Assembly (NCBI GenBank): GCA_029975435.1
Contig: JARKPC010000127.1
Span: 1 to 42,645 of the forward strand
Direction: 5' to 3'
DNA from: Propionivibrio sp.
Lineage (GTDB): Bacteria; Pseudomonadota; Gammaproteobacteria; Burkholderiales; Rhodocyclaceae
DNA length: 42,645 bases
Part shown: piece by piece, positions 1 to 42,645 of the stretch
How positions within the stretch are numbered: position 1 is the stretch's first letter
How the letters are laid out: each line of letters starts with the position of its first letter
The notes under the pieces: model-generated
Told to the model about the DNA's origin: nothing
Seen by the model: only the letters and a program-made list of their open reading frames with translations
Database searches by the model: none
Position numbers and translations under genes: made by a program

Positions 1-1
1 G

Positions 2-769
2 CTCGACTTCGCCGGCGGTACCGTGGTGCACATCAACGCGGCCGTTGCCGGTCTGATCGGTGCCTTGATGATCGGCAAGCGCATCGGCTACGGGCGTGAA
101 TCGATGGCCCCGCATAGCCTGACCTTCACCATGATCGGCGCCTCGCTGCTGTGGTTCGGCTGGTTCGGTTTCAACGCCGGGTCGGCGCTCGAAGCGAGCG
201 GCGGATCGGCCCTGGCCATGGTCAATACCTGGGTGGCAACGGCGTGCGCGGCGATGTCCTGGATGCTGGTTGAATGGATGTTGAAGGGCAAGCCATCGAT
301 GCTGGGCGCGGCGTCCGGCGCGGTGGCCGGCCTGGTGGCGATCACCCCGGCGGCAGGGTTCGTCGGCGTTGTCGGCGCCATCGTCATCGGCCTGCTGGCG
401 GGGGTCGTCTGCCTGTGGGGTGTCAACGGTCTGAAGCGCATTCTGGGTGCGGACGACTCGCTCGACGTGTTCGGCGTGCATGGCGTAGGCGGCATCCTCG
501 GTGCCATCCTGACCGGTGTGTTCTGCGATCCGTCGCTGGGCGGCACCGGCGTGTACGACTACGTGGCCAACGCGGTCGGCGCGTACAGCATGTCCGATCA
601 GGTCGTCAGCCAGTTGTGGGGCGTGGGCGTGGCTATCGTCTGGTCGGGTGTCGTGTCCGTCGTTTCCTACAAGCTGGTCGACATGTTCATCGGTCTGCGC
701 GTGCCGGAAGAGGAAGAGCGCGAAGGCCTGGACATCACCTCGCACGGCGAATCGGCTTACCACTACTGA
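2..769 (+). CDS. amtB: Ammonium transporter Amt/AmtB, C-terminal part (5' end outside window)
   Basis: Channel-type transporter that moves ammonium across the inner membrane. The frame is open from base 2 and reads DFAGGTVVHINAAVAGL, a conserved Amt stretch, so the true start lies left of the window. About 255 residues are visible, made of alternating hydrophobic helices. The pore histidine pair expected of the family can be placed at HINAAVAG and at FGVHGVGG. The tail GLRVPEEEEREGLD is the usual cytoplasmic C-terminus that contacts the PII protein GlnK. A PII gene often precedes amtB, but that side cannot be seen. The gene ends just before a strong hairpin terminator at 798-825. Family assignment is secure; the exact paralogue is not. 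Confidence 0.95.
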   Translation, partial: LDFAGGTVVHINAAVAGLIGALMIGKRIGYGRESMAPHSLTFTMIGASLLWFGWFGFNAGSALEASGGSALAMVNTWVATACAAMSWMLVEWMLKGKPSMLGAASGAVAGLVAITPAAGFVGVVGAIVIGLLAGVVCLWGVNGLKRILGADDSLDVFGVHGVGGILGAILTGVFCDPSLGGTGVYDYVANAVGAYSMSDQVVSQLWGVGVAIVWSGVVSVVSYKLVDMFIGLRVPEEEEREGLDITSHGESAYHY

Positions 770-797
770 TTTCATCACCTCCTCGTGTAACCCCCTT

Positions 798-825
798 CGG
801 GCGCCCTTGTGGCGCCCGTTTTTTT
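798..825 (+). terminator. Rho-independent terminator of the ammonium transporter gene
   Basis: The arms CGGGCGCC (798-805) and GGCGCCCG (811-818) form an 8-bp GC-rich stem with a 5-nt loop, followed by a run of seven T. It lies 29 bp after the amt stop codon. Its T-run touches the stop codon of the convergent GntR gene, so it serves the plus-strand gene. Confidence 0.9.
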
Positions 826-1499
826 CATGCCTTGCCTTCGTTCAGTTCGTTCTCGACGAGTATCCGGGCGACGCGCCAGCCGTTGCGGTGGTGGGCGCGC
901 AGCAACTCGCGCAGCAGGGCGCCGTCGCGATCCTTCAGGGCGGTGACGATCTGGTCGTGCTCGGCGACGGCCCGGTCCCAGCGCTCGTGCCGCCGGTTAC
1001 CGGCATAGCGGTAACGTTGGATGCGGGCGCATGCAGCGGCGTAAATTCGCGACAGCTCGCGATTCCCTGCGCCGTCGACGATTTCCTGATGGATGCGCTG
1101 GTTGATCTCGAAGTAATCCATCAAGCGTCCATCGCGAAAGGCGTCATGCATCAGGCGGTGCAAGGCCTCGATCTCGCTGATTTCGGCGTCGCTTATCCGC
1201 TGGCAGGCTCGCTCGGCGGCGAGGCCTTCCAGGCCGACGATCAGTTCGAGAATGTCTTCGACCTCGCTGATTGAAAGCGCCGCCACCGTGGCGCCGCGAT
1301 TTGGGGAAATGCAGACCAGACCCTCGGCCGCGAGCATCTTCAGCGCTTCGCGTAGCGGCGTGCGCGACAGCCCGTCCAGGTGCGTGCTGATTTCCCGTTC
1401 CGAGATCCGTTGTCCGGGGGGCAGGTCACCGGCGATGATCATTTGCCGCAGCTTGGCCGCAGCGATCTGGGTACGGTTTCCGTGGCTGTTTTCGGGCAT
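825..1499 (-). CDS. GntR-family transcriptional regulator, FCD (FadR) subgroup
   Basis: DNA-binding regulator of about 224 residues. The N-terminal winged helix carries the GntR pattern (LRQMIIAGDLPPGQRISE, then LSRTPLREALKMLAAEGLV). The rest is an all-helical FCD ligand-binding domain containing the usual metal-site type residues (D/H in YFEINQRIHQEI and AVAEHDQIVTAL). FCD regulators normally sense a small carboxylic acid and repress the neighbouring catabolic gene. The ATG at 1499 is chosen over an upstream ATG at 1556 because the latter adds residues not typical of the family and runs into the operator region. It is transcribed away from the oxidoreductase gene at 1667, with two palindromic sites between them, which suggests it represses that gene and itself. 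The ligand is unknown. Confidence 0.9.
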   Translation of the reverse strand: MPENSHGNRTQIAAAKLRQMIIAGDLPPGQRISEREISTHLDGLSRTPLREALKMLAAEGLVCISPNRGATVAALSISEVEDILELIVGLEGLAAERACQRISDAEISEIEALHRLMHDAFRDGRLMDYFEINQRIHQEIVDGAGNRELSRIYAAACARIQRYRYAGNRRHERWDRAVAEHDQIVTALKDRDGALLRELLRAHHRNGWRVARILVENELNEGKA

Positions 1500-1533
1500 G
1501 AACGTCCATCCGTAGAAGAAAGGTGACCAACCA

Positions 1534-1547
1534 CATTGCATGCAATG
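1534..1547. promoter_or_regulatory. Operator-like 14-bp perfect palindrome, GntR side
   Basis: CATTGCATGCAATG is perfectly self-complementary and sits 35 bp upstream of the chosen GntR start. Its core TTGCATGCAA nearly recurs as TTACATGCAA at 1599-1608, with centres 63 bp apart. Palindromes of this length between a GntR/FCD gene and its divergent target are typical operators. A TTGACA hexamer at 1550-1555 directly follows, so occupancy could block transcription towards 1667. Binding by the adjacent regulator is inference. Confidence 0.6.
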
Positions 1548-1598
1548 CGTTGACATAAGCCGAGTTATTGGCCTTAATGTCGAACGTGTTAACGTAGG

Positions 1599-1608
1599 TT
1601 ACATGCAA
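1599..1608. promoter_or_regulatory. Second operator-like half, TTACATGCAA
   Basis: This copy matches the core of the palindrome at 1534-1547 at nine of ten bases and lies about 60 bp upstream of the oxidoreductase start. The 63-bp centre-to-centre distance equals six helical turns, so two dimers would face the same side of DNA and could form a repression loop. Function is inferred from position and similarity only. Confidence 0.5.
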
Positions 1609-1666
1609 TTATATGGTCGGAATGCCGACCTTCCAGTAAATTTTCTAGTTTAGAGCGAGGCTCGTC

Positions 1667-3064
1667 ATGAATCATCTGGACTATTTCTCCGCGGCGAAGC
1701 AGCCGGTCGAAACCTGCGTCGTCGGCAGCGGCGGCTTTGGCCGGAGCTTCATCGCCCAGGGACAACGGGTCCCGCTGATGAACGTTCGCGTGGCCGTCGA
1801 TATTGATGCGGCCGTTGCCGCCCGGGGGTTTGTCGCCGTCGGCATTCCCGAGCAAGAGGTGGTCGTCTGCCGCACCGCGGCCGAAGCCAGGACAGCCTGG
1901 GATCGCGGCTGCTATGTCGCTGCCGCGGACCTGGCGATCGCCGTCGATCTGCCTATCGATGTTGTCGTGGAAGCGACCGGCAACCCCGAAGCCGGTGCCA
2001 GGCATGGGCGCATGGCCATCGACGCCGGGCATCATCTGGTGCTGGTATCCAAGGAGGTTGACAGCGTCATCGGGCCGTATCTTGCCGCTCTCGCGCGCCG
2101 GCGTGGAAAAGTCGTGACGCCGGTCGATGGCGATCAGCCGAGCCTGTTGATCGGGCTGATCACCTGGGCGGAGACGCTGGGCTTCGAGATTGTCGCCGCC
2201 GGAAAGTCGAGCGAGTACGACTTCGTGTTCGATGAACGCACCGGCATCATGTCCTGCAACGGCAAGACGTATTCGCTGCCGGCGCTGGCCGAACAGCTCT
2301 CGCTGGGCGACAGGACTATCGCGGAGGTGACCGGCGATCGTGCGCGGGTGTGCTCGGCCCTTCCCCAGCGCGCGGTGCCCGACCTCTGCGAACTGCTGGT
2401 GGTGGCCAATTCGACCGGCTTCGTCCCGGACCGCGCCGACCTGCATGCGCCCATTGTCCGCATCCCCGAAGTGCCGAGCGTATTCGGCCTGACCGCCGAA
2501 AAGGGGCTGCTGAACCGCGTCGGCGTGCTGGATGTCTTCCATTGCTTGCGCCGCCCGGACGAAGCCAGTTTTGCCGGTGGCGTTTTTGTCGTTGTCCGTT
2601 GTGACGACGCTGAAACCTGGAAACTCCTCGAGGAAAAGGGACATCTGGTTTCGCGCGACGGAAGTCGGGCCATGATTTTCAATCCCCGCCACCTGCTGGG
2701 CCTGGAAGCGGCGACGAGCGTCCTGGAAGCTGCCGTGCATGGCCGTTCCTGTGGTGCACAGTCGCCTCGCCCTCATCTGGATCTGGTGGCCAGATCCACG
2801 CGCCCGCTGGCGGCCGGTTCGACGCTGGCCATGGGCGGGCATCACCACACCATCGACGGTGTGGTGGCCGAACTGCATTCGTCCGCGCCGCTCGCCCCAG
2901 AGAACGCCGTACCCTTCTATCTGGCGGCCAACCGCAGGTTGGTTCGAAACGTCGAAGCCGGCGCGCTCGTCACGCTGGCGGATATCGAGATCGAGCCGGG
3001 CTCCGAGTTGCTCGCGTTGCGCAAGCGGCAGGATGAGCACTTCTTCGGCAAGACGAGAGAGTGA
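1667..3064 (+). CDS. Homoserine-dehydrogenase-like NAD(P)-binding oxidoreductase with C-terminal SAF domain
   Basis: A 465-residue cytosolic protein with a Rossmann fold at the N-terminus (dinucleotide motif GSGGFG at about residues 20-25). It continues into a homoserine-dehydrogenase-like region (DVVVEATGNPEAG, then LVSKEVDSVIGP) and ends in a SAF-type domain (about residues 370-450: ARSTRPLAAGSTL ... GALVTLADIEI). SAF domains occur in sialate synthases, antifreeze-like proteins and altronate-type dehydratases and bind sugar-like substrates. The combination fits an NAD(P)-dependent enzyme acting on a branched or short sugar acid, but I do not recognise the substrate. It has no operon partner: the gene stands alone, divergent from a GntR/FCD regulator that probably controls it. 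The start is ATG with GAGCGAGG upstream. It ends 31 bp from the convergent kup stop, with no obvious terminator. Confidence 0.8.
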   Translation: MNHLDYFSAAKQPVETCVVGSGGFGRSFIAQGQRVPLMNVRVAVDIDAAVAARGFVAVGIPEQEVVVCRTAAEARTAWDRGCYVAAADLAIAVDLPIDVVVEATGNPEAGARHGRMAIDAGHHLVLVSKEVDSVIGPYLAALARRRGKVVTPVDGDQPSLLIGLITWAETLGFEIVAAGKSSEYDFVFDERTGIMSCNGKTYSLPALAEQLSLGDRTIAEVTGDRARVCSALPQRAVPDLCELLVVANSTGFVPDRADLHAPIVRIPEVPSVFGLTAEKGLLNRVGVLDVFHCLRRPDEASFAGGVFVVVRCDDAETWKLLEEKGHLVSRDGSRAMIFNPRHLLGLEAATSVLEAAVHGRSCGAQSPRPHLDLVARSTRPLAAGSTLAMGGHHHTIDGVVAELHSSAPLAPENAVPFYLAANRRLVRNVEAGALVTLADIEIEPGSELLALRKRQDEHFFGKTRE

Positions 3065-3095
3065 CGCCAGTGCATTGGTTTCTTTGCCGCTGCGA

Positions 3096-4982
3096 TCACA
3101 TCACGACCTGCGATCCCAGTTCGACCACCCGGTTGGACGGAATCTTGAAGAATGCGGTGATGCTGGTCGCGTTGCGGAACATGGTTGCAAAGAGCAGCAC
3201 GCGCCAGTAAGCCATTTCCTTGCCGAAGCGCGGGATCAGCGTTTCCCGGCCGAGGAAGAACGAGGTGTCCATCATGTCGAATTCGAGGCCGAATTGGGCG
3301 CAATGGGTCAGCGCCTCAGGCAGGTCGGGTTCGTCCTTGAAACCGTAGTGTACGGTTACCTGCCAGAAATCCTGGCCCAGCGGCGTGACCTCGACACGGT
3401 CGATCGCGGGAACGTAGGGCACGTCGAAGATGCGGATGGTCACGATCACCATGCGCTCGTGCAGCACCTTGTAGTGCTTGAGACTGTGCAGCATGGCGCG
3501 CGGCACGCCTTCGGGCCGCCCGGTGAGGAATACCGCGGTGCCGGGAACGCGCGTGGCGCCGCCGAGCGCGAGGCTCTCGATGAACGGCGCAAGCAGGATC
3601 GAGTCCTGGCCAAGCTTGTCGTGTAACACCTGCCGCCCCCGCTTCCAGGTACTCAGCACGGTGAACACCAGCAGGCCGAAAACCAGCGGGAACCAGCCAC
3701 CGTCGACGATCTTGGTCGAATTGGCGGAAAAGAAGGCCATGTCGATGAACAGGAACGGCACCACGCATGGCAGCGTCCGCCAGAGCGCCCATTTCCACTC
3801 GTTGCGTGCGACGACGAAGGCCAGCAGGTTGGTGATGAACATCGTGCCGGTCACCGCGATGCCATATGCCGCAGCGATGTTGCTGGACGAACCGAAGCCG
3901 ATGACCGCGGCGATGACGGCGATCAGCAACAGCCAGTTGATGGCCGGCAGATAGATCTGGCCCATCTGGCTTTCCGAGGTGTGGCGGACTTCGAAGCGCG
4001 GTGAATAGCCGAGTTGCATGGCTTGCAGGGTGATCGAGAAGGCGCCCGAGATGACGGCCTGTGAAGCGATGATCGTGGCGGCCGTGGACAGAACGACCAA
4101 AGGATATAACCCCCAGTTGGGCGCCAGCAGGTAAAACGGGTTCTCGATGGTCGCCGGGTTATCGAGCAACAACGCGCCCTGGCCGAAATAGTTGATCAGC
4201 AGGGCGGGAAGGACCATCCCGAACCAGGCCGTGGCGATCGGCCTTCGCCCGAAGTGCCCCATGTCGGCGTAGAGCGCTTCGCCGCCGGTGATGACCAGCA
4301 CCACCGCGCCGAGCGAAAAGAAGCCGAGCACCGGATGGGCCGCGAGAAACGAAATGCCCCACGCCGGGTTCAGCGCACGCAGAACGCTCGGCTCCAGCAG
4401 AATGGCCTTCACGCCGAGCACTGTCAGCGTGGTGAACCACAGGATCATCACCGGACCGAACAACCTGCCGACGCTGGCGGTGCCGTGCCTCTGGATGACG
4501 AACAGGAAGATCAGGATGACCAGGGCGAGAGGAATGACAAACGGCTTGAATGCCGGGGTGATTACCTCCAGTCCCTCGACGGCGGAAAGCACGGAGATCG
4601 TCGGCGTGATGACGCCGTCGCCGTAGAACAGGGCAGCGCCGAAAAGGCCGAGCATGAGGATGAAATTGCGCCTGGGGCCTTCTCCGACGTTGCGCAGGGC
4701 CAGTGCCATCAGTGCCATGATGCCGCCCTCGCCACGGTTGTCGGCGCGCATGATGAAGGAAACATACTTGCCGCTGATGACCAGCATCAGGGACCAGAAT
4801 ACCAGCGAGAGGATACCGAGCACGTTGTCGGGCGTGATCGGCACGGGGTGGTGCGGACTGGCAAAAACTTCGCGAATGGCGTACAGCGGACTGGTACCGA
4901 TGTCGCCATAGACGACGCCGAGCGCGGCGAGCGTAAGGGTTCTGAAATGCGCGCGATCATGGGCGCTGGCAGCATGACTCAT
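3096..4982 (-). CDS. kup: Low-affinity potassium uptake protein Kup (proton/potassium symporter)
   Basis: A 628-residue inner-membrane potassium transporter of the KUP/HAK/KT family, close to the usual length. The N-terminal signature LTLAALGVVYGDIGTSPLYA is intact, followed by about twelve hydrophobic helices up to about residue 440. A hydrophilic cytoplasmic C-terminal domain (about 450-628) is of the type that controls transport in this family. It is the last gene of an apparent operon kdpD'-kdpE-kup: its ATG lies 39 bp after the kdpE stop on the same strand. That suggests expression is set by the KdpDE pair rather than constitutive as in Escherichia coli (inference). A perfect palindrome ATTCCCGGGAAT sits at 4987-4998, at the ribosome-binding region. 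Confidence 0.95.
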   Translation of the reverse strand: MSHAASAHDRAHFRTLTLAALGVVYGDIGTSPLYAIREVFASPHHPVPITPDNVLGILSLVFWSLMLVISGKYVSFIMRADNRGEGGIMALMALALRNVGEGPRRNFILMLGLFGAALFYGDGVITPTISVLSAVEGLEVITPAFKPFVIPLALVILIFLFVIQRHGTASVGRLFGPVMILWFTTLTVLGVKAILLEPSVLRALNPAWGISFLAAHPVLGFFSLGAVVLVITGGEALYADMGHFGRRPIATAWFGMVLPALLINYFGQGALLLDNPATIENPFYLLAPNWGLYPLVVLSTAATIIASQAVISGAFSITLQAMQLGYSPRFEVRHTSESQMGQIYLPAINWLLLIAVIAAVIGFGSSSNIAAAYGIAVTGTMFITNLLAFVVARNEWKWALWRTLPCVVPFLFIDMAFFSANSTKIVDGGWFPLVFGLLVFTVLSTWKRGRQVLHDKLGQDSILLAPFIESLALGGATRVPGTAVFLTGRPEGVPRAMLHSLKHYKVLHERMVIVTIRIFDVPYVPAIDRVEVTPLGQDFWQVTVHYGFKDEPDLPEALTHCAQFGLEFDMMDTSFFLGRETLIPRFGKEMAYWRVLLFATMFRNATSITAFFKIPSNRVVELGSQVVM

Positions 4983-5021
4983 AGTGATTCCCGGGAATAT
5001 TTGCAGGAGGGTGAGGTGCAG

Positions 5022-5720
5022 TCAGGGCTGAAAGCGGTAGCCGACACCTGTTTCCGTCTGGATGTGGCGCGGTTGGGTCGGATCGATTTCCAGCTTCTGA
5101 CGCAGATGACCGACGTAAACACGCAGGTAGTGATAGCTCTCGACGCTGGACGGACCCCATACCTCGCGCAGCAGATGACGTTGCGTCAGCACCTTGCCGG
5201 TATTGGCCAGGAGGACACAGAGCAAGCGGTATTCGATCGGCGTGAGGTGTACGGTTTCTCCGTTGCGCGCGACCAGGCGGCGCGAAAGATCGACGGTGAC
5301 CTCGCCGAATGTGAAGAGCGGGGACGCTTCCTCGCCGCGACTCTGCCGGCGCAGCAGGGCGCGTGCCCGCGCCTGCAGTTCGCCGACGCCAAAGGGCTTG
5401 GTCAGGTAATCGTCGGCTCCGGCATCCAGCGCCTGGATCTTGTCCTTTTCGTTGGAACGCGCGGACAGCACGAGAATGGGTACGTCCGACCAGCCGCGCA
5501 GGTCGCGGATGAAATCGACGCCATTGCCGTCCGGCAGGCCCAGATCGAGCATCACCAGATCGGGCTTGCGGCTGCCGGCTTCGAGAAGTCCTTGCGCCGA
5601 TGTTTCGGCCTCGACCACGCGGCATCCTTCCTCTTCGAGCGAGGTACGCACGAAGCGGCGGATCTGCTTTTCATCCTCGACGACGAGCACCAAGGGATTC
5701 GTGGCGTTGTCGGTGCTCAT
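5022..5720 (-). CDS. kdpE: KdpE-type response regulator (OmpR family)
   Basis: A 232-residue two-component regulator. The receiver domain spans about residues 9-122, with acidic residues E15/D16, the phospho-acceptor D59 (VMLDLGLPDGNG) and the lysine of LTKPF. The OmpR/PhoB winged helix spans about 133-230 (LTPIEYRLLCVLLANTGKVL, then YLRVYVGHLRQKLE and TETGVGYRF). The sequence style, including the SVESYHYLRVYVGHLRQKLE segment, is that of KdpE. KdpE normally activates kdpFABC, which is absent here. The start codon overlaps the stop of the upstream kinase gene (ATGA, 5717-5720), so the two are translationally coupled. The kup gene follows 39 bp later and is the obvious candidate target. Confidence 0.93.
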   Translation of the reverse strand: MSTDNATNPLVLVVEDEKQIRRFVRTSLEEEGCRVVEAETSAQGLLEAGSRKPDLVMLDLGLPDGNGVDFIRDLRGWSDVPILVLSARSNEKDKIQALDAGADDYLTKPFGVGELQARARALLRRQSRGEEASPLFTFGEVTVDLSRRLVARNGETVHLTPIEYRLLCVLLANTGKVLTQRHLLREVWGPSSVESYHYLRVYVGHLRQKLEIDPTQPRHIQTETGVGYRFQP

Positions 5721-7282
5721 GACGCATCTCCTTCTCCTGCTGGCGGGACCTCTTCCTCGATGACCGGCGGTTTGCCGAGCGGAAGGGTGAAGCTGACGCT
5801 GGCACCTCCTTGCGGGCGATTGGCCGCGGTGATCGAACCGTCATGCGCCTCGATAATCGCGCGGCAGATGGCCAGTCCGAGCCCGACGCCGGGCTTTGCG
5901 GATTCCGTCTCTCCGCGCACGAACATGTCGAACAGCGCGGCGTCACCCACTCGCAAAAAGCCAGGGCCGCGGTCGCTGACCGTGATCTCCATCCGGTCGG
6001 AACGCGTGATCACGCCGATCTCGATGGCGCTGCCTGCTGGCGAATACTTGGCGGCGTTTTCCAGGAGATTGCAGAACACGCGTTCGACCAGGACGGAATC
6101 GAACTCGACGAGCGGCAGGTTCTCGGCCAGGGTCACCCGCACCGGGTGTTCGGCCAGCGCGCGCCCGAGCAGCTTGATGCTCGAACCGATGACTTCCTCG
6201 ATGGGTTGCCATTCCTTGTGCAGCGTGACATCCCCCGCGTGCAGGCGGGCCATGTCAAGGAGGTTGCCGACCAGTCCGGAAAGGCGTTCGGCCTGCTCGC
6301 GGATGGCCTCCGCCGATTCGCGAGCCGCATCGCCCAGCGGCGGCTTGCTGACGACCAGCGAATCCGCCAGGCCCACCAGTGCGGTGAGCGGCGTGCGCAG
6401 ATCGTGCGACACGGCCGAGAGGATCGAACTGCGCAGGCGTTCCGAAACCATCTGCACCTGGGTGCGCTGGGCGACGTCTACGTAATGGATGCGCTCGACG
6501 GCGATGGCCACCAGCGATGCCATGGTTTCCAACCGCGCGCGCTGGGCGTGCAAGGCTTCTGGCGTACTTTCCTCCGGGGCCACGGCAATGACGCCGCGCA
6601 TGCGCATCGGGGCTTTCAGGGGCAGGTAGAGTGCCGCGTAGCCGCTGTCGGCGAGCAGCGAGCATTCGACCGGTTTCCCTTGCTCGTACGCGATGGTGGC
6701 CAGGCGCGGTTCGATGGCCAGCGTCGGCGAACCTGTCGCCGTGTCCCGAAGCAGCGCGCCGCCTTTGTCATACAGAAGGATGTCTCCCCGAGCATTTGCC
6801 AGCCGATGCAGGAAGCTACGAGTGATTTCCATGACCTGCTCGAGGGTCAGGGCGCCGGACAGCTCTCGCGCCATTTCGGAGAGCGCGCGGGCGTGCCGTT
6901 CCTCGGCCGCCGAATCGTCCGCCTGCCGGCGCAGGCCGCCTGCCAGCCGGCCGGTGATGATGGCCACTACCAGCATGACGGCAAAGGTGACGAGATATTG
7001 CCCGTCATTGACCACAAAGGTGAAACGCGGCGGAACGAAGAAGAAATCGAACAGGCCGACGCTGAGGAAGGCGGCAAGCAGTGCCGGCTTCAGTCCGAGG
7101 GTAACGGAGACGAGCAGGACCGTGAGCAGGAAGAGCATCACGATGTTGGCCAGATCGAGGAGCCCGAGCAAGGGGGTCGTGATCGCGGTGGTGGCCGCGC
7201 AGGCCAGAACGGTCAGCGCATGGCGTTGCCAGTCACGCAGATCCGGGTGAGGTACGCTCAGATTCTTGGATGTTGTCGTCAT
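5717..7282 (-). CDS. kdpD: KdpD-like sensor histidine kinase lacking the N-terminal KdpD/Usp domains
   Basis: A membrane sensor kinase of 521 residues from the ATG at 7282. A longer reading from 7405 adds 41 residues of low family likeness. Three to four membrane helices occupy about residues 22-112 (KdpD DUF4118-type segment). They are followed by a GAF domain (about 130-270), a HisKA domain with VSHDLRTP (phospho-acceptor H293) and a HATPase domain (N box NLLENAAKYSP, G boxes DRGPG and GVGLGLAI). Classical KdpD is near 900 residues because it starts with a cytoplasmic KdpD domain and a Usp domain. Both are missing here, so potassium or c-di-AMP sensing through them is not possible. It overlaps kdpE by 4 bp. 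Whether this is a natural short form or a truncation cannot be told, but the region upstream (7283-7459) shows no remnant. Confidence 0.88.
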   Translation of the reverse strand: MTTTSKNLSVPHPDLRDWQRHALTVLACAATTAITTPLLGLLDLANIVMLFLLTVLLVSVTLGLKPALLAAFLSVGLFDFFFVPPRFTFVVNDGQYLVTFAVMLVVAIITGRLAGGLRRQADDSAAEERHARALSEMARELSGALTLEQVMEITRSFLHRLANARGDILLYDKGGALLRDTATGSPTLAIEPRLATIAYEQGKPVECSLLADSGYAALYLPLKAPMRMRGVIAVAPEESTPEALHAQRARLETMASLVAIAVERIHYVDVAQRTQVQMVSERLRSSILSAVSHDLRTPLTALVGLADSLVVSKPPLGDAARESAEAIREQAERLSGLVGNLLDMARLHAGDVTLHKEWQPIEEVIGSSIKLLGRALAEHPVRVTLAENLPLVEFDSVLVERVFCNLLENAAKYSPAGSAIEIGVITRSDRMEITVSDRGPGFLRVGDAALFDMFVRGETESAKPGVGLGLAICRAIIEAHDGSITAANRPQGGASVSFTLPLGKPPVIEEEVPPAGEGDAS

Positions 7283-7459
7283 GATGTGCCCGGCGTTCGG
7301 AGCCGGCCCTTCGACTTTTGGTAAGCGAATTGTCCCGCTCCAAAAGTAAAAATGGTGTAAAGATTTCCATGACTGAAGAGCCGCCGACGCTGGCCGGGGT
7401 GTCAACGACGGAGAGCAGGCGGCAAGAACGGCGCGGTCCGCGCGGCCGCACCCCGGAGC

Positions 7460-7960
7460 TCAGTCGAAATAGGTCCGCGCCGCGTCGAAGCGCTGGGCGT
7501 AGTAGGGCGCGTTCATCGGGTCGATGCGTACGCGGCCGTTCGACGACGGCGCATGGACGAAGCGGTCATCGCCGATGTAGATGCCAACGTGGGTGAACGG
7601 GGCGTTGCGCGTATTGAAGAAGACGAGATCGCCCGGCCGCAGTTCCCCGCGCCTGACCGGCCGCCCGGCGCGGGCGATGTCGGCCGCACTGCCGTTCAGT
7701 TTCAGGCCGGAAGCCTGTCCGAATATGTAGGAAACCATCCCGCTGCAATCGAGCCCGGCCTCGGGATTCTTGCCGCCGAAGCGGTATCCGGTGTCGATCA
7801 GTCCGAGCGCATAGAGTGCAATCTCGTGTCCCACGCCGGGAAGTCCTGCCGGGCGCGATGACAACGCGGGTGTGGCCTGTTCCGGCATCGGAGGTGTGCT
7901 GCCACAGGCGGCCAGGAAAACGGCCAGCCCGCAAGCGATGATCGTCGAGCGTGTCGGCAT
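7460..7960 (-). CDS. NlpC/P60-family cell-wall peptidase lipoprotein
   Basis: A 166-residue lipoprotein with a C40-type cysteine peptidase domain, expected to cut peptidoglycan stem peptides in the periplasm. The signal peptide ends in the lipobox LAAC (about residues 16-19). The catalytic domain (about residues 48-166) shows the cysteine motif LDCSGMVSYIFG, the histidine motif FTHVGIYIGDD and the third polar residue in RFVHAPSS. The ATG at 7960 is preceded by GGGAAA at good spacing; a TTG three codons upstream is less likely. It begins 17 bp after the stop of the chemoreceptor gene on the same strand, so the two may be co-transcribed, though no functional link is obvious. Confidence 0.9.
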   Translation of the reverse strand: MPTRSTIIACGLAVFLAACGSTPPMPEQATPALSSRPAGLPGVGHEIALYALGLIDTGYRFGGKNPEAGLDCSGMVSYIFGQASGLKLNGSAADIARAGRPVRRGELRPGDLVFFNTRNAPFTHVGIYIGDDRFVHAPSSNGRVRIDPMNAPYYAQRFDAARTYFD

Positions 7961-7977
7961 GTTTCCCAATATAGCCG

Positions 7978-9600
7978 CTAACGGGCGTAACGGAAATGTG
8001 CGACCAGCGAACGCAGTTGCTCGGCGGCCGTGTGCATCAGCGCGGTTCGTTCGGTGACTTCGGAAATGGCCGAGCTGGTCTGGGAGATGCCGCCGAGGAT
8101 ACCCTCGACCTGTCCGGCGATCTCGGTTCCGGCGGACGACTGCTGGCGCGTGCCGTCGGCGATCTGCCGTGCGATTTGCGCCACGGCATCGCCGTTGCTG
8201 GCTACCGAGTCGAGCCCCGAACGCGCCGATTGCACGGCACAGTCCGTGGTCGTGACGTGTTCGCCGGCCGATTCCATGGTGCTCAACGCCTGCCGCGTGA
8301 CGCGCTGGATGTCATGGACACTGGCCGCGATTTCCGCTGTCTGCCGCGCGGCCTGTTCGGCCAGCTTGCGCACCTCGTCGGCCACGACGGCAAAGCCGCG
8401 CCCCGATTCGCCGGCCCGCGCGGCCTCGATGGCGGCATTCAACGCCAGCAGATTGGTCTGGTCGGCAATGCCGTGGATGACCTGGGTGATTTTCTCGATG
8501 GACTGGATCGATCGTGACAGGTCGGCCATAGTCCTGCCGGCCGCGTCGACGGTCGTGACCACATTCGAGGTGGCCGCCTGGCTGTCCTGCATGCTCAACG
8601 TGGCTTGGCCAAGCAGGCTGCGCGAAGCCTCCACCGCCTGCTCCGCCTTCTGCGCGTTGTCGGCAATATCATCGACCGCAGCGACCAGTTCCTCGACTGC
8701 CGAAGCGATGCGCGTAACGGCGCCCGACTGCTGCTCGGTGGCCTGGCGCGTCTGCTCCATTTGGGCGTTCAGCGCCCCTGCGCTGTCGCCGATCAGGTTG
8801 GCTGCCTCGACGATCTCCGACATCATCACCTTGAGGTGCGTCTGCATGATGACCAGCGCGTCGTTGAGCCGGCCGAGTTCATCCTCGCGGGTGAGCGGGA
8901 TGGCATCGGTGAGACGGCCTTCGATGATGTTCTGCATCCGGCCGACGATGCGGTCCATGATCCCGAGCGCCTGTCGCTGCGTTAGCAACAGTGCCGCGCT
9001 GGCCATGATGCTGGCGACCCAGAAAGTTGGCAGAAGCAGGTTGGCGCCGGCAGTGGACAGGCCGAGCGCCGGCGCGAACAGGTGCGCCACGCCGCCGGCG
9101 ATCTGCATGGCGATCAGCAATGAAAGCAGCCCGTAGAACTTTGTCTTGAGGGAGATCCGTTGCAGCAACGGTGTCTTGGGAATCGATGCGCGGCCGTCCT
9201 TGAGCTTCTGGTAAAGATCCTCCGCTCCGGCCACCTGCTGGCGGGTCGGCTCGGAGCGCACCGACATGTAACCGCTGACTGCTCCGTCTTTCAGGACGGG
9301 AACGACCAAGGTGTCCACCCAGTAATGATCGCCGCTCTTGGCGCGATTCTTGACCACGCCGTGCCAGGGGCGACCTTGCTTGATGGTGTCCCACATCCAG
9401 GCGAAAGCGCCGGGCAGCATGTCCGGATGGCGCACGATATTGTGGTTCTTGCCGATCAACTCCTCGCGCGAGAAACCACTGACTTCGACGAACGTATCGT
9501 TTACATGGGTGATGATGCCCTTCAGGTCGGTGCGCGAGACGATATAGCGCCCCTTCGGGAAGGGAATCTCGGATTGAGTCACAGGCAAGTTGATCTTCAT
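7978..9600 (-). CDS. Aer-like PAS-domain methyl-accepting chemotaxis protein
   Basis: A 540-residue chemoreceptor probably used for energy or redox taxis. The N-terminal PAS domain (about residues 10-120) carries the Aer-type pattern ([30 protein letters not shown]-like [17 protein letters not shown]), which in Aer binds FAD. Two adjacent hydrophobic stretches (about 160-205) anchor it in the membrane without a large periplasmic domain, as in Aer. A HAMP-like segment follows, then the signalling domain with the hairpin tip motif ([21 protein letters not shown]) at about residues 380-410. No C-terminal NWETF-type pentapeptide for CheR/CheB tethering is seen; it ends LVAHFRYAR. Ligand and cofactor are inferred from the family. 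Confidence 0.92.
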
Positions 9601-9664
9601 GAATGACTTTCCGTACTGGGGTATGGCGTTCCTGATTCAAACAAGGTCTGAGATTCCTGCGAGA

Positions 9665-11131
9665 CTACAAAAGAACAATGTCGTACTGCTCCTGCGAATA
9701 ACTGGTTTCGGCCTTCAGGGAGATGGGTTTGCCGATGAAATCGGAAAGCATGGCCAGCCCCTGCGACTCCTCGTCGAGGAAGACGTCGATGACCGGGACG
9801 CTGGCCAGGATGCGGAATTCCCGCGCGTTGAATTGACGCGCCTCACGCAGCAGTTCGCGCAGTATTTCGTAACACACGGTACGCGCCGTCTTGACCTCGC
9901 CGCGGCCGCTGCAGGTTGGGCACGGTTCGCACAGGACGTGCGCCAGCGATTCGCGTGTGCGCTTGCGAGTCATCTCGACGAGGCCGAGCGCAGTGAAACC
10001 ATTGACCGTCAGGCGCGTGTGGTCGCTGGACAAAGCCTTGTTGAATTCGTCGAGCACGGCGGAGCGGTGCTCCTCGCTGTCCATGTCGATGAAGTCGGTG
10101 ATGATGATGCCGCCCAGATTGCGCAGGCGCAGCTGGCGGGCGATCGCCTGGGCCGCCTCGAGGTTGGTCTTGAATACCGTATCGTCGAAGTTGCGCACGC
10201 CGACGAATCCGCCCGTATTGACGTCGATGGTGGTCATCGCTTCGGTCTGGTCGAAGATCAGATAGCCGCCGGACTTGAGGTCGACGCGCCGGGCCAATGC
10301 CTTCTCGATTTCCTGCTCGATGCCATAGAGGTCGAAGAGCGGACGTTCGCCGATGTAGTGATTGAGCAACGGCAGCACGGTCGGCGTGTATTCGGAAGCA
10401 AAGGACGACAGTTTCTGGAAATTCTCTCGCGAGTCGATGACGATGCGCATGGTGTTGGCGTTGACGAAATCGCGCAACACGCGCAGGCCGAGAAACAGCT
10501 CCTGGTAGAGCAGTCCGGGCGGCGCGATTTTCTTCGATTCGGCCTGGATGTCGTACCACAGCTTGCGCAGGTACTCGATGTCGTTGGCCAGTTCTTCATC
10601 GGTCGCGCCTTCGGCCATCGTGCGCACGATGTAGCCGCCCTGCTCGTTGTTTGAAACGAGCCGGCCGATCTGCTCGCGCAGCGCGTCGCGGTAGCTCTCG
10701 TTCTCGATGCGCTGGGAAATGCCGATGTGCTTTTCCTGCGGCAGATACACCAGCATGCGGCCGGCTAAGGAAATTTGCGTGGACAACCGCGCGCCCTTGG
10801 TGCCGATCGGGTCCTTGATGACTTGCACGAGAACGCTCTGGCCTTCGTGCAGGATGCGCTCGATCGGTCGGGTCGGTTCGCCGGGACTGCGCGTCTCCCA
10901 GATGTCGGCGACGTGCAGGAACGCCGTGCGTTGCAGGCCGACGTCGACGAATGCTGATTGCATTCCCGGCAGGATGCGCACGACACGGCCGAGGTAAATG
11001 TTGCCGACCAGCCCACGGCTGGCATTGCGTTCGATATGCAGTTCCTGCACCACGCCCTGGTACATGACGGCGACGCGCGTTTCCTGCGGAGTGAAGTTGA
11101 TCAGGATATCTTCGGGAAAGGACTCTGACAT
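9665..11131 (-). CDS. rng: Ribonuclease G
   Basis: A 488-residue endoribonuclease, the same length as Escherichia coli RNase G, acting in 16S rRNA 5'-end maturation and mRNA decay. An S1 domain lies near residues 35-120 (GNIYLGRVVRILPGMQSAFVDVG). The catalytic core contains the metal-binding aspartates in MTTIDVNTGGFVG and IITDFIDMDSEEHR, and the zinc-link cysteines CEPCPTCSGRG. The long C-terminal scaffold of RNase E is absent, which decides for RNase G. In many related genomes rng follows maf directly. Here the maf gene (14550) is on the same strand but three genes intervene, two of them on the other strand. Confidence 0.96.
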   Translation of the reverse strand: MSESFPEDILINFTPQETRVAVMYQGVVQELHIERNASRGLVGNIYLGRVVRILPGMQSAFVDVGLQRTAFLHVADIWETRSPGEPTRPIERILHEGQSVLVQVIKDPIGTKGARLSTQISLAGRMLVYLPQEKHIGISQRIENESYRDALREQIGRLVSNNEQGGYIVRTMAEGATDEELANDIEYLRKLWYDIQAESKKIAPPGLLYQELFLGLRVLRDFVNANTMRIVIDSRENFQKLSSFASEYTPTVLPLLNHYIGERPLFDLYGIEQEIEKALARRVDLKSGGYLIFDQTEAMTTIDVNTGGFVGVRNFDDTVFKTNLEAAQAIARQLRLRNLGGIIITDFIDMDSEEHRSAVLDEFNKALSSDHTRLTVNGFTALGLVEMTRKRTRESLAHVLCEPCPTCSGRGEVKTARTVCYEILRELLREARQFNAREFRILASVPVIDVFLDEESQGLAMLSDFIGKPISLKAETSYSQEQYDIVLL

Positions 11132-11203
11132 GAACGGCCAATTCAGGGAAAACGGTTAAAATCCGAGGGTTGCCGCATTCTACCCGTTCCTTTGAAAAGC
11201 TCC

Positions 11204-12493
11204 ATGCCCCCGATGCCAGTTCGCCTTTCCCCCGAGTTGCTCGCCCCTGCCGGCTCCCTGGCCATGATGCGCAACGCCTTCGCTTTCGGCGCTGACGCCG
11301 TTTATGCCGGCCAGCCGCGTTACAGCCTGCGCGTGCGCAACAACGAATTCGGCAGCCTGGACAAACTCGGTCAGGCCATCTCCGAGGCGCATGGCGGCAG
11401 CAAGCTGTTTTACCTCGTCAGCAATGTGCTGCCGCACAACGCCAAGGTCCGCACCTATCTGGCCGACATGGAGCCGGTCGTTGCCCTGCGGCCGGACGCG
11501 CTGATCATGGCCGATCCCGGCCTGATCGACCTGGTGCGCGAACGCTGGCCGGAGATGCCGGTGCATCTGTCGGTACAGGCCAATACCGTCAATTTCGCCG
11601 CCGTGCGCTTCTGGCGAAAGCTCGGCGTCTCGCGCATCATCCTGTCGCGAGAACTGTCGCTCGAGGAAGTCGCCGAAATCCGCCAGGAATGCCCGGACAT
11701 CGAGCTGGAAGTTTTCGTGCACGGTGCGCTGTGCGTCGCCTACTCCGGGCGCTGCCTGCTTTCCGGCTACTTCAACCGCCGTGATTCAAACCAGGGTACC
11801 TGCACCAATTCCTGCCGTTGGGATTACAAGGTGACGGGCGCCGAGGAAGACGCCAGCGGCGACACGCATCCGGCGCGCAAGATCTGGCTGCTGGAGGAGC
11901 AGGAACGTCCCGGCGAACTGATGCCGATCGAGGAGGACGAACACGGCACGTACATCATGAACTCGAAGGATCTGCGCGCGCTGGAGCACGTTCAGCGCCT
12001 CGTCGAGATCGGTGTCGATTCACTGAAGATCGAGGGCCGTACCAAATCCCCGTACTACGTGGCGCGAACCGCGCAGGTCTATCGCCGGGCCATCGACGAC
12101 GCCGTCGCCGGCCGCCCCTTCGACCCGCGCCTGCTCGGCGAACTGGACGGCCTGGCCAACCGTGGCTACACCGATGGCTTCTACCAGCGCCACCATGACT
12201 CGGAAATGCAGAATTACCTGCGCGGTCATTCAGAGTCCGGCCGCAGCCTCTACGTCGGCGATGTCGTTGGCTGGGACGCGCAACGGGGTCTCGCCGAAAT
12301 CGACGTCAAGAACCGTTTCGCCGTCGGCGACCGCCTGGAAGTCATCCATCCGTCCGGCAACTTCGAAGTGGTGCTGGATGGGATGGAAAGTGGCGAAGGC
12401 GCGCCGATGACCGTGGCCCCGGGCAACGGCCATCGCGTTTGGATTCCGCTGCCCAGAGAATTGCCGGGCGCGCTGCTGGCGCGTTTTGTCTGA
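11204..12493 (+). CDS. trhP: U32 peptidase-family tRNA hydroxylation protein TrhP/YegQ
   Basis: A protein of about 429 residues of the U32 family. It matches YegQ/TrhP, which takes part in prephenate-dependent 5-hydroxylation of wobble uridine 34 in tRNA, rather than a true protease. Recognisable parts are LLAPAGSLAMMRNAFAFGAD at the N-terminus, the family signature around EVFVHGALCVAYSGRC, and the cysteine-rich segment GYFNRRDSNQGTCTNSCRW that is expected to hold an iron-sulfur cluster. The C-terminal beta-barrel domain spans about residues 340-429. The start is taken as the ATG at 11204; a TTG at 11192 in frame would add four residues, and no clear ribosome site separates them. The next gene starts 13 bp after the stop, so the two probably share a transcript. 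Confidence 0.9.
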   Translation: MPPMPVRLSPELLAPAGSLAMMRNAFAFGADAVYAGQPRYSLRVRNNEFGSLDKLGQAISEAHGGSKLFYLVSNVLPHNAKVRTYLADMEPVVALRPDALIMADPGLIDLVRERWPEMPVHLSVQANTVNFAAVRFWRKLGVSRIILSRELSLEEVAEIRQECPDIELEVFVHGALCVAYSGRCLLSGYFNRRDSNQGTCTNSCRWDYKVTGAEEDASGDTHPARKIWLLEEQERPGELMPIEEDEHGTYIMNSKDLRALEHVQRLVEIGVDSLKIEGRTKSPYYVARTAQVYRRAIDDAVAGRPFDPRLLGELDGLANRGYTDGFYQRHHDSEMQNYLRGHSESGRSLYVGDVVGWDAQRGLAEIDVKNRFAVGDRLEVIHPSGNFEVVLDGMESGEGAPMTVAPGNGHRVWIPLPRELPGALLARFV

Positions 12494-12506
12494 GGCGCTG
12501 CCGCGC

Positions 12507-13580
12507 ATGTCCCATCTGTTTGTCGACATCTCCTCGCATGGCTTCGGCCATCTGGCGCAGGTCTCGCCGATTCTCAACCACCTGGCGCGCATCCGCCCTG
12601 AACTGCGGCTGAGCATTCGCTCCGGACTGCCGCCGGAAAAAATGCGAGCCCGCATCGCCGCTCCGTTCGAACATCTCGCCGGGCACAGTGATTTCGGCTT
12701 TGTCATGCTCGACGCCGTGCGCATCGATCATGCGGCCACCGCCGAGGCCTACCGCGCCTGGCATGCCGACTGGCTCGGGCGCGTTGCGGCCGAGGCGGAG
12801 TCCTTGCGCCGCCTGGCTCCCGACCTGGTGCTCACCGACGTGGCCTATCTGCCGCTGGCCGGGGCGGCTGCGCTGGGCGTTCCCGCGCTGTCGATGTGTT
12901 CACTGAACTGGGCAGGCCTGTTTGACCACGTCTTCGGGCAGGAGCCGTGGGCGAGGCCGATTCATCAGGAAATCCTGGCCGCCTATCGCGGTGTCGAGTG
13001 CTTCTTGCGCCTGACGCCGGCGATGCCCATGCCTGACCTGGCGAACACGCGGAGCATCGCGCCGGTGGCCGCGCTCGGCCGCGATTGCCGCAGGGAATTG
13101 GTAGCGCGGCTGGGTGCGGCGCCGGATGAGCACATCGTGCTGGTTGCCTTCGGCGGTTTCGACAAAAACCTGGACGCTGCCTGCTGGCCGCTTATGCCGG
13201 GGGTGCGCTGGCTGGTCCCGGAAAGCTGGGGAATTGCGCGCAGCGACATGGCTGCGCTCGAACCGTTGCGCATGAACTTCACCGATCTGCTGCGCAGCGT
13301 CGACGCCGTGCTCACCAAACCCGGCTACGGCACCTTCACCGAAGCCGCCTGCAACGGCACACCGGTCCTTTATGTGCGGCGCGACGATTGGCCGGAGCAG
13401 GACTGCCTGATCGACTGGCTGGCGAAGAATGCCCGTTGCGCGGAAATCGGCGAGGCGGACCTCATGGGCGGGAGGATGCAGCCGGCGCTGGAGCAGCTGT
13501 GGCAACAAAGCCGACCTGCCGTCCCTCGTCCCGATGGAGCGGCCGAGGCCGCCGAACTGATTGCTTCCTATTTGCCGTAG
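12507..13580 (+). CDS. Glycosyltransferase-like (GT-B fold) protein of unknown substrate
   Basis: A 357-residue protein starting at the ATG at 12507; an in-frame TTG at 12486 is less likely. The N-terminus SHLFVDISSHGFGHLAQVSP has the glycine- and histidine-rich loop of UDP-sugar GT-B enzymes. The C-terminal half (VLVAFGGFDKNLD ... LLRSVDAVLTKPGYGTFTEAACNGTPVLYV) resembles the nucleotide-sugar site of MurG and other GT28 enzymes, with GYGTFTEAA as the donor-binding loop. No signal peptide or membrane helix is seen, so it is probably cytosolic. It follows the trhP-like gene by 13 bp and its last 13 bp overlap the end of the convergent PilZ-like gene. The acceptor is not known. The donor site assignment is from motif likeness only. 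Confidence 0.72.
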   Translation: MSHLFVDISSHGFGHLAQVSPILNHLARIRPELRLSIRSGLPPEKMRARIAAPFEHLAGHSDFGFVMLDAVRIDHAATAEAYRAWHADWLGRVAAEAESLRRLAPDLVLTDVAYLPLAGAAALGVPALSMCSLNWAGLFDHVFGQEPWARPIHQEILAAYRGVECFLRLTPAMPMPDLANTRSIAPVAALGRDCRRELVARLGAAPDEHIVLVAFGGFDKNLDAACWPLMPGVRWLVPESWGIARSDMAALEPLRMNFTDLLRSVDAVLTKPGYGTFTEAACNGTPVLYVRRDDWPEQDCLIDWLAKNARCAEIGEADLMGGRMQPALEQLWQQSRPAVPRPDGAAEAAELIASYLP

Positions 13581-14476
13581 TTGAGCAGGCCGGCCTTGAG
13601 TTCCAGCAGGTCGAGCGGGCTGAACGGGGACAGCCGCCCGTCGCGGATCTGCCCATCCAGCCGGATGACGCAGGTTTCCGACGAGCGCCGGATCACCGAG
13701 CCCTTGACCGAGTAATGCCGTTCGGCCTCGCCGAGCCGGATGTCGACGATCATCGCATCGCCCTTGTAAACCGGCGGGATCGCCTCGCCTTTTTCGTTCA
13801 GCCGGATGCGCAGGTCGGCGTCGGAAATGTCCACGATGGTGCACTGCCCCGAGTAATTCTCGGTCGGAACCAGCACGGTCACCGGCACATTGGTCTTGGT
13901 TCGCGGCTTCCTGCGCTGATCGCTGACTGACAGCGTGTTCAATTCTGGAGTGAGCAGGACCATGTTCATCTGCGCGTACGGGCCGTCACGCAGGACGACC
14001 TGCTTGGCGACCTCGGTATCGACGGTCGAGACACCCTTGATTCCGGCGTTGGACATCAGCGAAATGTAGTTGCCCTTGCTGAACTGCCCGTGGCGGCTGA
14101 TCTGCGCGCGGCGCAGATAGTCGAGTTTCATTTCCAGGTCGGACGTGTCGGGAACCAGCAGCTGGAACAGCTTGATTCCGGAGGCAGGAATGCGGATTTC
14201 GTTCTCGCCGGACACGAATGCAGTCGGCGTTCCGTCGGCATCGGTCTCGATCGACTCCAGCGAATAGACGAAATGGCCATTGACGCAGTAGGCCACGATC
14301 AGGGTATCGAGGACGATGTCCTTGTTGAACTCAGGGTAGTAACGCAGCTTCTTGCCGATCGGGAAAAACTCGATCAGCGTTCTGACCCGGCTCGGATCGA
14401 TCCTCGCCGCGGCGGCATGCCCGGCGTGTTCTTCCTTGGCAGAGCCCAAGTTCTTGCCAAACAGTGATTTCAGCAT
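13568..14476 (-). CDS. PilZ-domain protein with YcgR-like N-terminal domain
   Basis: A 302-residue protein likely to bind cyclic di-GMP and affect motility or surface behaviour. The N-terminal about 190 residues, from PIGKKLRYYPEFN onwards, resemble a YcgR-type flagellar-brake domain. The PilZ region starts at about residue 213 with RRKPR, fitting the R-x3-R arginine motif. The second motif reads DISDAD where D/N-x-S-x-x-G is usual, so the final glycine is Asp. That weakens but does not exclude nucleotide binding. It lies between maf and the convergent glycosyltransferase-like gene, 73 bp downstream of the maf stop. No flagellar or cyclic di-GMP enzymes are in the window, though two chemoreceptors are. 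Confidence 0.75.
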   Translation of the reverse strand: MLKSLFGKNLGSAKEEHAGHAAAARIDPSRVRTLIEFFPIGKKLRYYPEFNKDIVLDTLIVAYCVNGHFVYSLESIETDADGTPTAFVSGENEIRIPASGIKLFQLLVPDTSDLEMKLDYLRRAQISRHGQFSKGNYISLMSNAGIKGVSTVDTEVAKQVVLRDGPYAQMNMVLLTPELNTLSVSDQRRKPRTKTNVPVTVLVPTENYSGQCTIVDISDADLRIRLNEKGEAIPPVYKGDAMIVDIRLGEAERHYSVKGSVIRRSSETCVIRLDGQIRDGRLSPFSPLDLLELKAGLLNYGK

Positions 14477-14549
14477 TTCTCGCCTTCCAGCGTGCTTTAC
14501 TACGCGCAGACTCTACCGGAAAACGCGCTGCACGCCTATCGGCAACGGG

Positions 14550-15170
14550 TTATAGCGGAAATCCGAACCGCTTGAGCAACACTCCCGTTTCATGCAGCGG
14601 CAGTCCCATGACGCCGCTGTAGCTGCCGGACAGGTGTTCGACGAATACCCCGGCGCGACCCTGGATGCCGTAGGCTCCGGCCTTGTCCATCGGTTCGCCG
14701 CTGGCTACGTAGCGGCGGATGTCGCCATCGGTGAGATGGCCGAAGGTCACGTCACTGATCGACGTCGCCGATTCGATGCGGCCTTCGAAGGCTACGGCAA
14801 CCGCCGTAAGGACCTGGTGCGTCCGGCCCGACAGCCGGCGCAGGATGGCCCGTGCGTCGGCCGCGTCGACCGGCTTGCCGATGATTGCGCCGTCGAACTC
14901 GAGAGTGGTGTCGGCCGCCAGAACGATCTGAGGCATCAGCCGGCGCATTTCCACCGTGCGCCAGCCGTGTTCGGCCTTGAGACGCGCGACGCGCTCGACA
15001 TAGACCAACGGCGTTTCGCCCTCGTGGGCCGTCTCGTCGACATCGTCCTGGCGTGGCGGTGCGCGAAAGGCCAGCGTGTCGAACTGGATGCCCATCTGGG
15101 TCAGGAGTTCGCGGCGGCGCGGGCTGCGCGATGCCAGGTAGAGGCGGGGATTGCGTGTGTCGAAAGGCAT
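14550..15170 (-). CDS. maf: Maf-family nucleoside triphosphate pyrophosphatase (YhdE type)
   Basis: A 206-residue house-cleaning pyrophosphatase that hydrolyses non-canonical or excess nucleotides, probably dTTP and UTP by its YhdE-like features. The N-terminal signature LASRSPRRRELL is exact. The acidic site is seen in LAADTTLEFDGAIIGKP and the C-terminal GVMGLPLHET fits the family. It starts 5 bp after the rlmH stop and is clearly part of the nadD-rsfS-rlmH-maf string. Downstream the rng gene that often follows is displaced. Confidence 0.94.
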   Translation of the reverse strand: MPFDTRNPRLYLASRSPRRRELLTQMGIQFDTLAFRAPPRQDDVDETAHEGETPLVYVERVARLKAEHGWRTVEMRRLMPQIVLAADTTLEFDGAIIGKPVDAADARAILRRLSGRTHQVLTAVAVAFEGRIESATSISDVTFGHLTDGDIRRYVASGEPMDKAGAYGIQGRAGVFVEHLSGSYSGVMGLPLHETGVLLKRFGFPL

Positions 15171-15175
15171 GCCGG

Positions 15176-15646
15176 TTAGCCCTCGCGGTGATAAGGGTGG
15201 TTGCGGACCACGCTCACGGCGCGGTAGAGCTGCTCGCAGAGCACCAGGCGCGCCATGGCGTGCGGCAGGGTCAGGCTGGACAGCCGGATGGCGTCGTCGG
15301 CGCTGGCTTTGAGTTCCTCGTCGATGCCGTCGGCGCCGCCGATGACGAACGCCGTGTCACCTCCCCGGCGCATCCAGTCTTCAAGGCGCTGTGCGAGTTT
15401 CATAGTGGTCAGGTCGGTGCCGCGTTCGTCCAGGATGACCGTCCGGGCGTAGCCCTGTAGGGCAGCCTGCAAGCGGGTCTTCTCGGCGGCCAGCAACTGT
15501 TCGCGGCTCTTCGTGCCGCGCGGTTCGGGCTTGATCTCGGTGACCAACACCGGCAGTTCGCGCGGCATGCGCTTGATGTATTCGGCGCAGCCTGCGGCAA
15601 CCCAGTCGGGGAGTTTGTGGCCTACGGCGAGGATGCCCAGTCTCAT
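15176..15646 (-). CDS. rlmH: 23S rRNA (pseudouridine-1915-N3)-methyltransferase RlmH
   Basis: A 156-residue SPOUT-class methyltransferase that methylates pseudouridine 1915 in helix 69 of 23S rRNA on assembled ribosomes, using S-adenosylmethionine. The N-terminus MRLGILAVG is typical. The knot region with [12 protein letters not shown] and the C-terminus [17 protein letters not shown] ... NHPYHREG, which is almost invariant in RlmH, fix the identity. The ATG at 15646 gives the usual length (155 in Escherichia coli); the upstream extension has no family match. It starts 4 bp after the rsfS stop. Confidence 0.97.
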
Positions 15647-15650
15647 GTCC

Positions 15651-16013
15651 TCACGCGCTGGCAACAACCGCCTTGCGCACACGCTCCGGACCCTTGCCGC
15701 CCCACAGTTCTTCGAGGTTGTAGTAGCTGCGGATGGCCGGCTGCATGATGTGCACCACCACGTCGCCGAGGTCGACCAGCACCCACTCGCCGCCGTCTTC
15801 GCCTTCGGTGGACAGGATTTCCGCCCCGGCTTCGCGCACCTTGTCCTCGACGTTGCGTGCCAGCGAGCGGACCTGGCGATTGGAGTCGCCGCTGGCGATG
15901 ACGATGCGTTCGAACAGCGGCGTGAGCTTGGCGGTGTTGATCACTTCTATATTCTTGCCCTTGATGTCCTCGAGGGCGGCCACGACGATTTTTTCGAGCT
16001 GGGTGGCTTTCAT
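15651..16013 (-). CDS. rsfS: Ribosomal silencing factor RsfS
   Basis: A 120-residue protein that binds ribosomal protein uL14 and keeps the subunits apart in slow growth. The start [21 protein letters not shown] at 16013 matches the family; a longer reading from 16070 would overlap nadD and is rejected. The core [27 protein letters not shown] and the conserved [14 protein letters not shown] followed by YYNLEELWG are present. It starts 7 bp after the nadD stop. Confidence 0.96.
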
Positions 16014-16020
16014 TGGCGGT

Positions 16021-16695
16021 TCAATTCTCCGTATAGAAACGATGGTCATGGATATGGGCGATGACGGCATCCGGCATCAGATAACGCACGCTCAGGCCTT
16101 TCGACAGCAACGTGCGGATCTTTGTTGCCGAGATGTCGAGCGGCGTCATGGCGAAGGTCACGATGCGGCCGGCCGGCGTATCCCGCAGCAGGCGCGGATT
16201 GTCGCAGAAACGGCGCCTGAAGACATCGGCCAGGGCCGGCGGAAGGTATTTCGCCTCGATGGTGTAACCAGGCCGATGGGCGACCGCGACGTGGGCCAGC
16301 TCGAACAGGGCTTCCCAGCGGTGCCAGCCGGCCATGCCGGCAAAAGCGTCGGCCCCGGCGAGCAGCACCAGAGGCCGGTCTGGGCCGCAAGTGCCGCTTC
16401 GGCGCAGCCTTTCGAGGGTGGGCACGGTGAAGCTGGTTTGCTCGGCGTCGACTTCCGCCGGATCCAGCTCGAAGCGCGGGTTGCCGGAGATGGCCAGTCG
16501 CACCATGTCGAGTCGTTGCGCGGGGCCGACCCGCGGCGCATCGCGCAAGGCCGGCTGTCCGGCTGGGATCCAGCGCACACGCTCCAATTGCAGCGCGTCG
16601 GCGGCTTCCTCGGCAAGGCGCAAGTGGCCGAAATGGATCGGGTCGAACGTGCCCCCGAAGACGCCGAGCGGCCTGCCAGTCGTGTCAGGCTTCAT
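16021..16695 (-). CDS. nadD: Nicotinate-nucleotide adenylyltransferase NadD
   Basis: A 224-residue enzyme that joins nicotinate mononucleotide and ATP to deamido-NAD, an essential step of NAD synthesis. The nucleotidyltransferase signature GGTFDPIHFGHL is at residues about 14-25, and ISATKIRTLLSKG near the C-terminus is the second ATP-contact motif. The first bases overlap the end of the upstream membrane-protein gene by 11 bp, so translation is probably coupled. It heads the rsfS-rlmH-maf string. Confidence 0.96.
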   Translation of the reverse strand: MKPDTTGRPLGVFGGTFDPIHFGHLRLAEEAADALQLERVRWIPAGQPALRDAPRVGPAQRLDMVRLAISGNPRFELDPAEVDAEQTSFTVPTLERLRRSGTCGPDRPLVLLAGADAFAGMAGWHRWEALFELAHVAVAHRPGYTIEAKYLPPALADVFRRRFCDNPRLLRDTPAGRIVTFAMTPLDISATKIRTLLSKGLSVRYLMPDAVIAHIHDHRFYTEN

Positions 16696-17458
16696 CGCGC
16701 AGGCTGACGAAGATGTCCCGGTAGCTGATGTAGAAGCTGGCGTACAGGGTGGGGAGCAGGACCAGGCTGATGGCCACCGTGATGAGGGACGGGAGTATCT
16801 GGCCGACGCCTTCGCCGCCGCCGAGCAGGGCGTTGGCCATGCGCGGAACGAATACGCCGATGATGCCGACGGCCAGCGAATACATCAGGAACGGCCGCCA
16901 GTTCCGTGCGCAGGCGATCAGGCTGAAGAAAAGCGATTTCCCGGCAGTCATGTCATGCCATGCCGCAAGGACCGGCGCGAACCAGAAAGCCATCATCACG
17001 GGGATGAGCAGGCAGATGGCCAGTTGTGCCGAGATGAATACCGAGGTGTCGGCCAGCGCATCGCGGTCGGGCATGGCGCCGAGAACGAGCATGCGGAACA
17101 GCAGCCCGCCGTCGAACAGCGCCGACAGTCCGAGGATGATGAGGCTGGCGGTGACGTATACAACGCCCAGCGCGAGCAGCGTCTGCAGATTGCGGTGAAA
17201 GCCGCTGAAAAGTATCTGCGGCGGCAGTTCCTCATCCGTGTCGATCAGCCTGCAGGCGTTCATCAGACTGACCGAAAAGACCGGAATCAGTATGAAACTG
17301 ACCATCTGGCCCAGATAGGGAATGGCCGAGACGACGGCCATGGATAACCAGTAGCCGAGCACCAGAAAGCTCAACAGCGCGGGCTTCCGGCGAAAGATCG
17401 CGAAGCCCTCGATAAGCCAGGTCAGGCCTCGTTTGGCCGGAAGTGTCAGTACTTGCAT
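16685..17458 (-). CDS. BPSS1780-family integral membrane protein (copy 1)
   Basis: A 257-residue inner-membrane protein with about six hydrophobic helices, no signal peptide and no catalytic motif. The N-terminus (LTWLIEGFAIFRRKPALLSFL) and C-terminus (PTLYASFYISYRDIF) match the betaproteobacterial BPSS1780 family of unknown function. It has a paralogue immediately upstream (17474-18211) with the same layout: WL-x-GF/WGMF start, a WFAP helix in the middle and a YxSYxDxF end. The two are 15 bp apart and probably form a pair, perhaps a hetero-oligomer (inference). The end overlaps nadD by 11 bp. Confidence 0.8.
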   Translation of the reverse strand: MQVLTLPAKRGLTWLIEGFAIFRRKPALLSFLVLGYWLSMAVVSAIPYLGQMVSFILIPVFSVSLMNACRLIDTDEELPPQILFSGFHRNLQTLLALGVVYVTASLIILGLSALFDGGLLFRMLVLGAMPDRDALADTSVFISAQLAICLLIPVMMAFWFAPVLAAWHDMTAGKSLFFSLIACARNWRPFLMYSLAVGIIGVFVPRMANALLGGGEGVGQILPSLITVAISLVLLPTLYASFYISYRDIFVSLRDEA

Positions 17459-17473
17459 GGAGTCACATGGGCG

Positions 17474-18211
17474 TCAGTGCGCAACGAAAACATCCTGGTA
17501 GGAAGCATAGGCCGCGCCGGACAGCACGGGAAGGAGGACGAGAAAGCCGAGGCCGACCGGCAGGGCGGCGAAGAACGACAGCACGAAAAAGATCAGGCCG
17601 AGAATCAGGAACGGCACGATGTTCTTCAGGCAGGCGTTGAGGCTGGCCTTGCAGGCTTCGATCGGCGGCATGTTGTTGAACATGACCAGCGCGGGGGCGA
17701 ACCACAAGGCCATTGCCAGCGGGATGATCAGCACCGACGAAAGCAGCACGGCCAGCAGCGAGCCTCCGAGCAGCACGCCTAGGCCGGTAACTCCGGGCAT
17801 CAGCAACCCGCCGGCCACCGATCCGCTGAACAGGGCGAACACGACCAGTTTGATGGCGGCCATGGCCACCATGAAAATCAGCCCGATCATGACCAGCGGT
17901 GTCGTGGCGGCCCTGAATCCGCTGACCAGATCCTGCAGGTCGAAGCCGTCGACGGTTGAAGCCTTGCGGCACATGGTCAGCAGACCGGCGGCCAGGACCG
18001 GTGCCAGCAGGCAGGCCAGCAGCGGGCCGGCCAGCCACACGGCCAAGAGGGCCAGAAAACCCACGATCACAAGGACCGAAGCGGCGACCCACAGCCCCGG
18101 GTTGACCATGAACATGCCCCACCCCAGCCGCAGCCATTCGAAGGCGGCGCCGACCCCGACCGTTCGGCTGCGGCCGTCGAAAGCCGGCGCGGGAATCGGG
18201 AAATGTGCCAT
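17474..18211 (-). CDS. BPSS1780-family integral membrane protein (copy 2)
   Basis: A 245-residue membrane protein with about six hydrophobic helices. It resembles the neighbour at 16685-17458: FEWLRLGWGMFMVNPGLW near the N-terminus, ALWFAPALVMFNN in the middle and YASYQDVFVAH at the end. The family is known only as a conserved betaproteobacterial membrane protein; no function is assigned. It precedes its paralogue by 15 bp and follows the DUF2782 gene by 33 bp on the same strand, so the string DUF2782-BPSS1780-BPSS1780-nadD may be one transcript. Confidence 0.8.
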   Translation of the reverse strand: MAHFPIPAPAFDGRSRTVGVGAAFEWLRLGWGMFMVNPGLWVAASVLVIVGFLALLAVWLAGPLLACLLAPVLAAGLLTMCRKASTVDGFDLQDLVSGFRAATTPLVMIGLIFMVAMAAIKLVVFALFSGSVAGGLLMPGVTGLGVLLGGSLLAVLLSSVLIIPLAMALWFAPALVMFNNMPPIEACKASLNACLKNIVPFLILGLIFFVLSFFAALPVGLGFLVLLPVLSGAAYASYQDVFVAH

Positions 18212-18244
18212 CGAGTCAGTTGTTCCGCGGCATGCGCCGGGTGG

Positions 18245-18583
18245 TCAGAAAGTGCCGATGACCCACTGGGGAATGCTCAGCCCCGGTGTTCCCGGACCTT
18301 CCATCGGAACGAAGGAACCGTCACCGCGCTGATCGATGAGGAAGTAGGGTTCGCCGCGCAACGGGGTGACCTTGATCTTGTACAAGCGGCCATTGACCCG
18401 GTATTCCTCGATCATGTCTCCCTCGCGCTGACGGATGGTCACCTGGGGTTCCATCGAGTCCTCCACAGGAACCAATGTGGGCGGTCGTGCATCGGGAACG
18501 GCCGGTTTTTCGGCACTGGTCTGCGCCGACGCCGAAACAGCTGCGAGGGCCAGTGAAACGAGGAGAGCGTGAATGCTGCGCAT
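18245..18583 (-). CDS. DUF2782 family periplasmic protein
   Basis: A 112-residue exported protein. Residues 1-20 form a signal peptide ending in SASA. The mature part contains the DUF2782 pattern TIRQREGDMIEEYRVNGRLY-like core and KVTPLRGEPYFLIDQRGDG, and ends with WVIGTF. The family is small, of unknown function, and is commonly found next to polA in beta- and gammaproteobacteria, as here with one gene between. It starts 35 bp after the stop of the LOG-family gene. Confidence 0.85.
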   Translation of the reverse strand: MRSIHALLVSLALAAVSASAQTSAEKPAVPDARPPTLVPVEDSMEPQVTIRQREGDMIEEYRVNGRLYKIKVTPLRGEPYFLIDQRGDGSFVPMEGPGTPGLSIPQWVIGTF

Positions 18584-18618
18584 GGCGGTAAATCCGGGGG
18601 TTATGAGTACTGATTGTA

Positions 18619-19344
18619 TTATAGATTGAGCAGCATCTCCCGCTCGCTGGGCAATGGGGCGAATCCGCGCGACTCGTAGTGCTTGAAGATGGCCTCGACG
18701 ATGTCCTCGGGCCTGTCGATGACCTGGATCAGGTCGATATCTTCCGGATCGATCATCTTCTCGCTGACCAGCGTGGCCTTGAACCAGTCGACCATGCCGC
18801 GCCAGAACGGTTCATGCACCAGGATGATCGGGATCTTGCGGGCCTTGCCGGTCTGGATCAGGGTCAGTGCCTCCAGTAGTTCGTCGAGTGTGCCGAATCC
18901 CCCGGGCATCACCACGTAGGCGTTGGCGAAGCGCACGAACATGTACTTGCGCGCGAAGAAGTGCCTGAAGCTCTGCGAGATGTCCTGGTAACTGTTGGAT
19001 CGCTGCTCGTGCGGCAATTGGATGTTCAGGCCGACGCTCGGCGATTTGCCCTGGAAGGCTCCCTTGTTGGCGGCCTCCATGATGCCCGGGCCGCCGCCGG
19101 AGATGACCGAGAAACCGGCGTCGGACAGCAGGCGGGCGATGGTTTCGGTCAGCTGGTAATAGGGCGAGTCCGGCGCCGTGCGCGCGCTGCCGAAGATGGA
19201 TACCGCCGGGCGGATCTCGGCCAGCCGCTGCGCGGCTTCGACGAACTCTGACATAATGCCGAACACCCGCCAGGCCTCCTGTGAGGCCGTGAATTTTGAG
19301 GCGCTGGGGTCCGCCAGAAGGGGGATCTTTCCTTTTTCGGTCAT
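18619..19344 (-). CDS. LOG-family nucleotide 5'-monophosphate nucleosidase (TIGR00730)
   Basis: A 241-residue cytosolic enzyme of the lysine-decarboxylase-like/LOG family, which removes the base from nucleoside monophosphates, including cytokinin-type ones in plants. The two family motifs are present: SGGGPGIMEAANKGAF and PGGFGTLDELLEALTLIQ. The N-terminal about 30 residues are an extension seen in the longer bacterial members. The gene is divergent from polA with only 24 bp between start codons, so at least one promoter must lie inside a coding region or the starts are slightly mis-set. Function as a nucleosidase is from the family; the older name lysine decarboxylase is not supported. Confidence 0.9.
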   Translation of the reverse strand: MTEKGKIPLLADPSASKFTASQEAWRVFGIMSEFVEAAQRLAEIRPAVSIFGSARTAPDSPYYQLTETIARLLSDAGFSVISGGGPGIMEAANKGAFQGKSPSVGLNIQLPHEQRSNSYQDISQSFRHFFARKYMFVRFANAYVVMPGGFGTLDELLEALTLIQTGKARKIPIILVHEPFWRGMVDWFKATLVSEKMIDPEDIDLIQVIDRPEDIVEAIFKHYESRGFAPLPSEREMLLNL

Positions 19345-19368
19345 TTCACACTCGTTTCGTATTCAACT

Positions 19369-22116
19369 ATGCCTACCCTGCTGCTGGTCGACGGATCGTC
19401 CTATCTCTATCGTGCCTTCCACGCCATGCCCGACCTGCGCAATTCACAGGGCGAACCGACGGGAGCCATCTACGGCGTCCTGAACATGCTGCGCCGTCTG
19501 GACAGCGACACCAAGGCGCACGACATAGCTTACAAGGCTTGCGTCTTCGATGCCAAGGGCAAGACCTTCCGTGACGACTGGTACCCCGAATACAAGGCGC
19601 ACCGGCCGCCGATGCCGGAGGACCTCGCTGCGCAGATCGTGCCGATCCACGCCTGTGTCGAGGCGTCCGGCTGGCCGATCCTGACGATCGAGGGCGTCGA
19701 GGCCGACGACGTCATCGGCACGCTGGCCCGGCAGGCCGCCGCGCAGGGACTGCGCGTGCTGGTGTCGACCGGCGACAAGGATCTGGCGCAGCTGGTCGAT
19801 GCGCAGGTCACGCTGGTCAACACGATGAGCAACGAAACGCTCGACGAGGCGGGCGTGCTGGAGAAATTCGGCGTGCCGCCAACGCGCATCGTCGACTACC
19901 TGGCGCTGATCGGGGACGCGGTCGACAACGTGCCCGGGGTGGCCAAGGTCGGCCCGAAGACGGCGGTGAAATGGCTCGCCCATTACGGTTCGCTCGACGG
20001 CGTCATCGCCGCGGCTGGCGAGATCGGCGGCGTAGTCGGCGAGAACCTGCGCGCCGCCCTCGGCTTTTTGCCGCTCGGGCGCAAGCTGGTGACCGTGCGC
20101 TGCGACCTCGACCTGCCGGTGCAGCCCGCCGACCTCGCGCCGCGCGAACCGCAGCGAGAGAAGCTGATCGAGCTGTTCACCCGCTACGAGATGAAGTCAT
20201 GGCTCAAAGAGGCCAGCGCCTCCTCCGGAGCGGTTGCCGCGGCCACGGTGCCGCAGGCGCCGACCCCGACCCCTCGCCCTTCCCTCCTCGCTCCTCACAC
20301 GAAGCACTACGCGACCATCGCCGACTGGCCGGAATTCGACGCCTGGCTCGGGAAGATCGAGGCCGCGCCGCTCGTTGCGCTGGACACCGAAACGACCAGT
20401 CTCGATCCCTTCGCGGCGCGCATCGTCGGCATTTCCTTCGCCGTCGCCCCCGGCGAGGCGGCGTACATCCCGCTGGCTCACGACTACCCCGGCGCGCCGC
20501 CGCAACTGCCGCGCGACGCCGTGCTCGCGCGCCTGAAACCCTGGCTCGAATCGCCGGCGCACGCCAAGATCGGCCAGCACCTGAAGTACGACCAGCACGT
20601 CCTTGCCAACCACGGCATCGCGCTCACCGGCGTGGCACACGACACGCTGCTGCAATCCTACGTGCTCGAAGCCGGCAAGTCCGGTGTGCGCGGGCACGAC
20701 CTCGGGCAGCTCGCGTTGCGCCATCTCGGTCTGGAGACGATCGCCTACGAGGATCTCTGCGGCAAGGGCGCAAGCCAGATCGCCTTCAACCAGGTCGCCG
20801 TCGACAAGGCCGCCGAGTACGGCGCCGAGGATTCCGACCTGTGCCTGCAACTGCATGACCGGCTGTTTCCGCAGATTGCGGCCAGCGAGGGGCTGTCGCG
20901 CATCTACGGCGAAATCGAGATTCCGGTGCGCGACATCCTGTTCCGCATGGAGCGCAACGGCGTGCTGATTGATGCGGACCTGCTCGCGCGGCAGAGCCAG
21001 GAACTCGGCAAGCGCCTCGTCGAACTGGAGCAGCAGGCGCACGAAGCAGCCGGGCAGCCGTTCAACGTCAACTCGCCGAAGCAGCTTGCCGAGATCCTGT
21101 TCGACAAGCTCGGCCTGCCGGTGAAGAAGAAGACGCCCTCGGGCACGCCGTCGACCGACGAGGAAGTCCTCTCCGAACTCGCGCTCGACTACCCGCTGCC
21201 GAAGCTGCTACTGGAGTCGCGCCAGCTCGCCAAGCTCAAGGGCACCTACACCGACAAGCTGCCGAAGATGGTCAATCCCGAAACGGGGCGCGTGCATACG
21301 AGCTACGCGCAGGCGGTGGCCGTTACCGGCCGGCTGGCTTCCAGCGACCCCAACCTGCAGAACATCCCGGTGCGTACCGCGGAAGGCCGGCGCATCCGCT
21401 CGGCGTTCGTCGCGCCGCCCGGCGCCAGCATCGTCTCCGCCGACTACTCGCAGATCGAACTGCGCATCATGGCGCACCTCTCGGAGGACGCGCGGTTGAT
21501 GGAGGCGTTCGCGCACGGCGAGGACGTGCACCGCGCCACCGCGTCCGAGATCTTCGGCGTCACGCCGCTCGAAGTCGGCCCTGACCAGCGGCGGGTGGCC
21601 AAGGTCATCAACTTCGGGCTGATCTACGGCATGAGCGCCTTCGGCCTGGCGCGCCAGCTCGACCTCGAACGCTCTGCCGCCCAGAGCTACATCGAGCGCT
21701 ACTTCGCGCGCTATCCCGGCGTCGCCCGGTACATGGAAAGCACGCGCAACACGGCGAAGATGAACGGTTACGTCGAAACGGTGTTCGGCCGTCGCCTGTG
21801 GCTGCCCGACATCACCGCCGCGCAGGTCGGCCGCCGCCAGGGCGCCGAGCGCGCGGCGATCAACGCGCCGATGCAGGGCACGGCCGCAGACCTCATCAAG
21901 CTGGCGATGATCGCCGTGCAGGGCTGGATCGACCGCGAAAGACTGGCCACCAAGCTGGTCATGCAGGTGCACGACGAACTGGTGCTGGAAGTGCCGGACG
22001 ACGAACTCGTGCGCGTGCGCGTCGAGCTGCCACCGCTGATGACGCAGGTGGCCAAGCTACGCGTGCCGCTGGCGGTCGAAGTCGGCGTCGGCGCCAACTG
22101 GGATGAGGCGCATTGA
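19369..22116 (+). CDS. polA: DNA polymerase I
   Basis: A 915-residue enzyme for Okazaki-fragment processing and gap repair. The N-terminal 5'-3' exonuclease (about 1-290) shows LLVDGSSYLYRAFHA and the acidic site EADDVIGTLA. The 3'-5' proofreading domain (about 310-500) keeps its catalytic acids: ALDTETTSLD, LKYDQHVL and YGAEDSD, so proofreading should be active. The polymerase domain (about 530-915) has motif A DYSQIELRIMAHLS, the O-helix RRVAKVINFGLIYGMS and motif C QVHDELVLEVP. Length and layout are as in Escherichia coli (928). No clear Shine-Dalgarno sequence precedes the ATG. The transcript ends at the hairpin at 22132-22155. Confidence 0.98.
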   Translation: MPTLLLVDGSSYLYRAFHAMPDLRNSQGEPTGAIYGVLNMLRRLDSDTKAHDIAYKACVFDAKGKTFRDDWYPEYKAHRPPMPEDLAAQIVPIHACVEASGWPILTIEGVEADDVIGTLARQAAAQGLRVLVSTGDKDLAQLVDAQVTLVNTMSNETLDEAGVLEKFGVPPTRIVDYLALIGDAVDNVPGVAKVGPKTAVKWLAHYGSLDGVIAAAGEIGGVVGENLRAALGFLPLGRKLVTVRCDLDLPVQPADLAPREPQREKLIELFTRYEMKSWLKEASASSGAVAAATVPQAPTPTPRPSLLAPHTKHYATIADWPEFDAWLGKIEAAPLVALDTETTSLDPFAARIVGISFAVAPGEAAYIPLAHDYPGAPPQLPRDAVLARLKPWLESPAHAKIGQHLKYDQHVLANHGIALTGVAHDTLLQSYVLEAGKSGVRGHDLGQLALRHLGLETIAYEDLCGKGASQIAFNQVAVDKAAEYGAEDSDLCLQLHDRLFPQIAASEGLSRIYGEIEIPVRDILFRMERNGVLIDADLLARQSQELGKRLVELEQQAHEAAGQPFNVNSPKQLAEILFDKLGLPVKKKTPSGTPSTDEEVLSELALDYPLPKLLLESRQLAKLKGTYTDKLPKMVNPETGRVHTSYAQAVAVTGRLASSDPNLQNIPVRTAEGRRIRSAFVAPPGASIVSADYSQIELRIMAHLSEDARLMEAFAHGEDVHRATASEIFGVTPLEVGPDQRRVAKVINFGLIYGMSAFGLARQLDLERSAAQSYIERYFARYPGVARYMESTRNTAKMNGYVETVFGRRLWLPDITAAQVGRRQGAERAAINAPMQGTAADLIKLAMIAVQGWIDRERLATKLVMQVHDELVLEVPDDELVRVRVELPPLMTQVAKLRVPLAVEVGVGANWDEAH

Positions 22117-22131
22117 GCGATCCGGCATGAA

Positions 22132-22155
22132 AAAGGGCGGGATTTCCCGCCCTTT
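22132..22155. terminator. Bidirectional terminator between polA and the Cache chemoreceptor gene
   Basis: AAAGGGCGGG (22132-22141) pairs with CCCGCCCTTT (22146-22155) around the loop ATTT, a perfect 10-bp stem. It lies 15 bp after the polA stop and 18 bp after the end of the convergent chemoreceptor gene. A-runs and T-runs at the stem base serve both strands. Confidence 0.88.
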
Positions 22156-22173
22156 GCCAAGTCCGACAGGCGG

Positions 22174-23802
22174 CTAGACCCGGAAACGCCGGATCTGCGC
22201 CTGCAAGCCTTGGGCGATGTGCTCCAGCTGTGTCGCGGTGTCTGCCGTGCTGCGTATCGTCGCGGTCGTTTCCTCGACCATCTGGGCGATCTGCTCGACG
22301 CGTTGGGCGATCGAGGTGCTGGCGCTGCCCTGCTCCTGCGTGGCTTCGGCGACTTCACGGATGCGTTGCAGCGTGCGTCCGGCCCCGCTTTCGATGGACT
22401 GCAGCGATTCGGTGGCCGAACCGGCGAGCTGAACACCCTGCTCGACTTCCGGCAAGGCCTCGTTCATCGCGCCGACCGCACCGACGGTATCACTCTGGAT
22501 GCCGGCAATCATCTGTTCGATTTCGGTGGTCGCCGACGACGTCCGTTCGGCGAGCTTGCGCACTTCGTCGGCGACGACCGCGAAGCCGCGCCCCTGTTCG
22601 CCGGCGCGCGCCGCTTCGATGGCGGCGTTAAGCGCGAGAAGGTTGGTCTGCCCGGCAATATCCTTGATCACGTTGGCGATAGAGGAAATCTGCATGGCGC
22701 GCCCTTCAAGCGCCCGGATGCGCTCGGAGGCATCGGTAACGGTCGTAGCGATCTTCTGGATCGCCTCGGTCGCCTGCTTGACGCGCCCGCTGCCCTCGCT
22801 GGCCAGATGCATCGCCTCGCGCGAATCGTTCTCGGTGTCGCGCGCGCTGTCCGAGATGTGCGTCGAGCTGACGGTCAGCTCCTCGATCGCGGCGGCCATC
22901 GCCGAGGTCGCGTCGGCCTGCTGGTTGGCCGCGGTGGAGACTTCATTCGACGCGCGGTTGATCTGCTCGGCGTTGTCGACGAGCTGTGTCGCGCTGCTGT
23001 CGATCTGGCTGACCAGTTCGCGCAACGAGGCGACCATGGTGCCTAACGCGTGCAGCAGGCTGCCCGGCGGTGCTGTATTGACCGAGGCGGTCAGGTCGCC
23101 GTCGGCGACGCGTTGCATCACCGCCACAGCGTCGGTCGGCTCGCCACCGAGTTGCCTCAGCACGCCGGAGGCGATCCGCCAGCCGACGATGATCAGCAGG
23201 ATAATGAGGACGACCGAAACGCCACCGAGGACGATTGCGGTGCGGCGGAACTGGGTGTCGACGTCATCGATGTACACGCCCGTTCCGACAACCCATCCCC
23301 ACGGCTTGAACAGGGTCGCGTAGCCGAGCTTCGGTTCCGGCTTCTGCTGTCCGGCGCGCGGGAACCAGTACTCGACGAAGCCGCCGCCATTTTTGGCCGC
23401 CGCGACGAGCTCCTGAATCAGCAGTTTGCCGTTGGCATCCTTCATGTCCGCCTTGTTCTGGCCCTCGAACTCGGTCCGTGGAGGAAGCAGCACGTAGTTG
23501 TGATTGGTATCGAGGATGAAATAGTAGTCGTTGGTGCCGTAGCGCACGTTGCGCAGGCTTTCCTTGGCAGCCAGCATGGCGTCCTGATCGGAAATCTTGC
23601 CGCTTTGCGCCAGCTTGTGATGGTGCTCGAGGACGCCCACGCTGACTTCGATGAGATTCCTGGTCTTTTCCTTGCGGTCTTCGAGCATCCCGTTCTTGAG
23701 TTGCAGCAAGGCGAGGATGCAAAGCACGAGCAGTCCGACCAGCGTCAGCCCGATAAGCAACTGCATGCGCGTGGAAACGCGCAAGGAATTGAGTCCGCCC
23801 AT
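22174..23802 (-). CDS. Methyl-accepting chemotaxis protein with periplasmic Cache domain
   Basis: A 542-residue transmembrane chemoreceptor. The start at 23802 is preceded by GGGAGA at ideal spacing; an upstream ATG at 23841 lacks this. A first membrane helix (about 12-33) is followed by a single-Cache type periplasmic domain (about 35-185) with [31 protein letters not shown] and [24 protein letters not shown]. These patterns are common in sensors of short carboxylates. After a second helix (about 190-212) comes HAMP, then the signalling domain with [23 protein letters not shown] at the hairpin tip. There is no C-terminal CheR-docking pentapeptide. The ligand is unknown. Confidence 0.92.
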
Positions 23803-23959
23803 GTCTGTCTCCCAGTGACCTCTGTTTGTCGGTGCATCCACTGTCCATTAAATCCGAGCCGAGGAGGATAGGCAACCGATTTACGGCGGTTCTTCAATGA
23901 TGGAGCTGATGGACGTTGCACCGTCTCGACAGCCGTCGTGTCCGAACAGTGCGGCGTAA

Positions 23960-25000
23960 TCAGCCGATGTGCAGCGCCAGGTCGCTTTTCGCCGTCGCGC
24001 TGCACGCCAGCACGTAGCCGGCGGAGACGTCCTCGGGGCTGAGCGGTACGGCGCTGGTCGTTGCCACTTTGCCCTCGACGATCTTGCACTTGCAGGAACC
24101 GCAAACGCCGGTGCGACAGGCGCCGATGATTGGCAGTCCTTCGCGCTCGAGGACGTCGAGCAGCAGTTCGCCGGCGGCGATTTCGGCGCTCCTGCCGAAT
24201 GCCGGCACATGGAGGCTGAAACGCTCGCCTCCTGCTGGTGTGGCGGCGCGGACCGGCAGGAAATTCTCGCGGCGCATCGCATCGTCGGCCATGCCCGAGG
24301 CGCGCAGCCACCCGCTGACGGCGTCCATGTAGGCGTCCTGGCCGCACAGGTAGGCGCGCGTGTCTTTTCCTCGCGGGAGCAGCGCCTGCAGGCGAGGCGC
24401 GTCGAGACGGCCATGATGGCCGGCGATACGTCCCCGCGGGCGCGTGAGGAAGAGATGCAGCTTGAGGTTCACGTGCTGCTGCGCCAGCGCCAGCAATTCG
24501 TCGGCGAAAATGAAGTCGTCTTCGCTGCGTGCGCTGTGGAAGAAATGGATGTCGGTCGCCGCTCGGGTTTCCAGCAACCAGCGCGTCATCGACATCATCG
24601 GCGTGATGCCGCAGCCGGCCGAGAACAAGGCGAGACTGGTCGGCACATCGCCGGGTCGCAGCGCGAAATCGCCGGCCGGCGGCAGCGCAGGGATCTCGCA
24701 CCCGGCGTGCAGGTTGTCGAGCAGCCAGTTGGACACGAGTCCGCCGGCCACCCGCTTGACCGTGATCGAAAGCGTTTCGGGGCGGGCCGGACTGGACGAA
24801 ATAGAGTAGGCGCGCCAGTGCATTTTCCCGCCGATTGCCGCGCCGACCGACACGAACTGCCCCGGCAGGAAATGGAAGAAGCGCCCGGCCGGTTCGGCAA
24901 GAACGAACGTCGCCGCGTCACGCGTTTCCTCGATGCGTTCGACGCAGACGAGCGGCGATTCGTCCTGCCAGAAGAGTTGGTGTTCTGCGATGGTGTTCAT
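23960..25000 (-). CDS. hcr: NADH-dependent reductase of hybrid cluster protein (Hcr)
   Basis: A 346-residue flavo-iron-sulfur reductase that passes electrons from NADH to Hcp. The FAD domain comes first (RAYSISSSPARPETLSITVKR holds the RxYS flavin motif), followed by the NAD domain (LFSAGCGITPMMSM, YLCGQDAYMD). A C-terminal plant-type 2Fe-2S ferredoxin domain has C-x4-C-x2-C (CRTGVCGSC) and a fourth cysteine in LACSA. This order is that of Escherichia coli Hcr. The start at 25000 is the only ATG that gives the family N-terminus; no good ribosome site precedes it. hcp lies 140 bp upstream on the same strand, with a nested palindrome between. Together they reduce nitric oxide or repair S-nitrosylation under anaerobic nitrosative stress. 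Confidence 0.93.
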   Translation of the reverse strand: MNTIAEHQLFWQDESPLVCVERIEETRDAATFVLAEPAGRFFHFLPGQFVSVGAAIGGKMHWRAYSISSSPARPETLSITVKRVAGGLVSNWLLDNLHAGCEIPALPPAGDFALRPGDVPTSLALFSAGCGITPMMSMTRWLLETRAATDIHFFHSARSEDDFIFADELLALAQQHVNLKLHLFLTRPRGRIAGHHGRLDAPRLQALLPRGKDTRAYLCGQDAYMDAVSGWLRASGMADDAMRRENFLPVRAATPAGGERFSLHVPAFGRSAEIAAGELLLDVLEREGLPIIGACRTGVCGSCKCKIVEGKVATTSAVPLSPEDVSAGYVLACSATAKSDLALHIG

Positions 25001-25032
25001 GGAGAGGTGAGGAATGGATTTACTGCAACGAA

Positions 25033-25123
25033 CACAACGGACATAACGCAATTCACGAGGCGAGCTATTCCCGATCGAGTCCGTCGTCGATCGGCTTTCC
25101 TCGTGTTTGCTGTGCCCGTTGTG
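25033..25123. repeat. Nested palindromic intergenic element between hcp and hcr
   Basis: Outer arms at 25033-25060 and 25099-25123 are imperfect inverted copies sharing CCTCGTG and CCGTTGTG blocks. Inside them CCGATCGA (25071-25078) and TCGATCGG (25087-25094) form a perfect 8-bp inner stem. In mRNA the whole 91 nt would fold into one long hairpin. It fills most of the hcp-hcr gap, so it may be a dispersed repeat, an mRNA-processing or stability element, or a partial terminator that lowers hcr expression. Which of these applies cannot be decided from the window. Confidence 0.65.
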
Positions 25124-25140
25124 GTGAAAGAATTTTCCCG

Positions 25141-26805
25141 TCAGGCGGCCAGCATTTCCTTGAGGTCGTCCTCGACGTTCGAGACGAGGCGCAGGCCGAA
25201 CTTCTGGTTCAGGATGCCGATCAGGTTCGGGGTCAGGAATCCGGGCGCGGTCGGACCGACGCGGATGTCCTTGATGCCGAGCGACAGGAGCGTCAGCAGG
25301 ATGACGATGGCCTTCTGCTCGAACCACGACAGTACCAGCGACAGCGGCAGTTCATTGACGCTGCAGCCGAAGGCATCGGCCAGCGCCAGCGCCAGCTGGA
25401 TCGCCGAGTAGGCGTCGTTGCACTGGCCGATGTCGAGGAAACGCGGGATGCCGTTGATGTCGCCGAACTCCAGCGTGTTGAAACGGAACTTGCCACACGC
25501 CAGCGTCAGGATCAGGGCATCCTGGGGAACGGCCTTGGCCAGATCGGTGTAGTAGCTGCGCTGGGTCTTGTCGCCGTCGCAGCCGCCGATCAGGAAGAAG
25601 TGCTTGATGTTGCCGGCCTTGACCTGTTCGATGACGGCCGGGGCGGCGCCCATCAGCGCGTTGCGGGCGAAGCCGGTGGTGGTGTAGACCGGTGCCGCGT
25701 CGGCGGCAAAGCCCGGTTGCGCCAGCGCGGCCTCGATGGCCGGGGTGAAATCGCTGCCGTCGATGTGCGTTACGCCGGGCCAGCCGACGATGCTGCGCGT
25801 GAAGATGCGCGCGCCATATTGCCCGACGTTCGGGTCGATGATGCAGTTGGAGGTCATCACGATGGCGCCCGGGAAGGCGCCGAATTCCTCCTGCTGGTTC
25901 TGCCACGCCGTGCCGTAATTGCCGACGAGGTGCGGGTACTTCTTGAACGCCGGGTAGGCGTGCGCCGGCAGCATTTCGCCGTGCGTATAGACGTTGATGC
26001 CCTTGCCTGCGGTCTGTTGCAGGATCAGTTCGAGATCGTGCAGGTCGTGGCCGGAAACGACAATGGCCTTGCCCTTGATCGGCTGCGTGTTGACGCGCGT
26101 CGGCTCGGGATGGCCGAAGGTCTCGGTCTCGCCCGTGTCCAGCATTTCCATGATCCGGTAGTTGAGCGTGCCGATGTCCATCGCGCACTGGAACAGCGCG
26201 CCGGCGTCGGCTGGTTGCGTGCCGAGGAAGGCCATGAATTCGTGGAACCTGCCGGCGACGTCGGCATCGGTCTGGCCGAGCACACGGGCGTGCTCCATGT
26301 ATGCGGCGGCGCCCTTGAGGCCGTACAGGCACAGGAGGCGAAGGCCGATCACATCCTCGCCGACTTCCTTCTTCTGGCGGTTCAGGGCGAACGACAGGGC
26401 GTCGCTGAGCATCACTGTCTTGGCGTCCGGCAGCCGGTAGTGTGCGGCTGACGGCAGTTTTTCCGGCGTGACGTCCTGCGCGGCGCAGGCCGATTCATAG
26501 CGGGCGCGCAGATCGTTGCGGCAGGTCTCGGCGCGGCGGCCGAAGTCGATGATGCGCTCGGCGTCGAAGTTGACGTTGGTCAGCGTCGAGAAGAAGGCCT
26601 GCGGGACGTAGGCATCGATTTCCGCGTCGACGATCCCGACCTTGCGCGCCGCGACGGCGTACGTCGACACGGCTTGCAGCAAATGCACCAGCATGTCCTG
26701 CAGGTCGGAAACTTCGCTGGTCTTGCCGCACATGCCGCGCGCAAAACTGCAGCCGGCATCGCCTTGAGGGGTACGGATGGTGTGTTCACATTGCACGCAA
26801 AACAT
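25141..26805 (-). CDS. hcp: Hybrid cluster protein (Hcp), nitric oxide reductase / S-nitrosylase
   Basis: A 554-residue iron-sulfur protein once called hydroxylamine reductase, now known as a high-affinity NO reductase and protein S-nitrosylase in anaerobic cells. The N-terminal cluster cysteines are in [12 protein letters not shown] and [10 protein letters not shown]. Ligands for the hybrid 4Fe-2S-2O cluster can be placed in [32 protein letters not shown] and [11 protein letters not shown]. The length agrees with Escherichia coli Hcp (550). The ATG at 26805 follows GAGGAA (26811-26816). Upstream are a sigma-54 promoter and three NorR-type sites, so NO-triggered expression through the NorR encoded at 30355-31896 is likely. 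hcr follows on the same strand. Confidence 0.96.
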
Positions 26806-26843
26806 GGGGATTCCTCGTCTGTTGAGTTTAAGATCGGGGAACC

Positions 26844-26862
26844 TATCGCGAAGAGCGTGCCA
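26844..26862 (-). promoter_or_regulatory. Sigma-54 (RpoN) promoter of hcp
   Basis: Read on the minus strand, TGGCACGCTCTTCGCG begins at 26862. The -24 element TGGCAC is perfect; the -12 element is TCGC in place of TTGC. The invariant GG (26861-26860) and GC (26849-26848) are exactly 10 nt apart, as sigma-54 requires. Transcription would begin near 26837, leaving a leader of about 32 nt with the GAGGAA ribosome site. Confidence 0.8.
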
Positions 26863-26916
26863 GACTTCCAACTAATTGATTGTTAATAAAATGGCTGTCA
26901 TGACAAAGCGAAACGA

Positions 26917-26972
26917 GTCAATGTGACACGGCTGTCGCTTGAGTCTATATGACTCTTGTGTGTCGAATTGAC
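26917..26972. promoter_or_regulatory. Three NorR-type enhancer sites (GT-N7-AC) upstream of hcp
   Basis: GTCAATGTGAC (26917-26927), GTCTATATGAC (26943-26953) and GTCGAATTGAC (26962-26972) all fit GTC-N5-GAC and so the GT-N7-AC core known for NorR. The first is the most symmetric, GTCA-N3-TGAC. They are centred about 85, 111 and 130 bp upstream of the predicted sigma-54 start. Three NorR sites upstream of a sigma-54 promoter is also the arrangement known at Escherichia coli norVW. A further TGTCATGACA lies at 26896-26905 without the spacer. Binding by the local NorR is inference. Confidence 0.72.
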
Positions 26973-26978
26973 TCTGCG

Positions 26979-27710
26979 TCAATAGCGCAGCACGCGGGCG
27001 AGGAAATTGACGAGCAGGGGGTGTTGCGGATTGGCGAACACGTCAGCCGAGGGCCCGTGCTCGAGCACCCGGCCGTTAGCGATGAACACGCAGCGATCGG
27101 AGACCTCGCGGGCGAAGCCCATGTTGTGCGTGACGATGATCAGGTCGCGTCCTTCGTCACGCAGTTCGGCGATGAAATCGAGAACCTCGGCGGTCATTTC
27201 CGGGTCCAGCGCGGAAGTCGGTTCGTCGAAAATGAGGAAGCGCGGCTTGATGGCGATGGCCCGCACGATGGCCACCCGCTGCTGCTGGCCGCCGGAGAGT
27301 TCACCCGGCCGCTGGTGGGCGTGCGCGGCGAGGTGGAAGCGCTCGAACAGGGCGCCGACGATCTCCTGCGCTTCCTGCGTCGCCAGTCCGTGCACCTTGA
27401 CCAGCGGCAACATGACGTTTTCCCGCGCGGTCAGGTGGGGAAACAGGTTGTAGGCCTGGAATACCGTGCCGATGCTGCGGCGGTGCGAGAGCAGCGCTTC
27501 CTCGGAGAAATCCAACGGCTGGCCGTTGATGCTCAGGGTTCCGGTCTCCGGCGTGGTCAGACCGGCGATGATGCGCAGCAGGGTGGTCTTGCCTCCGCCG
27601 GACGGGCCGATGATGGCCAGCGACTGGAAATCCGAGAGCGAAAGCGTGACATCGCGCAGCGCGTGCTGCTCTCCAAATTGTTTGCCGATGGCGCACAGAT
27701 CAAGTCGCAA
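26979..27710 (-). CDS. Polar amino-acid ABC transporter, ATP-binding protein (GlnQ/HisP type)
   Basis: A 243-residue ATPase that powers the importer. Walker A GPSGGGKTT is at about residues 34-42, the Q-loop is in VFQAYNLF, the signature is LSGGQQQRVAIVRA and Walker B is FLIFDEPTSALDPE, with the switch histidine in VTHNMGFA. The pattern is that of the polar amino-acid transport subfamily. No ATG lies near the N-terminus; the start is a TTG at 27710, supported by GGAG about 9 nt upstream. The first 11 bp overlap the permease gene. The stop codon is only seven bases from the outermost NorR-type site of hcp, with no terminator between, so read-through into hcp is possible. Confidence 0.93.
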   Translation of the reverse strand: MRLDLCAIGKQFGEQHALRDVTLSLSDFQSLAIIGPSGGGKTTLLRIIAGLTTPETGTLSINGQPLDFSEEALLSHRRSIGTVFQAYNLFPHLTARENVMLPLVKVHGLATQEAQEIVGALFERFHLAAHAHQRPGELSGGQQQRVAIVRAIAIKPRFLIFDEPTSALDPEMTAEVLDFIAELRDEGRDLIIVTHNMGFAREVSDRCVFIANGRVLEHGPSADVFANPQHPLLVNFLARVLRY

Positions 27711-28479
27711 AGTGGAATCTCCGTTCCAGCGTGCGGCTGATCAGCGAGATCGGCAGCGTCAGCAGAAGGTAGCCGGCCGCCAGCGGCAGATAGCTTTCCA
27801 GCGTGCTGTAGGTGAACGCGTTGACCTCCTGCGCATTGAGGGTGAACTCGCTGACGGCGATGATCGACAGCAACGACGAATCCTTGATAATCGAGGCGAA
27901 CTGGCCGGTCAATGGTGGAATGAGCTGGCGCACCACCTGCGGGAAAATGACGTAGCGGTAGGTCTGTGCCGTCGTCAGTCCGATGGCCCGCGCCGATTCG
28001 AGCTGCGAATCGCGAATGCTTTCGATGCCGGCGCGGATCATCTCGGACAGGTAGGCACCGGCGAACAGCGACAAGGCGAGCACGCCGACGATATAGCGGT
28101 TATCCACGCCGAAAGCATTGGCCACGACGTAGAAGAGGATCAGTATCTGCACCAGCAACGGCGTGCCGCGGATGGCTTCGACGTACAGCGTGGCGGAGTA
28201 GCGCAGGGGCAGGAAGGCCGAGCGCCTGGCCAGCGCGGTGAGCACTCCGATCAGCAGGCTGACCAGAAGCGAGGCGGCGGAAATCGCCACGGTCATCAGC
28301 CATCCCTGCAGGAACTTCTGCCGGTACTGCCAGATGGCATCCCAGTTCCAGCCGTAGAGCAGCTGGCTGAAGGCGAAGCTGAAGACCGCCGCGGCCAGCA
28401 CGGCGACCAGTCCCCATGAAACGACCTGCGCGGCGCGCGCTATTGGCCGTCCCTGCGTCGGCGCGAAGAAAAAATCCAA
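27700..28479 (-). CDS. Polar amino-acid ABC transporter, permease (HisMQ type)
   Basis: A 259-residue inner-membrane permease with about five to six helices. After a first helix (about 18-42) comes the typical domain starting GWLMTVAISAASLLVSLLIG. It includes EAIRGTPLLVQILILFYV and the EAA loop ESARAIGLTTAQTYRYVIFPQ, which contacts the ATPase. Such importers use either one permease as a homodimer or two; only one is present here. The start is a TTG at 28479, 16 bp after the stop of the binding-protein gene; no ATG or GTG gives a better N-terminus. The ATPase gene overlaps its end by 11 bp. Confidence 0.92.
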   Translation of the reverse strand: MDFFFAPTQGRPIARAAQVVSWGLVAVLAAAVFSFAFSQLLYGWNWDAIWQYRQKFLQGWLMTVAISAASLLVSLLIGVLTALARRSAFLPLRYSATLYVEAIRGTPLLVQILILFYVVANAFGVDNRYIVGVLALSLFAGAYLSEMIRAGIESIRDSQLESARAIGLTTAQTYRYVIFPQVVRQLIPPLTGQFASIIKDSSLLSIIAVSEFTLNAQEVNAFTYSTLESYLPLAAGYLLLTLPISLISRTLERRFHFAT

Positions 28480-28495
28480 GAGGAGCCCGCCCGGA

Positions 28496-29290
28496 TCAGA
28501 GGAAGAAGGCCGAACCGAGCCGCTTGAACTCGTCCTTCATCTCCTTCAGGTAGCGGTCGCCCAATCGCTCGAAGCCGCCCTTTTCGCGGTAGTCCTTGAT
28601 GAACGCGTTGACCTTGGCCTTCAGCTCATCGTTGCCCTGGCGAATGCCCACGGCCCATGCTTCCTTCTGGAAAGGTTCGAGGATCGCCCGCGTGGTGGCC
28701 TGGTTGCGCTGCCAGTTCTGGTAGGTGGACATCTGGTCATAGATAAAGGCGTCGGCCTTCCCCTGCGAAACCTCCAGCACTGCGGCCGACTCCTTGTCCA
28801 GAACCAGGATTTCGGCTTTCTTCAGGTTGCCGGTAGCATACAAATGCCCTGTCGTCCCTTTCTTGACGGCCACCTTCACGCCTGGCCGGTCGAGGTCGGC
28901 AATGCCCTGCGCGGTCGAATCCTTCTTCAGCAGCAGGCACAGGCCGGTCGATATGTAAGGATCGGAGAAATCGATCGACTTGGCGCGCTCGGCCGTCGCC
29001 GTCATCGAAGAAATGACCAGGTCGACCTTCCCGGTTTTCAGCGCCGGAATCAGGCCGTCGAAGGAAATGTTCTGGATGACTGCCGGCCGGCCCAGGTATT
29101 TTGCCAAATCCTTGGCGATATCGACGCTGACGCCGGAGGGCTTGCCGCTCTGGTCGGTCATCTCGAACGGAGGATAGGCCAGTTCCATGCCGACAATCAG
29201 CGGCTTGGCCTTCTCGGCGGCGGAAGCAGGAAGCACCAACATCAGGAGGACGGCGATCGCTGCCATGAACAACTGTCGACTCGGTTTCAT
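28496..29290 (-). CDS. Polar amino-acid ABC transporter, periplasmic substrate-binding protein
   Basis: A 264-residue solute-binding protein of the SBP_bac_3 family. Residues 1-24 are a signal peptide ending in PASA. The mature part begins KPLIVGMELAYPPFEM with the usual GxxxxYPPFE pattern and includes DLVISSMTATAERAKSIDFSDPY, which holds the ligand-binding Thr/Arg/Asp positions. The ligand is probably a polar or acidic amino acid or amide, but glutamine, glutamate and arginine cannot be told apart by eye. The start has AAGGAG at good spacing. It is first of the three-gene operon. Confidence 0.92.
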   Translation of the reverse strand: MKPSRQLFMAAIAVLLMLVLPASAAEKAKPLIVGMELAYPPFEMTDQSGKPSGVSVDIAKDLAKYLGRPAVIQNISFDGLIPALKTGKVDLVISSMTATAERAKSIDFSDPYISTGLCLLLKKDSTAQGIADLDRPGVKVAVKKGTTGHLYATGNLKKAEILVLDKESAAVLEVSQGKADAFIYDQMSTYQNWQRNQATTRAILEPFQKEAWAVGIRQGNDELKAKVNAFIKDYREKGGFERLGDRYLKEMKDEFKRLGSAFFL

Positions 29291-29336
29291 TCCAGACTCC
29301 TTGATAGGTTAAAACCCCGAATACTCCAGCATAGAT

Positions 29337-29351
29337 GCCCGGCGGCCGGGC
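29337..29351. promoter_or_regulatory. Small GC hairpin upstream of the amino-acid transporter operon
   Basis: GCCCGGCGGCCGGGC can fold on itself about 46 bp before the binding-protein start codon. It lies in the 199-bp gap shared with the divergent gene at 29490. No T-run follows. It could be a leader hairpin or an operator; nothing further supports either reading. Confidence 0.3.
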
Positions 29352-29489
29352 TGGAATGCCTATTTTCATTCCTGGCGCAAGACGCGAGGCGGGAGATTGG
29401 TCTCGGATCTGCCCCAGATTAGAGAGTCGGAGGCCTTCAATCCCCGGTACCATATCGGTCTCTGCTCTCTGATTGCGCAATAAAACGTT

Positions 29490-29909
29490 ATGACACGTCG
29501 AGATTATCCCCTTAAAGCCTTACGTGCTTGCGTTCTCTTTATGAGTACGTTTCTGCTTGCCGGCAGTGCCCAGGCCGAGTGGCTGGCCCTCGGCCGAAGC
29601 GAGAATTTCCGCGCCTACATGGACCAGAAGTCACTCCAACGAAACGGCGATCTCGTCCAGGTCTTTCAGCTCATGGATTTCGTCACGGCCCAGTGGGCGG
29701 ACGAGCGGACGGTCGTGGGGTCGATCAAGACCCTGGTCGAATACGACTGCGGCCAGCCGCGTTCCCGGACGATCGCCCTGGAAGCCTATTCCGAACAGAT
29801 GGGCGATGGCCGTATGGTCGCGACCGAGCGGTTGCCAAACCCGGAATGGGAAGGCGTCGAGCCCGGCAGCATGAGCGAGAGGATACGGCGGATGGTTTGC
29901 GCGAAATGA
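29490..29909 (+). CDS. Surface-adhesin-E-like small exported protein
   Basis: A 139-residue exported protein. A basic start and hydrophobic stretch (about residues 9-29) end in GSAQA, a signal-peptidase I site. The mature domain of about 110 residues begins EWLALGRSENFRAYMDQ and has two cysteines, in VEYDCGQP and RMVCAK, likely forming a disulfide. Layout and the YDC...VC pair resemble the surface-adhesin-E family, common in betaproteobacteria. A similar domain forms the N-terminus of the protein at 34553-35851. Function is unknown; the adhesin name comes from a Haemophilus member and should not be taken literally. The gene stands alone and is divergent from the transporter operon. Confidence 0.7.
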   Translation: MTRRDYPLKALRACVLFMSTFLLAGSAQAEWLALGRSENFRAYMDQKSLQRNGDLVQVFQLMDFVTAQWADERTVVGSIKTLVEYDCGQPRSRTIALEAYSEQMGDGRMVATERLPNPEWEGVEPGSMSERIRRMVCAK

Positions 29910-30016
29910 CAACGGCGCAGGGCATTTGTCTGTACTCGGCGGGTCCGGTTGGGCTACGATAAAGGCGCTTCCGGATGCTCGGAAATTCTGTTGCAGATCT
30001 ATCAAGGGGGTCAACA

Positions 30017-30316
30017 ATGAAATCAGTCCTCGCCCTGCTGGCTTTTGTCTTTTCGACAGCAGCTTCTTCCGCGTGCTACATGATCTTCGCGCCAACCAAC
30101 GAACTGGTGTGGCGGGGCATGTCTCCACCCGTGAGGATGGATTCACCGTCGCTCCGGGACGAAATTCGCAAGATCGTCCCTAATGGGCATCTGGTGATCA
30201 GCAACGAAGCGTCTGTGTCCTGCCCTGCCCTGGATTTGACGGCGCCGAGAAAGACCATGCGGCAAAGGGCGGAAGAAATGAAGTACGACCAGGGCACGCC
30301 TTCGTCATCCATGTGA
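30017..30316 (+). CDS. Small exported protein of unknown function
   Basis: A 99-residue protein I do not recognise. The ATG at 30017 follows AAGGGGG, a strong ribosome site, which favours it over an upstream start at 29975. Residues 1-19 form a signal peptide (ALLAFVFSTAASSA). The mature part starts with a cysteine (CYMIFAPTNELVWRG) and has a second cysteine in EASVSCPAL, suggesting a disulfide or a weak lipobox. No known motif is seen. It lies 107 bp after the surface-adhesin-E-like gene on the same strand and ends 38 bp from the convergent norR stop. Confidence 0.65.
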   Translation: MKSVLALLAFVFSTAASSACYMIFAPTNELVWRGMSPPVRMDSPSLRDEIRKIVPNGHLVISNEASVSCPALDLTAPRKTMRQRAEEMKYDQGTPSSSM

Positions 30317-30354
30317 GCACGGCCGGAAGGCCGCCGGCAGTACCTGAAATCGTT

Positions 30355-31896
<1,542 letters not shown>

Positions 31897-32016
31897 GAAG
31901 TGAGAAAACGGAGGAAAGGGATGCAAAGTATAGAAGCTTCCGCCGGGAAATCTGAACCCGGGCGCTGCGTGCTGGTCTGAGCCTTCAGACCGACTCGATC
32001 GTCCCCAGAGAGCGCC

Positions 32017-32220
32017 ATGAACGATTTACAGGAAGACTCGTACCAGTGCATCGGCTATTGCCAATTGGACGAAGCAGGTTATTGCCTGGGCTGCGGCAGG
32101 CCTTCGCTGGCTGCGGCTGCTCCTTCTTCGGGTGCGGATGGCGACACGCGGTACGAGTCATCCGCGGGCGATTGCCAGTCTGCGGCCGGCCGGTTTCCGG
32201 TCGACCCCCTGTCCCAATGA
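32017..32220 (+). CDS. DUF1289 small cysteine-rich protein
   Basis: A 67-residue protein whose N-terminal part holds the DUF1289 pattern C-x3-C-x7-C-x2-C (CIGYCQLDEAGYCLGCGRP), a likely iron-sulfur or zinc knuckle. Residues about 32-67 are low-complexity and not part of the domain. It is divergent from norR, with 120 bp between starts. Its stop lies immediately before a bidirectional terminator. Function is unknown; many members are annotated only as Fe-S proteins. Confidence 0.8.
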   Translation: MNDLQEDSYQCIGYCQLDEAGYCLGCGRPSLAAAAPSSGADGDTRYESSAGDCQSAAGRFPVDPLSQ

Positions 32221-32221
32221 A

Positions 32222-32256
32222 AAAAACCGTGCCGGCGCGAGCCGGGCACGGTTTTT
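32222..32256. terminator. Bidirectional terminator after the DUF1289 gene and the biotin carrier gene
   Basis: AAAAACCGTGCC (32222-32233) pairs with GGCACGGTTTTT (32245-32256), a perfect 12-bp stem whose loop GGCGCGAGCCG can pair further. A-runs and T-runs at the base serve both strands. It lies directly after the stop at 32220 and 21 bp beyond the end of the convergent biotin carrier gene. Confidence 0.9.
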
Positions 32257-32277
32257 GGGAAGGGTTGCTGCCTCTGT

Positions 32278-32592
32278 CTATTCGATCTCGATCAGCACCT
32301 GACCCTTGGTCACCTTGTCCCCGCCGGCGACTCCGATCGCCTTGACCGTGCCGTCCTGTGGCGCCTTGATGCGGTTGAGCATCTTCATCGCTTCGAGGAT
32401 CATCAGCGTATCGCCCTTCTTCACCGCCTTGCCGACCTGCGTATCGATTTCGGCGATGACTCCAGGGATCAGGGCCTTGATGACGCGCGGATCATCCTTT
32501 TCATAGGGTTTGCGCTGCGTGAACTTCTTCGTCAAGCGCGTCTCGTAGGTGCCGCCTTCCAGCGCGATCTCGCAAAATTGTTGTTCGCTCAT
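32278..32592 (-). CDS. Biotin carrier protein of a biotin-dependent (de)carboxylase
   Basis: A 104-residue protein with a biotinyl/lipoyl domain at about residues 36-104. The biotin site is EAMKML, with K70 the attachment lysine. IPGVIAEIDTQVGKAVKKGDTL and GTVKAIGVAGGDKVTKGQVLIEIE give the barrel. Unlike acetyl-CoA carboxylase AccB there is no long N-terminal part; the first 35 residues (EGGTYETRLTKKFTQRK) look like a short linker domain. The start at 32592 follows AGGAG. It begins 13 bp after the carboxyltransferase stop, so the two form an operon and one enzyme. Biotin carboxylase is not in the window. Confidence 0.92.
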   Translation of the reverse strand: MSEQQFCEIALEGGTYETRLTKKFTQRKPYEKDDPRVIKALIPGVIAEIDTQVGKAVKKGDTLMILEAMKMLNRIKAPQDGTVKAIGVAGGDKVTKGQVLIEIE

Positions 32593-32605
32593 GATCGTTC
32601 TCCTC

Positions 32606-34150
32606 TCAGAACGGCGGAACACCGTGTTTGCGGTCCGGACGCGCTTCCTGCTTGTTGCGTGTCAGTTGCAGGGCGTGGGCGATCGCAGCCCGTGTTTCCT
32701 CAGGAGTGATCACCGCGTCGACATAGCCGCTGGATGCCGCGACATAGGGGTTGGCAAACTTGTCGGTGTATTCCTTGACCTTGAGCTTGCGCATCTCTTC
32801 GGGGTTGTCGGCGGCCATGATCTCGCTGCGGAAGATGATGTTGGCCGCGCCTTCCGGACCCATCACGGCGATTTCGGCCGTCGGCCAGGCGAACACGAAG
32901 TCGGCGCGCAGGTGGTGCGAGCACATGGCGATATAACCGCCGCCGTAGGCCTTGCGCAGGATCACGGTGATCTTCGGCACGGAGGCCTCGCTGTAGGCGT
33001 AGAGCACCTTGGCCCCGTGACGGATGACGCCGTTGTGTTCCTGGTCGGAGCCGGGCAGGTAGCCGGGGATGTCCATCAGCGTCAGCAGCGGAATGTTGAA
33101 CGCATCGCAGAAGCGGATGAAGCGGGCGATCTTGTCGGAGGCGTCGATATCCAGCACGCCGGCCAGGAACAGCGCCTGGTTGCCGATGATGCCGACCGTC
33201 TCGCCGTTGATGCGACCGAAGCCGATGATGGCATTGGGGGCAAACAGTTCCTGCACTTCGAAGAACTCCGAGTCGTCGACGATGGCACGAACGATGTCGC
33301 GCACGTCGAACGGGATCTTGGAATCCTTGGGAATCAGCTCCTCGATCTTGTAGGATGCCTTTGGCCTCTTCTGTTCGATGATCGCCGGCTTGTTGCGGCT
33401 GTTATCCGGCAGGAAGCCGACCAGCGTGCGGATCTGCTCGAAGCATTCCAGTTCGCTGTTGGCGAAGAAGTGCGCATTGCCCGCCGTCTCGGCCTGCACG
33501 CGGGCGCCGCCGAGGTCTTCCATGGAGATTTCCTCGCCGAGCACGGTCTTCACGACTTCCGGCCCGGTGATGAACATCTTGGAAATCTGGTCGACGACGA
33601 ACACGAAGTCTGTCAGTGCGGGCGAGTACACGGCGCCCCCGGCGCAGGGCCCGAGGATGACGGAGATCTGCGGCACCACGCCGGAGGCCAGCGTGTTGCG
33701 GTAGAAGATCTCGCCGTAGCCGGCCAGCGAGTTGACGCCTTCCTGGATGCGCGCGCCGCCGGAGTCGTTGATGCCGATGATCGGCACGCCCATCTTGATG
33801 GCGTGATCCATCACCTTGGTGATCTTGCGCGCGTGCATCAGGCCGAGCGAGCCGCCGGCGACAGTGAAGTCCTGCGCGTAGATGCATACCGGGCGGCCGG
33901 CGATGGTGCCGGAACCGGTGACGACGCCGTCGGCGGCCAGTTCCTTGTCGCCCATGCCGAAGTCCTGGCATTTGTGTTCGACGAACAGGTCGTACTCATG
34001 GAACGAACCTTCGTCGAGCAGTGCGGCGATGCGTTCGCGGGCGGTCATCTTCCCGCCGGCCTTCTGCTTGCTGATGGCCTTGTCGCCGCCGCCCTTGGTT
34101 ACGGTCGATTTACGTGAAAAGAAATCGATGATGCGTTGCATGAAAGACAT
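32606..34150 (-). CDS. Acyl-CoA carboxyltransferase subunit (propionyl/methylmalonyl-CoA type)
   Basis: A 514-residue crotonase-fold carboxyltransferase that moves CO2 between biotin and an acyl-CoA. The two halves are clear. The N-half has KMTARERIAALLDEGSF, DFTVAGGSLG and INDSGGARIQEG. The C-half has LMDIPGYLPGSDQEHNGVIRHGAK and KAYGGGYIAM, which forms the oxyanion hole. It is closest in style to PccB/MmdA proteins. With a small separate biotin carrier it could be part of an ATP-driven carboxylase needing a biotin carboxylase from elsewhere. It could also belong to a decarboxylase, but the sodium-pump membrane subunits are absent here. A 400-bp leader region lies upstream. Confidence 0.9.
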   Translation of the reverse strand: MSFMQRIIDFFSRKSTVTKGGGDKAISKQKAGGKMTARERIAALLDEGSFHEYDLFVEHKCQDFGMGDKELAADGVVTGSGTIAGRPVCIYAQDFTVAGGSLGLMHARKITKVMDHAIKMGVPIIGINDSGGARIQEGVNSLAGYGEIFYRNTLASGVVPQISVILGPCAGGAVYSPALTDFVFVVDQISKMFITGPEVVKTVLGEEISMEDLGGARVQAETAGNAHFFANSELECFEQIRTLVGFLPDNSRNKPAIIEQKRPKASYKIEELIPKDSKIPFDVRDIVRAIVDDSEFFEVQELFAPNAIIGFGRINGETVGIIGNQALFLAGVLDIDASDKIARFIRFCDAFNIPLLTLMDIPGYLPGSDQEHNGVIRHGAKVLYAYSEASVPKITVILRKAYGGGYIAMCSHHLRADFVFAWPTAEIAVMGPEGAANIIFRSEIMAADNPEEMRKLKVKEYTDKFANPYVAASSGYVDAVITPEETRAAIAHALQLTRNKQEARPDRKHGVPPF

Positions 34151-34552
34151 GAATGATCTCCTTCGATGGTTCTGCTGAATGTCAGGATTCAGGTTTGCGG
34201 TTGCGTCGGACTGCCGCGCGAGCCACTCGCATTTCGGCCGCCGCCTGACATGCGAATACTTCCGGCAACGGCGTCGAATCGACGCCGCTCGACGCTCCCT
34301 TTTTTCGGGTTTTCGGTTTTTTTGCAGGCGCGAGTGTAACAGGATTGAACCGAACAGGCGCTAACGTGCGCTTCCGATCACATTGATAATTCAGGGTTTT
34401 TTCTGCAACTTAAGCGATCATGCGAGCAAGTTCGCTGCACTTGAATGTATTTTAGGTGTGTTTTCGCGACTCTTCGAGAAAATGCAGAAAACGCGGAAAA
34501 AACGGCTCGCACGGAACATTGAGCTGCACGCACAACGACTTCGGCAGCAGGA
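34151..34552. other. 400-bp intergenic region upstream of the carboxyltransferase gene
   Basis: No convincing gene is seen; short frames have arginine- and serine-rich translations without family likeness. It must hold the carboxyltransferase promoter (minus strand). It contains a 17-bp palindrome GGCGTCGAATCGACGCC at 34270-34286, a T-rich stretch at 34299-34323 and a markedly AT-richer part at about 34378-34460. The right end follows the stop of the carbonic-anhydrase-like gene, with no clear terminator. Confidence 0.6.
34270..34286. promoter_or_regulatory. 17-bp palindrome in the carboxyltransferase leader
   Basis: GGCGTCGA and TCGACGCC flank a single central base, giving an 8-bp perfect dyad about 120 bp upstream of the carboxyltransferase start. 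An operator is the simplest reading. The T6 at 34300-34305 is too far for a normal terminator, and no plus-strand gene ends here. Confidence 0.4.
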
Positions 34553-35851
34553 CTAGCGCGATTCCTTGACGATTCGTCCGAAGGCCGGCTGCAGCGGGCG
34601 TGCATTGGGTTTGTACAGCCGTTGCAGGATGGAAAGCTGCTCGGGAGAAACCTGCTGCGGCTGCTTGATGACCATCCACAGGACGTCTTCGGTACAGGGG
34701 GGGTGGGTCAGCGACCCCATGAAGGTGAAGTAATTCTTGTTGGCGGGCAGCAACTGGCTGGCGTCGAGCGTCAGGCCGGGCGGCGCGACTTCTCCCCCGC
34801 TTTCCAGCGGCAGGTTGTTGAGGGCAGCCTGGATCACGGGGTTCTCGGTTCCCTTCTCCATGAGCACGGAAACGATGGCGATCTTCCCGTCGTCGGCTTG
34901 ATGCACCAATTGCGCCTCCATGTCGAACGATCTTCCGTCTACGGCGGTTTCCGAAGGATTGTGGAAATCGATGCGCATGAGCCGGTATTGTTTGCCCATC
35001 ACCATCAGGCCTCCGCCGTAAATGGCGAGCTGCAACTGTCGCACGCTGTCGATGACGCGGTAGGCGGCGGGCTTGTAGAAGAACTGGATCGGTTCGAGGT
35101 CCACGGCGATGCCATCGCGCAGGTCGATTGGCGACTGGCGGCGGCCGGCAGCGCAGGTCGCATATTCCGGCCGCAAACGGCTCCAGTACTGCGGGCCGCC
35201 ACTGCCTTCGTAGGACCATGCCGTTCCGGGCGCGGGTCTAGGCACGGCGGCCGCCGGGTGCGCGGAGTCCTTCTTCGGCGCAGGCGACGCTGCTTTTCCG
35301 GACGAAGCGGGCGCGGACTGCCGCGTCAGGCGTTGCAGATCCTTCCTGACGGCCTGTTCGACCAGCGCTTCATTGGCCTTGCGCAGATCGCCGGAGAGTT
35401 CATTGACCTTGTCCAGCGTCTTGTTGACTGATTGCGTGCCCTGCGCGCCGCCCGCACTGCCCTTTGGCCGGCATACTTCGCGCAGCAACCTGTCGTCCGG
35501 TGTGCCGCTGCGCACCGGCATTTCGAACGGGCTGCGCACTTCCTCCTGGCGCAGAGCCTCTCCCTCATCCTTGTAATAGGTGCGCTTCAACGTGGCATGG
35601 GTGCGTTCCGCACAGTCATAGCGGCTCTCGATCTCGATGATGCGATAGGCCGCCGATGTCTTCGCGTCCATGATCGGCTTGTCGAGGACGATGCGCCCTT
35701 TGGCCGTCATCGTGGTGCCCTGTTCCGTAACGATGCTGTCCCGGTCGATTTCGACGCGCTTGCCTTGCTCGACAGCCACCGTTTGCCAGGCCGCCGATAC
35801 CGCGGCAGGCAGTAGCGCGACGATTAAGGCAGCGAGGATTTTCGCGGGCAT
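34553..35851 (-). CDS. Exported fusion: surface-adhesin-E-like domain plus degenerate alpha-carbonic-anhydrase domain
   Basis: A 432-residue periplasmic protein. The signal peptide is residues 1-20 (ending AVSA). Residues 21-130 form a surface-adhesin-E-like domain with YDC (C80) and REVC (C127). A helical linker (141-180) and an Ala/Pro-rich stretch (180-210) follow. The alpha-carbonic-anhydrase domain (212-432) keeps WSYEG, RQSPIDL, the disulfide cysteines C233 and C386, and SLTHPPCTE with the catalytic-site threonine T382. The zinc site is altered: where active enzymes have H-F-H and a later H, this protein has D295, H297 and Q314. The proton-shuttle histidine position is R271. It is therefore probably not a carbonic anhydrase but a related binding protein. 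The ATG at 35851 follows GGGAG and gives a proper signal peptide. It is divergent from thiC. Confidence 0.82.
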   Translation of the reverse strand: MPAKILAALIVALLPAAVSAAWQTVAVEQGKRVEIDRDSIVTEQGTTMTAKGRIVLDKPIMDAKTSAAYRIIEIESRYDCAERTHATLKRTYYKDEGEALRQEEVRSPFEMPVRSGTPDDRLLREVCRPKGSAGGAQGTQSVNKTLDKVNELSGDLRKANEALVEQAVRKDLQRLTRQSAPASSGKAASPAPKKDSAHPAAAVPRPAPGTAWSYEGSGGPQYWSRLRPEYATCAAGRRQSPIDLRDGIAVDLEPIQFFYKPAAYRVIDSVRQLQLAIYGGGLMVMGKQYRLMRIDFHNPSETAVDGRSFDMEAQLVHQADDGKIAIVSVLMEKGTENPVIQAALNNLPLESGGEVAPPGLTLDASQLLPANKNYFTFMGSLTHPPCTEDVLWMVIKQPQQVSPEQLSILQRLYKPNARPLQPAFGRIVKESR

Positions 35852-36007
35852 GGGGGAACTCCCGTTGCTTGTTCTTATGCTCATCATCCAATTCACGGAA
35901 AACCTCGGCAATACTTTAGTGGAAATTGCGGAAACTTCGGTAGCCCGGCTCGAGTCGAAGTCGTCGAGCCTTGCCTGAGGTCTGTATTTCCAGTAACTTA
36001 GGCAATC

Positions 36008-38121
<2,114 letters not shown>

Positions 38122-38144
38122 GTCGCACCCGACTCAGCCTATGC

Positions 38145-38213
38145 CCGTCATCCCGGCGCATGCCGGGATCCGGAGGTGCCACACTGGATTTGCAGTCAGG
38201 CCCCGGATGACGG
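38145..38213. repeat. REP-like palindromic intergenic repeat
   Basis: CCGTCATCC (38145-38153) and GGATGACGG (38205-38213) are perfect 9-bp inverted arms. Just inside the left arm, TCCCGGC-GCAT-GCCGGGA forms its own hairpin. The arrangement and the words GTCATCCCGGC and GCCGGGATCC are those of a dispersed repeat found between genes in many GC-rich proteobacteria. It follows the thiC stop by 24 bp and may protect or end that mRNA. Confidence 0.7.
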
Positions 38214-38300
38214 ATTCCGTACCGCTGATTTGATTCGTCCTGACTGATGACGGGCCGGGAACGCGTGTCCATCGTCATAACGCAAAAACGTGACACAGAA

Positions 38301-39533
38301 ATGACAACATTGCCTTTATCCCCCGATGGCTCGGTACACCGCTGGAAAGTCCTCTGGGCCGGGTTTCTCGCGTACCTTTTCGACAGTTACGACCTGATGG
38401 TGCTGGCCATCGCCATGCCGGTGTTGCTCAAGGTTCTGGCCATTTCACTTCCCGATGGCGGACTGCTCGGCTCGGCTACCGGCTTGGGAGCGATGCTTGG
38501 CAGCATCGTGTTCGGACTGATCGCCGAGAATCGCGGCCGCCGCTTTTCGCTGATCCTCGCTCTTGTCTGGCTTGGCGTCGGCATGGGCGCCGTCTACCTC
38601 GTGAACACTTGGTTGTCGTGGATGGTCTTGCGCTTCCTCACCGGACTCGCCATCGGCGGCGTCTGGGGCCCCTGCTCGGCACTCATCGCGGAACACTGGG
38701 CGCCACACTATCGTGCCCGCGCAGCATCCTTCGTCTTCAGCAGTTTCGCGATCGGCGCGGTCGTTGCTTCACTCGTTGGCCGCTGGATCATCACCGTCGA
38801 CTGGCGCTTGTTGTTCGCCTTCGGCGCCATATCGATTCCGTTCGCGCTGATCGTGCTGCGTCTGATACCGCCCGACACGCGAACAGCCGAACAAAAGCGC
38901 CTGGCCGGACCGGCCACGGTCGGCATCACGACGATCTTCTCCGGCAATCTGGCGCGGATCACCCTGCCGGCGACGCTGGTGAGCATCGTCAATCTCGCAG
39001 GCTACTGGGGCGCCGCCTTCTGGATTCCGACCTTCCTGACCCGGGAACGGGGGCTCGACGTGACGACCATGCTGGGCTTCTCGGTCGTGATGTACGTCGG
39101 CATGTTCTTCGGTTTCCAGTCTTTCGGGCTGCTGGCGGACAAGATCGGGCGACGCCGCGCGATGATGGCGGCCTTCGCGCTCTGCGCGGTCGCCATCGCC
39201 ATCTACATCCTCGTGCAGAACCCGACGTTTCTGTTCTGGTGGGGCGCCGTCGTCGGTTTCGGTCTGTGCGGGTCAGGCGGCATTCTCGGCGCCTACTACG
39301 CCGAACTGTTTCCGGAGCACGTGCGCGCCTACGCCGGCGGGTTCTGCTGGAACATGGGGCGCATCGGCGCGATCGCCGCGCCCTTCACCATCGGCGCGCT
39401 CGGCAAAACCTACGGACTGCAGACCGGTCTGCTGGTTACCTGCGGCATTTATCTCGCCGGCGCAATCATGCTGCTTTTGCTGCCCGAGACCTATGCCGGC
39501 AAAGACCTGCGCAGCGAGGCTGCACGATGCTGA
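38301..39533 (+). CDS. Major facilitator superfamily transporter
   Basis: A 410-residue inner-membrane carrier with about twelve helices. LFDSYDLMVLAIAMPVLL in helix 1 and the inter-helix loop RRFSLILALVWLGVG fit the sugar/acid MFS group that includes aromatic-acid and sialate carriers. A second loop GRRRAMMAAF sits between helices 8 and 9. The substrate cannot be named. The ATG at 38301 gives the usual short N-terminus; an earlier start at 38247 would run into the intergenic repeat. Its stop overlaps the start of the P-loop gene that follows, so both are translated together. No link to thiamine is shown, though thiC precedes it. Confidence 0.87.
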   Translation: MTTLPLSPDGSVHRWKVLWAGFLAYLFDSYDLMVLAIAMPVLLKVLAISLPDGGLLGSATGLGAMLGSIVFGLIAENRGRRFSLILALVWLGVGMGAVYLVNTWLSWMVLRFLTGLAIGGVWGPCSALIAEHWAPHYRARAASFVFSSFAIGAVVASLVGRWIITVDWRLLFAFGAISIPFALIVLRLIPPDTRTAEQKRLAGPATVGITTIFSGNLARITLPATLVSIVNLAGYWGAAFWIPTFLTRERGLDVTTMLGFSVVMYVGMFFGFQSFGLLADKIGRRRAMMAAFALCAVAIAIYILVQNPTFLFWWGAVVGFGLCGSGGILGAYYAELFPEHVRAYAGGFCWNMGRIGAIAAPFTIGALGKTYGLQTGLLVTCGIYLAGAIMLLLLPETYAGKDLRSEAARC

Positions 39534-40135
39534 CCCCGCCCGGCGCCGGTTGCCTCGGGAGGCGGATCCTGGTGGTCGGCGACGTCAACACGGGGAAGAC
39601 CACTCTGTGCCAAAGGTGGCTGAACGAACTCTGTCAGCAGGGGCTCGGAAGCCGGATTGCCCTGGTTGACATGGCACCGACCATCTCCCGTGAATTGGCC
39701 CTGAAACGCGGCATCGTCGGAGCCGGCGGAGAATTGCGCGCGCCCGCGGGAAGCGAAGTTCTTGATCTGCGCGCGTCTCTCGTGCCGCCGCGGCTGAGTT
39801 CAAGCTCGGAAAGCGAGGCGCTCGACAAGGCGGAGGGCAACGCGCAGATCATCGACACCCTGATCGGCCGGCTGGAACCTCAGCGCGACATCCTGTTCAT
39901 CAACGACGTCACGCTTTTCCTGCAAGCGAGGAGCGCGGCCAGCCTGATCGAGGCCGCCGGATTCGACAAGCGGACGACGCTCGTCATCAACGGCTATCGC
40001 GGCGAACGTCTGGGCGGAGGGGCGTTGACCCGGCATGAAACGGCGGAGATGAGCGAGCTGGAGAGGGCGTTTGCGGAGCAGGGCGAGGTCGTCAGGCTGA
40101 CGCACTGCTACGACCCGGCGCCGGGCTCCGCGTAG
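39527..40135 (+). CDS. Small P-loop NTPase of unknown function
   Basis: A 202-residue cytosolic protein with a Walker A motif GDVNTGKTT at about residues 18-26 and a following LVDMAPTIS, placed where Clp1/Grc3-like polynucleotide-kinase families have an acidic strand. A possible Walker B is [11 protein letters not shown] at about 123-133. I do not recognise the family with certainty; a GTPase or ATPase of the SIMIBI type is the nearest class. The ATG (39527-39529) overlaps the stop of the transporter gene by 7 bp, implying a shared message. It ends 188 bp before the convergent sensor kinase stop, in a stretch with no further gene or clear terminator. Confidence 0.68.
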
Positions 40136-40323
40136 CCGATCAAGAGCGAGTCGCGAATTTCTTGCATTCAGAGTTTGTCCCGGCGCAAGACGAATTTGCG
40201 CTTCCGGTGCTTTGTCCGGCAGCGCAGAGTCAGCGGGAGGTCGTCCGGCGTGGCGGAAATACGGTGTTTCGAGCGGCGTTGCAGGCGCCCGGAATCGCTC
40301 CGGTAGAAACGGCGTCCCTTTCT

Positions 40324-42645
40324 CTACCGCGCATGCCGATCCAGCCACTGGAACAGGCTGGCAAACAGCTGGTCGGGGTTGAAGGGCTTGACCAGGAAGT
40401 CGTTCATTCCGGCGTCCAGGCAACGGGCCTTGTCTTCGGCGAAGGCATTGGCCGTTATGGCCAGGATCGGAGTTTCCTCGTAGCCCGGTATCAGGCGAAT
40501 GTGGCGCGTGGCGTCCGGACCGTTCAGGTTCGGCATCTGCATGTCCATGAGGATGAGGGAGTAGGCGTTCTGCCGGACCTTGTCGATGGCCTGCACGCCG
40601 TCTTCCGCGGCATCGACGATCAGCCCGGAGTCCTGTAGCAGGCACCGGATCACTTCCAGGTTCAGGGGCTCGTCGTCGACCAGAAGGATGCGCCGGTCGC
40701 GATGGTGCTGGCGGATCAGGGCTTCGGCTTCGGGAATCTCCGTGGAAGGTTCGCTGGCGTGATGCGGCGGCGTCTTTTTCAGACGAACCGTGAACCAGAA
40801 GGTGCTGCCAACCCCGGGAGCGCTGTCGACGCCGACTTCGCCGCCCATCATTTCGGCCAGCCGCTTGGTGATGACCAAGCCGAGTCCGGTTCCCCCGTAG
40901 CGGCGCGTGGTCGAACTGTCGGCCTGCTCGAAGGCGCCGAACAGCCGGTTCAGCGTTTCGGGTGGAATGCCGATGCCGGTGTCGTGAACCTCGAACCGCC
41001 CGACCACGTGTCCGTCGATTTGCTCCAGCGGACGGGCACGCAGGGTGACGGTGCCCGATTCGGTAAACTTGATCGCATTCGTCGCGTAGTTGAGCACTGC
41101 CTGCTGTATGCGCGTCGGGTCGCCGCGCAGGTTTGCGGGGAACGGCTCTATCTCGATGTTCAAGGCAAGGCCCCTGGCCTGGGCGCGCTCGGCCACGATC
41201 GTACCGACGTTGCTCATCAGATTGTCGACGGCCACCGTGGCATCTTCGAGAACGAGCTTCCCCGCTTCGATCTTGGACAGGTCGAGAATGTCGTTGATGA
41301 TGCTCAGCAGGTGCCGGGTCGCGGCGTCGATCGTGTCCAGCCGTTCCGCCTGCGCGGGGGTGACCCCGCTGCGCCGCAGCAGGTTGGCCATGCCGAGAAC
41401 GGCGTTGATCGGCGTGCGAATCTCGTGGCTCATGTTGGCCAGGAAGGCGCTCTTGGCGATGTTGGCCGCTTCGGCCGCCAGCTTGGCCTGGGTCAGTTCG
41501 GCCGTGCGCGTGGCCACCAGTTCTTCCAGGTGGTGGCGGTGCTGTTCGAGTTCCTTCTCGGCACGTTTGCGCGCGGTGACGTCGTTCACGATCGAAAACA
41601 GCAAGGGCCGGCCCTCGCTCTCGATCGGCGTGAGACGTACTTCCACGTCGCGGACCTCACCGGTGGCGAGGCGGTGGCGGAACAGGAAGATCCTGCACTC
41701 GCCGCTCAGGACGCGCTGCCTTTCCCTGGCAATGTGTTCCGGCGGCAATGTGTTGATGTCGGCAATCGACATGCGCAGCAGCTGATCCCGCGAGTAGCCG
41801 TAGAAGTCGACGGCCGATGTGTTGATGTCCACGATTGCGCCGGAAACGGGGTGGATCAGCATCATCACCGACGAGTTCTGTTCGAAGAGCTTGCGGAAAC
41901 GCGCTTCGCTTTCAATGAGTGTCTGTTCCCAGCGCTTGCGCTCGGAGATGTCGCGGGTCACCGACAACAGGCATTTCTCACCCTTGATGGTGATCAGGTG
42001 CGAGGAGATCAGTGCCTTGAAGACCTTGCCGTCGCGGGTGCGCAGGTCGGTCTCGAAATTCGAGCAGTGGCCGTCGCGATGGAGAATCTCGATCATGGCC
42101 TGCCGGTCTTGCGGGTCATCCCAGATACCGGTTTCCAGGGAGGTGCGGCCGATGATGTCGTCCCGCGGCCAGCCGTGGATGTGCGAAAAGCCTTCATTGA
42201 CGTCCACGTACAAGCCGTCGCCGAGGCGCGTGATCGCAATGGCGTCGGGAGTGGTCAGGAAGGCCGTGCGGTACAGTTCCTCGCTGTCGCGGATCGCCTT
42301 TTCCATGAGGTAATGCTCGGTGACGTCGGAAAAGACCAGCACGACGCCGACGATCTCGCCGTCGTCACCACGAATGGGTGCGGCGCTGTCGGCGATCTGG
42401 TACTCCCGTCCATCGCGCGCCAGGAGCACCGTATGATTGGCCAGTCCGACCACCTCGCCCCGCTCCATGACCAGCTGCACGGGATTGTCCACCGTCTTGC
42501 GGGTATCGGCATTGACGATGCGGAATACGTCGGGGAGCAGGTGGCCGTTGGCGTCGTTCAGAGGCCAACCGGTCAGGCGCTCGGCGGTCGGATTCATGCG
42601 CGTCACCCGTCCCTGGGCATCGGTGGCGATCACGGCATCGCCGAT
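40324..42645 (-). CDS. Multi-PAS hybrid sensor histidine kinase (5' end outside window)
   Basis: At least 773 residues; the frame is open to the right edge, so the N-terminus, which may include a membrane sensor, is missing. In order there are three PAS domains. The first is within about 1-130 ([18 protein letters not shown]), the second about 125-245 ([20 protein letters not shown]), the third about 250-365 ([16 protein letters not shown]). A HisKA domain with [15 protein letters not shown], a HATPase domain ([30 protein letters not shown]) and a C-terminal receiver domain ([33 protein letters not shown]) follow. Such hybrid kinases pass phosphate to an Hpt protein, which is not in view. The signal is unknown. 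Confidence in the architecture is high, in the role low. Confidence 0.92.

Follow-up and report, generated by a model that had tools for sequence, protein, structure and literature searches.

The closest described counterpart of the locus analysed here comes from Vibrionales. Control of hcp-hcr by the regulator NorR2 was predicted for this order by Rodionov et al. 2005 (PMC1274295), who also state that the NorR1 and NorR2 sites differ. In that arrangement, norR precedes hcp-hcr, two tandem palindromic NorR sites of the form GATGT-N7-ACATC lie upstream of a sigma-54 promoter, and a single site is found before norR2. Another case is the hcp-hcr-norR cluster of Methylobacter, for which NorR control was proposed in 2020. 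The authors of that paper (PMC6977074) call NorR control of hcp-hcr unique to their knowledge. This uniqueness is contradicted by the Vibrio prediction and by the loci presented below. NorR-hcp wiring in itself is not new, given the 2005 prediction for Vibrionales. The Methylobacter cluster resembles the present locus in containing a NorR gene; the organism is a methanotroph outside the groups compared here, and the likeness is one of gene cluster and proposal alone. Hcp acts as a NO reductase according to PMC10210160.

The E. coli NorR-norVW system (L098) has three GTC-type sites spaced by 21 and 24 bp and a sigma-54 promoter at an offset of 66. Its target is norVW, and its norR gene is divergent from the target. 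In Cupriavidus necator (Ralstonia eutropha), norAB is the NorR target named in the literature. The norR-norAB region on pHG1 (L180) contains three GGT-N7-ACC operators at an offset of 51 from a sigma-54-like promoter, and the targets are ytfE(norA) and norB. For enterobacteria and some betaproteobacteria, control of hcp by FNR/DNR or NsrR has been predicted.

The window, by which we mean the whole stretch of DNA analysed, comprises 42,645 nucleotides of a Propionivibrio contig. It shares with Vibrionales the order of norR and hcp-hcr, palindromic NorR sites in tandem ahead of a sigma-54 promoter, and a NorR of the same clade. It differs in having three GTC-N5-GAC sites, the recognition helix DRANLQRL where five Vibrio NorR2 proteins have DRGNLYRM, no site found before norR, and an ABC transporter operon between norR and hcp. 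The paired Vibrio operator was not found at hcp, and only the regulator lineage and the target are the same. The site type, site number and promoter offset resemble those of E. coli norVW. The promoter shares the element TCGC with that of pHG1, whose norR-norAB region is the counterpart of a second NorR of this genome and not of the NorR in the window. Neither the betaproteobacterial and Aeromonadaceae cases nor the operator replacement described below were found in the open-licence literature that was searched.

The hcp leader

The features of the window that are relevant to this work are listed below.

30355..31896, minus strand: norR (NorR2 type); NF003451 at 707 bits against a cut-off of 476; GAF domain, AAA+ domain with GAFTGA and Fis-type HTH (Pfam); in a clade with hcp-linked NorR including Vibrio
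26962..26972, minus strand: predicted NorR operator 1 (distal), GTC-N5-GAC; exact match, position kept in relatives
26943..26953, minus strand: predicted NorR operator 2, GTC-N5-GAC; exact match, position kept in relatives
26917..26927, minus strand: predicted NorR operator 3 (promoter-proximal), GTC-N5-GAC; exact match, position kept in relatives
26869..26881, minus strand: IHF-like site AATCAATTAGTTG between operators and promoter; 0 mismatches to WATCAANNNNTTR
26847..26862, minus strand: predicted sigma-54 promoter TGGCACGCTCTTCGCG; 9/11 consensus positions, GG-N10-GC kept; 65 bp from operator 3
25141..26805, minus strand: hcp, hybrid cluster protein, 554 amino acids; NF003658 at 767 bits against a cut-off of 367; PF03063; 754 bits to PDB 7de4
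23960..25000, minus strand: hcr, flavin/2Fe-2S reductase, probable operon partner of hcp; PRK10684 NADH oxidoreductase at 215 bits, below the cut-off of 383; FAD, NAD and Fer2 domains

The leader is intergenic. The upstream ABC gene ends at 26979, and the ATG of hcp lies at 26805 on the minus strand. The three predicted operators are spaced by 19 and 26 bp. The preliminary description of this DNA had placed GT-N7-AC sites at 26917, 26943 and 26962, and all of these coordinates are exact. It had also reported a near-perfect sigma-54 promoter at 26862. The coordinates and the GG-N10-GC spacing stand, while the adjective is a little strong for a score of 9/11, the departures from the consensus being TCGC for TTGC and G for A/T.

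A score of 9 is reached at 13 places in the window, the hcp promoter among them, and the promoter alone is therefore not significant. The bare core GT-N7-AC occurs 100 times in the window. Core and promoter score each mean little alone; it is their combination that is informative. The hcp leader contains both, with three GT-N7-AC sites in tandem ahead of a promoter of the GG-N10-GC form. When the 173-bp leader was shuffled with its dinucleotides kept, 459 of 20,000 shuffles contained three bare GT-N7-AC sites. None of 20,000 contained three GTC-N5-GAC sites, and none contained the full layout of triplet and promoter. The pair pattern GTC-N5-GAC-N5..20-GTC-N5-GAC was found at 12 places in the 4.39-Mb assembly, against 3 for the reversed control pattern. 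Only in the hcp leader do two pairs chain into a triplet, as judged on an assembly that is 82% complete and with a pattern blind to GGT-type sites.

The IHF consensus used for the leader was WATCAANNNNTTR, and a perfect match to it on either strand was present in 23 of 3000 leader shuffles. Among 11 relatives, the closest such sequence within the 120 bp preceding hcp had 0 mismatches in three, 1 in six, 2 in one and 3 in one, at varying positions.

Conservation of the layout among relatives

The relatives are the best 80 of 586 loci from one contig scan with the Hcp of the window. A detector requiring three sites at 17–22 and 22–28 bp, and a promoter score of at least 9 at 45–75 bp, was run on both strands of the window and of these loci (L002–L081; 2.46 million strand-bases). 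It returned 18 matches, 17 of which are at hcp leaders. The remaining one lies beside the norR gene of L010, on the strand opposite to norR. The 17 hcp leaders have spacings of 18–20 plus 24–27 and a promoter offset of 63–68. The triplet is present in 16 loci of these best 80 of 586 and absent in 64, of which 48 are from Shewanella.

A search for the three-site pattern in related genomes had been proposed as a check of the preliminary description. The layout was found in 12 of the 13 hcp loci treated as betaproteobacterial (L002–L013 and L017, where L005 is named only 'Proteobacteria' and was placed by the Hcp tree). The exception, L011, comes from a genome in which the NorR search gave no protein over the cut-off. 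Likewise, neither a triplet nor a NorR over the cut-off was found for L014, named Alphaproteobacteria, and L015, Rhodopseudomonas. Nine hcp genomes were searched for NorR via their loci, and the three without NorR over the cut-off (L011, L014 and L015) are the same three that have no triplet. In the Tolumonas/Aeromonadaceae loci (L016, L018–L021) the layout was found in four of five; in the hcp leader of L020 two sites are kept but the third is degenerate, and the detector missed it. In L016, L018, L019 and L021 the element TGGCAC is kept, and the −12 element is TTGA or TTGT instead of TTGC. Six Vibrio/Enterovibrio loci (L064, L069, L072, L073, L075 and L080) have a pair of sites at a distance of 23 bp and a promoter score of 10, as published for Vibrionales.

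The NorR protein of the window

The product of the gene at 30355–31896 exceeds the curated NorR cut-off (NF003451). In the alignment with E. coli NorR, the residues corresponding to R75, D96, D99, H111, C113 and D131 are kept. Y98 is replaced by F in this protein and in the six other hcp-linked NorRs of the alignment, and R81 is not kept. According to PMC2941729, the iron centre of E. coli NorR is disrupted by the changes R75K, Y98L, C113S, H111Y and D99A. The gene had been described as encoding a NorR with intact GAF sensing residues and a GAFTGA loop; the loop and the six residues bear this out, and 'intact' has to be qualified for Y98. The loop reads GAFTGA in this protein and GSFTGA in L017.

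In a tree of 30 NorR proteins, the NorR of the window groups with the other NorRs that are linked to hcp in betaproteobacteria and Aeromonadaceae. This whole group joins Vibrio NorR2, which places the protein in the Vibrio NorR2 lineage. The clade including Vibrio NorR2 has 18 rows and a support of 100/99, with E. coli NorR outside; the E. coli row is flagged as long-branched and its place is unsure, and four of the five Vibrio rows are flagged as unlike in composition.

The norR gene is linked to hcp-hcr, as is NorR2 of Rodionov et al. 2005. In L005, L006, L007, L013 and L017 it immediately precedes hcp in the same orientation, with its stop codon 161–204 bp from hcp. The distance is about 1.2 kb in L003 and L004 and about 3.5 kb, on the same strand, in the window. 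The polar amino-acid ABC transporter operon at 26979–29290 stands between the two genes in the window and in L002, and in no other compared locus. The roughly 200 bp that precede norR were searched for GT-N7-AC sites that would point to autoregulation; none was found in the window and in seven of eight relatives, and L013 has one isolated site.

The family sample comprised 199 genomes, including the one studied here; Hcp was matched in 11 and NorR was over the cut-off in 13. All five family genomes with an Hcp of at least 80% identity have a NorR over the cut-off, and none of the six with a weaker Hcp (at most 68% identity, or fragments) does. Judging by length, the contigs of at least three genomes among the five with NorR (G141, G144 and G074) are those already counted as L003, L007 and L017, and the set is not independent of the loci above. 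RpoN is present in the genome.

Two NorR types and their operators

Two NorR proteins over the cut-off are encoded in the genome. The gene of the second, on contig C183, stands opposite ytfE and a hemerythrin gene, with three GGT-N7-ACC sites between them. The ytfE-side promoter scores 11/11, and the protein shares 64.9% identity with C. necator NorR on pHG1. The recognition helices of the two proteins differ, being DRANLQRL in the NorR of the window and DASNLHKL in that of C183. The half-sites of hcp are GTC in 6/6 and GGT in 0/6 cases, and those of ytfE are GGT in 6/6 and GTC in 1/6.

This pairing was followed in chosen loci with a detector match and a promoter score of at least 8, leaving out L124 and the Vibrio two-site promoters. 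Among these chosen loci, GTC half-sites (4–6 of 6) accompany a helix of the form DRANL[QHLN]RL, with the variants DVANLHRL in E. coli and DRGNFHRL in L125, and GGT half-sites (also 4–6 of 6) accompany D[AP]SNLHKL. There is no exception among the rows with a helix read, which exclude the NorR of L019, whose frame ends otherwise, and the NorR beside norB in L181 and L182. L124, for which no triplet is reported, has the NorR helix DRGNFHRL. GTC operators were found in both the hcp-linked lineage and the GAFSGA lineage. Operator type is therefore tied to the helix and not to the clade alone.

Three loci depart from the GTC type at hcp. In L008, L009 and L010 the three-site layout is kept and the operators are GGT-like. 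The genomes of these loci each yielded one NorR over the cut-off, and all three proteins have GAFSGA and DPSNLHKL. The expectation that only the SNLHKL type would be found was set before the search result for the L008 and L009 genomes; the NorR of L010 was already known from its locus. Three Tolumonas genomes carry both NorR types, and the half-sites of hcp in L016 and L018 are mostly GTC (4/6). In the Hcp tree (the window and 32 of the 80 loci, with L020 labelled as GTC three-site despite its degenerate third site), the three GGT-type hcp genes stand among the GTC-type ones as one group with the weak support of 86/65, beside the site-less L011. This suggests that operators changed from GTC to GGT while the layout and the promoter offset of 63–64 bp were kept.

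We propose that the NO response is split between two NorR paralogues, each with its own operator code, the RANL type using GTC-N5-GAC and the SNLHKL type GGT-N7-ACC. A lineage without the hcp-type NorR would have kept the three-site layout and the offset, and its operators would have become those of the remaining NorR, a natural rewiring on a fixed promoter architecture. We regard this proposal as reasonably likely, given that the replacement case comprises few independent events in chosen loci and that the half-sites of L008 and L009 are degenerate (GGT 4/6). Another two-code pair is possible in the genomes G182 and G070 (L116, L119, L181 and L182), each of which has two NorR genes, with GTC operators beside one and GGT operators before norB near the other.

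Proposed control of hcp-hcr

On the basis of sequence comparison, the leader is very probably a NorR-dependent sigma-54 enhancer-promoter for hcp-hcr. In the model, NorR2 would sit on the three GTC-N5-GAC sites and be kept inactive by its GAF domain. By homology to the NorR proteins of E. coli and C. necator, NO would bind to the GAF iron and the AAA+ domain would be released. The GAFTGA loop, possibly aided by an IHF bend, would then open sigma-54 RNA polymerase at 26862, the predicted start region of a putative hcp-hcr transcript. Hcp, acting as the literature describes, and Hcr would then reduce NO to N2O. The earlier proposal that NO is wired directly to hcp-hcr via NorR and sigma-54 is thus well supported by comparison, namely by the layout, the adjacency of norR and hcp in relatives, the NorR2 clade and the operator type following the NorR type. 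Against it, the leader contains an FNR-like box, described below, norR and hcp are parted by the ABC operon, Y98 is F and R81 is not kept, and the second NorR could also bind.

This last point leads to the reading in which the triplet at hcp is bound by the C183 NorR or by both paralogues, and hcp and ytfE form one regulon. Both genes are present in the genome, both operator types have the GT...AC core, and in the genomes of L008–L010 a single NorR type matches both promoters. However, the operator sets of hcp and ytfE differ in this genome, each set agrees with the operators that adjoin the corresponding NorR type in other loci, and the two proteins have different recognition helices. We consider a shared regulon unlikely. 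Still less probable is that hcp is mainly under FNR/DNR or NsrR, with the NorR sites playing a minor role. The leader does contain an FNR/DNR-like box, TTATTAACAATCAA, with 2 mismatches and overlapping the IHF-like site, and two 1-mismatch boxes close to norC elsewhere in the genome indicate that such a regulator probably acts in the cell. The hcp box is, however, weaker than those at norC; a box as good was reached by 358 of 3000 leader shuffles, and it may be due to chance, though it may also add a further layer of control. As for NsrR, a protein 46% identical to E. coli NsrR is encoded on contig C105, but its score of 124 bits does not reach the NsrR cut-off of 182 bits. The NsrR palindrome was not found in the hcp leader, where the best match has 6 mismatches, and NsrR control of hcp was rejected on this ground. 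Control by any of these regulators would also leave the conservation of the NorR layout unexplained. From their frequencies in the window, one could imagine that a weak, common core and a weak promoter came together by chance, but the absence of the layout from 20,000 shuffles, the specificity of the detector for hcp leaders (17 of 18 matches) and the conservation across families make the probability of such an origin negligible, and it was rejected.

With NorR-dependent control of hcp-hcr as the preferred reading, the NorR control of Hcp predicted for Vibrionales is extended to betaproteobacteria and Aeromonadaceae. It points to Hcp as a primary NO-induced enzyme in these bacteria, which fits its proposed role as a NO reductase, and it has a bearing on NO and N2O handling in Propionivibrio-like anaerobes. 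The pairing of paralogue and operator would amount to a simple code of NorR specificity that can be tested, and the GGT-type hcp promoters offer a case of promoter rewiring with both the before and the after state.

Other NO-response genes and the neighbourhood of hcp

Hcp-Hcr had been regarded as the detoxifying output of the NO signal. This is not supported for the genome, in which the second NorR facing ytfE and the hemerythrin gene and a cNOR cluster are also present. The remark that no norB is encoded is valid for the window, about which it was made, and fails for the whole genome. A norC-norB-norE-norQ-like cluster was found on the separate contig C105 (L157, G000:C105:98000-114000, positions 11423–15037). 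Its NorB matches the cNorB 3o0r_B of the PDB at 766 bits, by which the statement that this genome has no NO reductase is rejected, and is flanked by NorC-, NorE- and NorQ-like genes; NCBIfam gives it no name, and Pfam only COX1. A qNorB query found no NorB in the congeners G105 and G141 (97–98% complete), and the same query found the cNorB of this genome with an E value of 2.3e-23. NorV was not found in the genome, with a query that had no positive control, and neither was a full-length Hmp, the matches being partial (from query residue 177 on) and the best one being Hcr itself. Both absences are weak evidence, because the assembly is 82% complete.

A NorR triplet was searched for at the cNOR cluster and none was found. 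The 16-kb stretch contains three distinct FNR/DNR-like boxes with 1 mismatch, and two of these fall within the 77 bp that precede norC. Control of norC by FNR/DNR is plausible from these boxes.

Downstream of hcp, an hcr homologue follows in 18 of the 20 loci L002–L021, the exceptions being L007 and L015. In the window, hcr is followed by a gene at 22174–23841 on the minus strand encoding a chemoreceptor with a single Cache domain (sCache_2). This gene also adjoins hcr in L002 and lies about 1.1 kb further on in L003, and it might be co-transcribed with hcp-hcr.
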